NCBI RefSeq assembly: GCF_013342145.1
Contig: NZ_JABUQZ010000001.1
Coordinates: forward strand, 124,001-188,000
DNA length: 64,000 nt
Direction: 5' to 3'
Origin: Haloterrigena gelatinilytica
GTDB lineage: Archaea > Halobacteriota > Halobacteria > Halobacteriales > Natrialbaceae
The notes beneath the pieces are model-generated. The model was given only the letters and a program-made list of their open reading frames with translations, was not told the origin of the DNA and made no database searches. The position numbers and the translations under genes are program-made. Position 1 is the first letter of the stretch, and every line of letters begins with the position of its first letter. Of the stretch, positions 1 to 64,000 are shown one piece after another.

Positions 1-651
1 GACTACCTCGACCGGGTCGTTACCGACCTCCTAGACGCCCTAGCGCGGGAGGACGACCGCGAGTCGATCCTGATCGTGACGGCCGACCACGGCGAGAACC
101 TCGGCTACGAGTCCGACGGCTACCTCATGAACCACATGAGCAGCCTCTCCGAGGGGCTGTTACACGTTCCGTTCGACGTCGTGGCCACCGACGACGGCGC
201 CCTCGAGCTCGCGGTCGACGATACGTCCCGTCCCGTCGACGTCGGCGGGCTCGCCTCCCACGCCGACCTCGGCGACGCGGTCCGGTCGCTCGCGGGCGAG
301 GAGCCGTTCGATCCGTTCGCCCTCGAGCGCGAGCGCGCTCGCGCCGAAATCGTCGGCTCCGGCTCCGGCATCCCGGAGGGCGGCGACGAATCGTACTGGG
401 ACCGCGGTCAGCGAGTCGTCTACGAGGGCGATCGGAAGTACTACCGCGATCAACTCGGCGCGGAGGCCGTCTACGACGTCTCCGGACCGCCGTCGGAGCA
501 GGTCGAACGACCCGACGAGACGGTTCCGGACGGGCTCTTCGAGTCCGCCTTCGGCGACTGGGTTACCGACGAGGACGCTGACGGCCGGGACCACGCCGAG
601 GGGGTCGACGCGGCGAGTCGCGCCCGGCTGGAGGATCTGGGATACCTATGA
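1..651 (+). CDS. Sulfatase/alkaline-phosphatase-fold protein, C-terminal part (cut by window start)
   Basis: The reading frame is open from base 1, so only the C-terminal ~216 residues are visible. The metal-binding motif TADHGEN of the sulfatase/alkaline phosphatase superfamily is at the codons around base 82-102, and the protein ends in ARLEDLGYL, a tail shared by the other sulfatase-fold proteins of this window. The N-terminal nucleophile region lies outside the window, so the reaction (sulfate ester hydrolysis, phosphodiester cleavage or phospho-group transfer) cannot be judged. It is 46 bases upstream of a second family member and probably cotranscribed with it. The cluster context suggests a role in modifying a surface glycan. 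The fold assignment is firm; the function is inferred. Confidence 0.85.
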   Translation, partial: DYLDRVVTDLLDALAREDDRESILIVTADHGENLGYESDGYLMNHMSSLSEGLLHVPFDVVATDDGALELAVDDTSRPVDVGGLASHADLGDAVRSLAGEEPFDPFALERERARAEIVGSGSGIPEGGDESYWDRGQRVVYEGDRKYYRDQLGAEAVYDVSGPPSEQVERPDETVPDGLFESAFGDWVTDEDADGRDHAEGVDAASRARLEDLGYL

Positions 652-697
652 GCGCGAGGTCGCGTCGCGCTTCGAACGGAGGTTACGAACCACGCAC

Positions 698-1807
698 ATG
701 ACGGACACTACCCTGCTAGTCACGGTCGATTCGCTCAGAACCGATCACGTCCAGTACATGCCGGAGACCCTGGCGTTCCTGGACGACACCCACGACGCCG
801 CGTTCGCCACGAGCACCGCGACGCCCGGCAGCTTCCCGGCGATCATCGGCGGGGAGTATCCGGCCGGCAACGGCCTCGAGTCCGAGGCCAGCGTCGCCCA
901 CGAGTTCGACGCCCCGAGCGTCGGGATCACGACGAACCACCTGCTCTCTCAGGAGTACGGCTACGCGGCCGGGTTCGACTCGTTCACGTCGCCGAAGGGC
1001 GGCGGCGAGTCCCTGAAGGACAAGGGCGCGATCCTCCTCGAGCGCGGCTCGCTTCCCTACAAGGTCGCCAGCTGGGGCTACAACCGCTACCAGCAGCTCC
1101 GGAGCTACGTCGAGGAGACCGAGAAGTCGTTCCGCCCCGCTGCGGACGTCGTGGACCAGTTTCTGCGCGAGGTCGACGGCCGCGAGGAGTGGTTCGGCTG
1201 GCTGCACTTCATGGAGCCCCACCATCCCTACGACCCCGACGGCGCGAACGTCGATCGAGCGACGGCCCAGCGGGTCACCCGTCGCGTCCTCTCGGATCGG
1301 GGCTCCGCGGAGGACGAGGCCCTCGTTCGGGACCTCTACCGACAGGAGATCGCCGAACTCGACGCGGCTCTCGAGCCCCTCTGGAACGCGATCCCGGACG
1401 AGACGCGGGTCGTCTTCTGTGGCGACCACGGCGAGTTGCTCGGCGAGGACGGGCTGTGGGGCCACCCCGGCGAGATGCGCCCCGAACTGCTGAACGTCCC
1501 GTTCGGCACGCGGAACGCCCCCGACGCCGGCGAGGTCGTCTCCCTGATCGACGTGCCGACGGTCCTGACCGGCAGCGAACACCGCAAGGGCACGTTCGAC
1601 CGCGACACCGCCTTCGCCGCCTACGGGGATCGAAAGGCCGCGATGACCGCCGACCACATCGCGACGGCGGACGGCACGTATCGACTCGACGACGGCGAAC
1701 CGGTCGACGACCCCGGTCTCGAGCGGGAACTCGAGCGGTTCGATCCCGCCTACGTCGTCAAGGAAGAGGCGCTGCAGGAAGATCTGGAGGACCTCGGATA
1801 CGCATGA
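698..1807 (+). CDS. Sulfatase-fold hydrolase/transferase
   Basis: This 369-residue protein has the superfamily layout: VTVDSLRTDH with the first metal-binding Asp near residue 11, the nucleophile segment STATPGSFPA with Thr42 at the catalytic position, and the second metal site CGDHGELLGEDG near residue 245. The true sulfatase signature (Cys or Ser-X-Pro-X-Arg, matured to formylglycine) is absent. Thr at this place is typical of phosphodiesterases and phosphoethanolamine or phosphoglycerol transferases, so the name sulfatase describes only the fold. It ends in EDLEDLGYA. No signal peptide or membrane span is visible, which suggests a cytoplasmic enzyme. Its stop codon overlaps the next start (ATGA), so it is translationally coupled to the downstream gene. 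Confidence 0.88.
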   Translation: MTDTTLLVTVDSLRTDHVQYMPETLAFLDDTHDAAFATSTATPGSFPAIIGGEYPAGNGLESEASVAHEFDAPSVGITTNHLLSQEYGYAAGFDSFTSPKGGGESLKDKGAILLERGSLPYKVASWGYNRYQQLRSYVEETEKSFRPAADVVDQFLREVDGREEWFGWLHFMEPHHPYDPDGANVDRATAQRVTRRVLSDRGSAEDEALVRDLYRQEIAELDAALEPLWNAIPDETRVVFCGDHGELLGEDGLWGHPGEMRPELLNVPFGTRNAPDAGEVVSLIDVPTVLTGSEHRKGTFDRDTAFAAYGDRKAAMTADHIATADGTYRLDDGEPVDDPGLERELERFDPAYVVKEEALQEDLEDLGYA

Positions 1808-2721
1808 CCGTCGTCGTACTTGCCCTCGACGCGCTCGATGCCGGACTGATCGATCACTTCGACCTCGACTCGTTCCGCCTCGAGTCGAGCGGCGAGATCG
1901 AGACGTTCGCGAACACGCAAGACGTCCCGTACACGCCGGAGGTCTGGGCGACCGTCGCGACCGGGCTCGAGCCGTCCGAACACGGCATTACGGGCGGCGG
2001 CACGAGCGAGTGGGAAAACCCCGCGCTCGACCTCGCCTCGACGGTCACCGGCCACCTCGACGAGTCGACGCGGGGGACGCTCGGCAAACTGGTCCGCTCT
2101 CGGACCGGCGAGCGCGAGCGCATCGGCGAGACGGACCGCGAGTCGATGTTCGACGCCGACGACGCGGTCGTCCACAACTGGCCGGGCGTCCACGACGGGA
2201 CACCCCTCCAGCGGGCCTGGGACCTGATGAACGCCGTTGCGGAGGGGATGCCCCGAAGCGAGTTCGAGCGCGAACTGTTCGGGCTCTGCGCCCAGCAGTT
2301 CGGCTGGGCTCGCGAGATGCTCGAGCATCCGGTCTCGATCGCCGGCGTCCACGTCCACACGCTGGACGCGGCGGGCCACGCCTACGCCGACGACGAGGCC
2401 GCGCTTGGCCGCGCCTACGAACGCGTCGGCGAGTACGTCCAGGAGATCGTCGCCGCCCTCGGCGCGGACGACGAACTCCTCGTCGTCAGCGATCACGGCA
2501 TGCGGACCGCGTTCTACCCGCCCGACGCCGGCGAGAAGCCGGCGAGTCACTCCTGGCGGGCCTACGCGAGTTCCACGGCGGACACCTACCCGAAATCGGT
2601 CTACGACGTGCGCCGGTGGGTCGAGGAACGCGCGGCGGAATCCGGCGCGAGCGCGTCCGATGACGACGAGGGGATCGACATGCCGACCGACCGCCTGCGC
2701 GAACTCGGCTATCTCGACTGA
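1804..2721 (+). CDS. Type I phosphodiesterase/nucleotide pyrophosphatase-like protein
   Basis: The 305-residue protein starts at an ATG that overlaps the previous stop by four bases. An upstream extension of the open frame runs inside the previous gene and is not used. Motifs are VLALDALDAGLI (metal Asp near residue 9), YTPEVWATVATGLEPSEHG with Thr44 as probable nucleophile, HVHTLDAAGHAY, and VVSDHGMRTAFYPP near residue 230. The TP...T..TGxxPxxHG block resembles the nucleotide pyrophosphatase/phosphodiesterase branch rather than sulfatases. The tail LRELGYLD matches the C-terminal signature of its neighbours. It is the third consecutive alkaline-phosphatase-superfamily gene on this strand. 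The substrate is unknown; a nucleotide sugar or a phosphodiester on a glycan lipid are possibilities. Confidence 0.85.
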   Translation: MTVVVLALDALDAGLIDHFDLDSFRLESSGEIETFANTQDVPYTPEVWATVATGLEPSEHGITGGGTSEWENPALDLASTVTGHLDESTRGTLGKLVRSRTGERERIGETDRESMFDADDAVVHNWPGVHDGTPLQRAWDLMNAVAEGMPRSEFERELFGLCAQQFGWAREMLEHPVSIAGVHVHTLDAAGHAYADDEAALGRAYERVGEYVQEIVAALGADDELLVVSDHGMRTAFYPPDAGEKPASHSWRAYASSTADTYPKSVYDVRRWVEERAAESGASASDDDEGIDMPTDRLRELGYLD

Positions 2722-2740
2722 TCGCTACTGATGCTGTGCT

Positions 2741-2937
2741 GTGGCGTGCGCTGACGGCTGCCCGAGCGAAGCGAGGTGCGACTGGAGGGAGCACCTCGAA
2801 TGTGAACGGGGAACGAAGTGACCCGTGAGCGCCAGCGAGGGCAGCCGTCGATACTGCGCGAGGGATGAGTGAGCGAGCCTGCGAGCGAATGAATCGGCTG
2901 GGGAGGGTGTGGCGATTCCCTGCCGCCACGATAGCAG
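2741..2937 (+). repeat. Copy 1 of a dispersed structured repeat
   Basis: The copy opens with GTGGCGTGCGCTG, followed by an 11-bp perfect inverted repeat (2753-2763 GACGGCTGCCC with 2839-2849) that encloses a second hairpin (8-bp stem, 2772-2779 with 2791-2798). It then has the conserved block GCGAGGGATGAGTGAGCG, a GAGCGAAT..ATCGGCTGGGGAGGG block, and ends with CCACGATAGCAG. The same order of conserved blocks occurs at 10565, 53095 and, inverted, 53570. It begins 20 bases after the preceding gene. Function unknown; see the finding. Confidence 0.8.
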
Positions 2938-3121
2938 GCCGCTCCTCGTCGGTGTCCGCACGGTACCGCTTTGCCATTCCCTCCACGTTTGCGTAGCAGC
3001 TGCCGTTCGGTTGCAGACGAGATGGTCGCGTTCGATCCTCCGCGATCCGATTTTAGCGAGGTGCTGCCTCGAGTTCGTGATCCTTGAACAGGAATCGACG
3101 TTCGCGTTCGCCCCGAGACAC

Positions 3122-3141
3122 AGCGGGAGGTAGATTTGAAC
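3122..3141. repeat. Duplicated 3' end of the initiator tRNA gene (possible attachment-site remnant)
   Basis: The 20 bases agcgggaggtagatttgaac exactly repeat bases 3235-3254, which are the last bases of the tRNA-Met gene read on the opposite strand (T-arm and acceptor 3' half). The copy has no tRNA body. Such short direct repeats of tRNA 3' ends are what integrases leave at the far end of an inserted element. Here only 93 bases separate the two repeats, so any insert has been deleted or was never large. Confidence 0.6.
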
Positions 3142-3234
3142 CACGCCAGCACTCTCGCTTCGCTCGAGCGCTGTCTGGTTCAAACGACCACCGTGCTATG
3201 GATGGCGCTCACGAGTTTGTTCGCGCCAAAACAT

Positions 3235-3308
3235 AGCGGGAGGTAGATTTGAACTACCGGTCTGCGGGTTATGAGCCCGCCGGAATCTCCTGGCTATCCC
3301 ATCCCGCT
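3235..3308 (-). tRNA. Initiator tRNA-Met (anticodon CAT)
   Basis: Read on the minus strand the 74-nt gene begins AGCGGGATGGGATAG and ends TCCCGCTA. The acceptor stem is AGCGGGA/TCCCGCT and the T-arm is GGTAG-TTCAAAT-CTACC. The anticodon arm is GCGGG-CTCATAA-CCCGC: the loop holds CAT, and the three consecutive G:C pairs of the stem are the mark of an initiator tRNA. The 3' CCA is not encoded. An AT-rich stretch about 25-40 bases upstream (CCTTAATC on the minus strand) could be the TATA element. Confidence 0.95.
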
Positions 3309-3563
3309 ATCTATCCCTCTCTGCTGGTCACGATTAAGGCTTGGTATTCGTTCCTGTCTCGAGATGACTAGCTGACACTCGTCGCGTAGCCGGTACGGAG
3401 CCGTCAGCGACGGATTACCGTCTGCAATCTCTCGTGGACCGTTCCGCTCGATACAATTCGACTCGAGACCACCATCTCCAATCCGCCATCCGGCGCCGAA
3501 TCGGACTGTTGTATGTCCGTAGCCTCCCCATAATTATGCCCTATTCCGGCGGAGACGGGCGCA

Positions 3564-4571
3564 ATGAGAATCCTGCTTTTGCGGACGTGGACGACGAACA
3601 TCGGGAACGGATTCATCGACTACGGGGCGAAGGCGATGCTCGAGCGGGCGTTTCCCGACGCCGAGATCGTCGAGACTGGCGGCTACCCGAACCACGCGGC
3701 GGACACCGCGGCGCTGTGGCGCGGGACCCGGAAGTTCGAACGGATGGCGGGCCGCGGCGCGGACTACGAGTCGCCGACTCACCAGATTCGGCAGAACGTG
3801 CTGAACGTCAGCGAACTGATCGACGCCGATCTGGCGGTCCTGCCGGGCTGCGTGCTCTCCCGGCCGACGTTCCGGAAGTACTTCGACACGCTCACTCGAC
3901 TCAGGGAGCGAGATATTCCGATCGTTATCATCGGTGGGGGTGGCGAGGAGTACGACGAGGCCGAGCGTAAGGACGTCGAGGCCGTCTTCGACGCGCTCGA
4001 TATCGAGGTCCTGCTCACGCGAGATCGAACCGCCTACGAGGAGTACGGCGACCTCGTCGAGTACCTGTACGACGGCATCGACTGCTCGCTGTTCCTGGGC
4101 GACGCGCACCAGCCGCCAGAGGCGAACCGGGAGTTCGACGTCCACACGTTCGACAAGGGCGAGGAGCCCGACGTCGACGGCGCGTCGACGATCATCAGGC
4201 CCGATCACGCGCCCTTCGACGAACCGTACCACTTCCCGGTCGGCGAGCGAGCGCGGGAACTGCTCGGCCTCGAGACGCCGCTGTTCGAGGCGGAGAACGT
4301 CTTCGTCTCCGATATGGTGACCGACTACCTCTTCCTCTACGCCAACGCCGACGTGGTTCGCTCGGACCGGATCCACGCCTGCCTGCCCGCCCTGACCTAC
4401 GGCAACCGGGCGCAGTTCTACTTCGACACGCCGCGGGCGAACCTCTTCGATCGGGTCCCGATCGAGGGCGACGTCACGAGCGAGCCGGTCCGGTTCGACA
4501 TGGACGAACTCGAGCGGGAGAAGGACGAACAGGTCGAGGCCCTCGAGGAAGGGGTCACGACGGTCCTGTGA
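3564..4571 (+). CDS. Polysaccharide pyruvyl transferase family protein
   Basis: The 335-residue protein begins MRILLLRTWTTNIGNGFIDY, the N-terminal nucleotide-fold strand and NxG motif of the polysaccharide pyruvyl transferase family. Near residue 270 it has VRSDRIHACLPALTYGN, matching the conserved S-R-x-H-x(3-5)-L-x-x-G block of the family's C-terminal domain. Known members add pyruvate ketals from phosphoenolpyruvate to glycan sugars, but the family fold is also found in other glycosyltransferase-like proteins, so pyruvylation is an inference. There is no signal peptide. It lies between sulfatase-fold genes, and a surface-glycan flippase follows, so a role in decorating a surface glycan is plausible. 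Confidence 0.8.
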   Translation: MRILLLRTWTTNIGNGFIDYGAKAMLERAFPDAEIVETGGYPNHAADTAALWRGTRKFERMAGRGADYESPTHQIRQNVLNVSELIDADLAVLPGCVLSRPTFRKYFDTLTRLRERDIPIVIIGGGGEEYDEAERKDVEAVFDALDIEVLLTRDRTAYEEYGDLVEYLYDGIDCSLFLGDAHQPPEANREFDVHTFDKGEEPDVDGASTIIRPDHAPFDEPYHFPVGERARELLGLETPLFEAENVFVSDMVTDYLFLYANADVVRSDRIHACLPALTYGNRAQFYFDTPRANLFDRVPIEGDVTSEPVRFDMDELEREKDEQVEALEEGVTTVL

Positions 4572-4673
4572 GGATGAGCGTGACCGCGTTGTCGACCGGA
4601 GAGCGACGGCAAGTAGCGCTCCCGCAGTCGAGTCCATTGCCGGGACTAGGTTCTTTGGCGGAGGGCTGGTAGG

Positions 4674-6086
4674 ATGAACGGACACGCAACCATGGGAGAC
4701 GAGCCATCCATCGCCCTCGTCGTGCTCGATACCCTGCGGGCGGATTCCTTCGACGAGCACTTCGACTGGCTGCCTGGCGTGCAGTTCGCGAACGCGTGGA
4801 GCACGAGCCACTGGACGGCCCCGGCCCACGCCTCGCTGTTCACCGGCCGGTACGCGAGCGAGGCCGGCGTGACGATCAAATCCCAGGATTTCGACCGGGA
4901 GACGACTCGCCTCCCCGAACTCCTCCGGGACCGCGGCTACCGGACGCGAGCGTTCAGCTGCAACGTCAACATCTCGGAGCAGCTGGGCTGGCACCACGGC
5001 TTCGACGAGTTCGACGGCGGCTGGCGGCTCAGCGGCCTCGGCGAGGACGTCTTCGACTGGGACGAGTTCATCGCCGAACACCGGGCCGACGGTCCCGAAC
5101 GATACCTCCGGGCGCTCTGGCGGTGCGTCGACGACGACTGCGATACGACCCAGTCGCTGAAACAGGGCGCCCTGATGAAGCTCCGGGATATGGGCCTCAA
5201 GGGACGCCACCCCGACGACGGCGCGGCGGAGTTCCTCGAGTACGTCCGCGACGGGTCGTGGGCCCGAGACGGCGAGTTCCTCTTCGCGAATCTGATGGAG
5301 GCGCACCTGCCGTACGACCCGCCCGACGAGTACAAGACCCATCCGGACGAGGAGTCGCCGCACTTCGACAGCGTGAAAGCCACGCTCGGGGAGCCGTCGG
5401 CCGATCCGGACCGGATCAGGACCGCGTACGACGACGCCGTGCGGTACCTGTCGGACATCTACCGCGACATCTACGCGGAGCTCGCCGCCGAGTTCGACTA
5501 CGTCGTGACCCTCGCCGACCACGGCGAAGCGCTCGGGGAGTACGGCGCGTGGCAACACGGCGGCGGTCTCCACCCGCCGGTGACCCGCGTCCCGCTCGTC
5601 GTCTCCGCGCCCGGCCCGAACGCCGACGACCGAACCCCCAACGCGGACGGCGCGGAGCGACCGACGCGGGACGCCCTCGTGAACCTGCTGGACGTCTACG
5701 CGACGGTACTCGACCTCGCCGGTATCGAGTCGGCTCACCGCCGCGGCGAGTCGTTCCGTCCGCTGTGCTCGAGCGACCCAGTCGACGCCGAGCCGCGATC
5801 GAGCGCGCTGCTCGAGTTCCACGGAATCTCGAAGCGACGCGCGCTCGCGCTCGAGGAGGACGGCTACGATATCGGCCCCGTCGACCGCGAACGCCACGGC
5901 GTCGCGACGGCCGACTGTTACTACTTCGAGGGGCTGTCCGGGACCGAGCTGATCGGCGACTGCGACCCGGCGACCCTCGAGTCGACGCTCGGTCGACTGG
6001 TCGACGACCTCGAGCGCCGCGAGGGGCTCTCCGAGGCCGATATGGACGGTCTGGAATCCCAGCTCGAGGAGCTGGGGTATCTGTGA
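4674..6086 (+). CDS. Sulfatase-fold hydrolase/transferase
   Basis: The protein has 470 residues from the first ATG; a second ATG at 4692 (MGDEPSIALVVLDTLRAD) is also possible and would place the metal Asp at the usual distance from the N-terminus. The nucleophile block is HWTAPAHASLFTGRYASEAG with Thr48 at the catalytic position, and ADHGEALGEYGAWQHGGG near residue 282 is the second metal site. It lacks the Cys/Ser-X-Pro-X-Arg formylglycine motif. It ends in LESQLEELGYL like the other family members here. No membrane segment is visible. It lies 21 bases before the flippase gene and is probably in the same transcript, consistent with modification of the exported glycan. The substrate is unknown. 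Confidence 0.87.
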   Translation: MNGHATMGDEPSIALVVLDTLRADSFDEHFDWLPGVQFANAWSTSHWTAPAHASLFTGRYASEAGVTIKSQDFDRETTRLPELLRDRGYRTRAFSCNVNISEQLGWHHGFDEFDGGWRLSGLGEDVFDWDEFIAEHRADGPERYLRALWRCVDDDCDTTQSLKQGALMKLRDMGLKGRHPDDGAAEFLEYVRDGSWARDGEFLFANLMEAHLPYDPPDEYKTHPDEESPHFDSVKATLGEPSADPDRIRTAYDDAVRYLSDIYRDIYAELAAEFDYVVTLADHGEALGEYGAWQHGGGLHPPVTRVPLVVSAPGPNADDRTPNADGAERPTRDALVNLLDVYATVLDLAGIESAHRRGESFRPLCSSDPVDAEPRSSALLEFHGISKRRALALEEDGYDIGPVDRERHGVATADCYYFEGLSGTELIGDCDPATLESTLGRLVDDLERREGLSEADMDGLESQLEELGYL

Positions 6087-6107
6087 CGGTGGTCTCGAGA
6101 CGAAGCC

Positions 6108-7550
6108 ATGAGTGACGCGACCTCCGTCAGCCTCGGCGGCGAGACGCTCAAGGCGACGGCCGCGAAGTTCTCGATGGCCGCGATCGGGTTCCTCGGAACG
6201 ATCGTCTTCGCGCGCGTGCTCGGTCCGACCGGATTCGGCGGCTACTACCTCCTCTTCTCGCTGGTGAAGATCGCCGACCGGGCGGTCAACGGGTGGGGAA
6301 CCGCGGTCAAGAAGCGGTTCTCGGAGGCGGACACCGAGGCGGGCGAACTGGTCGGCAGCCAGGCGCTGTTCACGGTGGTCTGGATGGCGCTCGTCTGCGC
6401 GGTGACGCTCGTCGCGTCGAACCAGCTGGTCGACTACACGGGGCTCCCCGAGGCGCCGGTGTTGTTCGTCGTCCTGCTGTTCGCCGTCACCCTCTTCGAG
6501 CCGCTGGATCTGATGGTGCAGGCGCGGGGCCGCGTCGGGGCGTCGATGTGGACCGACGCGCTCCGATCGCTGCTGACCTTCCCGCTCCAGTTGGGGCTGA
6601 TCCTGCTCGGGCTCGGCGCCGCCGGCATGGCCTACGGGCTGGCCGCGGCGACGTTCCTGACGGTGCCGATCCTCTGGTACTTCGTCCGCGTGCGGCCGGT
6701 CGCGCCGGGTCGCGAGACCGTCGAAAACCTCTGGTCGTACGCCAGATTCAGCATTCCGAACTCGCTGCTCAGTCAGGCCTACGATCGGTTCGACATCATC
6801 CTGCTGGGCTACCTGCTGGCGCCCGCCGCCGCCGGCCACTACGAGGTCGCGCTCAAGCTCACGGTGCCGGCGACGTTCGTGACGATGGCCGCCTCGAGCG
6901 GCCTGATGGCCCGTGTGAGCCACAGACACAGCAAGGGCGAGGAGCTGGGGACGGACGTCTCGAACACGCTGGCGTTTACGAGCATCGTCGCGATCCCGAT
7001 GTTCTTCGGCGCCGTCGCGATGCCGGAACGGCTCGTCGTGACCTTCTTCGGCCCCGAGTACGCCGAGGCCGCCGTGCTCCTCGTCGGACTCGCGCTCTAC
7101 CAGATCGCGAAGACCCAGGCCGGCGTGCTCACGAGCGTGATCGACGGGATCGATCGGCCCGACATCAACACGCGGGTCTCGGCGATCACGCTCGGGATCA
7201 ACATCGTCCTCGGCGTCGCGTTGACGCTCGTCTACGGCGCGATCGGCGTCGTGATCGCGACGGTCGTCGCCGAGACGCTCCGGTACGTCTGTTCGGCGGT
7301 CGTCATCAAACGGCAGCTCCCGTCGGTCGTCCTCTTCCCGCGGACGCTCGGCGAGCAGTTCGCGGCCGGCCTCGCGATGTTCGCCGTGATCGTTCCGGTC
7401 GAACGCGCCGTCGCCGTCGATCACTGGTACCAGCTCCTCGCGATCGTCGCGCTGGGCGCGGCCGTCTACGCCGTCACGCTGGCGGCGATCAGCCGAAAGC
7501 TCCGCATCACGATCAGGGGCGTCGTCCGCAGTTCGCGCTTCGAGAGCTAG
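6108..7550 (+). CDS. Oligosaccharide flippase family protein (Wzx/MATE-like)
   Basis: The 480-residue protein is made almost entirely of hydrophobic segments, about 12-14 by eye. The N-terminus GETLKATAAKFSMAAIGFLGTIVFARVLGPTGFGGYYLLFSLVK is typical of the polysaccharide biosynthesis/flippase family, with the conserved R-x-L-G-P-x-x-F/Y-G near residue 37. Members move lipid-linked oligosaccharides across the cytoplasmic membrane. It closes the plus-strand glycan cluster that starts before the window. A second flippase is found at 33175, so the window may serve two glycan pathways. The family is clear; the actual substrate is not. Confidence 0.9.
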   Translation: MSDATSVSLGGETLKATAAKFSMAAIGFLGTIVFARVLGPTGFGGYYLLFSLVKIADRAVNGWGTAVKKRFSEADTEAGELVGSQALFTVVWMALVCAVTLVASNQLVDYTGLPEAPVLFVVLLFAVTLFEPLDLMVQARGRVGASMWTDALRSLLTFPLQLGLILLGLGAAGMAYGLAAATFLTVPILWYFVRVRPVAPGRETVENLWSYARFSIPNSLLSQAYDRFDIILLGYLLAPAAAGHYEVALKLTVPATFVTMAASSGLMARVSHRHSKGEELGTDVSNTLAFTSIVAIPMFFGAVAMPERLVVTFFGPEYAEAAVLLVGLALYQIAKTQAGVLTSVIDGIDRPDINTRVSAITLGINIVLGVALTLVYGAIGVVIATVVAETLRYVCSAVVIKRQLPSVVLFPRTLGEQFAAGLAMFAVIVPVERAVAVDHWYQLLAIVALGAAVYAVTLAAISRKLRITIRGVVRSSRFES

Positions 7551-7757
7551 CCGTCCCCGGCGTTCGAGCGCGTCTTTAGACGGGTTCGGTACGATTCCGA
7601 CCCGTATACGCGGTCGTTGCGGCTAATGTCTCCATAGACGAAATACTCTTGAGGGTGTTCGATGGATAGAACCGTGTGATATGCTACCACCAATCTTTGA
7701 TCGGCGGAACCGAGTCACGCCGCAGCAGAGACGCGCCGGTGCTCCACCGAACTACCC

Positions 7758-8870
7758 GTGTCCGTAGACCACGCTGAACCGCGACGCCGGAGCATCGAGG
7801 TCGAGTACTGGGTGATCGACGACGAGGGACGGCTGACCGAGCCAGGCGACCTCGTCGCGGCGTCGCCGGGAGCCGAACGGGAGTTCGTCGAACCGGTGCT
7901 CGAGATCAAGACCACGCCTTGCGAGACGGCGGCCGAACTGCGCGCGGAGCTGTTCGACCGGATCGGCGCCGTCCTCGAGCGGGCCGACGAGCTCGGCAAG
8001 GGACTCGTGCCGCTGGCGACGCCGGTGGGAGACGAGCGGATCCGCGAACTGCCGAGCGATCGGACGCGGATCCAGAACACGGTCGTCGGCGAGGACTTCG
8101 AGTACGTGCGCCACTGCGCGGGGACCCACGTCCACGTCGAACAGCAGCCGGGGCGCGAAATCGATCAGTTAAACACCCTCGTCGCGCTCGACCCCGCGCT
8201 GGCGCTTGTCAACTCGTCGCCGTACTACCGCGGGCGTCCGATGGCGGCCGGCGCCCGGTCGAAGTGCTACCGCTGGCTGGCGTACGACGACGTCCCCCAC
8301 CAGGGGTGGCTCTGGCGCTACGTCTCGGATCGCACGGAGTGGACGCGACGGCTCGAGCGACGGCACGAGGAGTTCGTGACCGTAGCGACCGACGCGGGGG
8401 TCTCGCGGCGGACCCTCGAGTCGAACTTCGACCCCGAGAGCGCGGTCTGGACGCCCGTCCAGTTTCGCTCGTCGTTTTCCACCGTCGAGTGGCGCTCGCC
8501 GGACACCGCGTTGCCGAGCCAGGTCGTCAGCCTGGCGAACCGTCTGGCCGACCTCGTCGGGGACCTCGAGAACACCGACGTGCGCGTCGACGGGCAGGAG
8601 GGCCGCGTCACGGACGAGACGATCACGCTCCCGGAGTTCGACGCCGTCCTCGAGTACACCGACGCCGCGATTCGGTCGGGACTCGAGTCCGACGCCGTTC
8701 GATCGTACCTCGAGCGGATGGGGTTCGACGTCGACGCCTACGCGCCGCTCTCCCACGAGATCGGCGGTCGGAGACGGGTCGGACCCGACGCGGCGCGAGC
8801 ACTTCGGCTCGAGTACGCCGAGCGACTCGAGCGGGACGTGCGGCGGGCGAAGCCGCTGCACAGCGACTGA
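7758..8870 (+). CDS. gshA: Glutamate-cysteine ligase, GCS2 family
   Basis: The 370-residue protein begins with GTG. The N-terminal SIEVEYWVIDDEGRLTEPGD and the later CAGTHVHVEQQPG and GRPMAAGARSKCYRW blocks fit the carboxylate-amine ligase GCS2 family. In haloarchaea this enzyme makes gamma-glutamylcysteine, the main low-molecular-weight thiol, from glutamate and cysteine with ATP. The length matches the family. It stands alone, 207 bases after the flippase gene and convergent with twy1. The assignment rests on motif recognition; other GCS2-type ligases with different amine substrates exist. Confidence 0.82.
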   Translation: MSVDHAEPRRRSIEVEYWVIDDEGRLTEPGDLVAASPGAEREFVEPVLEIKTTPCETAAELRAELFDRIGAVLERADELGKGLVPLATPVGDERIRELPSDRTRIQNTVVGEDFEYVRHCAGTHVHVEQQPGREIDQLNTLVALDPALALVNSSPYYRGRPMAAGARSKCYRWLAYDDVPHQGWLWRYVSDRTEWTRRLERRHEEFVTVATDAGVSRRTLESNFDPESAVWTPVQFRSSFSTVEWRSPDTALPSQVVSLANRLADLVGDLENTDVRVDGQEGRVTDETITLPEFDAVLEYTDAAIRSGLESDAVRSYLERMGFDVDAYAPLSHEIGGRRRVGPDAARALRLEYAERLERDVRRAKPLHSD

Positions 8871-9012
8871 GCGGCGTATCAGGTCCGATAACTCGAGCGA
8901 TAGCCAACACAACGATAGCTCCGACGGCTCGGGCTCCGGTCGATACAATCGCGTCGGCGACGCGAGCGACAGAGTACAATAGCACCGACAACGCGACCGA
9001 TCGGCGACGCGC

Positions 9013-10050
9013 TCAGTCGCCGACGACCGGATCGCGCTCCCAGAACTCGCTTCCCTTCTTGAGTTTGGGAACCCAGGTGTCCTTCTGCTTCGCGAGGAGC
9101 GCGACGCGGGACTCCGGCACCCCTCGAGACTCGGTGAACTCGGGCATGTACGCCTTGACCTCGTCGGCGAACGCCATGACCTCCTCGTGGTCGGGCATCG
9201 CCGAGCGATCGAGGCGACCCTGCGAGTGGCCGACGTGCATGTACGCCTTCAGTTCGACGAAGTCGGGATCGGCCTGCTGGTAGAAGCCGGCGTACCAGTC
9301 GGGGTGGTGCATGTTCTCGCCCTCGACGAGCGTCGTCCGGAGCACCGTGCGGGTCTCGTCCTTTTCGGCGAGAACGTCCATCGTCTCGAGCAGCCGTTCC
9401 CAGGCGTCCTCTTCCGTCGCGCCGACGACCTGATCGAAGGTGTGGCGCTCGGGGGCGTCGACGCTGACGTACAGTTGCGTCGGATCGCACTCCCGGAGCA
9501 CCTCGGGCCGGGTGCCGTTGGAGACGAGGAAGGTGGTGATATCGCGGTCGCGGAAGGCCTCGATGAGTTCGGGCAGATAGGGGTAGAGCGTCGGCTCGCC
9601 GTCCAGCGAGATGGCGACGTGTCGGGGTTCCATCGCCTGCTCGAAGACCTCCCGTGGCACCTCGTCGTTGCCGCCGAAGCCCGAGAGCAGCTTCTTCTGG
9701 AGCCGGATCGAGGCGTCGACGACCGCCTCGGGGTCGTCCCACTCGACGTCGTCCATCTCGTAGGTGTGGCCCTGGTGGTCGCGCCAGCAGAAGACGCAGC
9801 GCTCGTTACACCGGACGACCGGCGTCATCTGGATGCACCGGTGGGACTCGATCCCGTAGTAGATGTACTTGTAACACTTCCCCTCGCCCCGGACGGCGTT
9901 TGCCGTCCAGCCGCAGGTCTGGGCGGCGGTGTGGTTCTCGCTGTGGTAGTCCGGACTCGAGACCTGCATCGCGCCGCCGTCTGCGCCCTCCTCGCGGTCG
10001 GCGTCGGTGTCGGTCCCGCCCTCGACGCCGGTGTCGGCGGAGTCGCTCAT
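9013..10050 (-). CDS. twy1: 4-demethylwyosine synthase (radical SAM, TYW1 type)
   Basis: The 345-residue protein carries the radical-SAM motif C81-x3-C85-x2-C88 (CNERCVFC) and three further cysteines, C46, C59 and C72, spaced by 13 residues, which bind the second 4Fe-4S cluster in archaeal TYW1. The stretch HRCIQMTPVVRCNERCVFCW is characteristic. The enzyme condenses pyruvate-derived carbon onto N1-methylguanosine at position 37 of tRNA-Phe to form the tricyclic base. The first ~28 residues are acidic and low-complexity, a haloarchaeal extension. It has its own promoter region upstream (AAAAGGTG near 10080) and lies 120 bases downstream of a small membrane protein gene on the same strand. Confidence 0.93.
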   Translation of the reverse strand: MSDSADTGVEGGTDTDADREEGADGGAMQVSSPDYHSENHTAAQTCGWTANAVRGEGKCYKYIYYGIESHRCIQMTPVVRCNERCVFCWRDHQGHTYEMDDVEWDDPEAVVDASIRLQKKLLSGFGGNDEVPREVFEQAMEPRHVAISLDGEPTLYPYLPELIEAFRDRDITTFLVSNGTRPEVLRECDPTQLYVSVDAPERHTFDQVVGATEEDAWERLLETMDVLAEKDETRTVLRTTLVEGENMHHPDWYAGFYQQADPDFVELKAYMHVGHSQGRLDRSAMPDHEEVMAFADEVKAYMPEFTESRGVPESRVALLAKQKDTWVPKLKKGSEFWERDPVVGD

Positions 10051-10170
10051 GTTGCCCTCGCTTGGTCGGGCCCGACCAAAAGGTGTGTGGTGTCGCGCGT
10101 CGAACGCGGCCGATTTCGCTCGCGGGGGTAACTCGAACGGCGTCTCCGTATTGGCCGTCTCGAGCGGCGC

Positions 10171-10458
10171 CTACTTGTGAGGTAACTCGCCCGGTTCGGC
10201 CGGTTCGTCGTCCTCGAGCGTGACCTCGCGTTCGAAGCCGTACAGCACCAGGCCGGTGTTGGCGGTCATGATCGTGCCGGTCGTCGGGGCGGACGTGAAC
10301 AGGAACAGCCCCGCGCCGACCGCGACGGCGCCCCCGGAGAAGGCGGCCCACAGCAGGGGCCTCGAGACCTCGTTGGCCGTGGCGTCCCGGTAGGTCCAGG
10401 CGAAGAGCCCGATCGTCCCCACCACGCCGACGACGGCGACGAGGGTGTCGACTACCAT
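10171..10458 (-). CDS. Small membrane protein, unknown function
   Basis: This 95-residue protein starts at the ATG at 10458; a longer open frame upstream is antisense noise. Two hydrophobic segments are visible, residues 3-22 (VDTLVAVVGVVGTIGLFAWT) and about 36-57, followed by a short acidic C-terminus ending in EPGELPHK. I do not recognise a family. The Phe/Trp-rich hairpin with a charged linker (YRDATANEVSRP) looks like a conserved haloarchaeal small membrane protein. It is on the same strand as twy1, upstream of it, with a 120-base gap, so it may or may not share a transcript. Confidence 0.7.
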   Translation of the reverse strand: MVVDTLVAVVGVVGTIGLFAWTYRDATANEVSRPLLWAAFSGGAVAVGAGLFLFTSAPTTGTIMTANTGLVLYGFEREVTLEDDEPAEPGELPHK

Positions 10459-10564
10459 ACGTGAGCGTTCGTCGGCCGAAAGAAAAGCGTTCTGAGTGGG
10501 GCCTGATCGGCCGCGCTCGAGTCCGTCGTTCGGTGTACGCGTCCGCTCGAGGTGGCTCTCTGCG

Positions 10565-10697
10565 GTGGCGCGCGCTGGATCACGGCGACCGCCGAGGGAG
10601 CCGTGATCCAAAATTGTGCGAGGGATGAGTGAGCGACTGAAAAGAGCGAGCGAATCGGTTGGGGAGGGCGTGGCACTCACTGTTGCCAGCGTGAGGT
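10565..10697 (+). repeat. Copy 2 of the dispersed structured repeat
   Basis: The copy opens GTGGCGCGCGCTGG, then an 11-bp perfect inverted repeat TGGATCACGGC (10576-10586) with its complement at 10600-10610. It continues with TGCGAGGGATGAGTGAGCG and GAGCGAATCGGTTGGGGAGG, then GGCGTGGC. The end block (TTGCCAGCGTGAGG) is diverged from the other copies. It occupies the intergenic space between two minus-strand genes. Confidence 0.78.
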
Positions 10698-10745
10698 TGT
10701 GTTCTCGATTTATAATCAATTCGAGGGTCGAACCTCCACCACGAG

Positions 10746-11432
10746 TCAGTCGACCGACCCGCGAACTCGCTCGAGGACGGCCAGCGTGCCGTCGGCGTGA
10801 ACGTCCTCGAGTACCTCGTCGGCCGCGTCCCGCGCCAGCTCGTCGGCGTTGGCGACGGCGAAGCTCCGGCCGACGGCCTCGAACGTCGAGACGTCGTTGA
10901 TCGAGTCGCCCACCGCGACGGTTCGCTCGAGGTCGATATCGGCGTGCTCGGCGATCGTCTCGAGGCCGTCGCCCTTGTTCGGATCGGTGTCCTTGACGTG
11001 GTAGGCGTAGCCGGTGTCGATCACCTCGAGGCCGTAGTCCGCGGCGATCTCGCGCAGGGGTTCGACGGGCTGGTCGAGGTTCACGGCGATCTCGGTCTCG
11101 CGCCACCGGTTGACGGTGTTCTCCGGACCCCAGCCCGTCTCGTAGCCGGCGGCGCGATAGTCCTCGAGGACGGCCTGGGCGGCCGCGCGGTCGGCGGTGA
11201 AGAAGACGTCGTCGCCGGTGTAGACGACGCCGCCGTTCTCGGCGACGACGAGTTCGGGGATGCCCACGAAGTGACAGAGCGCGACGGGGTAGGGGAAGGC
11301 TTTCCCGGTGGCGATCACGACGGGCGCGTCCCACTCGCGGAGGGGATCGAAGACGCGCGGATCGATGCCCCACCCCTCCGGGCGGGTGAGCGTGCCGTCG
11401 ATGTCGAGGACGAGCGGCGGATCGGCTGTCAT
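10746..11432 (-). CDS. pgp: Phosphoglycolate phosphatase, archaeal HAD type
   Basis: I choose the ATG at 11432 (228 residues, MTADPPLVLDIDGTLTRPEG); a GTG nine bases earlier is less likely because a TATA-like CCTTTAGG lies about 25 bases upstream of the ATG. DIDGT is HAD motif I, VIATGK near residue 43 is motif II, and GDGLETI...VAVGDSINDVSTF near residue 185 holds motifs III and IV. The cap arrangement and length match the archaeal phosphoglycolate phosphatase family, which dephosphorylates 2-phosphoglycolate. It is a single gene with no clear partner. Confidence 0.85.
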   Translation of the reverse strand: MTADPPLVLDIDGTLTRPEGWGIDPRVFDPLREWDAPVVIATGKAFPYPVALCHFVGIPELVVAENGGVVYTGDDVFFTADRAAAQAVLEDYRAAGYETGWGPENTVNRWRETEIAVNLDQPVEPLREIAADYGLEVIDTGYAYHVKDTDPNKGDGLETIAEHADIDLERTVAVGDSINDVSTFEAVGRSFAVANADELARDAADEVLEDVHADGTLAVLERVRGSVD

Positions 11433-11858
11433 GGCCGTCACTCGAGGGCTGGGCGACCTAAAGGAGTCGGTTCAGTGCGCTCGAGACCGAGAGATCGGTC
11501 AGTGACGTCGTCCGGCCACCCGCTATCGTCCGAAAGCCTGCCCGAGCAGTAGATCGTAGCGCGGTTTCGGTATGTACACACTGACCGATGCGGACTCAAC
11601 GACGACATCGTGGCAGTCCGTATCCATCTACTCAACGGCTTCACGCTCCGAGCTGTGAACCCGTTCTCTGGTCAGGAGGCATATACGAAGGTTCGGAACC
11701 GTCTAAAAGACGCTTATCGAGTCGAACTCGCGGTTACGCAGTACCGTCTCAACCGGGACGCGCTTTTTCGCACATCGAACCGACTGCCGGTGACTTCGAT
11801 CCCGAATATCGTGATATATCGATGAATCGAATCCGACGGGGGTGTCCCCAGAGGCAAC
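11433..11858. other. Intergenic stretch without recognisable gene
   Basis: The 426 bases between pgp and the Dps genes contain only the pgp promoter region at the left edge. A 71-codon plus-strand frame (11610-11825) has no recognisable motif and codon use unlike the neighbours. I see no tRNA, repeat or transposase remnant. Confidence 0.5.
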
Positions 11859-12428
11859 TCACCTCGTCGCGTCGTGAAGAACGAGCGTATCGTCAGCGAG
11901 GTACCGATCGAGGACGTGAGCGTCCGCTTCGAGTGTCTCGAGATGGCGACGCAGGAGTTCGCTCGTCGCCGTATCCCCGAGTCGGTCCGCCAGTTCGATG
12001 TGTTCGCGCCACTGCACCGCGAGCGTCGCGTACCCGTCGAGGTCGCGCTCGAGCGACGAGCGGATATCGTAGTGATGAGCGTCTTCGACGTATATCGGCG
12101 CGTGTTGGCGGATCCCCATCGGCCCGCAGGCCGGGACACCGCCGAGCGCGGTGATCCGAATGGCGATGTCGTCGGTTATCTCCGTGAGCCGGTCGGCGGC
12201 ATCCTCGAGGAACCCACTGACCGGTCCCCACTCGGCCCCCTCGGCGAGCCAGTAATGCTTGCGCACCTGATTGAAGAGGATATACAGACCCGATACCTCG
12301 CTGTTCAAGGCCGTGACCAGTCGTTCGGCCGCGTCCCGTTCGAGACGGAGCGCGTTGTCGGCTACCGTCCCCCACTCCTGGCGGAGGTGAGACTGATCGG
12401 GTCGTCGGAGGTGTGGTGTACTCGTCAT
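11859..12428 (-). CDS. Dps/ferritin-like protein with degenerate ferroxidase site (paralogue 3)
   Basis: The 189-residue protein has the Dps four-helix pattern and aligns with the DpsA encoded at 13020-13568. Of the five ferroxidase ligands of Dps proteins (His, His, Asp/Glu, Asp, Glu) it keeps only two: the positions read Tyr59, Ser71, Glu75, Asp86, Ile90. KHYW replaces the usual K-H-H-W. The C-terminus LEADAHVLDRYLADDTLVLHDA resembles DpsA. It is the last gene of a three-gene operon, and its start overlaps the stop of paralogue 2 (ATGA). It may form mixed shells with the intact DpsA or bind something other than iron. The fold is well supported; the function is open. Confidence 0.85.
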   Translation of the reverse strand: MTSTPHLRRPDQSHLRQEWGTVADNALRLERDAAERLVTALNSEVSGLYILFNQVRKHYWLAEGAEWGPVSGFLEDAADRLTEITDDIAIRITALGGVPACGPMGIRQHAPIYVEDAHHYDIRSSLERDLDGYATLAVQWREHIELADRLGDTATSELLRRHLETLEADAHVLDRYLADDTLVLHDATR

Positions 12429-13006
12429 CGTTCCTTCAGCACCTCCGCTTGAACGAGCGTATCAGCTTCGAGTAATTGCTCGATGACGTGAGCGTCCGCT
12501 TCGAGGTCTTCGAGATAGTTGCGGAGCAGTTCGGCCGTGCCCGGATCGCTCCGTTCTTCCGCGAGCGCGATGTGCTCGCGCATACTGACGATCAGGGTCG
12601 CGTACCCCTCGAGATCGCCGTCCAGGGAGGCACGAAGGTCGTAGAGATCCTCGGCCTCGAGGTGGACTTCGGCCCGGTCCTGAAGCGTCGGCGGCGTGTT
12701 TGGCGGAATCCCTCCGAGTTCGACGATCCGAATTGCGAGGTCGTCGTTCATCTCGCGAACGCGCTTGTAGGCGTCCTCGAGGAAGGTAGCGACCGCCTCG
12801 TGTTCGGCACCTGCAGCGGTCCAGTAATGCTTGCGAAGCAGGTAGAACAGGTTGAACGATCCCGCGTGGTCGATGCTCAAGGCGTCGACGATCACCTCGG
12901 CATCGGCGGGGTGGATCCGGAGCGCGTTCTCCGCGATAGTGCCCCACTCTTGACGGCGCTCGCCCGTATCGGGTTCCCGAACGAGCCGGCCTTGTTTTTG
13001 TGCCAT
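12425..13006 (-). CDS. Dps/ferritin-like protein with degenerate ferroxidase site (paralogue 2)
   Basis: This 193-residue Dps-fold protein is the middle gene of three in tandem. Aligned with DpsA, its ferroxidase positions read Tyr61, Ala73, Glu77, Asp88, Ile92, so both histidines and the last Glu are lost, the same positions as in paralogue 3. The helix sequences FNLFYLLRKHYWTAAGAEHE and EADAHVIEQLLEADTL mark the family. It starts 13 bases after the end of dpsA and overlaps the next gene by four bases, so the three are probably one transcript. Paralogues 2 and 3 share KHYW and a similar N-terminus (RRQEWGT / LRQEWGT), suggesting a duplication after the loss of ligands. Confidence 0.86.
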   Translation of the reverse strand: MAQKQGRLVREPDTGERRQEWGTIAENALRIHPADAEVIVDALSIDHAGSFNLFYLLRKHYWTAAGAEHEAVATFLEDAYKRVREMNDDLAIRIVELGGIPPNTPPTLQDRAEVHLEAEDLYDLRASLDGDLEGYATLIVSMREHIALAEERSDPGTAELLRNYLEDLEADAHVIEQLLEADTLVQAEVLKER

Positions 13007-13019
13007 TCAGGTCACCCGT

Positions 13020-13568
13020 TCAGTGAGTGGCACTCTCGAGGACCAGCGTGTCGTCTTCGAGGTAGTGTTCGAAGTGGTGGCCGTCTTCCTCGAGGTGGAC
13101 GAGGATCTCGCGGAGGATCTCGCCCGTGGCGGGGTCGCCGAGGTTCTCGGCGAGTTCGATGCTGCCGCGCATCGACTCGATGATGTCGCCGTACATCTCG
13201 AGGTCGTTCTCGAACATGGTGCGGACGTCGTAGACGTCCTCGCCCTCGAACTCGACGGTCGCGCGGTCCTCGAGGTTTGACGGGCCCGAGACGGGGACGC
13301 CGCCCAGCGCCTGGGCGCGCTCGGCGATCTCGTCGGCGCCCTCTTCGACGTGCTCGTAGGCCTCTTCGAGGAACTCGTGAAGCGGGAGGAACTCGGCGCC
13401 CTCGACGACCCAGTGGTGCTTCTTGAGCTGGTGGTAGAGGACGTACGCGTTCGCCAGTTCGGAGTTTAGTGCCTCCACGATCTGCTCGGCCTTGTCTTGA
13501 TCGAGCCGGAGAGCGTTTTCATCGACGGTGCCTGCCTGTTGACGGACGGTTGTCTCTTGGGAACTCAT
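13020..13568 (-). CDS. dpsA: DNA-protecting ferritin DpsA
   Basis: The 182-residue protein closely follows haloarchaeal DpsA. The ferroxidase ligands are complete: His52 in KKHHW, His64 in PLHEF, Glu68, Asp79 and Glu83 in ADEIAER, with the spacing of known Dps proteins. Dps dodecamers oxidise ferrous iron, store it as ferric mineral, and thereby limit hydroxyl radical damage. It is the first gene of the three-gene dps operon. Upstream, between a TATA-like box and the start, lies a 13-bp palindrome (see regulatory entry), suggesting control by a metal- or redox-responsive repressor. Confidence 0.93.
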   Translation of the reverse strand: MSSQETTVRQQAGTVDENALRLDQDKAEQIVEALNSELANAYVLYHQLKKHHWVVEGAEFLPLHEFLEEAYEHVEEGADEIAERAQALGGVPVSGPSNLEDRATVEFEGEDVYDVRTMFENDLEMYGDIIESMRGSIELAENLGDPATGEILREILVHLEEDGHHFEHYLEDDTLVLESATH

Positions 13569-13598
13569 CTCATAGTGTGTAATCGCTCGGCCCTCATA

Positions 13599-13620
13599 TA
13601 CCTTTCAGGTACTAAATACT
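13599..13620 (-). promoter_or_regulatory. dps operon promoter: TATA-like box with adjoining 13-bp palindrome
   Basis: On the minus strand AGTATTTAGT (13611-13620) is a good haloarchaeal TATA element. It is followed at 13599-13611 by TACCTGAAAGGTA, a perfect palindrome with five-base arms and a three-base centre, sharing its last base with the TATA box. The position just downstream of TATA fits a repressor operator. The regulator is not known; DtxR/SirR-type metal sensors are candidates by analogy with iron control of dps in halophiles. Confidence 0.5.
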
Positions 13621-13738
13621 TTTGGGGAGCCTAAATCCGTTTTGTCGGTCCTGTAATAGCAGAACGCCTACTAAATTCCCCAGGGACGATTGGGTGTCCG
13701 CTCCCCCACGCTCTGCAAAATACATCTTAACGCTACTG

Positions 13739-14530
13739 CTAGACCAGTGCGAGCACGATGACGGTACTCCCGGCGATGCCGGCGAGAACTCCGACCGCAC
13801 GTGCCAGTTGCTCTCCCCACGTGACCGTCCGCTCGAGCGAGAGCACGACCGCGACGAGTGCCATCCAGACGAGATTCATCGAGCCCACGATCACCACGAA
13901 CGCGAACAGCGCCCAACAACATCCGACGCAGAAGCGGCTGAACTGCCAGCTCATCCGAACGGCACCGCGCACCCCCGATCGGTGATGACTCATGAGGAAT
14001 CCGAGCGGCGACCGGCAATACCGCAGACACCGGTACTTGTACGGTGAGAGCTGGTACCCCGACAAGAGGAGCAACGACCCGCCCACCAGGAGCCCGCCGT
14101 GAGCGTTCGCGAGGGTGACGATCGGCACCAGCGCGTTGACGACGAGCGGGACGATTCCCGTCAGCGTCCACACGAGCGCGTACGTTCCGACGAACGCCCC
14201 GACTCGCGCTACCTTCCCCGCGGTCGTCGTCCCCTCGAGCGTCTCGGCGTACAGCCGAAAGAGCGGGACCGACGAGGGATACATCATGGCGATCATCATC
14301 GTCCCCCACATGAGCAGATAGAGGCAGATACCGGTCAACCCGTTCGAGACCGCCATCGCCTCCGGTGCTCCCGGGTCGGACAGCCGCAGCTCCGACTGTC
14401 CGCCAGGCATCGGGAGCCACCGACCGACGACCGCCGCCCACGCGAGCAACGCGAGTACGTACGTGACGAGCGCGACGACCGGAACGCGTCGGCGGGTGAG
14501 CCGGTCTCGAAACGAGTCGTGTCCCCCCAT
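13739..14530 (-). CDS. DUF2182 domain integral membrane protein
   Basis: The protein has 263 residues from the ATG at 14530; the open frame upstream lies inside the neighbouring gene and is ignored. About seven hydrophobic segments are visible. The block LMWGTMMIAMMYPSSVPLFRLY (near residues 73-94) is the core of the DUF2182 family of predicted metal-binding membrane proteins, and CRYCRSPLGFL and FCVGCCW are further conserved Cys/His-rich pieces. It is 32 bases downstream of a DUF1326 gene, a pairing seen repeatedly in bacteria and halophilic archaea. The biochemical role is not known. Confidence 0.85.
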   Translation of the reverse strand: MGGHDSFRDRLTRRRVPVVALVTYVLALLAWAAVVGRWLPMPGGQSELRLSDPGAPEAMAVSNGLTGICLYLLMWGTMMIAMMYPSSVPLFRLYAETLEGTTTAGKVARVGAFVGTYALVWTLTGIVPLVVNALVPIVTLANAHGGLLVGGSLLLLSGYQLSPYKYRCLRYCRSPLGFLMSHHRSGVRGAVRMSWQFSRFCVGCCWALFAFVVIVGSMNLVWMALVAVVLSLERTVTWGEQLARAVGVLAGIAGSTVIVLALV

Positions 14531-14562
14531 GGTAGATCGTCCGTATCGCCGTCGTCCCGTCC

Positions 14563-15174
14563 TCAGGAGTTCGCCAGTTCGAAGTCCCCGAGGTAGGCGT
14601 TGTTCCCCGAAACGTCCCACGTGAACCGGTCGTCGTAGGAAACGGTGGCCGTGGTCGACTTGCCGGTCTGCACCTCGAGACTCTCGGTCAGTGGGTGGGG
14701 AGAGACCGTCCCGACCTCCTCGTTGAACCCGACCGCGCCGCTCGCGTCCATCTCGACGGCGTCCCCGATCTCGACGGAGAAATCCGATCCGTCCCGCGAG
14801 AAGTCGATCGGAACGGTCGCGACGTCGGCGGACCGGACGTGCGTATCGGCGACGGGTGCCCAGATACCACCGGCGCGTCCGGAATAGATGTCCTCGATGG
14901 CCTCGCGCTGGTCGTCGTCGGCCGTTTCGTCGACGAGCAACACGACGTCCCACTCCGTCTCGGGGGCGAACATGACGCCCTCATCGGTCGAAATGAGCAT
15001 GCCGACGTCCACCCCGCTCAAGTCGACGTCGCCGTAGCTTCCCTCCTCGATGTGCCACGCCAGCGAGACGGTACAGACGTCGTCGTCCGGCGGTTCCAGC
15101 CACACGCACTGACAGGCGACGTCGCAGTTGCAGGCTTCGACGTAGTCTCCCTCGATGAGCCACTCCTTTGCCAT
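14563..15174 (-). CDS. DUF1326 domain protein
   Basis: The 203-residue soluble protein starts MAKEWLIEGDYVEACNCDVA with cysteines in the pattern CNC...CQC near residues 16-23, the signature of DUF1326. It lacks membrane segments and a signal peptide. It is upstream of, and probably cotranscribed with, the DUF2182 membrane protein. The Cys-rich N-terminus suggests metal binding. No reaction has been assigned to the family to my knowledge; the constant pairing suggests they act together, perhaps in metal handling. Confidence 0.85.
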   Translation of the reverse strand: MAKEWLIEGDYVEACNCDVACQCVWLEPPDDDVCTVSLAWHIEEGSYGDVDLSGVDVGMLISTDEGVMFAPETEWDVVLLVDETADDDQREAIEDIYSGRAGGIWAPVADTHVRSADVATVPIDFSRDGSDFSVEIGDAVEMDASGAVGFNEEVGTVSPHPLTESLEVQTGKSTTATVSYDDRFTWDVSGNNAYLGDFELANS

Positions 15175-15377
15175 TGCCGAACACCGTGTTATACGGCAGC
15201 AAGTGGCACGATAAAGCTATCTAGTGAAACTAGCCCACCCGATGAAAGCGCCGAATTGCCCGTCCGATACGCGCCGCTCAGAAAACAGCATTCCGCACGG
15301 TGAGCGTCAATGGTACCGGAACCCAGACATCATCCAGAAGTGGGGAAAGGCGGACCACAGTCGAATTTCGGATTCCC

Positions 15378-16451
15378 TCAGAGTCCGAGATAGCCCGCGT
15401 TGGGGAGCAGTCCGGCCAGATACAGGAGACCGAGGACGAACATGAACGCCGCGATGGCCATCGCCGGCGGGTCGACGTGGGTCCCGGAGTGCGAGTAGAA
15501 CACGCGCTGGGACACCTCGCCGATGAGGCCGCTGATCGCGCCGAACGCGCCGGCGACGAGCAGGGCGACCGGTTCGCTCCCGATCGCGGGCATCGCGATC
15601 ACCGCGCCGACGGCGCCCAGCAGCGTGATGTGGTGGGTGACCGGAATCTTCTCGACCCCGAGGTTGAGGAAGAGCAGACTCATCGCCGAGATGGCGTAGC
15701 CGAGGAAGATGCTGCCCGTCTCGAGCCAGATAAAGCCGCCGAGGATCCCGCCGACGAGGCCGATGGCGGTGACGCCGGACCACTCGTACTGGTGTGGCAG
15801 CCAGGGCTCGGTCGCCAGCCGGTCGGTCTGGGTCCCGCCGTCAGCGGCCACGCGCTTCTCCTCGCGCTCGAACGGGGACATGTCGAGGACGCTCGAGCCG
15901 CCGACCCGGCCGACTATCGGATAGTCGAACGCGAGCCGCGCCAGGAACGCCGTCGCCACGACCGAGAGCGCGATGTTGTCCGTCGGGAAGCCGAGCCCGG
16001 CCATCACCTGGGTGATGAGCATCCCGAGCGCGCCGAAGAGCGCCCCGACCGCGAGGATGTCGGGTTTGGTCCCGAAGGCGTAGAGGATGTTCTTCCCGAA
16101 GTGGTAGTCCCAGTCGTCGGGCTCCATCTCGGGGTACTTCTGCCCGGCGTAGGCCGTCGCGGCGACGCCGCCGGCGAAGGCGATGTGCGGCCCGGTGACC
16201 GCGCCGAAGCCGATTACGTCGGTGATGCCCGTCGCGATGTCGCCGGCGCCGATCGCCTCGGCGGCGCCGATTTCGCCCTCGAGGACGGCGAGCCCTTCGC
16301 CGAGGAAGACGACGAAGCCGGTGAAGACGAAAGAGGGAAGCGCGCCGAGGGCCGCGCCGAACGCCCCGCCGGCGAGCGCGGCGATGAGCAGGACGGCGAA
16401 CGCTTCGGTCTCCATGCCGATGATCGGAAGTTGGAGTACGGTTCCGAGCAT
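15378..16451 (-). CDS. Membrane protein cotranscribed with glpK (candidate glycerol transporter)
   Basis: The 357-residue protein has about nine hydrophobic segments, with Gly/Ala-rich helices such as LLIAALAGGAFGAALGALPS near residues 22-41 and conserved loops (GPHIAFAGG, SHSGTHVDPPA). It begins three bases after the glpK stop, so it shares that transcript. A membrane protein gene also follows glpK in Haloferax-type glycerol loci, where it has been proposed to help glycerol uptake; it is not homologous by eye to the aquaporin-like GlpF (no NPA motifs). The transport role is inferred from context only. Confidence 0.72.
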   Translation of the reverse strand: MLGTVLQLPIIGMETEAFAVLLIAALAGGAFGAALGALPSFVFTGFVVFLGEGLAVLEGEIGAAEAIGAGDIATGITDVIGFGAVTGPHIAFAGGVAATAYAGQKYPEMEPDDWDYHFGKNILYAFGTKPDILAVGALFGALGMLITQVMAGLGFPTDNIALSVVATAFLARLAFDYPIVGRVGGSSVLDMSPFEREEKRVAADGGTQTDRLATEPWLPHQYEWSGVTAIGLVGGILGGFIWLETGSIFLGYAISAMSLLFLNLGVEKIPVTHHITLLGAVGAVIAMPAIGSEPVALLVAGAFGAISGLIGEVSQRVFYSHSGTHVDPPAMAIAAFMFVLGLLYLAGLLPNAGYLGL

Positions 16452-16454
16452 GGT

Positions 16455-17996
<1,542 letters not shown>

Positions 17997-18051
17997 TGGT
18001 GATCTCCCTCGTTGCTCCGCGCGACGTCTTTACCGACGATCGCACGATACT

Positions 18052-18275
18052 GGTAAACAATACCTACTATCATTATAAAATTTGTTGAACTCCTAATTTG
18101 TATGTCGTATATTATCTGACAGTATTGTCCTGATTACCCGTGGTAAGCGGCTATTTCGACCATTTTCAGGGATCTCGGCCGTTTCGGGCGGTCAGTCGGT
18201 GTCGTATCGTTCGAGCGGCGATCTCGAGGCGATCGACTCGTTACGGACGTTCCGGAACCGTCGATAAAATAAAGG
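18052..18275. promoter_or_regulatory. Divergent glpK/glpA promoter region with GGTA/TACC inverted repeats
   Basis: For glpK a TATA-like TTTTATAATG (minus strand, near 18072-18081) lies about 80 bases before the GTG, so its mRNA probably has a leader. For glpA, ATAAAATAAA at 18264-18273 lies about 30 bases before the ATG, followed by a GA-rich stretch. Two inverted repeats are visible: GGTA-n5-TACC at 18052-18064, just downstream of the glpK TATA box, and the perfect palindrome TTACCCGTGGTAA at 18134-18146. They are candidate operators for a glycerol or sugar regulator. I infer this from symmetry and position only. Confidence 0.45.
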
Positions 18276-18303
18276 TCCGGGAGAGAGAGGGTTGAACGAA
18301 GGC

Positions 18304-19974
18304 ATGGCAACGGACACCGAGGTCCTCGTTCTCGGAGGCGGGTCGACGGGCTGTGGCATCGCGCGGGATCTGGCGATGCGCGGCCTCGAGGTGACCCTCG
18401 TCGAGCGGGGCAATTTGACCGACGGCACGACCGGTCGTATGCACGGCCTGCTCCACAGCGGCGGCCGCTACGCCGTCTCCGATCGCGCCAGCGCGACGGA
18501 GTGTATCGAAGAAAACGAGATCCTCCGGGAGATCGCCGGCCACTGCGTCGAGGAGACCGGCGGCCTGTTCGTCCAGCGCCCCGAGGACTCGGACGACTAC
18601 TTTCAGGAGAAACTCGAGGGCTGTCGGGACTGCGGGATCCCCGCGCGCGTCCTCTCGGGGCGGGAGGCCCGCGAGGTCGAACCCTACCTCGCGGAAGACG
18701 TGAAACGGGCCATCGAGGTCCCCGACGGAGCGGTGGACCCGTTCCGGCTCTGCGTCGCGAACGCGATCGACGCCGAGACCCACGGCGCGCGCGTCGAGAC
18801 CCACGCAGAGGTGGTGGACCTCCTGCGCGACGGCGACGACGTCTACGGCGTCGAGGTGCGCCACGAGTCGGGGCCCGGTAAGCGGACGCACGCGGCGGCC
18901 GGCACGACCGAGGAGATCACCGCCGAGTACGTCGTCAACGCGACGGGCGCGTGGGCGGGGGAGATCGGCGCGATGGCCGACCTCGAGATCGAGGTGCGCC
19001 CCTCCAAGGGCGTCATGACGATCATGAACGTCCGGCAGGTCGACACCGTGATCAACCGCTGCCGGCCGAAAGGCGACGCCGACATCGTCGTCCCCCACGA
19101 GACGACGGCCATCCTCGGGACGACCGACGAGGAGGTCTCCGATCCGGACGACTTCCCCGAGGACCAGTGGGAGGTCGACCAGATGATTGACACCCTCTCG
19201 GAACTCGTTCCGATCCTCGAGGAGGCGCGGACGATCCGCTCCTTCTGGGGCGTGCGCCCGCTGTACGAGCCGCCGGGGACCGGCACGCAGGATCCGACGG
19301 ACATCACGCGGGACTTCTTCCTGCTCGACCACGCCGACCGCGACGGCGTCTCGGGCATCTCGAGCATCGTCGGCGGCAAGTTCACGACCTACCGCGCGAT
19401 GGCCGAGGAGATCTCCGACCACGTCTGCGAGAAACTGGGCGTGAACGCGTCCTGTGCCACCGCCGACGAACCGCTGCCCGGCAGCGAAGACATCGCAACG
19501 CTCGAGGCCGGCATGGACGATTTCGGTCTCCGATCGCCGGTCGCGCGCCGGAGCAAACAGCGCCTGGGGAGTCGGGCGAGCGAGGTCCTCGAGACCGACG
19601 AGGCCAACCCCGTGATCTGTCAGTGCGAGGGCGTCACGCGCGCGGAGGTCTGCGACGCGATCGACCAGTCGGGGACGGACCTGAACGCGGTCCGCATCCG
19701 CACGCGGGCCTCCATGGGCAACTGTCAGGGCGGCTTCTGCTGTCAGAACATGGCCAACGAACTCCACCCCGAGTACGACGAGGAGACGGTCCGCGCGGCG
19801 CTGGACGAACTCTTTCAGGAGCGCTGGAAGGGCGAGCGCCACGCGCTGTGGGGCGAACAGCTCTCGCAGGCCATGCTCAACTACGCCTTACACGCGACGA
19901 CGATGAATCGGGATCGGGATCCAGCGGGCGAGCCGACGACGATCGAGTTCGCCGACTTCGACGGAGGGGCCTGA
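18304..19974 (+). CDS. glpA: Anaerobic-type glycerol-3-phosphate dehydrogenase subunit A
   Basis: The protein has 556 residues from the ATG at 18304; a TTG twelve bases earlier is less likely. The N-terminus [20 protein letters not shown] is the FAD-binding Rossmann motif, followed by [13 protein letters not shown]. The C-terminal third has a BFD-like [2Fe-2S] cysteine set, [15 protein letters not shown] and GNCQGGFCC. GlpA oxidises glycerol 3-phosphate to dihydroxyacetone phosphate and passes electrons through GlpB/GlpC to the quinone pool. It is the first gene of the operon, and glpB starts one base after its stop. Confidence 0.96.
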
Positions 19975-19975
19975 G

Positions 19976-21304
19976 ATGGCCATCGAAGACGACGTCCTCG
20001 TGATCGGCGGCGGCCTGGCGGGCGCCACCGCGGCGCTCGCGGCCGCAGATGCCGCGCCCGACGTCCGCGTCCGACTGGTGACGTACAAACAGAGCACGCT
20101 CCGCCACGCCAGCGGGCTGATCGATATCCTCGGCTACGCGCCTGACTCGCCCGAGGAGGGCCCGCTCGTCGACCCCTTCGACGCGCTCTCCGACCTCCCC
20201 GAGGGTCACCCCTACGAGCGCGTCGGGAGCGATGCGGTCCGCGAGGCGCTGGCCTTCTTCGACGACGTCGCGGGCGACGCCTACGCGGGCGACCACACCG
20301 ACGCGAACGCGCTGGTCCCGACCCACGGCGGCACCGTCAAGCCGACCGCGCGCTATCCCGTCTCGACGGCCGACGGCCTGGCCAGCGACGACCGCGACGC
20401 GCTGCTGGTCGGCTTCGAGACCCTGCCGGACTTCGAGGCGCCGCTGGCCGCCGCCCACCTCGAGGCCGCGGGCGCGCCGTTCTCGGCCCGCGGCGCGACG
20501 ATTCCGTTCCCCGGTGTCGTTCGGGACGACGCCAAGGTGACCCGCTACGCTCACCTGCTGGATCAGGACGAGACCGTGACGACTGGCGCCGGCGAGACCG
20601 GCGCGCGCGAGGCGCTCGCGACGACGGTCGCCGAACGCCTCGGGGACGAATCCCGCGTCGGCTTCCCCGCCGTGCTCGGCGACGAGCACGCGGCCGAGGT
20701 CCGTGCCGACCTCGCGGCCGCGCTCGGCGCCGACGTCTTCGAGGTCCCCATGGGGCCGCCCAGTCTGCCCGGCATGCGACTCGAGGACCTGCTGTACGAC
20801 GCGCTCGAGGAGGCGGGCGTCCGCGTCACCTCGGGCGTGCCGGTGATCGATTACGAGACCGCCGAGGCGGACGCGGTAGCGGCCGACGGTGGCAGCGGCG
20901 GTGACCGCATCGAGCGCGTCGTCGTCGACCGCAACGGCACCGAGATCCCCTATCGCGCCGACCAGTACGTCCTCGCGACGGGCGGGCTGGTCGGCAAGGG
21001 CGTCCGTTCCGAACGCGAACGGGTGTTCGAGCCGATCTTCGACTGCCACGTCCCCCACGCCGCGGACCGCTACGACTGGTTCGTCGACGACGTCTTCGGC
21101 GACCAGCCCTACGCGCGGTTCGGCCTCGCGTCCGACCGCGAGTTGCGGCCGCTCGACGCCGATGACGAGCCGGAGTTTTCGAACCTGCGGGCCGCGGGCG
21201 CGGTGCTCGGCGGCTACGACTTCGCCGCCGAGAAGTCCGGCGCGGGCGTCTCGCTCGCGACGGGCTACGTCGCCGGGACGCGGGCCGGCGAGGAGGCTGA
21301 GTAG
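19976..21304 (+). CDS. glpB: Glycerol-3-phosphate dehydrogenase subunit B
   Basis: The 442-residue protein begins DDVLVIGGGLAGATAALAAA, an FAD-binding fold, and contains the GlpB-typical MGPPSLPGMRLEDLL near residue 258 and the C-terminal AAGAVLGGYDFAAEKSGAG block near residue 410. It is the linker flavoprotein of the GlpABC complex at the membrane. It is one base downstream of glpA. A 157-base spacer with a tandem repeat separates it from glpC, which is unusual for this otherwise tightly packed operon. Confidence 0.95.
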   Translation: MAIEDDVLVIGGGLAGATAALAAADAAPDVRVRLVTYKQSTLRHASGLIDILGYAPDSPEEGPLVDPFDALSDLPEGHPYERVGSDAVREALAFFDDVAGDAYAGDHTDANALVPTHGGTVKPTARYPVSTADGLASDDRDALLVGFETLPDFEAPLAAAHLEAAGAPFSARGATIPFPGVVRDDAKVTRYAHLLDQDETVTTGAGETGAREALATTVAERLGDESRVGFPAVLGDEHAAEVRADLAAALGADVFEVPMGPPSLPGMRLEDLLYDALEEAGVRVTSGVPVIDYETAEADAVAADGGSGGDRIERVVVDRNGTEIPYRADQYVLATGGLVGKGVRSERERVFEPIFDCHVPHAADRYDWFVDDVFGDQPYARFGLASDRELRPLDADDEPEFSNLRAAGAVLGGYDFAAEKSGAGVSLATGYVAGTRAGEEAE

Positions 21305-21306
21305 CA

Positions 21307-21465
21307 ATGGGCGACTCGAGCGAGAACCGACGACCGGCCGACTCGAGGACCGACGACCGACCGGCCGACTCGAGGACCGACGACCGACCGGCCGACTCGA
21401 GGACCGACGACCGACCGGCCGACTCGAGAGCGATCGAGACACGACGACCACGACTACACTCATGA
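21307..21465 (+). CDS. Possible 52-residue repeat peptide between glpB and glpC
   Basis: An ATG two bases after the glpB stop opens a 52-codon frame whose TGA overlaps the glpC ATG (ATGA), the same coupling used elsewhere in this window. Its body is built from a 9-residue repeat, RPADSRTDD, four times, encoded by a 27-base tandem repeat. The composition is charged and probably disordered. It could be a real translated spacer that couples glpB to glpC translation, or an accidental frame in a repeat expansion. The placement favours the first, but nothing proves expression. Confidence 0.4.
   Translation: MGDSSENRRPADSRTDDRPADSRTDDRPADSRTDDRPADSRAIETRRPRLHS
21331..21438 (+). repeat. 27-bp tandem repeat, four units
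   Basis: The core CGACCGGCCGACTCGAG recurs at 21331, 21358, 21385 and 21412, exactly 27 bases apart, with intervening AGGACCGACGAC-type sequence. The last unit is incomplete. The period is a multiple of three and keeps an open reading frame. The units are contiguous with no unique spacers, so this is not a CRISPR array. Confidence 0.9.
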
Positions 21466-22817
21466 GCGACGCAGAGCAACCGACCGACGATCACGTACCG
21501 GGAGCCGAAGAGGAGGAGTTCGAACCCATCCAGGTGTTCCCCGAGGCCGAAGAGATGGACCTCCGGCCGGGGGCGGACAACTGCTACAAGTGCTCGACCT
21601 GCGACACCAACTGTCCCGTCGCCGAGGTCGACGACGAGTTCCCCGGCCCGAAGTTCCAGGGCCCCGAGCAGTGGCGGCTCAAGCGCCAGGACGACCACGA
21701 CATCGACGACTCGGTGATGAAGTGTTCGAACTGCATGCGCTGTGACAGCGCCTGCCCCTCCGAGGTCCCCCTCTCGCAGATGCACAACACGGCCCGCGGT
21801 GAGTACGTCGAGGAGCAGATGGACACATTCTCTCGGGAGTATCTCCGCAATCGCATCCTCGCGAACTACCGGCGACTCGCGCCGCTGGCGGCGGCGTTCC
21901 CCCGCACGGCGAACTTCGTGATGGGGCTCTCGGTGACGAAGTGGATGGGCGAGAAGCTCCTGGGGATCACGAGCGAGCGGGACTTCCCCGAGTTCGCGAC
22001 CGAGACGTTCCGCGAGTGGTGGACGAAGCGCGGCGGTGCGAAGGTCGAAAACCCGGACAAGCGGATCGCCTACTTCCACGGCTGCTACTCGAACTACAAC
22101 ACGCCCGAGGTCGCGAAGGCGCTCGTCCGCGTCTACGAGCACTTCGGCTACGAGATCATGGTCCCCGACCAGTCCTGTTCGGGGACGCCGATGTTCGCCA
22201 ACGGCATGTTAGAGGACGCCCGGCGGGCCGCCGAGACCAACGTCCGCGAACTCGCCGCGGCGTTGGAGGACGGCGCCGATATCGTCGCCTCCTGTAGCTC
22301 CTGTTCGATGTCCCTCCGCCAGGAGTACCCCGAACTGTTCGATTTCGAGAACACCGAGTCGGTGGCCGAGAACACCTGGGACGCCGTCGAATACCTCCGG
22401 GTTCACGAGGATCTCGAGGGCGAACTCGAGGGGCGCTCGGTCGACGGTGACGAGTTCGACGACTTCGCCTATCACGCACCGTGTCATTCACGTAACCAGG
22501 GACTCGACGGACAGACGATCGAAGTGCTCAGCGTGATCGACGGCATCGAGGCCCACGACGTCGGCGACTCCTGCTCGGGGATCTCCGGCACCTACGGCTG
22601 GAAGGAGGAGAACTACGAGACGTCGATGAAGATCGGCGAGGAGATGTTCGAGCACATGGACGCGGCCGACGCCGAAACTGGGCTGACCGAGTGTCCGACC
22701 TGCTCGATGCAGATGGAACACGGCACCGGCTACGAGATCAAACACACGCTCGAGGTTCTCGAGGCGGCGCTGGTCGGGTCCGGCTCGGCTGCGAGCGGGC
22801 GCCGGGAGGCCGGGTAG
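21462..22817 (+). CDS. glpC: Glycerol-3-phosphate dehydrogenase subunit C (iron-sulfur)
   Basis: The protein has 451 residues from the ATG at 21462; the open frame continues upstream through the repeat but has no good start there. Two ferredoxin-type clusters are visible, CYKCSTCDTNCP near residue 42 and CSNCMRCDSACPSEVP near residue 89. Two CCG-type domains follow, with FHGCYSNYNTPE, CSGTPMF, ASCSSCSMSL and later HAPCHSRNQG, DSCSGISGTYG. GlpC anchors the complex and delivers electrons to quinone. The downstream ATPase gene starts directly at the next base. Confidence 0.95.
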   Translation: MSDAEQPTDDHVPGAEEEEFEPIQVFPEAEEMDLRPGADNCYKCSTCDTNCPVAEVDDEFPGPKFQGPEQWRLKRQDDHDIDDSVMKCSNCMRCDSACPSEVPLSQMHNTARGEYVEEQMDTFSREYLRNRILANYRRLAPLAAAFPRTANFVMGLSVTKWMGEKLLGITSERDFPEFATETFREWWTKRGGAKVENPDKRIAYFHGCYSNYNTPEVAKALVRVYEHFGYEIMVPDQSCSGTPMFANGMLEDARRAAETNVRELAAALEDGADIVASCSSCSMSLRQEYPELFDFENTESVAENTWDAVEYLRVHEDLEGELEGRSVDGDEFDDFAYHAPCHSRNQGLDGQTIEVLSVIDGIEAHDVGDSCSGISGTYGWKEENYETSMKIGEEMFEHMDAADAETGLTECPTCSMQMEHGTGYEIKHTLEVLEAALVGSGSAASGRREAG

Positions 22818-24035
22818 ATGGAGCTGCGGGAGCGCATCGCCCGACGGCGATCGGCGCGACAGGACCGCGAGATCCTCGTCGACCGGGACTACCTCAGTCC
22901 GGTGGTCCACCCCGCGGACCCGATCGGTCGCGGCCCCGTCCTAGAACAGTTGCTCGACGCGCTCGAGGCGGTGTTCGACGGCGAGTTGCCGCCGCCGATC
23001 GCCGTGGTCGGCCCGGCGGGTGCGGGCACGTCCGCGATCGTCACCGCCGTCTTCGACGCGTTGAACGAGCAGCTCGGCGAATCGTCTCGGTCGATCGGCA
23101 CGACGACTCGGGCGGGTCGGGTCGGGTCCTCGACGTGGTTCGTCTACGTCGACGGCCGCCGCGTCGAGAGCGCGTTCGCCCTCTACCGGACCGTCCTCTC
23201 GGTGCTCTCGAGCGAACCCGTGCCCGAGAGCGGCGTCGGGACCGACGACCTCCGCGACCGGCTTCAGCGGCAACTCGAACGGCCGGATCGCCACGCGGTC
23301 GTCGCGGTCGACCACCACGACGAGCCCGAGACGCTCGCCTACGAACGGGCCCGCGAGTTGCTCGAGCCCGTCGGCGACAGCGTCTCGACCGTCGCCGTCG
23401 GCCGGGACGCCCCCGACGAACTGGCGGCCGAGCAGCCGACCGTCACCGTCCCGGCCTACCGCGATCACGAACTCGTCGAGGTGATCTCCGACCGCGCGTC
23501 GACGGGGCTCGCCGCCGGCGCGCTCGATCACGAGTCCGTCCGCGAGCTGGCGGCGTGGGCCGACGGGAACGCCCACGACGCGCTCGCGGCCCTGTTCGGC
23601 GCCGCCGTCCTCGCGAGTCGGGACGGGAGCGACCGGGTCGCCACGGAGCACCTCGAGCGAGCGAAAGCCGACGTTCCCGACGACAGCGTCCACCTCGATC
23701 GGGTGCTGGCGCTCTCCGAGACCCGCCAGCGGGTGCTGCTCGATCTCGTCGCCATCGACGCCGCCGACCGCCCGATCCGCGATCTCGCGACCGAGATCGC
23801 CGACCGATCGTCGCTGACCGCCGGCACCGTCAAACGATTCCTCTACGAACTCGCCGATCGCGGCGTCGTCGAACGCGTTCCGCTCTCGGCGACCGGGAGC
23901 GGCCGCCGCCCCAGCACCCTCGCGGTGCGGTTCCCGACGATCGCGTTCCGGACGCTCGGACCGAGCCCCGACGACACCGACGGCGAAACCGACGACGAGC
24001 CCTCGGACGGAGACGGGACTGCACCCGCGTCCTGA
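22818..24035 (+). CDS. Orc1/Cdc6-like AAA+ protein with altered Walker A
   Basis: The 405-residue protein resembles archaeal Orc1/Cdc6: an N-terminal basic helix with DRDYLSPVVHPADPIGRGPVLEQL, an AAA+ core, and a C-terminal winged helix near residues 295-360 (TRQRVLLDLVAIDAADRPIRDL). The Walker A site reads GPAGAGTS (65-72), with Thr71 where nucleotide binding needs Lys. Walker B is VVAVDHHDE. The gene starts at the base after the glpC stop, so it is expressed with the glycerol operon. Given the missing lysine and this context, replication initiation is doubtful; a regulatory DNA-binding role is possible. Confidence 0.75.
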   Translation: MELRERIARRRSARQDREILVDRDYLSPVVHPADPIGRGPVLEQLLDALEAVFDGELPPPIAVVGPAGAGTSAIVTAVFDALNEQLGESSRSIGTTTRAGRVGSSTWFVYVDGRRVESAFALYRTVLSVLSSEPVPESGVGTDDLRDRLQRQLERPDRHAVVAVDHHDEPETLAYERARELLEPVGDSVSTVAVGRDAPDELAAEQPTVTVPAYRDHELVEVISDRASTGLAAGALDHESVRELAAWADGNAHDALAALFGAAVLASRDGSDRVATEHLERAKADVPDDSVHLDRVLALSETRQRVLLDLVAIDAADRPIRDLATEIADRSSLTAGTVKRFLYELADRGVVERVPLSATGSGRRPSTLAVRFPTIAFRTLGPSPDDTDGETDDEPSDGDGTAPAS

Positions 24036-24125
24036 ACTCCGCTCGAGTCCTCGGTATCGAAAATCGGTCTCGCTTCGTTTTGCGTTCGCCCGTCGACGCT
24101 CCGTCCTGCGTTCCCTCGTCACCAC

Positions 24126-25052
24126 TCAGTACTCGAGGTCGTCGGTGTACCAGTCGACCAGCAACACGGCGCCGGCGCCGACGAACGCCATCGCGACGGC
24201 GATACCCGGCGTTCCGAGCGACGTCTCGCCGAGGTTGCTCAGGACGCGCTCGGCGGGCAGTCGCAACGCGCCCACCATCAGGCTCACCAGCGCGGCCAGC
24301 GTCGCGGCCCGATAGTGCTCGAGGGCGTAGCCGACCGCGTGAGCCATCGTGAACAGGCCGACGACCGCGCCGACGCCGAAGACGACGACGACCGTTCCGG
24401 TCTCGAGGACGGGCGCCAGCGCGCCGCCGTCGAGCAGGTCGAGGAGGGCGTCGATGAACCCGCTTAACGTTCCCGTCATGTACTCGTACTGGCCGAGGAT
24501 CAGGAGGAAGAACGCGCCCGACACGCCGGGGAGGATCATCGCACAGATCGCGACCGCGCCGGCGACGAGGATGATCGGCAGCCCGTGCGGGACGTTCCCC
24601 GCCGTCGTCCCCGAGACGACGAACGCGAGCGCGATCGCGCCGACCGAGATCGCCACGCGGCCGGCCGTCCACCGGTCGATCTCGCCGTAGAGGACGACCG
24701 CCGAGGCCGCGATCAGCCCGAAGAAGAAGCCGTACGTCGCCACCGGATACGTCGTCGCCGCCTCGTGCATGAGACTCGAGAGGAGCACGATCGCCGTCCC
24801 GACGCCGAGTCCCAGCGATAACAGAAACGGGATCTCCATTCGCTCGAGTTCCGTTCGGAGTCGCGCTCGAGCCTCGGGATCGTGCGGCCGCAGCGCCGGG
24901 CGAAAGGCCCGGGGATCGACGGCGGTGATCGCGCGGATCAGCCGGTCGTAGATGCCGACGATGAGCGCGATCGTCCCGCCCGAGACGCCGGGGACGACGT
25001 CGGCCGCGCCCATCGAGAACCCCTTGCAGTACACGGCGAGAAAGTCCCGCAT
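24126..25052 (-). CDS. DUF368 membrane protein (polyprenyl-phosphate translocase family)
   Basis: I prefer the ATG at 25052 (308 residues, MRDFLAVYCKGFSMGAADVV) over one 39 bases upstream, because a CGCTTTTCTCC box lies about 27 bases before it. MGAADVVPGVSGGTIALIVGIYDRLI is the hallmark of DUF368, and a second copy of the motif (GAVAICAMILPGVSGAFFLLILGQYEY) occurs near residue 185. About nine hydrophobic segments are visible. Bacterial DUF368 proteins were shown to return undecaprenyl phosphate across the membrane. The gene is convergent with the Orc-like gene and immediately downstream of aglB on the same strand, suggesting dolichyl-phosphate recycling for N-glycosylation. Confidence 0.88.
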   Translation of the reverse strand: MRDFLAVYCKGFSMGAADVVPGVSGGTIALIVGIYDRLIRAITAVDPRAFRPALRPHDPEARARLRTELERMEIPFLLSLGLGVGTAIVLLSSLMHEAATTYPVATYGFFFGLIAASAVVLYGEIDRWTAGRVAISVGAIALAFVVSGTTAGNVPHGLPIILVAGAVAICAMILPGVSGAFFLLILGQYEYMTGTLSGFIDALLDLLDGGALAPVLETGTVVVVFGVGAVVGLFTMAHAVGYALEHYRAATLAALVSLMVGALRLPAERVLSNLGETSLGTPGIAVAMAFVGAGAVLLVDWYTDDLEY

Positions 25053-25181
25053 TACCGGAGCTATTTCGGACGAGGAGAAAAGCGTTCTCACTTCCGGAGG
25101 TCGCTGTAGGAGGTCGGATTTTGCGACGCGAATTCCGGTCGAAAATCGACTGCGACGGCGGGGATCGGGTCGGGGTCGTCG

Positions 25182-28154
25182 TTAGTTGTCCTCGGTGTCG
25201 GCGCCGTCGTCGGTTTGGTTGCCGTCAGTCTGATTGCTGTCGTCGGTCTGGTTCCCGTCGGCAGTTTCGTTGCCGTCGTCGGTTTCGTTCCCGTCGGTCT
25301 CGTTGCCGTCCGACTCGTCGGGGTCCTCGAGTTCGGTCTGCTCGAAGCCGTCGACGGTGATGGTCTCGCCCGTGACCACTTCGGTCTCGGGAACCGCCGT
25401 CTCCGTTGCGTAGCCGGTTTCGCCCGGCTCGCCGACGGTCACCTCGTACTCGCCGGTCGCTTCGACGGAACTGTTCGTGTAGCCGTCCTCGACGCCGAGT
25501 TCGTCGTTGGTCGCGTAGGGGACGGTCAGTTCGAACGAGCCGTCCTCGGCGACCTCGGTCTCCTGCGTGTAGTTGAACGTCCGACCGGCGTTCGTCTCGA
25601 GTTCGACCTCGACGGTGGCCGTCGTCTCGTTTCCGAGCACGTCGGCGTCGTCGTCGACGGTGCCGGTGAGCGTCGCGCCCTCGACGCGCTCGAACGTCTT
25701 CACCGCGGCGGCGCTTCTGGCGCCGAGCAGCTGCTGGGTCGGGTTCTGCTGGACCTGCTGGATCTGCTGGAAGCCCATCTGCTGTATCGCCACCGACGGG
25801 CGACCCTCGCCGGGCGCCGCGAACTCGCCGTCCTGGTAGTAGATCACGTCGCCCTCCTGGTAGCCCAGTTCCTGCAGCTCCTGGGCGACCTGTCCCTGAA
25901 TGGCGCCGGGGACGAACACGTTCGCGTAAGTGACGATCGTCGCCGTCCCGGCGTCGGCGTTCTCGTGGACGGTCCGGTAGTGCTCGAGGCCGTCCGCGTC
26001 GTCGAAGTACAGCTTCGACTGCATCGTGTCGTAGTACGGGATGGTCCCGTTCTGGTAGTCGTTGATGTTCACCGGTTGTCCGTCCTCGTGGCCCTCGGGC
26101 GTCACGTAGTGTTCGTAGTTCGGCCCGGACCACGCGGTGATCGCGGAGAACTTCCCGGCCGCCATCTCGTAGTCGATCATCACGTACCGCAGCTCCTCGT
26201 TGGTGGCGCCCTCGGACAGCGACTCGAGTTCCTCGGTGGACTTGTCGGCCGGGTTCTCGCCGGCGGCGATGGTATCCAGCACCAGTTCGCCGCGTTCCTC
26301 GGACTCGGCGGTCAGGAACGACGAGGCGGACGGCGCGTTCTGCTGGAACGGGTTCGCGTGGGGGATCCGCTCTCCCTGCGTCGTTATCAGGTGGCCGTAG
26401 TCCCACCACGACATCACGCCGTAGGCCCCGTCCGGATAGTCGTAATCGCCGTCGGCGGGGGCGCCGTACGTTCCGAAGTACTCGAGTTGATCGGCGTTTT
26501 CGTGCTCGCCCCAGTTGCCCGGCGCGGGCGTGTTCTCGGCGAGCCACTCGTTCGATCCCTCCCAGACCATCGCGTCGCCGGACGGACCGGTGCTTTCGGC
26601 CTGTTCCCAGGAGGACGTGCCATCGGCGGCGATCGGCGGGAGCAGCGGCGCGAACAGCAGGATGACGACGAGGAAGAGCACGATCACCTGGTAGGTCTCG
26701 ATCCCTCGAATCGACTCGAGGCTCGCCGTGAGATCCAGATCGAAGAGACGAACGAACTCCGCGACGAACGCGGCGTTGACGACCGCGATCGCCAGCACCA
26801 GATAGTACATGAAGCGAACCTGCGTCGCGGCCATGCTGATCAGGAACAGCGCCCAGACGACGACGAGCGTGTGCTCGGCTCGGATTCTGCGACCGAACAG
26901 CGGCCGAATGACGACGAAGGCGAGACCGGCGAGCATGGTGTAGAACGCGCTTCCGAACTCGCTGAAGACGCTATCGAAGAAGTCCTCCGGGGGCTGAGCC
27001 TCGGAAATCGTGAGATCGGTGGCCGTTCCGCCGAACGGGAGCATGCGCCGCGTCGCGTTCCCGACGATCGAATCGAATATACTGGGGAGGAGGAGCCACA
27101 TCGCCAGCAGCGCCGCGGCGATGAGACCGCCGATGGCGACGGGGTAGTACCGTCGCTCGATGTCGCGATCGTTCCACTGGCGGGCGAGCCAGGCCATGAA
27201 GACACAGCCGACGGCCACGAGGAAGGCAGCGAGGGGCTGGAGCAGTCCGAAGCTCGTCGAACTCGTGCTACCGGGGTTTTCCATCAGGAGGAGCGTCAGG
27301 ATCGTGGTCACGCCGAGGCTCACCGCGCCGACGAAGGCGACGTGGTCCGGCGAGATCCCGCGGAGGTAGTCCAGACAGAGCTGCACGGCGAAGAACACGC
27401 CGAAGATACCGACCAGAAGGACCGCGGAGGGCCAGACCCAGATGTATAGGGTGAGCGCGACCCCTGCGAGAACGCTGTAGATGGTCGACGTTCGCAGCGC
27501 GTCCCAGTCCCTGTCGACGACAAGTTCGTAGATCGGCTGGTCGCGTTCGGCGACGGTCAGCGCGACCATCATCGTGACGACGGAAATCGCCATGAACAGC
27601 ACCTCGCCGATGTGGTGGTCGAGCTGGCCGACCGTCGATCGCGTCAGGAACTGTCCCTTCGCGAGTGCGAGCACGAGGACGGAGACGATGCCCCCGAGCG
27701 TGCCGCCGAGGCGCCGACCCGCGTAAAAGACCGGGATCGCCACGAGCGCGGCCATCGCCGGGATCATCAAGAGCGCGACGGTGTAGACGGTCTCCGGCGA
27801 CGGATCGCCGAGCCCGACGATCATCGCGACCGTGACAATTAGCTGGTCGAACAGCGTCCCGAACTGACCGACGTAGTTCCCTTCCGGAAACCCGGTCCAT
27901 ACCTCGTAGGGCATCGTGTTCGGGTAGTTCTCCGCCGTCCATTCGATCGTCCGCCACTGATACCACGAGTCGACCCCCGCCAGTGCGGGCGAGCCGTCTT
28001 CGGTGACAAATTGGTCGTACGCCTGGGTCCGCACCCAGAACATAAACAGCATCACAGCCCCGATTAGGGGGATGTGATACCAGTCAGACCACGTCTCGAG
28101 GAGAGAGGGTGACGTCTCAGACTCCTCCTCGACGTGTTCGGTATCCGTACTCAT
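25182..28154 (-). CDS. aglB: Dolichyl-phosphooligosaccharide-protein glycotransferase AglB
   Basis: This 990-residue protein is the archaeal STT3 oligosaccharyltransferase. About 13 hydrophobic segments fill residues 25-520. The first external loop has the catalytic Asp in AGVDSWYQWRTIE, and the extracellular domain contains WWDYGH near residue 583, the acceptor-binding motif. It transfers lipid-linked glycans to Asn in N-X-S/T sequons of S-layer and other surface proteins. The C-terminal ~45 residues are Asp/Asn/Thr-rich and contain six sequons (three NET, three NQT), an odd self-acceptor-like tail. It is divergent from a glycosyltransferase at 28359. Confidence 0.97.
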   Translation of the reverse strand: MSTDTEHVEEESETSPSLLETWSDWYHIPLIGAVMLFMFWVRTQAYDQFVTEDGSPALAGVDSWYQWRTIEWTAENYPNTMPYEVWTGFPEGNYVGQFGTLFDQLIVTVAMIVGLGDPSPETVYTVALLMIPAMAALVAIPVFYAGRRLGGTLGGIVSVLVLALAKGQFLTRSTVGQLDHHIGEVLFMAISVVTMMVALTVAERDQPIYELVVDRDWDALRTSTIYSVLAGVALTLYIWVWPSAVLLVGIFGVFFAVQLCLDYLRGISPDHVAFVGAVSLGVTTILTLLLMENPGSTSSTSFGLLQPLAAFLVAVGCVFMAWLARQWNDRDIERRYYPVAIGGLIAAALLAMWLLLPSIFDSIVGNATRRMLPFGGTATDLTISEAQPPEDFFDSVFSEFGSAFYTMLAGLAFVVIRPLFGRRIRAEHTLVVVWALFLISMAATQVRFMYYLVLAIAVVNAAFVAEFVRLFDLDLTASLESIRGIETYQVIVLFLVVILLFAPLLPPIAADGTSSWEQAESTGPSGDAMVWEGSNEWLAENTPAPGNWGEHENADQLEYFGTYGAPADGDYDYPDGAYGVMSWWDYGHLITTQGERIPHANPFQQNAPSASSFLTAESEERGELVLDTIAAGENPADKSTEELESLSEGATNEELRYVMIDYEMAAGKFSAITAWSGPNYEHYVTPEGHEDGQPVNINDYQNGTIPYYDTMQSKLYFDDADGLEHYRTVHENADAGTATIVTYANVFVPGAIQGQVAQELQELGYQEGDVIYYQDGEFAAPGEGRPSVAIQQMGFQQIQQVQQNPTQQLLGARSAAAVKTFERVEGATLTGTVDDDADVLGNETTATVEVELETNAGRTFNYTQETEVAEDGSFELTVPYATNDELGVEDGYTNSSVEATGEYEVTVGEPGETGYATETAVPETEVVTGETITVDGFEQTELEDPDESDGNETDGNETDDGNETADGNQTDDSNQTDGNQTDDGADTEDN

Positions 28155-28358
28155 TAGGATGCACCAGACACAAGTGGAGAATAAGCCTTGTCATCTACCG
28201 GCCGCCGTTTGATATCCGGGCTCCCTAATACCTACAACGCCGGTAGTTTTCTCCCCGACTGATTATCGATACGCGATGGACGTTCGACGCTCGAGGACTG
28301 ATTATCCGAGGTGTCCGAAGGAAAAGGCTTATTCTGCGTTCATTGCAATCGAGTCTCG

Positions 28359-29327
28359 ATGAAGGTCTCCGTCGTCATCTGTACCTACGCGATGGACCGC
28401 TACGACGTCTTCTCCGAGTGCGTCGACAGCGTCCTCTCACAAACCTACGCCTCGCTCGAAGTTGTCATCCTCGTCGACGGGAACGAACCGGTCTTCGAAC
28501 GCGTCCAGAACGATTACGGAGCCCTCGAGAACGTCGTCTTGCACTGCAACGACGAGAATCAGGGGATTTCGTACAGTCGGACTCGAGGCGCCGAGATCGC
28601 CACCGGTGACGTCGTCGCGTTTATCGATGACGATGCAGTGGCTGAGCCGGACTGGGTTGCTGAGTTGGCTCGCGTCTACGAGGAGACCGACGCCCTCGCC
28701 GTCGGCGGCCACGTCGCCCCCGACTGGGTGACCGAGAAACCTGACTTCTTCCCGGCAGAGTTCTACTGGTTAGTGGGTTGTGACGAGCGCGGCATGGGCG
28801 AGCACATGGAGGAACTGCGGAACACGTACGGCTCGAATATCTCGTTTCGCCGTGAGGTGTTCTTGAACGTCGGCGGCTACGACGAGAACACGGGCCGCCA
28901 CGGCGATCGGCACATCCAGGCTCACGAGGCGCCGGTTTGTATCCGGATTTCGAATAAGTACGGGCGGGGCGTGATCTACAATACTGATGCGGTAGTCCAT
29001 CACAAACTGTTCGACTATCGTGGGGACTTTCGCTGGTTGGTGTTCCGATCGTTCTGGCAGGGCTACTCGAAGCGGATCATGGATTTGCTGTTACCTGAGG
29101 CGAAAGGCGACAAGAGCGAATATCTGCAACAACTCATGTTCGGGTTTGTCCTATTGCGACTGAAATGCCTCGTGGCCGACCCTTCGGTCCCGAAGGTAAA
29201 ACAACTCGTGACGATCTTCGTGTTTACCGCTGCTGTCGGCTTCGGCTATCTATACGGATTAATTGATGTTGATCGGTCATGGCTGACCGTCGGTCAGGAT
29301 ATTGCTGCCGGTGACCAGAAATCTTGA
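28359..29327 (+). CDS. Family 2 glycosyltransferase, AglG/AglI-like
   Basis: The protein has 322 residues from the ATG at 28359. The GAAAAGGCTTATTC element about 28 bases upstream supports this leaderless start rather than an upstream frame extension. The GT-A motifs are VSVVICTYAMDRYDVFSECV at the N-terminus and FIDDDA (Asp90-Asp92) as metal-binding DXD. VHHKLFDYRGDFRWLVFRSFWQGYSKR near residue 210 matches the C-terminal region of haloarchaeal AglG/AglI enzymes that extend glucosyl-dolichyl phosphate with uronic acids. A hydrophobic segment near residues 285-305 could anchor it to the membrane. Its place next to aglB supports a role in the N-glycan, while sugar specificity is inferred. Confidence 0.87.
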   Translation: MKVSVVICTYAMDRYDVFSECVDSVLSQTYASLEVVILVDGNEPVFERVQNDYGALENVVLHCNDENQGISYSRTRGAEIATGDVVAFIDDDAVAEPDWVAELARVYEETDALAVGGHVAPDWVTEKPDFFPAEFYWLVGCDERGMGEHMEELRNTYGSNISFRREVFLNVGGYDENTGRHGDRHIQAHEAPVCIRISNKYGRGVIYNTDAVVHHKLFDYRGDFRWLVFRSFWQGYSKRIMDLLLPEAKGDKSEYLQQLMFGFVLLRLKCLVADPSVPKVKQLVTIFVFTAAVGFGYLYGLIDVDRSWLTVGQDIAAGDQKS

Positions 29328-29441
29328 GTAGGCGTTTCTCAATAACCCTACGGCAATCGAGTCTCTGTAGACATTCTGTCTCTATCGAAGACCATGTTGT
29401 CAATTATATCAGTGATATGGGATCTGTTCCACCTGATAGAT

Positions 29442-30344
29442 TTAGGGGTAAGGGCCTTTATCAGTACATTCACGGAGACCATCAAAAACACCTCTGACGA
29501 ATGGCAGAATCCCAGAGTATCCTCCATTGAGGACACGGTAGCCGATTTGTTTTCCAGTCCATATCGGAAAACAGATCGGAAAGGTCCCCTTACGCTTTTC
29601 TCTGAAGCGCTTAGCAAGGAGGAGGGTATTCCTCCCATTATAGTACGAGAAAAGCGGTTGGATTTCGTCACCTGATGTTCCTCCCTGTTCGTGATAGACG
29701 GTCGTTCGAGTATCAGTTACTAGTCGGTAGTCTGCGTTGCGGATTCGGATTCCATGATCAACATCCTCGTAGTAGATAAAGTACTGCTCTGGAAGGAGAC
29801 CGACTTCTTCAAAGACTGATGAGCGAAACAGTGAGCAACAATTAGGGATATATTCGGTTTCGACGAGCCCTGTTGGAAGCTCTGTCGGGATATCGACATG
29901 GTCAGCATTGGCAGTTCGCCAATCTACGACCCCCTTCCAAAACCAGATCGTATCGGTGTCAGGGAGTTCACGAATTAACGGAGTCAGAACGCCGATCTCA
30001 GGATGTTCGATCATTGTGTTTATGAGCCGAGTTAGAACGTCTGACTCTGGAAACTGCGTATCGTTATTAAGGATCCATACGAACTCTGTGCCTTCATTGA
30101 GCGTTTGCCGGATGCCAGGGTTAATACCGCCCGCAAAGCCGCGGTTCTTCTCGTTATATCGAACCTCGACCGAAGGAAATTCAGTGTCGATCCGCTCACT
30201 AGATCCGTCCGTCGAACCGTTATCTATGACCAGAATATCTAAATTCGGATATTCCACTGTCTGAAGAGATTTGAGACATATAGCGGTGTCCTCATAATTG
30301 TTCCAGTTGAGGACTATTGCGGTGACGCTTGGTGGATTTTCCAT
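29442..30344 (-). CDS. Family 2 glycosyltransferase, rhamnosyltransferase-like
   Basis: The 300-residue GT-A protein begins SVTAIVLNWNNYEDTAICLK, has VIDNGSTDGS at 39-48, NEKNRGFAGGINPGIR near 64-79, and ILNNDT (91-96) as metal-binding motif. This pattern is that of WbbL-type transferases, many of which move rhamnose. EYIPNCCSLFRSSVFEEVGLL near residue 165 and YYEDVDHGIRIR near 190 fit the family. Codon use is AT-richer than in the flanking core genes. It lies six bases after the next glycosyltransferase on the same strand, so both are one operon. Rhamnose transfer is plausible given rfbA/C/D further on. Confidence 0.87.
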   Translation of the reverse strand: MENPPSVTAIVLNWNNYEDTAICLKSLQTVEYPNLDILVIDNGSTDGSSERIDTEFPSVEVRYNEKNRGFAGGINPGIRQTLNEGTEFVWILNNDTQFPESDVLTRLINTMIEHPEIGVLTPLIRELPDTDTIWFWKGVVDWRTANADHVDIPTELPTGLVETEYIPNCCSLFRSSVFEEVGLLPEQYFIYYEDVDHGIRIRNADYRLVTDTRTTVYHEQGGTSGDEIQPLFSYYNGRNTLLLAKRFREKRKGTFPICFPIWTGKQIGYRVLNGGYSGILPFVRGVFDGLRECTDKGPYP

Positions 30345-30350
30345 GATGAC

Positions 30351-31535
30351 TCACCCATAATGCTGTATGAGGGCTTTATAAACCTTCTCGGAAACAGTCT
30401 CCCAGGTATACGTTTCAGCAACGAGTTTGTGCGCGGTTGTACCGAGTCGATCACAACGATGAGGATTGTGAGCAAGTGCTGTGATCGCGTCCGAAAAGTT
30501 TTCTATCGGAGTCACAATAGCTTCTCTGCCATCTTCGATGTCAAACCCACGGACGCCAAAGGGTGTTGAAATGACTGGCAGACTTCGTGCAAAGTAGTCT
30601 AAAACTTTGATATTCGTACCGGACCCAGATGACATTGGATTGAGAGCAATGTCTGTCGCGTCAAAATAGGGTTCAAGGTCATCGACAAACCCTGCAAACG
30701 TTACCCTGTCCTGAGCAGACTGGATGGCGTTACAAACTGACCCGATGACAAGGAAGTGAATATCACCCTCTTGTTGTTCGGCCATCGTAAGAATCGCCTT
30801 GACAGCTTTAACGTTAGGTGGGTGATCACTTCCAACAAATGTTGCTACTGTTGTGGTAGCGTCAATCCCATACGATTCTCGAACCTGGTGTGCGGCCGGC
30901 GAGTCAGGATCATGTTCTCGAAGTCTCGCCCGGTATGTAGCGTTTGGGGCGATATGGACTGGGCCATCATACCCAAACTGATTCTGGTATCTTTCGGCGT
31001 CACGATCAGAAGTACAGATGACTAAATCGGCTGCGTCAAGCGCAGTTTGTTCGAGTCTGATAACTCGGTCATATGCCCGTTTTTTAAGATAGCCACCTTC
31101 TCTAAACTCTTCGAACCGTTCTGCTTCTACATTGTGACTCGAGTAAACAATAGGAAGATCAACAAGATCTGAAACGGCGTTGACCTGCCACGGTTCACGC
31201 ACGAGGACAACATCCGCGTCTGCAGCAAGTGTAGTCAGCGGCTCAGAAGCGAACTTCAGTGCCCGGTCAGAAAACACATTGGGGTATCCCAGAAGCATTG
31301 TGAGTTTTGCGATGTCATGGGCTGGATGTATGTGGCGATACTCATCGTAACCCTCTGCGACATGGACGTTACGCTGAAGGTCGAGCTCGCGATACTGCTC
31401 AGAAGAGACTCCTTGACAGTAACGGACAACACGACCACCAAATCGAGGAATTTCTTTTACAAGGCCGTGAGCACGATGGGACCCTCCGTCGGTCGGTGGT
31501 TGAACGACGTACGGGGAGATTTGGAGGAGATTCAC
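30351..31535 (-). CDS. Family 4-type glycosyltransferase (GT-B)
   Basis: The 394-residue protein starts with GTG (MNLLQISPYVVQPPTDGGSH). The GT-B layout is visible: an N-terminal domain with DVVLVREPWQVNAV and IVYSSHNVEAERFEEF near residue 125, and a C-terminal domain with VATFVGSDHPPNVKAV near 235 and FDATDIALNPMSSGSGTNIKVLDYFARSLPVISTP near 295, which includes the nucleotide-sugar phosphate-binding region. It retains the donor and uses an unknown sugar. Start-to-start spacing with the divergent gene at 31627 leaves a short shared promoter region. It heads the operon with the downstream family 2 enzyme. Confidence 0.87.
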   Translation of the reverse strand: MNLLQISPYVVQPPTDGGSHRAHGLVKEIPRFGGRVVRYCQGVSSEQYRELDLQRNVHVAEGYDEYRHIHPAHDIAKLTMLLGYPNVFSDRALKFASEPLTTLAADADVVLVREPWQVNAVSDLVDLPIVYSSHNVEAERFEEFREGGYLKKRAYDRVIRLEQTALDAADLVICTSDRDAERYQNQFGYDGPVHIAPNATYRARLREHDPDSPAAHQVRESYGIDATTTVATFVGSDHPPNVKAVKAILTMAEQQEGDIHFLVIGSVCNAIQSAQDRVTFAGFVDDLEPYFDATDIALNPMSSGSGTNIKVLDYFARSLPVISTPFGVRGFDIEDGREAIVTPIENFSDAITALAHNPHRCDRLGTTAHKLVAETYTWETVSEKVYKALIQHYG

Positions 31536-31626
31536 TGCTTATGCTTTCATCCAAAGTAGAGTGTCCCTTTCGATTTTCGGTCCTGATGCGCAAGCTATTT
31601 CGTCCGAAGCGGGAATGCGGTCATAT

Positions 31627-32706
31627 ATGCGCGTTCTTATGGCTCCCTTTTTCGAGGGAAATCAGTATCTCGAATTGCTTAGTTCGAGTCTTGAACAGAA
31701 GGGTGTAGAGGTCAAGCGGTCAACGACCGCTCGCCCTTTAGCCCTGCCCCTCCTTGACGTCCTCCGAACGGATGCTGATGTGTTTCACCTTCACTGGACT
31801 CACGTATACTTTCTTTTCGGGAGTTATGAGCGGTTCTACCGTATTCCTTTGGTAAAATACGCGTGCTGGGCATTTTCGCTGTTCTTTCTCGTCCAACTCT
31901 ACCTTATCAATCTCTTTTGTGACCGTATGGTCTGGACAGTACATAACAAATGCAATCATGAACGGCGATACGAGGAGATGGACCGGTGGGTTGGTCAGCA
32001 AGTTTTTTCGTTGGTTGATGCCGTCCAGGTCTGGGATGACAATACGAAGCGCGAGTTAGCTGAGTATTTGGATGTTTCAACGACGAAAATGGTTGCTATT
32101 CCCCACGGGAACTATCACCCCTTTTACCCCCCTGATGAGCAACTGTCAAAACGTAAAGCACGTTCATCCCTTGGACTACCTCAAAACAAACGGATCTTCC
32201 TCTATTTTGGGATGATCCGACCTTACAAACAAGTGCCAAAGTTACTCAATGTTTGGTCTGACTTAGATCCCGAGGGCGCACATCTTATCGTCGCAGGAAA
32301 ACCGAAGCACGAAGACTTAATTCCCCTGATCCGAAGCGTAGCTGCCGATCGTGATGATGTGACTGAAAATTTGCAATACATCTCCGACGACGAGGTACAG
32401 ACATATTTTGCTGCTTGTGATCTCACAGTGTTTCCTTATAAGCATATTTATAGTTCAGGTTCAGCTGTCCTTGCTATGAGCATGGGTCGACCGTTCGTGG
32501 CACCTGCTCAGGGTGCAATACCTAGCTTAGGTTCGGATAAAAACATAGTCTATGAAGATGACTCCCTTAAATCCGCGATCGAAAAAGCTCTTCAAGTAGA
32601 TAGTGACACACTCTGCCTTATCGGTCGCCAAAATATTCGCAGGGCAGATCACACTCACAGTTGGGACAAAATTGGAGATGCGGTCTTTTCCCTTTACCGC
32701 CGCTAA
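31627..32706 (+). CDS. GT-B glycosyltransferase
   Basis: I choose the ATG at 31627 (MRVLMAPFFEGNQYLELLSS, 359 residues); in-frame starts at 31615 and 31561 are alternatives but precede the first beta strand by non-homologous sequence. Family hints are DVFHLHWTHVYF near residue 50, RMVWTVHNKCNHE near 100, IFLYFGMIRPYKQVPKLL near 190 and YFAACDLTVFPYKHIYSSGSAVLAMSMGRPFVAP near 280. The HWTH and VHNK pieces resemble mannosyl- or GumK-like GT-B enzymes. Codon use is AT-rich. A hydrophobic stretch (CWAFSLFFLVQLYLINLF) suggests membrane association. Donor and acceptor are unknown. Confidence 0.83.
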   Translation: MRVLMAPFFEGNQYLELLSSSLEQKGVEVKRSTTARPLALPLLDVLRTDADVFHLHWTHVYFLFGSYERFYRIPLVKYACWAFSLFFLVQLYLINLFCDRMVWTVHNKCNHERRYEEMDRWVGQQVFSLVDAVQVWDDNTKRELAEYLDVSTTKMVAIPHGNYHPFYPPDEQLSKRKARSSLGLPQNKRIFLYFGMIRPYKQVPKLLNVWSDLDPEGAHLIVAGKPKHEDLIPLIRSVAADRDDVTENLQYISDDEVQTYFAACDLTVFPYKHIYSSGSAVLAMSMGRPFVAPAQGAIPSLGSDKNIVYEDDSLKSAIEKALQVDSDTLCLIGRQNIRRADHTHSWDKIGDAVFSLYRR

Positions 32707-33174
32707 GTTCGAGTGGAGGGTATTTGACTGAGAACTACCTGTTGCGAGTGCGAGGAAGAAAGTGAACGAACACCAACTGTGGGAGTCCGCCGGTCTCAGG
32801 ATCATGTATCTCGGCTCATCGTGGAACTTTTTTATAAGGGACTGGAAGCTAGATTAGAACACATTCTGAAAACGGGTGATACAACTCTGTCCGCTGTGGG
32901 TCAGAGACGACGAGATGACCCGAGAAGAACTTTCGTGGAAGTATATCGCAGAAGATATCATTTCTCTCCACTCTGGTTAGCACTGTGGTGGAAAACTGGA
33001 TGGGTAACGTTGATCGTTCCCTTCTACGTCCCCCAATTATGACTACTGCCGGACTCTCCCGAGATACAGGATGTGACTCATGCCCACACGTTATCCTCCT
33101 TGTTTCGTTTGCTGCCCTGCAAACGAACAGGCTCATCAATAGGAAACGTATACCGGGAGACAGCCACAGCTGCA
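32707..33174. other. AT-rich intergenic stretch, no gene recognised
   Basis: The 468 bases hold an 87-codon plus-strand frame (32779-33042) and a 112-codon minus-strand frame, neither with recognisable motifs. The right end probably contains the promoter of the flippase gene. Nothing resembling a tRNA or a transposase is visible. Confidence 0.5.
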
Positions 33175-34710
33175 ATGTCTGACTCAACTGAAACCACTGG
33201 GCCGTCTTCTACGACTTTCGCCTCAATTCGAATGCTATTCAAGAGCGGGGCTATCGTCCTTTTCGCAACCTATTTCGATTATGCCATCTCGTTTATAGGA
33301 AAAATTTTAATAGCCGATCATCTCGGAAAAGTCGATTACGGGTTTGTCTCTGTCGGGATCGTGCTCGTCAGTACGGTCAATACGGTAGCTCTGCTAGGCC
33401 TGTCAAACGGGGTCTCACGTTATCTCCCTCGATACTCGGACAAAGAAATGCACGAGCGCATCATCTCGAGTGGATTTTTCCTTATCATTACTTCCTCACT
33501 CACGATCAGCGCTCTTTTGTTCATGTTTTCAGAACCCATCGCAATTCAAATTATCCAGAACAGGGACGCTACACTGGTCATCCGTGTGTTTACTGTCATA
33601 GCCCCGTTTGCAGTAGTACGCTCGTACTTCTACGGGACGGTACAAGGACTCGAAAAGACTGTTCCAAAGGTCATCGTCGAGAACGTTCTTGACCCGGTTC
33701 TCAGGATAACACTTATCGGTGGTGCCGTTGCATTTTCGCTTAATCAAATCGGCGGCATTGCTGCGTACTCAATTCCGTACGTCGTCACTGGTATTCTTGG
33801 ACTTTGGTACCTCGTTCGACGGACGCCCCTCTCGTTGAAGTTGCCTACCAAAGGTGTCAGTGGTAGAGGTGGAATGTACCGAGAACTTCTCACGTTCTCC
33901 GTCCCCTTAGCAGTGAGTGGCGCAATGTCTATGGTTCTCTCGGACATCGATACGTACTTCTTGACGTTCTACTCAAATGTAGGTAGTGTTGGTGTTTACC
34001 ACGTAATCTATCCGATTGCGACTATCCTGACCTCGTTCCTAGAGGCGTTCGCTTTCTTGACAATTCCACTTATCTCCCGCCACCATTCGAAAGACGATTT
34101 TCGGGGGATGCGTCACCTTTATAAGACTGTTGTAAAGTGGACAGTCGCACTTTCCCTGCCCACTTTCCTTGTATTCGTCCTTGAACCGTCAACGGTTATT
34201 TCGTCGACTTTCGGTGCAGAGTATGCAGAGGGTGGAACCGCATTAGCAGTGCTTTCTGTCGGGTTTTTCATTCATGGATTTGCTGGCCCGAGTCTGGCGG
34301 CTCTCACGTCGATGGGTCATAATCGACTGGTTATGTACGACACTATCATAGTTGCCGCGGTAAACGTGGTCTTGAATTTTTTCCTCGTACCAAAGTATGG
34401 ACTGCTAGGCGCTGCCGTCGCCACGATGTTGTCCTATTTCGTATCGAACGCCCTTGGAGTCGTCCAGCTCTACAAATTCGCCGATATCCAACCGTTTTCT
34501 CGCGAAGCGATCGTCCTTCCAGTGCTAGCGATTGGGTTTTTCGTCGGTACTCAGAAATTCATACTCGGAGACGGAACAAGTCTTCAGTGGATCTTCTCGT
34601 GGGCAGTAGTGTCCTCAGTCGGGTACGGACTGGTGGCCCTATACATAGTGTACGGCGAAGAAGAGAGAGAGATCCTCCGTGCAACTGTCGAACGTATCCT
34701 TAGAAAGTAG
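33175..34710 (+). CDS. Oligosaccharide flippase family protein (Wzx-like)
   Basis: The 511-residue protein starts at MSDSTETTGPSSTTFASIRM; the longer upstream frame adds a segment without family similarity. About 14 hydrophobic segments are visible. The N-terminal block IVLFATYFDYAISFIGKILI and ADHLGKVDYGFVSVGIVLVS, with L-G-x-x-x-Y/F-G, is typical of the RfbX/Wzx family, and FGAEYAEGGTALAVLSVGFF near residue 345 matches the conserved FG-x-E-Y motif. It presumably exports the lipid-linked glycan built by the neighbouring transferases. It is a second flippase in the window, clearly divergent from that at 6108. Confidence 0.9.
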   Translation: MSDSTETTGPSSTTFASIRMLFKSGAIVLFATYFDYAISFIGKILIADHLGKVDYGFVSVGIVLVSTVNTVALLGLSNGVSRYLPRYSDKEMHERIISSGFFLIITSSLTISALLFMFSEPIAIQIIQNRDATLVIRVFTVIAPFAVVRSYFYGTVQGLEKTVPKVIVENVLDPVLRITLIGGAVAFSLNQIGGIAAYSIPYVVTGILGLWYLVRRTPLSLKLPTKGVSGRGGMYRELLTFSVPLAVSGAMSMVLSDIDTYFLTFYSNVGSVGVYHVIYPIATILTSFLEAFAFLTIPLISRHHSKDDFRGMRHLYKTVVKWTVALSLPTFLVFVLEPSTVISSTFGAEYAEGGTALAVLSVGFFIHGFAGPSLAALTSMGHNRLVMYDTIIVAAVNVVLNFFLVPKYGLLGAAVATMLSYFVSNALGVVQLYKFADIQPFSREAIVLPVLAIGFFVGTQKFILGDGTSLQWIFSWAVVSSVGYGLVALYIVYGEEEREILRATVERILRK

Positions 34711-34743
34711 CGATTTTGGGCTTAAGAATCTAATTGTCCAGAT

Positions 34744-36168
34744 CTACGCATACCCGAGATCCTGAAGCCTTTTGAGCGTGTTTCCATCGACCGTTTCAGT
34801 CTTATCTGCGGCGATGCTTTTCGTCCCGAACTCTCTCAGTTCCACATCTGGAGTTGTGTAGTCCGTTCGATACGATGAACCGGGCGAAGGACAAACAACT
34901 GTCGCTTTGCGATCCTTCCACCGAAGTGTCTTCGTAACACCGTCTTCTGACATACCGTACTCTGCCACGAGATCGCCCGTGTATCGGTCGTAGTCGTCTG
35001 GACAGTGCTTTCTCACGGTTTCGGGCATCGTCATGCGGTTTTCGATGCCGGGTGTCGCCGCTAAGACTGGCTCGTCCTTCACGAACGGCTCTCGTTGCTG
35101 TCGAGCTGCTGCTGAGGCAACCTCGTAGAACCTCGTCAGCGATACGGGTTTATCGATACAGGCGCCTTCTGACTGACCGGGACGTGAAACCACCAGTGGG
35201 ACCCACGTCAGACACTCGTGTAGGCCGGTCGAGTGCTGTGAAATTCGGATGCCGTCTCGAATGCGGCTTTCCTCCCCAAATGCTTCCCCATGGTCGGCTG
35301 TAATCACGAGTAGGGTGTTCCCCAATTCTCCCCGTTTTTTTAGCTGGTTGACGAGATGGAAAACTCCCGCGTCAGCGTCTCGGATTCCACCATCATAGAG
35401 ACCGATAAGTCGTTTTCTGTCGTGCCAAGGGCGCCGACCGCTCGCGAAGTCCCAGATCATCTCGTCCACGTCATCCTGGGTCCGCCAGTCCGCACGAGAG
35501 CTCCATCTGTCGTTTTTGCGCGACGGGTAATATGGGCCGTGAGCGTCCATCAGATTCACGACTGCTGCCCACGGCGTCTCAATCTCCCGTTCCCAGTTCA
35601 AGAACGCGTCGACGTAGTCATCGGCATTCGTTGAGAGATACGGTTCAATTCTGGAACCGATCTTGGTGTTCACGAATTTGGTGCCGAGTCCGTTGACTCC
35701 GCTCCGGATTGGTGTCTTACTCTGCCAAGCATCTCTGAAAAACTGTTCTTTGGATCCGACGTATTCTTTTGGATTCAGCCCGCTCTTGAACGGTTTCGGG
35801 AGCGGCCCGCAAACAGTCTGGAATCCATGGCAGAGTCCAATATCCTCAATAGTGAAAAACGGATTTTCAGTGAACGCCCCCGTACTATACCCTTCGTCAC
35901 GGAGTTCCTCCCAGATGGAATGTCCTGCCTCGATCTCCTCCATATAAGAGTAGACGCCATGGTCGGGAACGCTAAGTCCACTCCACATGCTGACATGACT
36001 TAGAATACTGTCTGGCCCGGGAGCCCTTGCCTGTGTGTATACTGTGGCTTCGGACGCAAACCGTTCAAGAAACGGCGTTGTTTCTCGCTGGTAGCCGTAC
36101 AAACTGCAGTTTTCTGCTCTGGTAGTGTCTAGAATAACCAAGAGAATATTGGGACGATCTGTTTCCAT
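34744..36168 (-). CDS. Sulfatase-fold hydrolase/transferase
   Basis: The 474-residue protein has RPNILLVILDTTRAENCSLY (metal Asp14), the nucleophile region GPDSILSHVSMWSG with Ser54 at the catalytic position, and ITADHGEAFGEESR near residue 290. The formylglycine motif is absent: Ile-Leu-Ser-His follows the Ser instead of x-Pro-x-Arg. It ends LKRLQDLGYA. No signal peptide or membrane span is seen. It is convergent with the flippase and on the far side of an IS6 remnant. Sequence is AT-richer than the family members at 698-6086, consistent with a different origin. The substrate is unknown. Confidence 0.86.
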   Translation of the reverse strand: METDRPNILLVILDTTRAENCSLYGYQRETTPFLERFASEATVYTQARAPGPDSILSHVSMWSGLSVPDHGVYSYMEEIEAGHSIWEELRDEGYSTGAFTENPFFTIEDIGLCHGFQTVCGPLPKPFKSGLNPKEYVGSKEQFFRDAWQSKTPIRSGVNGLGTKFVNTKIGSRIEPYLSTNADDYVDAFLNWEREIETPWAAVVNLMDAHGPYYPSRKNDRWSSRADWRTQDDVDEMIWDFASGRRPWHDRKRLIGLYDGGIRDADAGVFHLVNQLKKRGELGNTLLVITADHGEAFGEESRIRDGIRISQHSTGLHECLTWVPLVVSRPGQSEGACIDKPVSLTRFYEVASAAARQQREPFVKDEPVLAATPGIENRMTMPETVRKHCPDDYDRYTGDLVAEYGMSEDGVTKTLRWKDRKATVVCPSPGSSYRTDYTTPDVELREFGTKSIAADKTETVDGNTLKRLQDLGYA

Positions 36169-36566
36169 GAGTAGGTCTAGCTGCGATACTTTTGTAATAC
36201 CGGGTTTCCCTTATTAACAATTGGGTTCACATCACGAGTCGTGTGGTGTTTGTCGCATTGTGCCAGACGACGAAGGCTTGGAGCCACGATTTAACTGTTG
36301 AAGGCTGTACATGACTGGAACATTTGATAGCAAACACGTTCGATATTTTATCTCACGAAAGATATGGTCTACAGCATTCTAATTTCTATGTTTTTCATAT
36401 CGAAACCGGAGCCTATATCAACGGAGTGCAGCATAGAGATGTTTTGCTCTATCAACGAGAAACACGATTATGTTTCTCCAGGAGTTCCTGCAGGAATCAC
36501 TCTGTTAACGCGGTTGTAGTCGTTGAATCTAGCTGTATATAGTGGATTTTGTTCGTTTGCAGATCA

Positions 36567-36865
36567 ACCGCGGTATACTCCAATAGCGGTGTTTGTCAAG
36601 TTGAACCGCTGTCTCTCAAGCGTGACGTAATTCAAATCCTCGCCATCTGCTGGCTGTAAATCGCACTTGTGAATCCAACCGTGGACCGCCTTGCGACTGC
36701 GCTTGTCACCGAATTTCTATAATCCTCGGCGGTATTCGAAAGTGAGAAATCAGCGAGATGAAGTCGAATACCGAACTCCATCAGCTGACGCGGTGTCAAT
36801 TCTCGCTTCACAAAATTCAAATTGATCCGGTCGCTACATCCAGTGAGGCGATCAAATTTCGACAT
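36567..36865 (-). pseudogene. Decayed IS6-family transposase, N-terminal remnant
   Basis: On the minus strand the frame begins MSKFDRLTGCSDRINLNFVK and continues RELTPRQLMEFGIRLHLADF and SLSNT, matching the start of haloarchaeal IS6-type transposases. It then shifts frame: KFGDKRSRKAVHGWIHKCDL and QPADGEDLNYVTL are found in another frame, with an in-frame stop before KFG. The catalytic DDE domain is missing altogether. It is therefore a dead fragment. I could not identify terminal inverted repeats. It sits between two sulfatase-fold genes in the 836-base gap 36169-37037; the rest of that gap shows no gene. Confidence 0.8.
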
Positions 36866-37037
36866 AGAGCACCATAAGACCGTACCGGCTCACTTTTCAC
36901 GCGTAACGAAAAACGCAACTTCACGACTTAGTCGTTAACTCGTAGGCCTGCTATAAACTTCGGATGGGATCACAGGCACTAGAAGGCGTGACGAAAACTA
37001 TTCGGTGGTGGACGCGAAGCCCAAATTAAGACCCTTT

Positions 37038-38483
37038 ATGCCCGTCGATAGTACACAAGAGCAACCGAACGTAATTCTGGTTTCGATGGATTCGGTTCGG
37101 TATGACTACTATTCTAAGCACACCGTCGGCTCTCCAACTGGTCCAGACATTCTGGACTTCGACGTGACTCGGTTTTCAAGCGCTTACGCGAATGCCCCGT
37201 ATACTCCAGCCTCGGTCCCATCGTTCTTGACCGGCGAACTGCCGTTAGAGGACGGTCACGTCATGCATCGGGACTCAAAGACGCTTCCAGAGTATTTCAA
37301 TGACGGAGGGTACCAGACGATTCTGGGTTACAACAACGTCCAGATTTCTCGGTTCGGCGTGACGGACGAATTCGACATCGTCGTAGATCATACCCAGCCA
37401 GAGAACAGTAGTGGATCAGCGCATTCTTTAAGCGAACGAATTCGGAGCCTCATCGGTGACATCATCGAGATAACACCGAACAGTGAGGACATCAAGAAGT
37501 TCGGCGATTATTGGTTGACGGACCTTGAGCGACGCTTCACATCACCGCCACCTTCGCACGCCCCTGATGAGTCTGTTATCGATGAACTCCTAGTCCGACG
37601 GGACGAGATTGAGGAGCCGTTCTTCCTGTGGATACATATGATGGACACTCACCACCCGTATGTGTTCGATAGCGAGGACTGGGCCGTACTCACCGACGAA
37701 CCTCTTGACAGACAACACCACCGGCGACTGTTCGAGCAAGCGAAACTCGACATTTCCGTGGGGGACTATCGGAGACCCCTAGACCAACGTCAACGGAATC
37801 TCATGCGGCACACCTACGAGGCCAGCATCCTCCGGGCCAACCGAAACGTCTCGCGCTTGCTCTCTGAATTTGCCACACCAAATAGCGTTTGTGCTATCAC
37901 CTCTGACCATGGTGAGGAGCTCTGGGAGCGGGGGTTCTTTGGGCACGCCGCTGCCCCGTCCAAACCACGGCGAATGACCCTCACAGAGGAAATGATTCAT
38001 GTCCCTCTACTTTTAGCGAGTCCGAGCGCCGTTGCACACGAAGTATCGACGCCAGTTTCACTCGTTGATCTTCTTCCTACTCTCCTTGACGCTGCTGGCA
38101 TCGAAGTTCCGAGCGCGCTTCGCGGCCGCTCGCTGCTCCCCGTAGTCGAAGGGGGCAAGCTCTCCTCCCAACCAGTATTCGCTCACGCGACATCCCCTGG
38201 AGATCCAAAAACGTACTACGAGCACCCTGACGCAAGAACGCTCGGCGCAGTTCTCGATGGTCACGTCAAGTATCGCTGGTCCGACGACGGACAGGAACTG
38301 CTCCACGATCTTGAAGAAGATCCCTCAGAATCTGTTGATATCGCTGGGGCCCACGGAGAAAAGACAAATGAGTTGGCAAATCTTCTTCGTGACAGCCTCA
38401 AACCCTACAAAAAGTCCACTACGACCGACGGAATTGATGAGAAAATTGAAAATCAATTGCGTGACCTAGGATATCTGGAGTAG
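37038..38483 (+). CDS. Sulfatase-fold hydrolase/transferase
   Basis: The protein has 481 residues from the ATG at 37038; a GTG at 37005 would add eleven residues outside the fold. Motifs are PNVILVSMDSVRYDYY (metal Asp near 18), YTPASVPSFLTGELP with Thr56 as probable nucleophile, LWIHMMDTHHPYVFD near 198, and ITSDHGEELWERGFFGHAA near 290. It ends NQLRDLGYLE, the shared tail. There is no formylglycine motif and no membrane segment. The C-terminal part (SLVDLLPTLLDAAGIEVP) is sulfatase-like. It probably has its own promoter; the next plus-strand gene starts 132 bases later. Confidence 0.87.
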   Translation: MPVDSTQEQPNVILVSMDSVRYDYYSKHTVGSPTGPDILDFDVTRFSSAYANAPYTPASVPSFLTGELPLEDGHVMHRDSKTLPEYFNDGGYQTILGYNNVQISRFGVTDEFDIVVDHTQPENSSGSAHSLSERIRSLIGDIIEITPNSEDIKKFGDYWLTDLERRFTSPPPSHAPDESVIDELLVRRDEIEEPFFLWIHMMDTHHPYVFDSEDWAVLTDEPLDRQHHRRLFEQAKLDISVGDYRRPLDQRQRNLMRHTYEASILRANRNVSRLLSEFATPNSVCAITSDHGEELWERGFFGHAAAPSKPRRMTLTEEMIHVPLLLASPSAVAHEVSTPVSLVDLLPTLLDAAGIEVPSALRGRSLLPVVEGGKLSSQPVFAHATSPGDPKTYYEHPDARTLGAVLDGHVKYRWSDDGQELLHDLEEDPSESVDIAGAHGEKTNELANLLRDSLKPYKKSTTTDGIDEKIENQLRDLGYLE

Positions 38484-38615
38484 CCACAGCGTAGCCGCCT
38501 CATGTGCCCAGTCAGCTAAAACACCCATCTATAAATAACTGATTTTCACATAGTAGACCGATTCTGCGCTGTGACCCAACCAACTTATGATCCGTCGGTT
38601 AGTCGATGACGTATC

Positions 38616-40319
38616 GTGACAAGAATAGATGGTGGTGCAGCGGAGTACAGGTCATGTATCGCCAATGCACGCGAAAAGTTGAATGGCGGTAATTTGGAGG
38701 CTGCACTTGACTACACCAGAGCTGGTGCTTGGGCCGCCTGGCAGAACCCGGGAATCTGGGATAGTAGTGCTGCGGACGACCTTATTTCCTCTGTTGGATA
38801 CGAACTTCAACAACAAGAAATGTCAAAATCCGAAAACCAGTTTGGAGACAGACAGAGTGTTGTGTTCATTGCGAGTTCGTTGGCTGACCACGGCGGTCAC
38901 TCCGAATCAATGCGGCTTGTCATTGACTATCTGGTCCGCAACACTAACGTAACCGTAGAAGCAGTACTGTTAACCAATGCTGACAACTCGGAATCTTCGT
39001 TTCCAGCACTGCGATCGACCCTTGACGTACTTGACGTTGACCTAATAGAACTCTCCCCAACATCCACGTACGTTGAGCGAGTTCGCGAAATATCCTCCTA
39101 CCTGACGGCGTCATCCGCCAACCAAGGAATTCTGTTCACTGACCCAGACGACGTTACTGCGCTCTGTGGAATTGCCGCCATTGGTTCATCGTTCCGTTCG
39201 ATTCTCTATAACCACGCCGATCACGTATTTTGGATTGGTGGCAACATAGTCGATACTGTTATCGACGCCCGAACCGAAGGTGCAGTCCTCACTCGCGCGT
39301 ATCGAAACCTCTCCTCTGCCGGAGTTATTTCATTAACTTCTGATATTCAACCTCAAACTGGGTTGCCGGCTGACTTTCCAGTTTGTGAATCTGACAATTT
39401 TTCCATCTCTGTTGGGACGGAATACAAGTTCACCCGCGATGGCGGTCGAGGATACGCCGCAGCGGTTGACTCTATACTGCACGAGAATCCCAATCTACAG
39501 CACATCCTGATCACCGCATCCGATGGATTCCGCTTGAGAGAGTTGGTTTCGGAGGACGTTACTGACAGATTCCATGTATCTGGCCCATATCCGAATCTTG
39601 CACCAATTTATACATCGGCGAATCTACTTGTCGACTCGATCCCGTTTGGTGGCAGCATGGTGCGCTTGGAAGCAGCCCTTTGTGAGACTCCCGTTCTTGC
39701 CTACGTCAACCCCAACTACCCTTTTGCCGGGAACAACGATCTTCTCCCGCCAGATCACGAGTTCATTGAATATGACGGTACTGCGTTTGGGGAGGACGCG
39801 AAGCAACTCCTTGGACAGAAGTCCGTACGCGAAGCCACGGTAGAGCGACAGCTGTCGTACTGTAATTCGCTATTCGAATACGAGACAGTCGGCCGTCGCT
39901 GGGAGCAACTTCTCACGGACGGTCTTCAGACCCGGGTCGTAGACGGACTTCGTTCAGAGCAACAAGACTTCGACCTTCCGACGCCAGTCAATATGGGATC
40001 TTGTTCCTTCCCCGAGTACCGCGGAGCCGTCGCCGAATACGCTGCTGGAGAATCACTCGACACAACCATGCTCGAATACGATATTGATGGGTACGCTTCC
40101 TTTTTGGATTTGCGAGACGGTACCCAGAAACGTCTGCTACGACAAATCGTCACAAAGTCGTCGTCGGTAGGACTCTTCGAACGGCTGAAAGTGTTCCGTT
40201 CTGCGTACGCAAACGGCGAGTTACCATCGAAGCAGAAGAAACTTGCCTACGCCGCGCTTGCGATAGGCGGGCATCCAGCATTTCCCATCTTTCAGTTCGC
40301 GGAAGACCACTTTGGGTGA
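38616..40319 (+). CDS. Putative GT-B glycosyltransferase-like protein
   Basis: The 567-residue protein starts with GTG. The N-terminal ~80 residues are helical with a repeat-like piece (EYRSCIANAREKLNGGNLEAALDY) resembling a tetratricopeptide unit. The next part, SVVFIASSLADHGGHSESMR near residue 90, looks like the first strand and glycine loop of a GT-B fold. ILITASDGFRLREL near 300 and FHVSGPYPNLAPIYTSANLLVDSIPFGGSMVRLEAALCETPVLAY near 325 look like the donor-binding C-terminal domain (compare bacterial glycan-chain and O-GlcNAc-type transferases). The extension after residue 440 is unassigned. It converges with the aminotransferase, ending at the adjacent base. The fold is likely; the function is not established. 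Confidence 0.62.
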   Translation: MTRIDGGAAEYRSCIANAREKLNGGNLEAALDYTRAGAWAAWQNPGIWDSSAADDLISSVGYELQQQEMSKSENQFGDRQSVVFIASSLADHGGHSESMRLVIDYLVRNTNVTVEAVLLTNADNSESSFPALRSTLDVLDVDLIELSPTSTYVERVREISSYLTASSANQGILFTDPDDVTALCGIAAIGSSFRSILYNHADHVFWIGGNIVDTVIDARTEGAVLTRAYRNLSSAGVISLTSDIQPQTGLPADFPVCESDNFSISVGTEYKFTRDGGRGYAAAVDSILHENPNLQHILITASDGFRLRELVSEDVTDRFHVSGPYPNLAPIYTSANLLVDSIPFGGSMVRLEAALCETPVLAYVNPNYPFAGNNDLLPPDHEFIEYDGTAFGEDAKQLLGQKSVREATVERQLSYCNSLFEYETVGRRWEQLLTDGLQTRVVDGLRSEQQDFDLPTPVNMGSCSFPEYRGAVAEYAAGESLDTTMLEYDIDGYASFLDLRDGTQKRLLRQIVTKSSSVGLFERLKVFRSAYANGELPSKQKKLAYAALAIGGHPAFPIFQFAEDHFG

Positions 40320-41453
40320 TCATCTCCCTGTCGGGTTTCGGAGGACGCTCAAGACGGTCTTCTGTTCATCTCCTGACATGTCTGGATACATTGGGAGCGA
40401 GAGAATTCGGTCGGCAAACGTGTCGGCCTTCGGAACTGGTCTGGTGAGGTCCTCGTACTGACTTAACCGAGAAATTGGCGGGTAGTGGACACCGGTAATC
40501 ACCTCGTTCTCGTCAAAGGTATCGAATAGATCGTTTCGCGATACAGGATATTCATCCTCAACTTGGACGACGAAGAGGTGGAATGCATGGCTCTTCCGCG
40601 AATCCTCGGACTCCCAACGAAGTCCTGGAATCTTCTCGATTTCCTCTTGGTATCTTGCCGCAACCTCACGGCGACTCTCAGTCATCTCAGGTAGACGGTC
40701 CAATTGGGCGATGCCCATCGCCGCCTGAATCTCGCTCATGCGAAAATTGAACCCCGTGCCATCTGCGTCGTATCCCCAGGTATCCTTCTTCTCCTTTGGA
40801 GTCATCGTCTGGTGATGGTTCCGGATCTTTCTGACATGTTCGTCGACTTCGGGATCGTTCGTCGTCACCATTCCACCTTCCCCCGTCGTCATGTTCTTCG
40901 TCGCGTAGAAACTGAAACAGCCTGCATCACCGAACGAACCGACGCGTTGTCCCTTGAACTCGGCCATCGGGGCGTGAGCGCAGTCTTCAATGACTGCTAT
41001 GTCGTGTTCTTGAGTGATATCCATGATCTCCTCCATGTCACACGGCTGACCGTAGAGGTGGACCGGAATTACGGCGGCGACATCGTCACGAGTCTCGAGA
41101 ATTTTCTCTAGGTCACTTGGATCCATGTTTCCGTCCTCCTGAACGTCACATAGGGTGACTTGGGCGTCTAGTAATTCGACTACGTTCGCGGTCGCCACGA
41201 ACGTGATTCCGGGAACAACCACTGTATCTCCCGCTCCGATTCCAACAGCGTCGAGAGCAGCGTAGAGCGCTGACGTACACGAGTTCACCGCGACGCCGAA
41301 CTCGGAGTCTTGGTGGTCTGAGAACGTTGCTTCGAACTCTTCCGTTTTCGGGCCGAGAGTTAACCATCCTGAGTCGAGAACTTCGCCGATGGATTCCAGC
41401 ACTTCCCGACCGATGATTTTGTTTACGTCGTAGAGAGGAATTTCTTGATCCAT
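40320..41453 (-). CDS. DegT/DnrJ/EryC1/StrS family sugar aminotransferase
   Basis: The 377-residue PLP enzyme has the family landmarks: LDSGWLTLGPKTEEFE near residue 26, VNSCTSALYAAL near 57 (cofactor phosphate site), VIEDCAHAPMAEFKG near 154 with Asp157, and the Schiff-base lysine Lys186 in SFYATKNMTTGEGG. It would transfer an amino group from glutamate to a keto-sugar nucleotide, giving a 3- or 4-amino sugar. Divergent from a GNAT acetyltransferase at 41546 with only 92 bases between them, which suggests joint control and an N-acetylated amino sugar product. The exact sugar is not determined. Confidence 0.92.
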   Translation of the reverse strand: MDQEIPLYDVNKIIGREVLESIGEVLDSGWLTLGPKTEEFEATFSDHQDSEFGVAVNSCTSALYAALDAVGIGAGDTVVVPGITFVATANVVELLDAQVTLCDVQEDGNMDPSDLEKILETRDDVAAVIPVHLYGQPCDMEEIMDITQEHDIAVIEDCAHAPMAEFKGQRVGSFGDAGCFSFYATKNMTTGEGGMVTTNDPEVDEHVRKIRNHHQTMTPKEKKDTWGYDADGTGFNFRMSEIQAAMGIAQLDRLPEMTESRREVAARYQEEIEKIPGLRWESEDSRKSHAFHLFVVQVEDEYPVSRNDLFDTFDENEVITGVHYPPISRLSQYEDLTRPVPKADTFADRILSLPMYPDMSGDEQKTVLSVLRNPTGR

Positions 41454-41545
41454 AGGCCGGCTACTGGCGTCAACCGTAAAAACTTCATCGACACTCGACC
41501 AACTGCGGCCAGTAATCTTTTTGCAGGAGATTTCCTGATCCCGAT

Positions 41546-42022
41546 ATGGAAATTGAATTCCGTCCTGCGACTGAAGACGATCTCGAGTTAATGATGGCTT
41601 GGCGCTCTCACCCAGATCTGTATGAGAATTTTTATATTCAGGACAAAGAACTTGACTGGGAAACGCACATTGAGTGGTGGGAGGGCCGGACCAATAGACG
41701 AGACTGGATCATAGTTCTCCAAGAGAACGACCGATGGCGTGACGTTGGTAACGTCAGCCTCTCCGATCTTGATACTGATTGTCCTGAAGTTGGCATATAT
41801 ATCGGCGAGGTATCTTCGTGGGGAAAGGGAGTGGCGACAAAGGCAGTAGAGTTCGCGTTGTCTTGGCTGCGTACTCAAGACTATTCAGAGACCCACGCTC
41901 GAATTCTCAAGCACAATGATGCGTCGCAACGAGTATTTGAAAAAATCGGGTTTGAGCATGCCGGCTTAGCCCGTGATGGAGAATACATGTATGTGTATAC
42001 TATTGAAGAGACCGAAAACTGA
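41546..42022 (+). CDS. GNAT family N-acetyltransferase
   Basis: The 158-residue protein begins MEIEFRPATEDDLELMMAWR and has the RimJ/RimL-type GNAT pattern: VGIYIGEVSSWGKGVATKAVEFALSWL near residues 76-102 forms the acetyl-CoA pyrophosphate loop (W-G-K-G-V/A-T), and HNDASQRVFEKIGFEHAG near 124 is the C-terminal part. The neighbouring DegT aminotransferase makes an amino-sugar N-acyltransferase role likely, as for WecD/PseH-like enzymes. It is AT-rich in codon use like the rest of the island. Acetylation of a protein N-terminus is the main alternative. Confidence 0.87.
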   Translation: MEIEFRPATEDDLELMMAWRSHPDLYENFYIQDKELDWETHIEWWEGRTNRRDWIIVLQENDRWRDVGNVSLSDLDTDCPEVGIYIGEVSSWGKGVATKAVEFALSWLRTQDYSETHARILKHNDASQRVFEKIGFEHAGLARDGEYMYVYTIEETEN

Positions 42023-42094
42023 ATGGTTCATCATCTGGTATTCGATTCCCCAATTTGACTATGACCAACAGTAGTGTTTATATATTGTCGACAT

Positions 42095-43516
42095 TTAGAG
42101 GTAGCCTAGGTCTTCAAGTCGGCCCTCGACTCTGGCACCGACTGTTGAGGTATCAAGGCCAGACCCAATTCCTAGCTCGCTCCGAAGAGTCTCGATTTCG
42201 TTCTCGAACTGGACCGTTACTTCGGATGGTGGCGAATCAAGTTCTTGTACAAGTGACTCCGTAGACGAACCGTCAATCGATGACTCCCAACAGTCTCCCT
42301 CACTCGTCCAAGTAATTTTTCGGCCGTCGACGTAGGCACACCTCCGAGTCTGCCACCATCGTTCGGCGTCCGCTCCGCTCAACCCAAATTTCCCTGGGAG
42401 AACGCTCGTGAGTCGTTCGGCGACCACCACATCTGTACCTGGTGCAACGTACTCCCCCTCAGCGAAACCTTTCAGAAGGGAAGGAAGATGGAGGTGGGAC
42501 ACCGGTTTTTCGACGCAATCGGGTGTTCCCTCCGGTGGATTAATCACCTCGAGAGGTACGTGGAGTAATTCTTCGGACACGCGAGGGACATTATGTCCAA
42601 ACAGCGGGTCCGAGTCACGCTCAACCAGCATCTCTCCGTGGTCTGCGGTGACAATGAACGTCGTCTCTCTCTCTGTTTGGTTCTGAACGGTGTCGATGAA
42701 CGCAGCAACCTTTCGATCGAGGTACTCCACAGTCGCCCCGTATAGGCCTCGATAGTTCTCTAACTCGACCTCATATTGCTCAAACCCTCCGTGAACATTC
42801 AATTCGTCGTACGGAAGCGTTTGCTGAGAGGACCACGAGTCCGGTGCGTCGTGAAGCTTACCATCGTACACTCGTGAATGTGCCATTGGGGCATGTGCTT
42901 CCATTAAGTTGAGGAAACCAACAAATGGACTCTCTTTGTCGACGAATCGATTCTCAGCGGCTTTCAGCACGGCATTCGTCCCATCGTCGAACAGACGAGG
43001 TATCGGTGCTTCATGGAGGAGTTTTCTATCCAAGAAAAGGTACGCTCCATTAGCCAGACTGGGTATAGGGTGATCGCTTTTCAGGGCAGTTTTCAAGTAA
43101 CCAAGATACTGTGACATACCCGACGCTTCCGTCTGATTCATGTACTCTTCAACATCAATTCCTTTTGCGAATCTCCGCTCCGGAGATACATCCACAAAAT
43201 CGTCAAACAGGGAGTCGAACTTGAACGGGGAACCAGCAAATGTGTTCGAGCTAACGCCAATAGCGCGGTGGTCTCTGAGTATCCCGAGAAATGTATTATT
43301 GCGATCTACATCGAACCAAGGATTATGGCTATAGACTCTATGAACCTCGGGAAGTTCACCGGTCATCATACTTGCATGGCTTGGGGCGCTACACGTACTG
43401 GCCGCACGTGCGTTCTCAAAACTAGACGAGGCCTTTGACCGTAGTCGATCAGCAAGACTATCAAAGTAATCTTTTCGAACAGAATCGAGACAGATAAGGA
43501 CGATATTCCTAGTCAT
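42095..43516 (-). CDS. Sulfatase-fold hydrolase/transferase
   Basis: The 473-residue protein begins NIVLICLDSVRKDYFDSL (metal Asp11). Its nucleophile region STCSAPSHASMMTGELP has Ser43 where others have Thr, with a Cys just before it at 42. The order Ser-Ala-Pro-Ser-His is close to the sulfatase pattern C/S-x-P-S-R except for His replacing the Arg. IVTADHGEMLVERDSDPLFGHNVP near 270 is the second metal site. The tail is GRLEDLGYL. This is the family member of the window nearest to a true sulfatase signature, but it still lacks the Arg needed for formylglycine recognition. It is 42 bases downstream of the epimerase gene on the same strand. Confidence 0.87.
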   Translation of the reverse strand: MTRNIVLICLDSVRKDYFDSLADRLRSKASSSFENARAASTCSAPSHASMMTGELPEVHRVYSHNPWFDVDRNNTFLGILRDHRAIGVSSNTFAGSPFKFDSLFDDFVDVSPERRFAKGIDVEEYMNQTEASGMSQYLGYLKTALKSDHPIPSLANGAYLFLDRKLLHEAPIPRLFDDGTNAVLKAAENRFVDKESPFVGFLNLMEAHAPMAHSRVYDGKLHDAPDSWSSQQTLPYDELNVHGGFEQYEVELENYRGLYGATVEYLDRKVAAFIDTVQNQTERETTFIVTADHGEMLVERDSDPLFGHNVPRVSEELLHVPLEVINPPEGTPDCVEKPVSHLHLPSLLKGFAEGEYVAPGTDVVVAERLTSVLPGKFGLSGADAERWWQTRRCAYVDGRKITWTSEGDCWESSIDGSSTESLVQELDSPPSEVTVQFENEIETLRSELGIGSGLDTSTVGARVEGRLEDLGYL

Positions 43517-43558
43517 ATTTTGTACATGATGTCAAATCATTTTCCTGTAAGTTTGAAT

Positions 43559-44488
43559 CTACAGGAATACTCGGAATTTGTCCGCTAGCTCCTCAACGCC
43601 TTGGTCGATAGTGTATGCTGTTTCGAACCCCTTGTTCTGGATTTTTTCGTCGCTTACGATGTACGACAACTGGTTCAGTTGCTCTGCTTCTGTGTATCCG
43701 ATCTCGACTCCTGGGAAGTGACGTTTAATGGCGTCAACGACGTCCTGAAGGCGTCCGTTCTGGCCGACGACATTGTATGGTTCACCATCGCCAAGTTTGT
43801 CAGCTGCAAACATCATCGAACGAACTGCGTCTTGGACATGGAGGTACGGCCGTTTCTGATCTTCGGCGCCTTTGTAGACAGTGAGCGGTTGGCCAGTTGC
43901 AGCGAGATACGCAAATTTATCGACAACTGTGTCAAAGCGCATGCCAGTCGTCCATCCATAGACAGTACCGAGACGCAGTCCGGTCAGTCCCATCTCTCCA
44001 TTCCACCGATCGAACATTTCCTGTTCAGCTTCAAGTTTGGCTTCGCCATACGGCGATTCAGGATCACACTCAAATCCCTCTTCAATCTTTTTCTCGGTCG
44101 TTCCATAGACGGAACAAGTAACGGCGTTAACGAACTCATTAACGCCGGCATCTCGGGCTATTTCGAAGACGGTTAGTGCGCCATCATAGTTGACCTCCCA
44201 TGTCTTTTCAGGGATGTCAAATGTCTCGGGTGCGTTGGTGATTGCTGCAAGGTGAAAGACTGTATCTACACCCTCCATCGCTTCACGAACAACTTCTTCA
44301 TCACGGATATCGCCTTCAACGAAGTCATAGTCGGCGTAGACTGGAAGATCCCATAGTGCGTTGTAACGGGGCTGGCGGAAGTTATCAAGAATACGAATAT
44401 CTTTGTCTGAGAAGGCTGGATGATCAGGAAGTTCTCGAATAAGCCGAGATCCAAGATAACCAACGCCACCAGTGACGAGTACTGTCAT
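43559..44488 (-). CDS. NAD-dependent epimerase/dehydratase (extended SDR)
   Basis: The 309-residue protein has the Rossmann motif TGGVGYLG (residues 6-13), DNF after the second strand, the AAITNAPETF loop near 81, and the active site Ser126, Tyr147-x3-Lys151 (SPYGEAK). It belongs to the UDP-glucose 4-epimerase-like extended SDRs that act on nucleotide sugars. It does not show the features of dTDP-glucose 4,6-dehydratase that I would expect (T-D-E in place of T-x-S-V-Y-G), so it does not obviously supply the missing RfbB step. Divergent from a nucleotidyltransferase at 44676, and upstream of a sulfatase-fold gene. Confidence 0.88.
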   Translation of the reverse strand: MTVLVTGGVGYLGSRLIRELPDHPAFSDKDIRILDNFRQPRYNALWDLPVYADYDFVEGDIRDEEVVREAMEGVDTVFHLAAITNAPETFDIPEKTWEVNYDGALTVFEIARDAGVNEFVNAVTCSVYGTTEKKIEEGFECDPESPYGEAKLEAEQEMFDRWNGEMGLTGLRLGTVYGWTTGMRFDTVVDKFAYLAATGQPLTVYKGAEDQKRPYLHVQDAVRSMMFAADKLGDGEPYNVVGQNGRLQDVVDAIKRHFPGVEIGYTEAEQLNQLSYIVSDEKIQNKGFETAYTIDQGVEELADKFRVFL

Positions 44489-44675
44489 CGTTCTTTCTCT
44501 GGAAGTTGCTCCATAGTATACTTTTCGTATCCATCACCATCTGTCATTTTCATTAATAAAATACTAACACTTCACTTATATATTCGATTACCCTATCCAG
44601 TATTGTCATTTCAAAAACTATGCTTGGAATGGACCCCCCGAAAACATATATCGGTCAAATAGAATCAATCCGCGT

Positions 44676-45416
44676 ATGCAAGCAGTTGTTTTAGCAGCCG
44701 GAAAAGGAACTCGTATCCGGCCGCTCACTGAAGACAAGCCCAAGGTCCTCGTCGAAGTCGACGGTAAGCCGCTGATCGAAAACGTCTTCGACAACCTGAT
44801 CGACATTGGCGTCTCGGAATTCGTCGTCGTTGTCGGCTATCGAAAGGAGCAAATCATCGAACGTTACGGCGACGAGTACTGTGGCACGCCAATTACCTAC
44901 GCCCACCAACGTGAACAGCTCGGGCTCGCCCATGCTATCCTCCAGGCTGAACCTCATATCGACAGCGACTTCGTCCTCATGCTCGGCGATAACCTCTTCC
45001 GGGCTAACCTCGGAGATGTGATCAACCGTCAGCAGGAAGCGCGAGCCGACGCCGCCTTCCTCGTCGAGGAGGTTCCCTACGAGGAAGCCTCGAGGTACGG
45101 CGTCCTCGACACCAACGAATACGGCGAGATCGTCGAGGTCGTGGAGAAACCGGATGATCCGCCGTCGAACCTCGTCATGACCGGATTCTACACGTTCACG
45201 CCGGAGATTTTCCATGCGTGCCACCTTGTGCAACCCTCAGATCGAGGCGAGTACGAACTCCCTGACGCGATCGACTTGCTCATCCAGTCCGGGCGGACGA
45301 TCGACGCGATCCGAATGGACGGTTGGCGTATCGACATCGGCTATCCGAAGGATCGTGACCGTGCTGAGGAACGGCTCTCTGACGAAGAATCAGTGATTGC
45401 GGATCAGGAGATGTAG
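44676..45416 (+). CDS. Sugar-phosphate nucleotidyltransferase (AglF/RmlA-like)
   Basis: The 246-residue protein begins MQAVVLAAGKGTRIRPLTED with KPKVLVEVDGKPLIENVFDN, the nucleotide- and sugar-binding N-terminus of the family. FVLMLGDNLF near residue 106 carries the metal-binding Asp, and VVEKPDDPPSNLVMTGFYTF near 155 is the sugar pocket. It has only the catalytic domain. It forms NDP-sugar from a sugar 1-phosphate and NTP; haloarchaeal relatives act as UTP-glucose-1-phosphate uridylyltransferases. AAAACATATATC about 30 bases upstream is a good TATA element, suggesting a leaderless mRNA. Codons are more GC-rich than those of the genes just before it. Confidence 0.9.
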   Translation: MQAVVLAAGKGTRIRPLTEDKPKVLVEVDGKPLIENVFDNLIDIGVSEFVVVVGYRKEQIIERYGDEYCGTPITYAHQREQLGLAHAILQAEPHIDSDFVLMLGDNLFRANLGDVINRQQEARADAAFLVEEVPYEEASRYGVLDTNEYGEIVEVVEKPDDPPSNLVMTGFYTFTPEIFHACHLVQPSDRGEYELPDAIDLLIQSGRTIDAIRMDGWRIDIGYPKDRDRAEERLSDEESVIADQEM

Positions 45417-46047
45417 ATTGTATTTAATTTCATTGTACTTTTAGGTCTGTATTCCTTTAGCGGCACGACATGGGTGCTCTCCTAAACCATATCTCGCTCC
45501 CACTTAGGGACTTCTACAACGGATCATACTCCGGGATTATTTTCTGAATAGCGCTCTTCTGACATTCGACATGATGTCCGCCACTCCTTAGGACTCCACC
45601 TAATTTATTGACCCCTCGGCGAGCGGAGTTCACTGCCGGCGCTGTTTTCGATACACCGAGTCTGATAGCCGCTGAGATCCTTCAAGCAGGTGATTGTGCT
45701 ATGCGACCGCCAAGAGCCCTCTTCTACAGTTACTACCGTTAATCTCATCTAGAGCCTTACTTTTCTGGCGCTATTATCAAAACAGGACCACAAACATAGT
45801 ACTCGAGTTGCGTCATGCTTGCCATTGAGCGGTTACTCATGATCTGCAGCATTACCTATTTGGTACCGTTGGACGCCACAGTCCCAGTAGACTGAGAATC
45901 TGTCCTCTTCCTTGAATCTATCTTGTCATGACTCATCTGATGTTTCTACCCACTTAGCTATCTAAAGTAGTATTTGATATCCAACTATTCGGTCAGTTGG
46001 CTTGTCGTGGCTTTGCGAGACAATTCCTGCACATATCCTTTTGTGTA
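45417..46047. other. AT-rich 631-base stretch without recognisable gene
   Basis: I see no frame with family motifs on either strand, no tRNA and no clear inverted repeats. Stops are frequent in all frames. It probably represents decayed sequence between the nucleotidyltransferase and rfbD, which both point into it. Confidence 0.5.
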
Positions 46048-46911
46048 TTACCGAAGTCGCATCGTCGTAAACGCTTCCTCAGGTCCTCGGAACTCATAGT
46101 CAATCATACCAGAGAGACGCGATGAGTCCAAAGAACTATCTGTCGGCCGAGGCGCTTCCTGCCCTAATTCCTCTGTACTGATCGGCGTTACAAGATTTGT
46201 GTTGTATCCAAATGAATCAGCGAGTTCTCGAGTGAAATCATATCGAGAAATGGATTGTGGACCAGTTGCGTGGTAGAGACCAGTGAGGCCGCACTTTGCC
46301 ACTTCTAGACATGTTTGTGCCAGATCAGGGGCATACGTTGGTGTGGAGATCTGGTCGTCAACAATTGTAATCTCATTCCCATCTTCAAGTTCTTTGAGTG
46401 CCCATGTGACGAAGTTACTGGCGGCAAGTCCGTAAATTACACTTGATCGCAGAATCGTCGCCGTATCTGCTATCTTCGCTGCCTGTTCGCCAGCGTATTT
46501 CGTCTCGGCGTAGTAATTAAGTGGGCTGACTGGATCTGCTTCACTGTATGGTGTTTCGTCGGGATTACCGGGAAACACGTAATCGGTCGACAGATAGATC
46601 AGATGAGCATTAACGGCGTTTGTAGCAACGGCGACATTGTACGTTCCAGCGGCATTAACTGACCACGCCTTATTCCGGTTTGATTCGCAGTCGTCTACTG
46701 CGTGGAATGCAGCAGTGTCAATGACGGCATCAGGCTCTATTTCCTTTATTATACTGTTCGTACGTTCTACATTGGTTTTGTCTAACTCTATATCAGTGAG
46801 TTCAGTTTCCGAATTATGATGCGTTGAATGAATGTCTACACTTCTCTCAGTCTCATTTTTGACAATGTTTGACCCGACAAGCCCTGTGCCGCCGATGACA
46901 AGTATATCCAT
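46048..46911 (-). CDS. rfbD: dTDP-4-dehydrorhamnose reductase family protein
   Basis: The 287-residue SDR has MDILVIGGTGLVGSNIV at the N-terminus, DTAAFHAVDDCE near residue 65 in place of the usual N-AAYTxVDxxE, AWSVNAAGT near 82, LSTDYVFPG near 107, and the catalytic Tyr134-x3-Lys138 (YAETK). This is the RmlD pattern. It reduces dTDP-4-keto-L-rhamnose to dTDP-L-rhamnose with NADPH. Codon use is AT-rich compared with rfbC and rfbA, which lie on the other strand 347 bases away, so the three may not share an evolutionary history. Confidence 0.9.
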   Translation of the reverse strand: MDILVIGGTGLVGSNIVKNETERSVDIHSTHHNSETELTDIELDKTNVERTNSIIKEIEPDAVIDTAAFHAVDDCESNRNKAWSVNAAGTYNVAVATNAVNAHLIYLSTDYVFPGNPDETPYSEADPVSPLNYYAETKYAGEQAAKIADTATILRSSVIYGLAASNFVTWALKELEDGNEITIVDDQISTPTYAPDLAQTCLEVAKCGLTGLYHATGPQSISRYDFTRELADSFGYNTNLVTPISTEELGQEAPRPTDSSLDSSRLSGMIDYEFRGPEEAFTTMRLR

Positions 46912-46935
46912 GTTGTATAATGTGCGTGAGGGTTA

Positions 46936-47208
46936 CTAAACACTATTCCAATTGGTTGCGATCTCGTCAATGAGGTACTCCCCGAACGGCAGGGAAGAGG
47001 TGAGACTTGGTGATACCGCATTCAAAATATGTGTCGACTGTGGTCCGTGTTTAATAAGTGGGTTTTTGATGAGTGTCCTATCATCGCGGATAATTTGGGC
47101 CTGAATGCCTGCGTAGCTTCTCCAGAAGTCATCTTTTTCAATTTTGCCATAGCGGAACCACATATCCTCTGCTCTTGAGCGTTCTGGTAATAACTGGACC
47201 GCAGTCTG
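46936..47208 (-). pseudogene. C-terminal remnant of an LhgO-like FAD-dependent oxidoreductase
   Basis: On the minus strand the frame encodes GIQAQIIRDDRTLIKN and HGPQSTHILNAVSPSLTSSL followed by PFGEYLIDEI, the conserved C-terminal end of L-2-hydroxyglutarate-oxidase-type flavoproteins. Less clear similarity starts at LLPERSRAED. The FAD-binding N-terminus is missing: the sequence upstream is occupied by rfbC on the opposite strand. The fragment is thus a leftover of a gene cut when the rfbC-rfbA block, or its promoter, arrived. Its stop codon is 24 bases before the rfbD start. Confidence 0.72.
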
Positions 47209-47257
47209 AGGCCAAAAGAGGTATGAAGCAAGAACGGGACCCTCAGACCGTAAACAT

Positions 47258-47728
47258 ATGATACACGATGTAGCGATCAAAGACCTCCAAATCAACGCTG
47301 ATGAGCGGGGGTATCTCACAGAGATCTGGCGCTCGGACTGGGAGTTCTATGCGGGCGAGGACAAGCCAGAGATGTCTTACTTCTCAGAAACGTATCCCGG
47401 CATCATCCGGGCCTGGCATCGCCACCATCGCGGGCAGATTGATCACTTCGTTGTGCCGCGGGGGAAAGCGAAAGTCGGAATTTACGATGATCGAGAGGAT
47501 TCACCGACGCAGGGCGAGCTTGACACCTATATTATCGGCGAGGGGAACATGAACGCGATTCGAATTCCAGGCGATTGCTGGCACGGCTTTAAGGCCGTTG
47601 GCGATGAGCGTGTCTTACTGCTAAATTTCCCGACGAACCTCTACGACTACGAGGATCCTGACGAGGAGCGTCTGCCCTACAACACGGACAAAATCCCGCT
47701 CGATTGGGAGGAGCCGCCGCACGAATAA
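47258..47728 (+). CDS. rfbC: dTDP-4-dehydrorhamnose 3,5-epimerase family protein
   Basis: The 156-residue cupin-type protein begins MIHDVAIKDLQINADERGYL with TEIWRSDWEF, and has IIRAWHRHHRGQIDHFVVPRGKAKVGIYDD near residues 49-78 with the probable catalytic His54. IPGDCWHGFKAV near 108 is the second conserved block. It is shorter than classical RmlC (about 180 residues), as in other archaeal members. The reaction is epimerisation of dTDP-4-keto-6-deoxyglucose at C3 and C5. rfbA starts three bases after its stop, so the two form an operon. Confidence 0.9.
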   Translation: MIHDVAIKDLQINADERGYLTEIWRSDWEFYAGEDKPEMSYFSETYPGIIRAWHRHHRGQIDHFVVPRGKAKVGIYDDREDSPTQGELDTYIIGEGNMNAIRIPGDCWHGFKAVGDERVLLLNFPTNLYDYEDPDEERLPYNTDKIPLDWEEPPHE

Positions 47729-47731
47729 CCC

Positions 47732-48805
47732 ATGAAAGGCGTTATTCTCGCCGGCGGAACTGGATCCCGCCTGCGTCCGATTACCCATACTGGTCCGAAA
47801 CAGCTTGTGCCGATCGCCAACAAGCCCGTTCTCGAGTACGCCGTGGATGATCTCGTTGAAGCCGGTATCGGCGAAATCGGAATAATCCTCGGCAACAAAG
47901 GCCGAGCTGCGATCCAGGAATACTTCGGCGACGGCAGTGACTGGGGCGTCGACATCACGTACATCGTTCAGGGCGAACCGCTTGGTCTTGCCCACGCTGT
48001 CGGCTGTGCGAAAGACTTCGTCGGCGATGATTCGTTCGTTGTCTATCTGGGCGACGACCTCATGCGCGAGGGGATCACGGAACTTGTCGAAGACTTCAAT
48101 ACAGAGGAGTACGCGGCCGGCATCGGGTTGCAAGAGGTTGATGAGCCGTCCCGGTACGGCATTGTCGACGTGAACGATGCTGGCGACGTGATCCAACTCG
48201 TTGAAAAGCCCGATGACCCACCGAACAACCTCGCCCTCATCGGAATCTATGTCTTCACGCCGGCGATCTTCGAGCAAATTGAGGCTCTCGACAAATCCTG
48301 GCGCGGAGAATATGAGATCACGGAAGCCATCCAGGGGCTGCTTGAGGATGGAAAACGAATCCAGAGTCATGTGGTCCATGGCTGGTGGAAAGACACCGGA
48401 AAGCCCGAAGACGTGCTCCACGCCAACCGGCTAGTACTCGATGACATCACACCGAGAATCGACGGTACGATCGAAGACGAGGTCTCCGTAACAGGGCGAG
48501 TAGAACTCGGCCACGGGAGTGTTATCGAGGAGGGAGCCGTCGTTCGGGGCCCAGTGTCGATCGGGGAGAATACCCGAGTTACGTCCGATACGTATCTCGG
48601 TCCGTACTCGAGCATCGGCGATGACTGCGTGATCGACAGTGCCCACATCGAATCGAGCGTCGTCGTCGGCGAATCTGAAGTCAGTGCCGACCGAACGATC
48701 GTCGACAGTCTCATCGGTCGCAAGGCGACGATCACGACGAATCACGAGAAGAAACCTGATGGCGAGCGGTTAGTCGTCGGGCAAAACTCATTACTGGAAC
48801 TCTAA
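47732..48805 (+). CDS. rfbA: Glucose-1-phosphate thymidylyltransferase, long archaeal form
   Basis: The 357-residue protein begins MKGVILAGGTGSRLRPITHT with GPKQLVPIANKPVLEYAVDD, the RmlA signature. FVVYLGDDLM near residue 99 holds the metal Asp, and VVHGWWKDTGKPEDVLHANR near 213 ends the catalytic domain. Residues ~240-345 form a left-handed beta-helix with hexapeptide-like repeats (GSVIEEGAVVRGPVSIGENT), the extended form common in archaea and actinobacteria. It makes dTDP-glucose from glucose 1-phosphate and dTTP. A small zinc-ribbon gene follows after two bases. Confidence 0.93.
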   Translation: MKGVILAGGTGSRLRPITHTGPKQLVPIANKPVLEYAVDDLVEAGIGEIGIILGNKGRAAIQEYFGDGSDWGVDITYIVQGEPLGLAHAVGCAKDFVGDDSFVVYLGDDLMREGITELVEDFNTEEYAAGIGLQEVDEPSRYGIVDVNDAGDVIQLVEKPDDPPNNLALIGIYVFTPAIFEQIEALDKSWRGEYEITEAIQGLLEDGKRIQSHVVHGWWKDTGKPEDVLHANRLVLDDITPRIDGTIEDEVSVTGRVELGHGSVIEEGAVVRGPVSIGENTRVTSDTYLGPYSSIGDDCVIDSAHIESSVVVGESEVSADRTIVDSLIGRKATITTNHEKKPDGERLVVGQNSLLEL

Positions 48806-48807
48806 CC

Positions 48808-48993
48808 ATGGTGCAAATCATTACATTATCGTGTCCCAATTGTGGTACTGTCATCGCCGGGAACGTCCTTGAACGGCACCGTGTTATGAAATGTCCGGGA
48901 TTAGATTGTGAAACTGTTCGACGCTTCGAAGATCTACCAGCAGCTGATCAAGAACATATTGTGGCTAATCTCGAAAAGTATAGGATGGAGTAG
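48808..48993 (+). CDS. Small zinc-ribbon-like protein, 61 residues
   Basis: The protein has two half-sites for a metal, CPNCG (residues 9-13) and CPGLDC (29-34), a CPxCG-type zinc ribbon of the kind frequent among haloarchaeal micro-proteins. The C-terminal half is acidic and probably helical (DLPAADQEHIVANLEKYRME). It starts two bases after the rfbA stop and is therefore the last gene of the rfbC-rfbA operon. No function can be read from the sequence; protein-protein or nucleic-acid binding are possibilities. Codon use and spacing both support a real gene. Confidence 0.8.
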   Translation: MVQIITLSCPNCGTVIAGNVLERHRVMKCPGLDCETVRRFEDLPAADQEHIVANLEKYRME

Positions 48994-49167
48994 TCGAAGA
49001 GCAAGACCAGCTTTTTCGCCGACCCACGCACTCCAGAACGACGAGAGATTATGCTGATCGGTCGTTTCATTGACTCGCTTTTAGTTCGTGGACGTGCCAC
49101 TCTCCGTGAGACAGCGCGTCTGACGGCAGCAGCTATTTGACGTATCTTGACTTACTACAACGCATAC

Positions 49168-49230
49168 ATACCATCGATCAGCGCTCGAGTCCCTGACGAA
49201 GACGCGGAAGAACTAGAGTCTGTCATATAA
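49168..49230 (+). pseudogene. Remnant of a ribbon-helix-helix antitoxin
   Basis: The frame reads IPSISARVPDEDAEELESVI and then stops. It matches the N-terminal strand and first helix of CopG/RHH antitoxins (M-P-x-I-S-x-R-V-P-D-E-x-x-x-E-L-E). The expected start is ATA instead of ATG, and the rest of the domain is lost. It directly precedes the PIN remnant, as in intact VapBC-like pairs. Confidence 0.6.
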
Positions 49231-49239
49231 TTGACAAGA

Positions 49240-49552
49240 GGCGATAAGCCGGGTTCGGACGAGGACTCCTCGGTGACGATGCCCTGAATGGAGACATCCG
49301 TCTTATCGCAGCGGTGCTCGCACGCGCCGGTATTACAATTGTGAGCGGCGACAGACGTGTCCGGACGGTCGCTCAAACGTTTAGCGCCCGTGTGACCGGA
49401 ACGATAGGCGTAGTCGTGGGGCCGTCAACGACGAGTTCACTGCGGAGGAAGGGAAAGAACTCGTCCGACGTATCGACAGGCACGGGCTACATATGACCGG
49501 AGAGTTGCGTGACAGAGCGTTCGCGCTCATTAACGATGTCGCAACCGAGTGA
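49240..49552 (+). pseudogene. Frameshifted PIN-domain toxin remnant
   Basis: One frame gives GLLGDDALNGDIRLIAAVLA, RAGITIVSGDRRVRTVAQTF and SARVTGTIGVVV. A +1 shift near 49422 then continues AVNDEFTAEEGKELVRRIDR and HGLHMTGELRDRAFALINDV to a stop at 49550-49552. Together they are the C-terminal half of a haloarchaeal PIN-domain ribonuclease family, with its acidic GD...SGDRRVRT motifs. The N-terminal strand with the first catalytic Asp is not found. The gene is dead by truncation and frameshift. Confidence 0.75.
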
Positions 49553-49650
49553 CGACCTACACGAAGGGATGAGCACCGAGTACTACAACCGTACTCGTTG
49601 AGCTCGAGGAATACCGAGAACTGAATCGGTCGCGTGTCGCGTCTCTGGAC

Positions 49651-50196
49651 TTACCAGGGCTCGTTCTTCAGCCCGAGTTTGTACGCGATCATGTTGGTCG
49701 TCACGTGCAGGATCGGCGTGAGGATCACGACGACGGCGACGACCCCCACCGTGAAGACCTCGAAGAACCACTCCCGCGCCAGCAGCGCGGTCAGCGGCAA
49801 GGAGACGACGACGAAGTCCAGCTGATCGAGGCCAGGGAACATCGCGCCGCGCTGGCGGCCGGTCCGTCGCTTCAAAAATGACGCGAGGATGTCGCCGAGC
49901 ATGGCCCCGGCGGCCAGTCCCAACGCAGCCAGCGGCTCGAACTCGGGGACGTCGATTCCGGTCGCGTCGGCGACGGCCGGCGCGAGCACCGTCAGGAGGC
50001 CCGCCAGCGCGAGGCCGGCGACAATTCCGGCCGCGGTGCCCCGCCAGGTCTTCCCGTCGCCCAGCATGCGCTTGTCGCCCCACGTCCGGCCGCCGTCAAT
50101 CGGTCGTCCGCCGCCGGCCAACACCGCGGCGTTGTTCGGAACGTATGCGGGCAACATCGCCCAGAACGCGATCACGATTGTCTCGAGGATTGCCAT
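49651..50196 (-). CDS. carS: CDP-archaeol synthase
   Basis: The protein has 181 residues from the ATG at 50196 (MAILETIVIAFWAMLPAYVP); upstream in-frame starts lack family similarity. About five hydrophobic segments are seen. GGRTWGDKRMLGDGKTWRGT near residues 35-54 and GDILASFLKRRTGRQRGAMFPGLDQLDFV near 100-128 are the conserved cytidylyltransferase motifs of CarS, including the Lys/Arg-rich loop and the terminal D-Q-x-D. It converts unsaturated archaetidic acid and CTP to CDP-archaeol, the branch point of archaeal phospholipid synthesis. It stands alone. Confidence 0.95.
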   Translation of the reverse strand: MAILETIVIAFWAMLPAYVPNNAAVLAGGGRPIDGGRTWGDKRMLGDGKTWRGTAAGIVAGLALAGLLTVLAPAVADATGIDVPEFEPLAALGLAAGAMLGDILASFLKRRTGRQRGAMFPGLDQLDFVVVSLPLTALLAREWFFEVFTVGVVAVVVILTPILHVTTNMIAYKLGLKNEPW

Positions 50197-50419
50197 ATCC
50201 GCCGGAACGAACCCGGGTCTCTTAACCGCCGGTGGTTTGGGGCGAACGGGCGAGTCGACGAGTCCCTGCGGGTCCCGTGACGGCACGGGGCTTTACGGTC
50301 TCGTCAACGCGTCCCACAATCGCTCGCCGTCCCACTCCATTCGTGAACAGTATCCGTATCTACCATACACGAAAAACTTTTAGCATTCCTCGTCGAGCCT
50401 CTTCGTAGGGCCTGTTATC

Positions 50420-51598
50420 ATGTCCCGAGATATTTTCGACGACGCCGAATACGAACGCCGGGTCTCCCGGACGAAAGAGCGGTTGCGCGAGGCGGATCTC
50501 GACGCGATCGTCGTCTCCGACCCGGCCAACATGAACTACCTCACCGGCTACGACGGCTGGTCGTTCTACGTCCACCAGGCGGTCGTCGTCACGCCCGACC
50601 GCGACGAGCCGGTCTGGATCGGTCGCGACATGGACGGCGGCGGCGCGCGAGCGACCACGTCCCTCTCCGACGAGAGCATCCGCGCCTACAGCGACGACCA
50701 CGTCCACTCGCCCCACGACCTCCATCCGATGGACTACGTCGCGGGCGTCCTCGAGGAACTCGACGTCGCCGACGGCCGCATCGGCCTCGAGATGGACGCC
50801 GCCTACTTCACCGCGAAGTCCTACACGCGCCTCCAGGAGAACCTCCCCGAGGCGGAGTTCGAGGACGCGACGCTGCTGGTCGGCTGGGTGCGGATCAAGA
50901 AATCGGAGCAGGAGCTCGAGTACATGCGCGAGGCCGCGCGCATCTCCGAGAACGCGATGCAGGCCGGCCTCGACGCCATCGAGGAGGGCGTCCCCGAGTA
51001 CGAGGCCGCCAGGGCGATCTACGACGCCCTCATCGCCGGCACCGACGAGTACGGCGGGGATTACCCGTCGATCGTCCCGCTGATGCCGTCGGGCGACCAC
51101 ACCGACACGCCGCACCTGACCTGGACCGACCGCGAGTTCGAGGACGGCGACCCGGTCATCATCGAGCTCTCGGGCTGTCGCCACCGCTACCACTCGCCGC
51201 TGGCGCGGACGACGTTCGTCGGCGACCCGCCCACCGAACTCGAGGAGACCGCCGACATCGTCGTCGAGGGGATCGAGGCCGCGCTCGACGTCGTCGAACC
51301 GGGCGTCACCTGCGAGTCCGTCGAGAAGGCCTGGCGCGAGACGATCGCCCAATACGGCCTCGAGAAGGAGGACCGCATCGGCTACTCGATGGGGCTGGGC
51401 TACCCCCCGGACTGGGGCGAACACACCGCCAGCATCCGTCCCGGCGACGAGACCGTCCTCGAGGAGGACATGACGTTCCACATGATCCCGGGCATCTGGA
51501 CCGAGGAGGTCGGCATGGAGATCAGCGAAACGTTCCGCGTCACGAGCAACGGTGCGGAGACGCTGGCGGACTTCCCCCGGCAACTGTTCACGACATAA
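50420..51598 (+). CDS. doeA: M24-family ectoine hydrolase-like protein (DoeA/EutD)
   Basis: The 392-residue pita-bread-fold protein shares long blocks with bacterial DoeA/EutD that I recognise: DPANMNYLTGYDGWSFYVHQ near residue 34, GGDYPSIVPLMPSGDH near 213, DTPHLTWTD, GYPPDWGEHTASIRPGDETV near 329, and the terminal ETLADFPRQLF. DoeA opens the ring of ectoine to acetyl-diaminobutyrate. The usual partner doeB (deacetylase of the aspartoacylase family) is not in the window, so the pathway cannot be confirmed here. Prolidase or another cyclic-amide hydrolase is the alternative. It is followed by a glutamate dehydrogenase 63 bases later on the same strand. Confidence 0.72.
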   Translation: MSRDIFDDAEYERRVSRTKERLREADLDAIVVSDPANMNYLTGYDGWSFYVHQAVVVTPDRDEPVWIGRDMDGGGARATTSLSDESIRAYSDDHVHSPHDLHPMDYVAGVLEELDVADGRIGLEMDAAYFTAKSYTRLQENLPEAEFEDATLLVGWVRIKKSEQELEYMREAARISENAMQAGLDAIEEGVPEYEAARAIYDALIAGTDEYGGDYPSIVPLMPSGDHTDTPHLTWTDREFEDGDPVIIELSGCRHRYHSPLARTTFVGDPPTELEETADIVVEGIEAALDVVEPGVTCESVEKAWRETIAQYGLEKEDRIGYSMGLGYPPDWGEHTASIRPGDETVLEEDMTFHMIPGIWTEEVGMEISETFRVTSNGAETLADFPRQLFTT

Positions 51599-51661
51599 CC
51601 CGACCCACACCGACCATGGTACCGTCGACATACTACTGTCACCGATCTCACTAGCCGATAG

Positions 51662-52951
51662 ATGACTACGACACCCCCAGAAGCGGCCGACACCGGATCG
51701 GACGACGCCCCAGCATCCGCGCTCGTCACGGCGCGCCGCCAACTCGAGCGAGCGGCGACCCACGTCGACGTCGACGCCGGCGTCGTCGAGCGATTGAAAC
51801 ACCCGACCAGGGTCCAGCAGGTCTCGGTCCCGCTCGAGCGCGAGGACGGCTCCGTCGACGTCTTCACCGGCTACCGGGCCCAACACGACGACGTTCGCGG
51901 CCCGTACAAGGGCGGCCTGCGCTTCCATCCCGAAGTCGACGCCGAGGAGTGTACCGGCCTCTCGATGTGGATGACCTGGAAGTGCGCCGTGATGGACATC
52001 CCCTTCGGCGGCGGCAAGGGCGGCGTCGCCGTCGATCCGAAGCAACTGAGTGAGGACGAGACCGAACGGCTCACCCGCCGGTTCGCCGAGGAACTGCGCG
52101 ACGTCGTCGGGCCGACGAAGGACGTCCCCGCGCCGGACATGGGTACCGACGCCCAGACGATGGCCTGGTTCATGGACGCCTACTCGATGCAGCAGGGCGA
52201 GACCATCCCCGGCGTCGTCACCGGGAAACCGCCGGTCATCGGCGGCTCCTACGGCCGCGAGGAGGCCCCCGGTCGCTCGACCGCCATCGCCGCTCGCGAG
52301 GCGGTCAACTACTACGACCGCGACCTCGAGGACGTCACCGTCGCCGTCCAGGGCTTCGGGAGCGTCGGCGCCAACGCGGCGCGCCTGCTCGAGGACTGGG
52401 GCGCGACCGTCGTCGCCGTCTCTGACGTCAACGGCGCGATCTACGACCCCGAGGGCCTCGACACGCACGCGATCCCGACCCACGAGGAGGAGCCGGAGGC
52501 CGTCCTCGAGCAGGACGCCCCCGACACGCTCTCCAACGAGGCGATCCTCGAACTCGACGTCGACGTGTTGATCCCCGCGGCCGTCGGCAACGTCATCACC
52601 GCGGACAACGCCGACGCGATCGACGCGGACATCGTCGTCGAGGGCGCCAACGGCCCGACGACGTTCGCCGCCGACGCCATCCTCGCGGAGCGTGACGTCC
52701 ACGTCATCCCGGACATCCTCGCCAACGCGGGCGGCGTGACGGTGAGCTACTTCGAGTGGCTCCAGGACATCAACCGCCGACAGTGGTCCCTCGAGCGCGT
52801 CAACGAGGAACTCGAGGAGCACATGCTCGAGGCCTGGGCCGACGTCCGCGCGGAGGTCGAGGCGAAGGACCTGACGTGGCGCGACGCGGCCTACGTCGTC
52901 GCGCTCTCGCGGATCGCCGAGGCGAAGGCGACGCGCGGGCTCTGGCCGTAA
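51662..52951 (+). CDS. gdh: Glutamate dehydrogenase
   Basis: The 429-residue protein has the substrate-binding block [15 protein letters not shown] (Lys83), [18 protein letters not shown] with catalytic Lys119 near residue 107-121, the Rossmann segment [20 protein letters not shown] near 230, and [16 protein letters not shown] near 325. It interconverts glutamate and 2-oxoglutarate plus ammonia with NAD(P). Residues 1-20 are an acidic, Thr/Asp-rich extension. Its position next to the ectoine-hydrolase-like gene fits nitrogen catabolism, but the two have separate promoter space. Confidence 0.96.
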
Positions 52952-53094
52952 GTCGTTCGCGTCGGTTTTTCGGATTCCGTTTCGGTTCGTGTCGCGCACG
53001 ATCCGCTTGCAGCCGTGTTCGTCAATCGGCACCACTACCGGACTGCCCGCGTCACCTCTGCTACCACCAACTCCGGACCGAAATATCACCTACG

Positions 53095-53219
53095 GTGGCG
53101 CACGCTGGGACGCGGTGAGTCGTTGACGAATCGCGTCCTGAAGCCGTGCGAGGGATGAGCGAACGGAGTGAGCGAATCGGCTGGGGAGGGCGTGGCGCTC
53201 CCCGTTACCACGATAGCAG
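53095..53219 (+). repeat. Copy 3 of the dispersed structured repeat
   Basis: The copy opens GTGGCGCACGCTGG, has a 7-bp perfect stem GGACGCG (53108-53114) with CGCGTCC (53132-53138), then TGCGAGGGATGAGCGAACG, GAGCGAATCGGCTGGGGAGG and CACGATAGCAG. It is the shortest complete copy and lies about 140 bases after gdh. Copy 4 faces it 105 bases downstream in inverted orientation. Confidence 0.8.
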
Positions 53220-53323
53220 GACGAGTATTCTATTCCACTCTATCACGAGTCAGCTATTCAGTTATTGAACGAAGCCGTCCGAAGAACAACGCCGTCTGAA
53301 CGTGGCCGTGAAAATGACGCGTT

Positions 53324-53570
53324 CTGCTACGCTTGGCGGCGTGGATTTACCACACCCTCCCCGCCCGATTCGCTCACTCCTTGCGGTCGCTCGCTCATCC
53401 ATTGGAAGACGCTCCGCGTCTTCCAAGCCATTCGCTCGTGCTATCTGCTCACGGGCCGGAGGCTCGTTCGCATGGTACGCGGGACCTTCGGTCTCGCACT
53501 ACTCGCGAAAACCTCGCGCGACTTCGAAACGCGACTCACTTTCCGTTCGTCGCGTCCCAGCGTGCGCCAC
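53324..53570 (-). repeat. Copy 4 of the dispersed structured repeat (inverted, long form)
   Basis: Read on the minus strand it opens GTGGCGCACGCTGGGACGCG and ends GGGGAGGGTGTGG ... AAGCGTAGCAG, with GGATGAGCGAGCG and GAGTGAGCGAATCGGGC between. The middle is longer than in the other copies and contains a perfect 11-bp stem with a three-base loop (53402-53426, TTGGAAGACGC on one arm). With copy 3 it fills most of the 754-base gap 52952-53705, in which I see no gene. Confidence 0.75.
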
Positions 53571-53705
53571 CCAGCATCGGATGCGTCGCCGAAGCGATAG
53601 GGAGGGTCTCTGTGAGCCAGACGAACCGTGATTCGAGAGTAATGCCGATCATCACCCCATTACCGCGAGCGAAAGCGTGATCCGTCCGATGGTTGAAACT
53701 TCGAC

Positions 53706-54041
53706 ATGGCCAGCTTCACTGGATACCTCACCAAGGGATTCGAACTCGCCGCCGCGGTCGGCACCCTCGAGGTCGCTCGCCGAACGGACCGAGGCGTCGA
53801 CCGCGAGTACCTCGTTCTAGGCTTCAGCCTCGGCATGGCGTACCGAATCCTCGAGTCGGAGTACGTCGGCCGGTTCCGTGAGCACCCGTTGCGATACCTG
53901 ACCCTCCTGTCGCTGTGGCTCGCGATCACGCGGGCCCTCCTCCCGATGGACGACGAGTCGGGCAACTACTCGGTCGGGAGCGGCGTCGGCATCGGGTCGC
54001 TGGTCTACGGCGTCGTCGACCGAAAGCGGGAGTCGCAGTAA
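53706..54041 (+). CDS. Small hypothetical membrane-associated protein
   Basis: The 111-residue protein begins MASFTGYLTKGFELAAAVGT and contains weakly hydrophobic stretches near residues 36-50 and 65-80 (LRYLTLLSLWLAITRALLPM) and a glycine-rich end (GSGVGIGSLVYGVVDRKRE). I do not recognise the family. Codon use is typical of the core genome. It is convergent with the large FAD/Fe-S oxidase gene and is preceded by the paired repeats, so it is probably a single-gene transcript. Confidence 0.65.
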   Translation: MASFTGYLTKGFELAAAVGTLEVARRTDRGVDREYLVLGFSLGMAYRILESEYVGRFREHPLRYLTLLSLWLAITRALLPMDDESGNYSVGSGVGIGSLVYGVVDRKRESQ

Positions 54042-54077
54042 ATTCACTAGACTCGAGTCCCACGTCGCTGACTCGAG

Positions 54078-57000
54078 TCACCTCACTACGGCTTCGAGTT
54101 TCTCGACCGGGTGGGCCGGATACTCACCTTCGTGGCCCTCGAGTTGGGTTCGACAGGAAGCCCCGGGCGCGACGACTTCGTCGCCGTCGCTGTCGTCGAC
54201 CTGCTCGAACAGAATCGAACCGATCTTTTGACTCAGCGAGTAGTGTTCGGCCTCGTAGCCGAAGCTCCCGGCCATTCCGCAGCAACCCGAGTCGAGGGCG
54301 TCGACCTCGTAGCCGGCGGCCTCGAGGACGCTCGCGGCGTGGCCGTCCTTCTTCGTCGCCTTCTGGTGGCAGTGGCCGTGGTAGGTTAGCCGGCCTCGAG
54401 AACCCCCGTTATCGACCGGCAGCGCCTCGAGCAGGTCGAACCGATCGACGTACTCCATGACGCCGTAGGTGTTCGCCGCCACCCGCTCGACGTCGGGCCC
54501 GGAGAGCAGGTCCAGATAGTCCGACTGGAGCATCACGGCGTCGGAGGGCTCGACGAGGACGACCTCCCAGCCGTTCGCGACGAACGGCTCGAGGGCGTCG
54601 ACGTTCGTCCGCGCCCGCTCCCGCGAGAGATCGAGGAAGCCCTTCGAGTGGGCCGGCCGTCCCGTCGACGTGATTCCGTCCGGCACGGTGACGTGGACGC
54701 CGGCGGCCTCGAGCACTCGAACCGCGGCCTTCCCGGCGTCGGGATGGTTGTAGTTCGTGTCCGTGTCGGGGACGAGCACGACCCGGCGACTGGCCGACTC
54801 GCGCGGTATCTGCGCGCCGCCCCGCGATTCGAACCAGTCCTCGAAACTCCGACTGGCGAACGTCGGCAGGTCGCGCTCGCGAGCGATGCCGAGGGCCCTC
54901 TCGGCGATGACGTCCGATCCGGGAAGCGACGCCGCCCAGTTCGACAGCGGTGCGAGCGCGCTTCCGACGGCGTTCAGTCGGTCGACGTTCGCGAAGAGTC
55001 GATCGCGCAAGCTGGCGCCGTTCTGCTGGTGGGCGGCGTGCTCTACTTCGGCCTTGAGCTTCGCCATGTCGACCTCGCTCGGACAGTCCCGCGCACAGCC
55101 CTTGCAGCCGACACAGAGGTCCATGATCTCCGCCAAGAACTCCTCGTCGACGGCGTCGGTCTCGAGGTCGCCGCTCATCGCCTGCCGGAGCATGTTCGCC
55201 CGCCCGCGGGTGCTCAGGCTCTCCTCTTCGGCGGCGCGGTAGGTCGGACACATCACGCCGCCGGTGGTCTCCTGCTCGCTCCGACAGCCGCCACAGCCGT
55301 GGCAGAGTTCGACCATCCCCTGGAAGCCGTTGTCGGTGTCCCACTCGAGGGCGGGCTCGAAGCCGGCCTCGAACTCGTAGTCGGGGTCGAACCGCAAGTG
55401 CTCGGTCATGCGGTGGTCGCCGCAGACGTTTCCGGGATTCAGGAGCCAGTCGGGATCGAACGCCGTCTTCAGCTCGCGGAACAGGTCCCAGACGTCGTCG
55501 CCGTAGAGCTTGCGATTCCACTGGGTGCGGGCGCGGCCGTCGCCGTGCTCGCCCGACACGCTCCCGCCGTACTCGACGACGAGGTCGGTCACGTCGTCGG
55601 CGAGGGACTCGAACGCCTCGAGGCCGGCCGTGCTCTTGGTGCTGACCAGCGGCCGCATGTGCATGCAGCCGGGGCCGGCGTGGGCGTAGAAGCTCGCGAA
55701 CGTGTCGTACTCCTCGAGGACCTCCTGAAAGTCCGCCACGTAGTCCGCGAGGTTCTCGGTGGGGACGGCGGTGTCCTCGATGAAGGAGATGTGCTTCTCG
55801 TCGGAGGTACGAGAGAGCAGAATCGGCGCCGCGCTCTTGCGGAGCTTCCAGAGCTCGGCGATCCCTTCAGGGTCGTGGGCCTCGAGGGCGTCGAAGGCGC
55901 GGACCGGCGCGGAGCTACCGCTCTCGGAATCGCTCGGATCCGGCACCTCCTCGTCCGGCAGCCGGTCGGCCAGCAGATCCGCGACCTGCTCGCGGCCGTG
56001 GTCGTCGTCCTCGGCGTAGAACTCCACGAGCAGCGCGGTCTCGGTGCCCGCGGGGAGGCGCTCGGCGACGGCGGCGAACTCCTCGGTGTTCTCCGCGAGC
56101 TCGATCAGCACGTCGTCGATCGCCTCGACGGCCGCCGGATCGTGATTCGTGACGATGGTGTCCACGTCGGCCATCGCCTCGAGCAGGTCGCGGTAGGTCA
56201 ACAGCACTACCGACGTGGTCTCGGGAACGGGCTCGAGCGAGACGGTCGCCTCCGTGACGACGCCGAGGGTCCCCTCGCTGCCGGCGAAGACGCGGGCGAG
56301 ATTGACGGTCGCATCGGGATCGGGCTCGGAGTCGGCGTCGATCGCGACCGACGCCGCGGCGGTCTCGTCGAAAGCTTCGGGCTGCCCGTAGGCCTCCGCG
56401 ACCAGCCGATCGAGGTTGTAGCCCGAGACGTTGCGCTTCAGTCGCGGGAAGACCTCGCCGATCGCGGCGGCCTCCTCGTCGATCGCGCGGCGCAGCGCCT
56501 CGTGGATGCGCTCGAGCAGGTCGCCGTCCGGATCGGCCCGCTCGCGGAGTTCGCCGACCGTCACCTCGCCGAAGCGCTCGACGGAGCCGTCGGCGAGGAC
56601 GACCTCCACCTCCTCGACGTAGGCGTCGGTCTTCCCGTACTGCAGCGAGTGGGCGCCCGTCGAGTTGTTGCCGACGGCGCCGCCGACGGTGCTGCGGTTG
56701 CCCGCCGCGGGGTCCGGCGCGAACTTCAGCTCGTGGGACTCGAGGGCGCCGTTCAGATCGGCGAGGACGGTTCCGCCCTGTACGGTCGCCCGCTGTTCGT
56801 CGGGGTCGATCTCGAGGACGTCGCTCATGTGCGCCGTGAAATCGAGGACGACGGCCTCGTTGACCGCCTGGCCGGCGAGGCTGGTGCCGCCGCCGCGCGG
56901 GAGCACCGGGATGCCGTTCTCGGCGCAGTAGCCGACGACGCTCGCGACGTCGGCCGTCGACCGCGGCAGGACGACGCCGACGGGCGTCATCTCGTAGGCG

Positions 57001-57245
57001 CTCGCGTCGGTCGCGTACAGCTGTCGGCTGTACTCGTCGAACCGGACCTCGCCGTCGATCCGCTCCTGCAGGGCCGCCACGAGCGCGGGGCGGTCGACGT
57101 CGCCGCCGACGTAGTCGTAGTCGGCGCGCGGATCGCCGGCGGGGTCCTCCGCGCGCGGATCCGACGGCGGTCCGAGTTCGCTCTCGTCGGGCGTCGACGT
57201 CTGGTCGCTGTGATCGGTCGTGGAGCCCGGTTGTTCGGTGGCCAT
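54078..57245 (-). CDS. FAD-linked oxidase fused to Fe-S (GlpC-like) domain; D-2-hydroxyacid (D-lactate/glycolate) dehydrogenase type
   Basis: The 1055-residue protein is a fusion. Residues ~75-560 form a GlcD/PCMH-type flavoprotein (NGIPVLPRGGGTSLAGQAVN near 112; GNNSTGAHSLQYGKTDAYVE near 190). Then come two 4Fe-4S sites (CHGCGGCRSE near 641, CVGCKGCARDCPSEVD near 710) and two CCG-type domains ending with HCHQKATKKDGH and DSGCCGMAGSFGYEAEH near 1000. This is the architecture of bacterial and haloarchaeal Dld/GlcDF-like quinone-linked D-lactate or glycolate dehydrogenases. It starts six bases after the D-2-hydroxyacid dehydrogenase gene, so both probably handle the same class of hydroxyacid. 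Confidence 0.9.
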   Translation of the reverse strand: MATEQPGSTTDHSDQTSTPDESELGPPSDPRAEDPAGDPRADYDYVGGDVDRPALVAALQERIDGEVRFDEYSRQLYATDASAYEMTPVGVVLPRSTADVASVVGYCAENGIPVLPRGGGTSLAGQAVNEAVVLDFTAHMSDVLEIDPDEQRATVQGGTVLADLNGALESHELKFAPDPAAGNRSTVGGAVGNNSTGAHSLQYGKTDAYVEEVEVVLADGSVERFGEVTVGELRERADPDGDLLERIHEALRRAIDEEAAAIGEVFPRLKRNVSGYNLDRLVAEAYGQPEAFDETAAASVAIDADSEPDPDATVNLARVFAGSEGTLGVVTEATVSLEPVPETTSVVLLTYRDLLEAMADVDTIVTNHDPAAVEAIDDVLIELAENTEEFAAVAERLPAGTETALLVEFYAEDDDHGREQVADLLADRLPDEEVPDPSDSESGSSAPVRAFDALEAHDPEGIAELWKLRKSAAPILLSRTSDEKHISFIEDTAVPTENLADYVADFQEVLEEYDTFASFYAHAGPGCMHMRPLVSTKSTAGLEAFESLADDVTDLVVEYGGSVSGEHGDGRARTQWNRKLYGDDVWDLFRELKTAFDPDWLLNPGNVCGDHRMTEHLRFDPDYEFEAGFEPALEWDTDNGFQGMVELCHGCGGCRSEQETTGGVMCPTYRAAEEESLSTRGRANMLRQAMSGDLETDAVDEEFLAEIMDLCVGCKGCARDCPSEVDMAKLKAEVEHAAHQQNGASLRDRLFANVDRLNAVGSALAPLSNWAASLPGSDVIAERALGIARERDLPTFASRSFEDWFESRGGAQIPRESASRRVVLVPDTDTNYNHPDAGKAAVRVLEAAGVHVTVPDGITSTGRPAHSKGFLDLSRERARTNVDALEPFVANGWEVVLVEPSDAVMLQSDYLDLLSGPDVERVAANTYGVMEYVDRFDLLEALPVDNGGSRGRLTYHGHCHQKATKKDGHAASVLEAAGYEVDALDSGCCGMAGSFGYEAEHYSLSQKIGSILFEQVDDSDGDEVVAPGASCRTQLEGHEGEYPAHPVEKLEAVVR

Positions 57246-57251
57246 CGATAG

Positions 57252-58229
57252 TTAGCTCGAGTCGGGCTGATAGACGACGTTTTCGAGTTCGTCTCCCTCG
57301 CCGGCCTCGAGCGCCCGGAGGTTGGTCGCGACGATGTCGACCAGCCGGTCCCAGTGTTTCGGCGTGTGGCCGCCCGTGTGCGGCGTGATCAGGCAGTTCT
57401 CGAGGTCCCAGAGCTCGTGGTCGTTCGGGAGCGGCTCGGGGTCGGTCACGTCCAGCGCGGCCCCGCGGATCCCCTCGTACTGCAGCGCCGAGACGAGCGC
57501 GTCGGTGTCGACGATGCCCCCGCGGGCCGCGTTGACGAGCACGGCCTCGGGCGGCAGCGTCGCCAGCGCGTCCTCGTCGACGAGATCGCGGGTCAGATCG
57601 TTCAGCGGGCAGGCCAACACGACGTAGTCGCTGCGGGAGAAGGCCTCGTGGACGTCGTCCTCGTCGAAGCCGAGCACCTCGTCGGTCGGGCCGCCCTTTT
57701 CGGGGGTGTACCTGATCCCGATCGTCTCGACCTCGAACCCCTCGAGGCGCTGGACGACCGCCTGCCCGATCGAGCCGAGGCCGACGACCGTGACCGTGCT
57801 GTCGGTAAATTCGTGTGACTGGAAGTGGCGCCACTCGTTGTTCTCCTTGCGGCGCCAGCCCTCGTGGAGGTTCCGCGCGAAGACGAGCATGTTGGCGATC
57901 GTCTGCTCGGCGATACCGGGCGCGTGGATCCCGCCGGCGTTCGTGACGGCGACGCCGTGATCCGCCAGCGCGTCCATCGGCACGTGGTCGGTGCCGGCGA
58001 ACGTACACGCGAACAGCTCGAGGCGGTCGGCCTCGGCGAGCAGGTCCTCGTCGATCGTGACGCCGGTCACGACCCGCGCCTGCGGGACGCGCTCGCGCTC
58101 TTCCTTCGGCGTCCGCGCGAGCGCGACGGCGTGCTCGGGCAACCGCTCGCGGAGGGTCTCGGCGTACGATTCCATCGACAGCCCTTCCGTTCCCTCTCTC
58201 AGAACGACGACGTCTGGATTCGTGCTCAT
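57252..58229 (-). CDS. D-2-hydroxyacid dehydrogenase (NAD(P)-dependent)
   Basis: The 325-residue protein has the family core: VTVVGLGSIGQAVVQRLEGF near residues 145-164 (Rossmann fold; R in IGIRYTPEKGG after the second strand suggests NADP use), LVNAARGGIVDTDAL near 232 with the catalytic Arg, LDVTDPEPLPNDHELWDLEN near 257 with the Glu, and ITPHTGGHTPKHW near 278 with the catalytic His. It reduces 2-keto acids to D-2-hydroxy acids or the reverse. It is the first gene of an operon with the FAD/Fe-S oxidase. Substrate is not evident. Confidence 0.92.
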   Translation of the reverse strand: MSTNPDVVVLREGTEGLSMESYAETLRERLPEHAVALARTPKEERERVPQARVVTGVTIDEDLLAEADRLELFACTFAGTDHVPMDALADHGVAVTNAGGIHAPGIAEQTIANMLVFARNLHEGWRRKENNEWRHFQSHEFTDSTVTVVGLGSIGQAVVQRLEGFEVETIGIRYTPEKGGPTDEVLGFDEDDVHEAFSRSDYVVLACPLNDLTRDLVDEDALATLPPEAVLVNAARGGIVDTDALVSALQYEGIRGAALDVTDPEPLPNDHELWDLENCLITPHTGGHTPKHWDRLVDIVATNLRALEAGEGDELENVVYQPDSS

Positions 58230-58353
58230 GGGTGTGGTGCGTCGCGGCGACGCGTTACCGTACGGTTGTCACGGATTCTCTTATCCTTTTTGTGTAGTCG
58301 ACGTCAACACTGATTGTGTATAATTAAGTCACTGGGGCGCGTCAGCGACTCGC

Positions 58354-59688
58354 ATGACCGAGCCGATACGGGACCGTCTCGTCAGCCTCCGCCGGAGCCT
58401 GCACCGCCACCCCGAACCCGCGTGGCGCGAGTTCTCCACCACGGCCCGCCTCGTCGAGGAGATCCGGGCCGTCGGCGTCGACGAACTCGCCGTCGGACCG
58501 GACGCCTACGACCCCGCCGACCGCATGGCCGTCACCGACGACGACCTCGAGCCGTGGGTCGAACGCGCCCGCGAGCGCGGCGCGGATCCGGCCCTCTTGG
58601 AGCGGATGACCGGCGGCAACACCGGCGCCGTCGCGGTGCTCGAGCGCGGCGAGGGGCCGGCGATCGGGCTGCGCGTCGACATCGACGGGCTGTTCATCGA
58701 GGAGTCGACCGACGCGGACCACGACCCCGCCGCCGAGGGCTTTCGCTCCGAAATCGACGGCACGATGCACGCCTGCGGCCACGACGCCCACATGACCTGG
58801 GGGCTGGCCGTCCTCGAGGCGATCGCCGAGAGCGACTTCGCGGGTCGCTTCGTGGTCTTCTTCCAGCCCGCCGAGGAGACCGGCGGCGGCGGGTGTCCGA
58901 TGGCGAAGAGCGAGTTCGCGGACGGACTGGACTACCTGCTCGCCGTCCACGTCGGCCTCGACCACCCGACGGGCGAAGTAGTCGCGGGGATCGAGAAGCC
59001 GCTGGCGATGTGCCACGTCGATCTGACGATCGAGGGCACCTCCGCCCACGCCGGGAAGGCGCCCAACGAGGGCGACAACGCGATGCACGCGATGGGGACG
59101 ACGATCGAGAACGCCTACGGCATCCCCCGCCACAGCGACGGGATGACCCGGGTGAACATCGGCAAGGCCGAGGCGGGGACGGCGAGCAACGTCATCGCCG
59201 AGCGCGCCCACATGGAGGCCGAGGCCCGCGGCGAGACGACCGAACTGATGGAGTACGCGAAGGAGCGACTCGAGCGGACGGTGAAGAACGCGGCCCGAAT
59301 GCACGGCTGCCGAGCCGAGTTCGACGTCGTCAGCGAGTCGCCCCGCGCCGACAGCGACCCCGAACTACAGGCGCTGGTCAGCGAGGTGGCGGGCGAGGTC
59401 CGCGGAATTGACCGCGTGATTCCGGCCGCCGACTTCGGCGCCAGCGAGGACGCCACCTTCCTGATGGACCGCGTCCAGCGCGACGGCGGGCTGGCGACGT
59501 ACCTGATCGTCGGCACCGACCACCCGACGAGCCACCACACGCCGACGTTCGACGTCGACGAGGCCAGCTTAGAGCACGGCGTCGACGTCCTCGTCGACTC
59601 GATCCGGGAACTCGAGCGCCGGCATCCGGTCGCGCGGACCGAGGCGGCAGCGGAGCCGGTCGCGGACGCCGGGGAGGGCGGCGAATGA
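58354..59688 (+). CDS. M20 family amidohydrolase, AbgA-like
   Basis: The 444-residue protein has the M20D metal site MHACGHDAHM near residues 141-150, FFQPAEETGGGG near 169, and the dimerisation-domain block GTSAHAGKAPNEGDNAMHAM near 230. The insert after residue 50 (YDPADRMAV ... LLERMTGGNTGAVAVLERG) and SEDATFLMDRVQ with YLIVGTDHPTSHHTPTFDVD near the end match the p-aminobenzoyl-glutamate hydrolase subunit A branch rather than hippuricase. The physiological substrate here is unknown; an N-acyl amino acid or peptide-like amide is likely. It overlaps the next gene by four bases. Confidence 0.85.
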   Translation: MTEPIRDRLVSLRRSLHRHPEPAWREFSTTARLVEEIRAVGVDELAVGPDAYDPADRMAVTDDDLEPWVERARERGADPALLERMTGGNTGAVAVLERGEGPAIGLRVDIDGLFIEESTDADHDPAAEGFRSEIDGTMHACGHDAHMTWGLAVLEAIAESDFAGRFVVFFQPAEETGGGGCPMAKSEFADGLDYLLAVHVGLDHPTGEVVAGIEKPLAMCHVDLTIEGTSAHAGKAPNEGDNAMHAMGTTIENAYGIPRHSDGMTRVNIGKAEAGTASNVIAERAHMEAEARGETTELMEYAKERLERTVKNAARMHGCRAEFDVVSESPRADSDPELQALVSEVAGEVRGIDRVIPAADFGASEDATFLMDRVQRDGGLATYLIVGTDHPTSHHTPTFDVDEASLEHGVDVLVDSIRELERRHPVARTEAAAEPVADAGEGGE

Positions 59689-60935
59689 GCGGGGCCGACG
59701 GAACGGGCGAGCGCCTCGTCACCCGCGCGGACGTCGAGGCCGCCCGCGAGCGCATCGACGACGTCGTCCACCGGACGCCCCTCGATACGTCCCGAACGTT
59801 CGCCGAGATGGCGGGCGCGGCCTCGATCGGACTCAAACTCGAGAACGTCCAGCGGACGGGCTCGTTCAAGATCCGCGGCGCGTACAACAAGATGGCCCAG
59901 CTCTCGGCGGCGGAACGGGAGGCGGGCGTCATCTCCTCGAGCGCGGGTAACCACGCCCAGGGCGTGGCGCTGGCGGGGCAACTGCTCGACATCGAGACGA
60001 CGATCGTCGTTCCGGAGGTCACGCCCGCGGCGAAGATCGAGGCGACCCGCGGCTACGGCGCCGAGGTCGTCGTCGAGGGCGACATCTACGAGCGCTCCTA
60101 CGAGCACGCCACAGAGCGCGCCGCCGAAACTGGCGAGACGTTCGTCCACCCCTTCGACGACGAGGCGATCGTCGCCGGCCAGGGGACGATCGGTCTGGAG
60201 TTGCTCGAGCAGTATCCCGAGATCGACACCGTCCTCGTCGCGATCGGTGGCGGCGGGCTGATCTCGGGTATCGGAACCGTGCTGAAAGCCGCCGAGCGAG
60301 ACGTTCGAGTGATCGGCGTCCAGCCCGAGGGCGCGGCCCACGCGAAACCGTCGCTCGAGGCCGACGAGATTCGGGCGCTCTCCGACGTCGACACCGTCGC
60401 CGAGGGGATCGCCGACACCCGGCTGCTCGAGACCACGTTCGCGATCGCCCGCGAGGTCGTCGACGACGTGGTCAGCGTGAGCGACCGCGAGATCGCCGCC
60501 GCCGTGACGCTGCTCGCCGAGCGCGCGAAGACGGTCGCCGAGAGCGCCGGCGCGACCCCCCTGGCCGGCGTGCTGTCGGACGCGGTCGATCTCGAGGGCG
60601 AGCACGTCGGCGTCGTGATCTCCGGCGGGAACGTGAATCTCACCGAGCACGCCGAACTCACCCGGACCGGGCTCCACGAACTCGAGCGCTACGCCGACGC
60701 GCGGCTCGCCGTCGCGGGGTGGCCGACGGCCGTCGGTGACATCGCGGACGTCGTGGAGTCGGCGGGCGCCGAACTGGACGTCCTCGAACGGGCCCGTCGC
60801 ACGTCGATCGACGAACCGAACCGGGTTCCCGTGACCGTCGGCCTCGAGGGCAGCGGCCCGGAGCATCTCGAGGGGGTTCTGGAGTCTCTGGACGCGCTCG
60901 AGGGGATTGCGGTCCTCGAGCGCTCGCTCGAGTAG
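59685..60935 (+). CDS. ilvA: Threonine ammonia-lyase
   Basis: The 416-residue PLP enzyme has the Schiff-base Lys62 in RTGSFKIRGAYNK, SSSAGNHAQGVALAG near residue 84, the cofactor phosphate glycine loop VAIGGGGLISGIGTV near 185, and a C-terminal ACT-like domain from ~335 (VPVTVGLEGSGPEHLEGVLE). This is the layout of the shorter TdcB/IlvA-type threonine dehydratases that form 2-oxobutyrate. Its ATGA overlap with the M20 hydrolase gene couples the two. Related EutB dehydratases act in hydroxyectoine breakdown, which is an alternative worth noting given the DoeA-like gene 8 kb away. Confidence 0.9.
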   Translation: MSGADGTGERLVTRADVEAARERIDDVVHRTPLDTSRTFAEMAGAASIGLKLENVQRTGSFKIRGAYNKMAQLSAAEREAGVISSSAGNHAQGVALAGQLLDIETTIVVPEVTPAAKIEATRGYGAEVVVEGDIYERSYEHATERAAETGETFVHPFDDEAIVAGQGTIGLELLEQYPEIDTVLVAIGGGGLISGIGTVLKAAERDVRVIGVQPEGAAHAKPSLEADEIRALSDVDTVAEGIADTRLLETTFAIAREVVDDVVSVSDREIAAAVTLLAERAKTVAESAGATPLAGVLSDAVDLEGEHVGVVISGGNVNLTEHAELTRTGLHELERYADARLAVAGWPTAVGDIADVVESAGAELDVLERARRTSIDEPNRVPVTVGLEGSGPEHLEGVLESLDALEGIAVLERSLE

Positions 60936-61150
60936 CCGCTCGTTCGCCGCCGCTTTCCCGCTCTCGCTGGCGCGCTGAACCGCGGTGACGTCGCGGTTCG
61001 ACCGTCGCGAGGCGACGATCAGTGAACGCGCTCGAGGCGTGCGGAGAACCAAAAACGACGGCGAAACTGACGACAGTGATCGGTCGTACTGAACGTCCCA
61101 CCGTAGTAACCGAGGGGGCTTTGTAACCTGCGACGGAATACGGTAGTAGA

Positions 61151-63178
61151 ATGGAATCGCCCTCCTCGATCGACTCCGGGGTTCAGGACCGAATCCGGCA
61201 GCAAGAAGTCATCGCGGAACTCGGCCAGCGAGCGTTAGAGACCAACGATCTCGATCAGTTGATGCACGACGTCTCGGTTGCCGTCGCCGAGACGCTCGAC
61301 AACGAGTACTGCAAGGTGCTCGAGCGCTTACCCGGCGGGGACGAAGTCTTCCTCCGGCAGGGCATCGGCTGGCGAGACGGGCTCGTCGGGTCGGCGACGG
61401 TGCCCACGGATCTCGATTCGCAGGCCGGCTACACGCTCATCAGCGAGGAGCCGGTCATCGTCGACGATCTTCGCGAAGAGGAGCGCTTCTCCGGGCCTGA
61501 ACTGCTCACGAACCACGACGTAGTCAGCGGGATCAGCGTCGTCATCGGCTCGGTCGAGGGGCCGTGGGGAGTGCTCGGCACGCACGCGACCGACCGAAGG
61601 GAGTTCACCACGCACGAAGCGAATTTCGTGCAAAGCGCCGCGAACATCCTGGCGGCGGCGATCGAGCGCGCGAGCAAGGAAGATCAGCTCCGCGAGCGCG
61701 AGGCCCAACTGAGCGTCGCGACCGACGCCGCGTCGATCGGGCTCTGGCTGTGGGATATTCGGGAGAACGTCTTCACCGCCGACGAATTCCTCGCGGAATC
61801 GTACGGGATGGAGCCGGAGCTGGTGACGACGGGCGCCCCGATCGAGGCGTTCTTCGACCCGGTTCCCGGGGAGGACAAGGACGAAATCTGGGAACAACTC
61901 GACCGCGCGCTGGAGACGGGCGTGTTCAGCGCCGAGTATCGCGTCGAAAACGCCGACGGCGATCTCATGTGGATGGTCTCCCGCGGCGAGGTGGAGTACG
62001 ACGCGAGCGGCGACCCGGTCCGGATGCACGGCGCCGTCACCGATATCACGGAACGAAAGCAGCGCGAGCAGCAACTCAGAGAGCGAGAGGAGCGGTATCG
62101 GGACCTGTTCACCTCGATGTCAGAAGGGTACTGCGTCATCGAGCGGGTCGACACGCCGCCCGAAGAGCCGATCGACTTCCGCTATATCGAGGCGAATCCG
62201 GCGTTCGAAGAGCACACGGGACTGACGGGCATCGTCGGAAAGACGATCCGAGAAGTGGTACCGGGAGAACGACAGGAGTGGTTCGAGACCTACGACACCG
62301 TCGTGGAGACCGGGGAACCGGTCCGGTTCGAGCGCGAACTGGTGACGCGGGGTCTCGTCCTCGAGTGCTACGCGTTTCCGGTCGGTGGCGAAACGGACGC
62401 GCAAGTGGGTGTCCTCTTCACGGACGTCACCGAACGGGTGGAACGCGAACGGCGGCTCGAGGAGCTCATCGAACGGCTGGAGACTTCCAACGAGCGCCTG
62501 GAGCAGTTCGCCTACGCCGCCAGTCACGACCTCCAGGAGCCCCTGCGGATGGTCTCGAGTTACCTGCAACTCATCGAGCGGCGGTACGAGGACGACCTCG
62601 ACGAGGACGGCGAAGAGTTCCTCGCGTACGCGGTCGACGGCGCCGACCGCATGCGCGAGATGATCGACGGCCTCCTCGAGTACTCTCGCGTCGAGACGGA
62701 GGGCGCCCCTCTCGAACCGGTCGATCTGAACGCGGTCCTCGAGGACGTTCTCGACGATCTCCAACTTCGGTTCGAAGAGAGTGGCGGTGAGGTGACTACC
62801 GAGTCCCTCCCGACCGTCGAGGGCGACAGCGGACAGTTACGGCAGGTGTTTCAGAACCTGTTGGACAACGCCATCGAGTACAGCGGCGACGGCCCGCCTC
62901 GCATCCGCGTCTCCGCCGAGCGCCGGTCCGAAACCGACCCCGAATGGGAAATCTCGGTCAGCGACGACGGCGTCGGCATCGATCCGGAGTACAGCGACCA
63001 GATCTTCGACGTCTTCCAGAGCTATCACGAGGGGGAGGGGTACAACGGAACCGGGATCGGACTCGCGATCTGCGAGCGGATCATCGAGCGCCACGGCGGG
63101 GAAATCCGGGTTACCAGCGAACCGGGCGAGGGCTCGACGTTTACGTTCACGCTGCCGGCGGCGAGCGACTCCGACTAG
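61151..63178 (+). CDS. GAF/PAS sensor histidine kinase
   Basis: The 675-residue protein has a GAF domain at ~25-175, two PAS domains at ~185-300 (SIGLWLWDIRENVFTADEFL) and ~315-435 (YRDLFTSMSEGYCVIERVDT), and a linking coiled coil. A HisKA helix follows with phospho-acceptor His459 in YAASHDLQEPLRMV, then an HATPase domain with QNLLDNAIEYSG, DDGVGID, and GTGIGLAICERIIERHGGEI. No membrane segment is visible, so it is a cytoplasmic sensor. No response regulator gene is next to it, as is usual in haloarchaea. The stimulus is unknown. Confidence 0.93.
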   Translation: MESPSSIDSGVQDRIRQQEVIAELGQRALETNDLDQLMHDVSVAVAETLDNEYCKVLERLPGGDEVFLRQGIGWRDGLVGSATVPTDLDSQAGYTLISEEPVIVDDLREEERFSGPELLTNHDVVSGISVVIGSVEGPWGVLGTHATDRREFTTHEANFVQSAANILAAAIERASKEDQLREREAQLSVATDAASIGLWLWDIRENVFTADEFLAESYGMEPELVTTGAPIEAFFDPVPGEDKDEIWEQLDRALETGVFSAEYRVENADGDLMWMVSRGEVEYDASGDPVRMHGAVTDITERKQREQQLREREERYRDLFTSMSEGYCVIERVDTPPEEPIDFRYIEANPAFEEHTGLTGIVGKTIREVVPGERQEWFETYDTVVETGEPVRFERELVTRGLVLECYAFPVGGETDAQVGVLFTDVTERVERERRLEELIERLETSNERLEQFAYAASHDLQEPLRMVSSYLQLIERRYEDDLDEDGEEFLAYAVDGADRMREMIDGLLEYSRVETEGAPLEPVDLNAVLEDVLDDLQLRFEESGGEVTTESLPTVEGDSGQLRQVFQNLLDNAIEYSGDGPPRIRVSAERRSETDPEWEISVSDDGVGIDPEYSDQIFDVFQSYHEGEGYNGTGIGLAICERIIERHGGEIRVTSEPGEGSTFTFTLPAASDSD

Positions 63179-63309
63179 GGACCGCATCGACTTCGAATTA
63201 CAGAATCCGGCGACGATCCGCCATCACAGGATTCGGTTATCGCTCTCCTCGAGACGATCAGCGACCGCGCTCGAGTCGGCCGCGAAAACGAAAATCGAAA
63301 GCAGACGGA

Positions 63310-64000
63310 TCAGTCGGCGACCTTCGCGCTCGGACCGACGGCCTCGATCGCCTCGAGGAAGATCCCGACCCCCAGTTCGATCTCGCGCTCGGTCGAGTCC
63401 AGCGGCGGGAGCAGTCGGATCGTCTTCTTCCCGCACCCGAGGGTGAGCAGGCCGCGCTCGAGCGCGGCTTCGACGACTGCGCTCCGACGCTCCGCCGAGT
63501 CGAACTCGACGGCGAGCATCAGGCCCTTGCCGCGGACGTCCTCGACGTACTCGGGTGCGTCGTCGCGCAGGAGTTCCTTCGCCTGCTCGCCGCGTCGGGT
63601 GGCGTTGTCGAGCAGATCGTACTCGTCGATGGCCTCGAGGGTGAACGCGCCCATCATCGACCCCAGTAGGTCGCCGCCGCCGAAGGTCGACCCCAGCCGG
63701 TTCTTCTCGCCGGGGAAGACCTCGGAGCGCGAGATCGTCGCACCGACGCGCAGCGCCTTCGCGCTGGCGATGACGTCGGGTTCGATCGGGTAGTGGTCGG
63801 AGGCCCAGATCTCGCCGGTGCGGCCGATTCCGGACTGGATTTCGTCGACGACCAGCGGGATGTCGTACTCGTCGGTGACGTCTGCGACCTCCTGCATGAA
63901 CGCCTCGCTGGGGAACCGGTAGCCGCCGACGCCCTGAATCGGCTCGAGCGCGAGGAAGGAGATCTCGTCGGGGTTGACGTGACCGCCCTCCGGCGAGAGC
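63310..64000 (-). CDS. Class III aminotransferase (acetylornithine/GABA type), C-terminal part cut by window end
   Basis: The frame is open to the window edge, giving the C-terminal ~229 residues. LALEPIQGVGGYRFPSEAFM, PLVVDEIQSGIGRTGEIWAS and DVIASAKALRVGATISRSEV include the cofactor-binding Asp and Gln and the Schiff-base Lys (SAKAL) of fold-type I class III aminotransferases. GSTFGGGDLLGSMMGAFTLE is the next family block. Acetylornithine, GABA, ornithine and diaminobutyrate are all possible substrates. The N-terminus, which would help decide, is outside the window. Confidence 0.9.
   Translation of the reverse strand, partial: LSPEGGHVNPDEISFLALEPIQGVGGYRFPSEAFMQEVADVTDEYDIPLVVDEIQSGIGRTGEIWASDHYPIEPDVIASAKALRVGATISRSEVFPGEKNRLGSTFGGGDLLGSMMGAFTLEAIDEYDLLDNATRRGEQAKELLRDDAPEYVEDVRGKGLMLAVEFDSAERRSAVVEAALERGLLTLGCGKKTIRLLPPLDSTEREIELGVGIFLEAIEAVGPSAKVAD

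Follow-up and report, generated by a model that had tools for sequence, protein, structure and literature searches.

An aglB-linked DUF368 gene of Haloterrigena gelatinilytica as a candidate for dolichyl phosphate return in haloarchaeal N-glycosylation

The gene pair and the DUF368 protein

The window, the whole stretch of 64,000 nucleotides from Haloterrigena gelatinilytica, carries a gene for the oligosaccharyltransferase AglB and, 3' of it on the shared minus strand and separated by 90 bp, a gene for a DUF368 protein (Table 1). A sequence-only reading of this DNA had placed a DUF368 gene directly behind aglB at 24126-28154, and both genes were indeed present there on the minus strand. The DUF368 gene starts with GTG; translation could alternatively begin at an ATG at residue 14. 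Inspection of the gap by eye revealed no obvious TATA-like promoter element. The DUF368 protein matched PF04018 with an E-value of 3.1e-66 over profile positions 1-226 of 246, and its score of 223.9 bits against a cut-off of 26 places it in this family. PF04018 was its only Pfam match; the VTT domain of DedA proteins (PF09335) was not found. AglB was recognized by STT3 (PF02516, E 2e-20), the core domain with the WWDYG motif (PF22627, E 4.8e-17) and AglB_L1, the long-type peripheral domain (PF18079, E 2.6e-19). The closest named relative of the DUF368 protein was that of Haloterrigena salina with 96 % identity, and there too aglB is located 5' of the gene. A second DUF368 gene is present in the same genome, about 3.55 Mb from the aglB-linked copy; its identified neighbours are a MutS-like and a nitroreductase-like gene, neither of them a glycosylation gene.

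Table 1 Features of the aglB–DUF368 locus, in coordinates of the window
Feature	Position	Strand	Size or residues	Basis
DUF368 / PopT-family polyprenyl-phosphate translocase gene (predicted)	24126..25091	-	321 aa	PF04018
DUF368 repeat motif, copy 2, AICAMILPGVSGAFFLLILGQYEYM	24477..24551	-	residues 181-205	alignment of 84 sequences
DUF368 repeat motif, copy 1, MGAADVVPGVSGGTIALIVGIYDR	24942..25013	-	residues 27-50	invariant residues in 84 sequences
Gap between aglB and DUF368 gene	25092..25181	-	90 bp	
aglB, oligosaccharyltransferase gene	25182..28154	-	990 aa	STT3, AglB_L1 and AglB core domains
WWDYG motif of AglB	26394..26408	-	residues 583-587	
Divergent glycosyltransferase family 2 gene	28311..29327	+		PF00535, E 3.2e-22

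An alignment of 84 archaeal DUF368 homologues contained 21 invariant residues. They include M27, G28, P34, G35, S37, G38, T40, A42, G46 and Y48 in the first copy of an internal repeat and P188, G189, S191 and G192 in the second copy, where Q201 and Y202 were almost invariant. The two copies are identical in 10 of 29 residues at an offset of 154. The AlphaFold model was all-helical with a pLDDT of 93.2. We describe the family, in terms of our own drawn from the DUF368 alignment, as a helical membrane fold with two PGxSG motifs, and the protein of the window has both. A fold search with the model against the PDB and viral models yielded nothing significant, and a sequence search retrieved no relative with a solved structure.

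Several observations concern the surroundings of the pair. The divergent family-2 glycosyltransferase may be an N-glycan enzyme. Between 29000 and 45000 the G+C content is 48-53 %, against 60-68 % in the flanks; the genes checked in this region code for glycosyltransferases and a polysaccharide-flippase-family protein (33073-34710), and the region resembles a variable island of surface-glycan genes next to aglB. Judged from translations, a glpABC-like glycerol-3-phosphate dehydrogenase set is located at 18292-22817, and glpABC-like clusters recur downstream of aglB–DUF368 in several genera.

Distribution and history of the linkage

Among 194 genomes of the class Halobacteria, Pfam searches detected DUF368 in 192 and STT3 in 190. 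DUF368 was located within 5 kb downstream of STT3 in 130 of the 189 genomes with both matches, in all 130 on the same strand. This first count was too low, as the STT3 profile missed clear AglB genes next to or near DUF368 in three genomes (G043, G069, G165). With these added, same-strand linkage with DUF368 no more than about 5 kb behind aglB is present in 133 of 192 genomes, which cover 46 of 64 genera and nine families. Surveys based on PF02516 therefore undercount AglB. Random placement would give a same-strand meeting within 5 kb with a frequency of about 0.0014 per genome versus the 133/192 observed, although the linked genomes are related and do not represent 133 independent events; the variation of all other neighbours served as control. 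A chance or merely local adjacency was ruled out by the class-wide survey. In one genome (G162), aglB and DUF368 occupy two contig ends, the pair being probably split by the assembly.

For the comparison of neighbourhoods, one genome per genus was taken, giving 46 loci of 20 kb in which genes were called by a simple script that may have overlooked small genes. DUF368 was the very next gene after aglB in 43 of these genera, while in the other three an aglM-like UDP-glucose dehydrogenase gene lay between them. No other position was equally constant. The runner-up, a family-2 glycosyltransferase encoded divergently upstream of aglB, belonged to the same cluster in 17 genera, and after DUF368 no single cluster occurred in more than six. 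Thus aglB and DUF368 are a conserved unit amid shuffled neighbours. Same-stranded, adjacent and conserved across genera, the pair looks like an operon with one shared transcript, since the genes overlap or are at most 6 nt apart in 25 of 46 genera (gap of -4 to 6 nt, compared with 90 nt in the window). An inherited gene order devoid of functional meaning could be invoked, as all linked copies are traceable to one ancestral arrangement. However, other neighbours were reshuffled in the same loci, reaching 17/46 at best against 43/46 for the pair, and the pair stayed together across nine families. Inherited synteny alone was therefore judged insufficient, and we hold this explanation to be very improbable.

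The genus coded g35 in our survey is Haloferax, because its locus L195 is 93 % identical on the DNA level to the named H. profundi locus L187. In Haloferax, DUF368 follows aglB directly at three loci (L077, L199, L200), and at four others (L195-L198) the order is aglB, the aglM-like gene, then DUF368. The Haloferax copy L187 was placed among the linked DUF368 copies in the tree. The agl cluster of H. volcanii has been described as running from aglJ to aglM (PMC5867893), thus the DUF368 gene of this species may be situated just past the studied edge of the cluster.

In maximum-likelihood trees, haloarchaeal DUF368 proteins formed one clade separate from the rest of the phylum (support 100/100). 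The linked state is most simply seen as ancestral in haloarchaea, because aglB-linked copies were found in early branches of the haloarchaeal tree. A search for DUF368 in other aglB neighbourhoods had been proposed as a check in the sequence-only reading; its outcome is a linkage that is strong, class-wide and apparently ancestral within the haloarchaea.

In about 30 % of the haloarchaeal genomes, DUF368 is located away from aglB. Eighteen of 22 unlinked rows formed one later clade (support 99/96), which comprises genomes of family f3 and a long-branched subclade of second-locus copies from Natrialbaceae. This distribution looks like a transfer between families. Within the Natrialbaceae, nine genomes had both types, 12 the aglB type alone, 29 the unlinked type alone and none neither (Fisher p 2e-6, raw, with genomes treated as unrelated), the type being assigned from the tree where a genome represented its genus and from the Pfam score otherwise. 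Where only the unlinked type was present, aglB often kept its usual flanks with DUF368 gone from between. Directly behind aglB at locus L148 (genome G116), a decayed DUF368 fragment was found (about 2870-3228, minus strand). Over 78 residues, for instance, it matches the linked DUF368 of L093 with 51 % identity; the intact DUF368 of this genome is of the unlinked type. This suggests that the unlinked copy may have replaced the linked copy in Natrialbaceae and that both may therefore overlap in function. At four Natrialbaceae loci (L118, L126, L127, L132), the unlinked DUF368 gene adjoins genes for a family-2 glycosyltransferase and a methyltransferase in conserved order.

Outside the haloarchaea, about 204 genomes of the phylum were sampled. 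DUF368 was detected in 34 of them, all with STT3, and in none was it adjacent to STT3; in four genomes of family f29 the two genes lie within about 12-15 kb of each other. The pairing as a general archaeal rule was thus ruled out. The controls Methanocaldococcus jannaschii, Sulfolobus acidocaldarius and Methanosarcina acetivorans possess STT3 and DedA, and lack DUF368. Hence carrier return in these three organisms must use something else.

A proposed return step for dolichyl phosphate

Bacterial DUF368 proteins are candidate C55-P translocases: surface C55-P rises in mutants at alkaline pH, and DUF368 expression confers amphomycin resistance (PMC9876793). That DUF368 proteins recycle undecaprenyl phosphate in bacteria, as the sequence-only reading had stated, agrees with this published role as polyprenyl-phosphate translocases. 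In haloarchaea, dolichyl phosphate (Dol-P) is the carrier on which N-glycans are assembled, and AglB transfers them (PMC3871713, PMC11980604), so AglB should leave Dol-P outside. We consider it likely that the gene in the window is a haloarchaeal popT, coding for a Dol-P return transporter that is probably produced together with AglB. AglB would pass the glycan to asparagine and leave dolichyl phosphate in the outer leaflet, the DUF368 protein would move the freed lipid back to the cytoplasmic leaflet, and glycosyltransferases would reload it there. AglB and DUF368 probably originate from one operon, so that their levels would rise and fall together. The grounds from this analysis are family membership, conserved adjacency, ancestral age and the presence of an unlinked member where the linked copy is gone. 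Dol-P as substrate, the inward direction, co-transcription and a dependence of N-glycosylation on the gene we infer. In an extended version, AglB and PopT would constitute a physical or regulatory unit, freed dolichyl phosphate would go from the oligosaccharyltransferase directly to a transporter reserved for its re-entry, and the linked and unlinked clades would be specialised in N-glycosylation and general glycan synthesis, respectively. An N-glycosylation pathway would then have a carrier-return step of its own. This version is speculative and appears rather doubtful to us.

The coupling of aglB and DUF368 is strong but not obligatory, because a near-complete haloarchaeal genome (G118) has an unlinked-type DUF368 without a detectable AglB, and a small haloarchaeal genome (G021, locus L203) has AglB and two DedA matches without DUF368. 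G118 offers a natural test of the DUF368 role without AglB. DUF368 may also be a general polyprenyl-phosphate recycler for all users of Dol-P, namely N-glycosylation, exopolysaccharide, Dol-P-mannose and a second N-glycan pathway. It would then have no special tie to AglB and be located behind aglB only because aglB is a widely kept glycan gene. Unlinked copies serving about 30 % of the genomes, the retention of DUF368 in G118 and the action of bacterial DUF368 on a common carrier pool (PMC9876793) are in line with such a general role, but it leaves unexplained why aglB–DUF368 alone stays constant in an otherwise changing neighbourhood and why gaps permitting translational coupling are common. 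This is a broad form of the Dol-P-return explanation and overlaps with it, so that the standing of the one does not exclude the other; we regard it as a serious possibility that falls somewhat short of probable.

DedA proteins were encoded in all 194 Halobacteria genomes, usually in 2-5 copies, thus DUF368 was ruled out as the sole recycling candidate. None of the 150 DedA places listed was within 5 kb of STT3. DedA might perform the main Dol-P return, with DUF368 as a conditional helper, e.g., at high pH or high sodium. The universal presence of DedA in the class and the overlapping, conditional roles of both families in bacteria (PMC9876793) would fit. The tie to aglB, however, belongs to DUF368 and not to DedA, DUF368 itself is present in 192/194 genomes, and for many DedA proteins the substrate may be another lipid, as only the COG0586 subfamily has been assigned to UndP (PMC10127716). 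We consider a main role of DedA unlikely. The proposal of DUF368 as a candidate for archaeal carrier recycling in the sequence-only reading thus gained from the haloarchaeal linkage and a complementation by a Haloferax homologue (see below), but it does not extend to archaea in general and shares the field with DedA.

The DUF368 family was already known. As for its operon link to N-glycosylation, the literature searched, which covered few subscription journals, contained no paper that treats DUF368 together with AglB or N-glycosylation. The class-wide pair makes a step of archaeal N-glycosylation directly testable: tractable haloarchaea offer one gene for deletion, and effects of its family on polyprenyl phosphates have already been shown. 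In several Haloferax genomes, DUF368 lies just beyond the aglM-like gene by aglB, which probably places it at the border of the well-studied agl cluster.

Comparison with known carrier-lipid transporters

The forward flippases assigned in haloarchaea are AglR, Agl15 and Agl29 (PMC3871713, PMC11980604). They share with the proposed role of DUF368 the movement of lipid carriers in N-glycosylation; however, they are assigned to the outward step with the loaded carrier, whereas DUF368 would act inward on the empty carrier. No mention of carrier recycling was found in either of these two papers. The linkage to AglB would be compatible with either direction, and DUF368 could instead flip loaded Dol-P-glycan outward. 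Such a function is hardly to be expected, since other proteins have been assigned to it (PMC3871713, PMC11980604), the window contains the polysaccharide-flippase-family gene described above, and bacterial DUF368 mutants accumulate C55-P on the surface (PMC9876793).

For the inward transport of the empty carrier, DedA/UptA proteins (PF09335) have the same proposed task in bacteria as DUF368, but they constitute a distinct sequence family and, unlike DUF368, are without linkage to aglB. VCA0040 of Vibrio cholerae and SAOUHSC_00846 of Staphylococcus aureus share the Pfam family with the DUF368 protein of the window over a nearly full profile. Within the haloarchaea, HVO_RS12060 of Haloferax volcanii belongs to the same DUF368 family as the gene in the window and partly complements a V. 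cholerae Δvca0040 mutant (PMC9876793); the main text of that paper contains no mention of its position relative to aglB. In comparison with bacterial PopT, the putative lipid of the window protein is dolichyl phosphate instead of undecaprenyl phosphate, and its gene, unlike those of the bacterial DUF368 proteins, is paired with an oligosaccharyltransferase gene.
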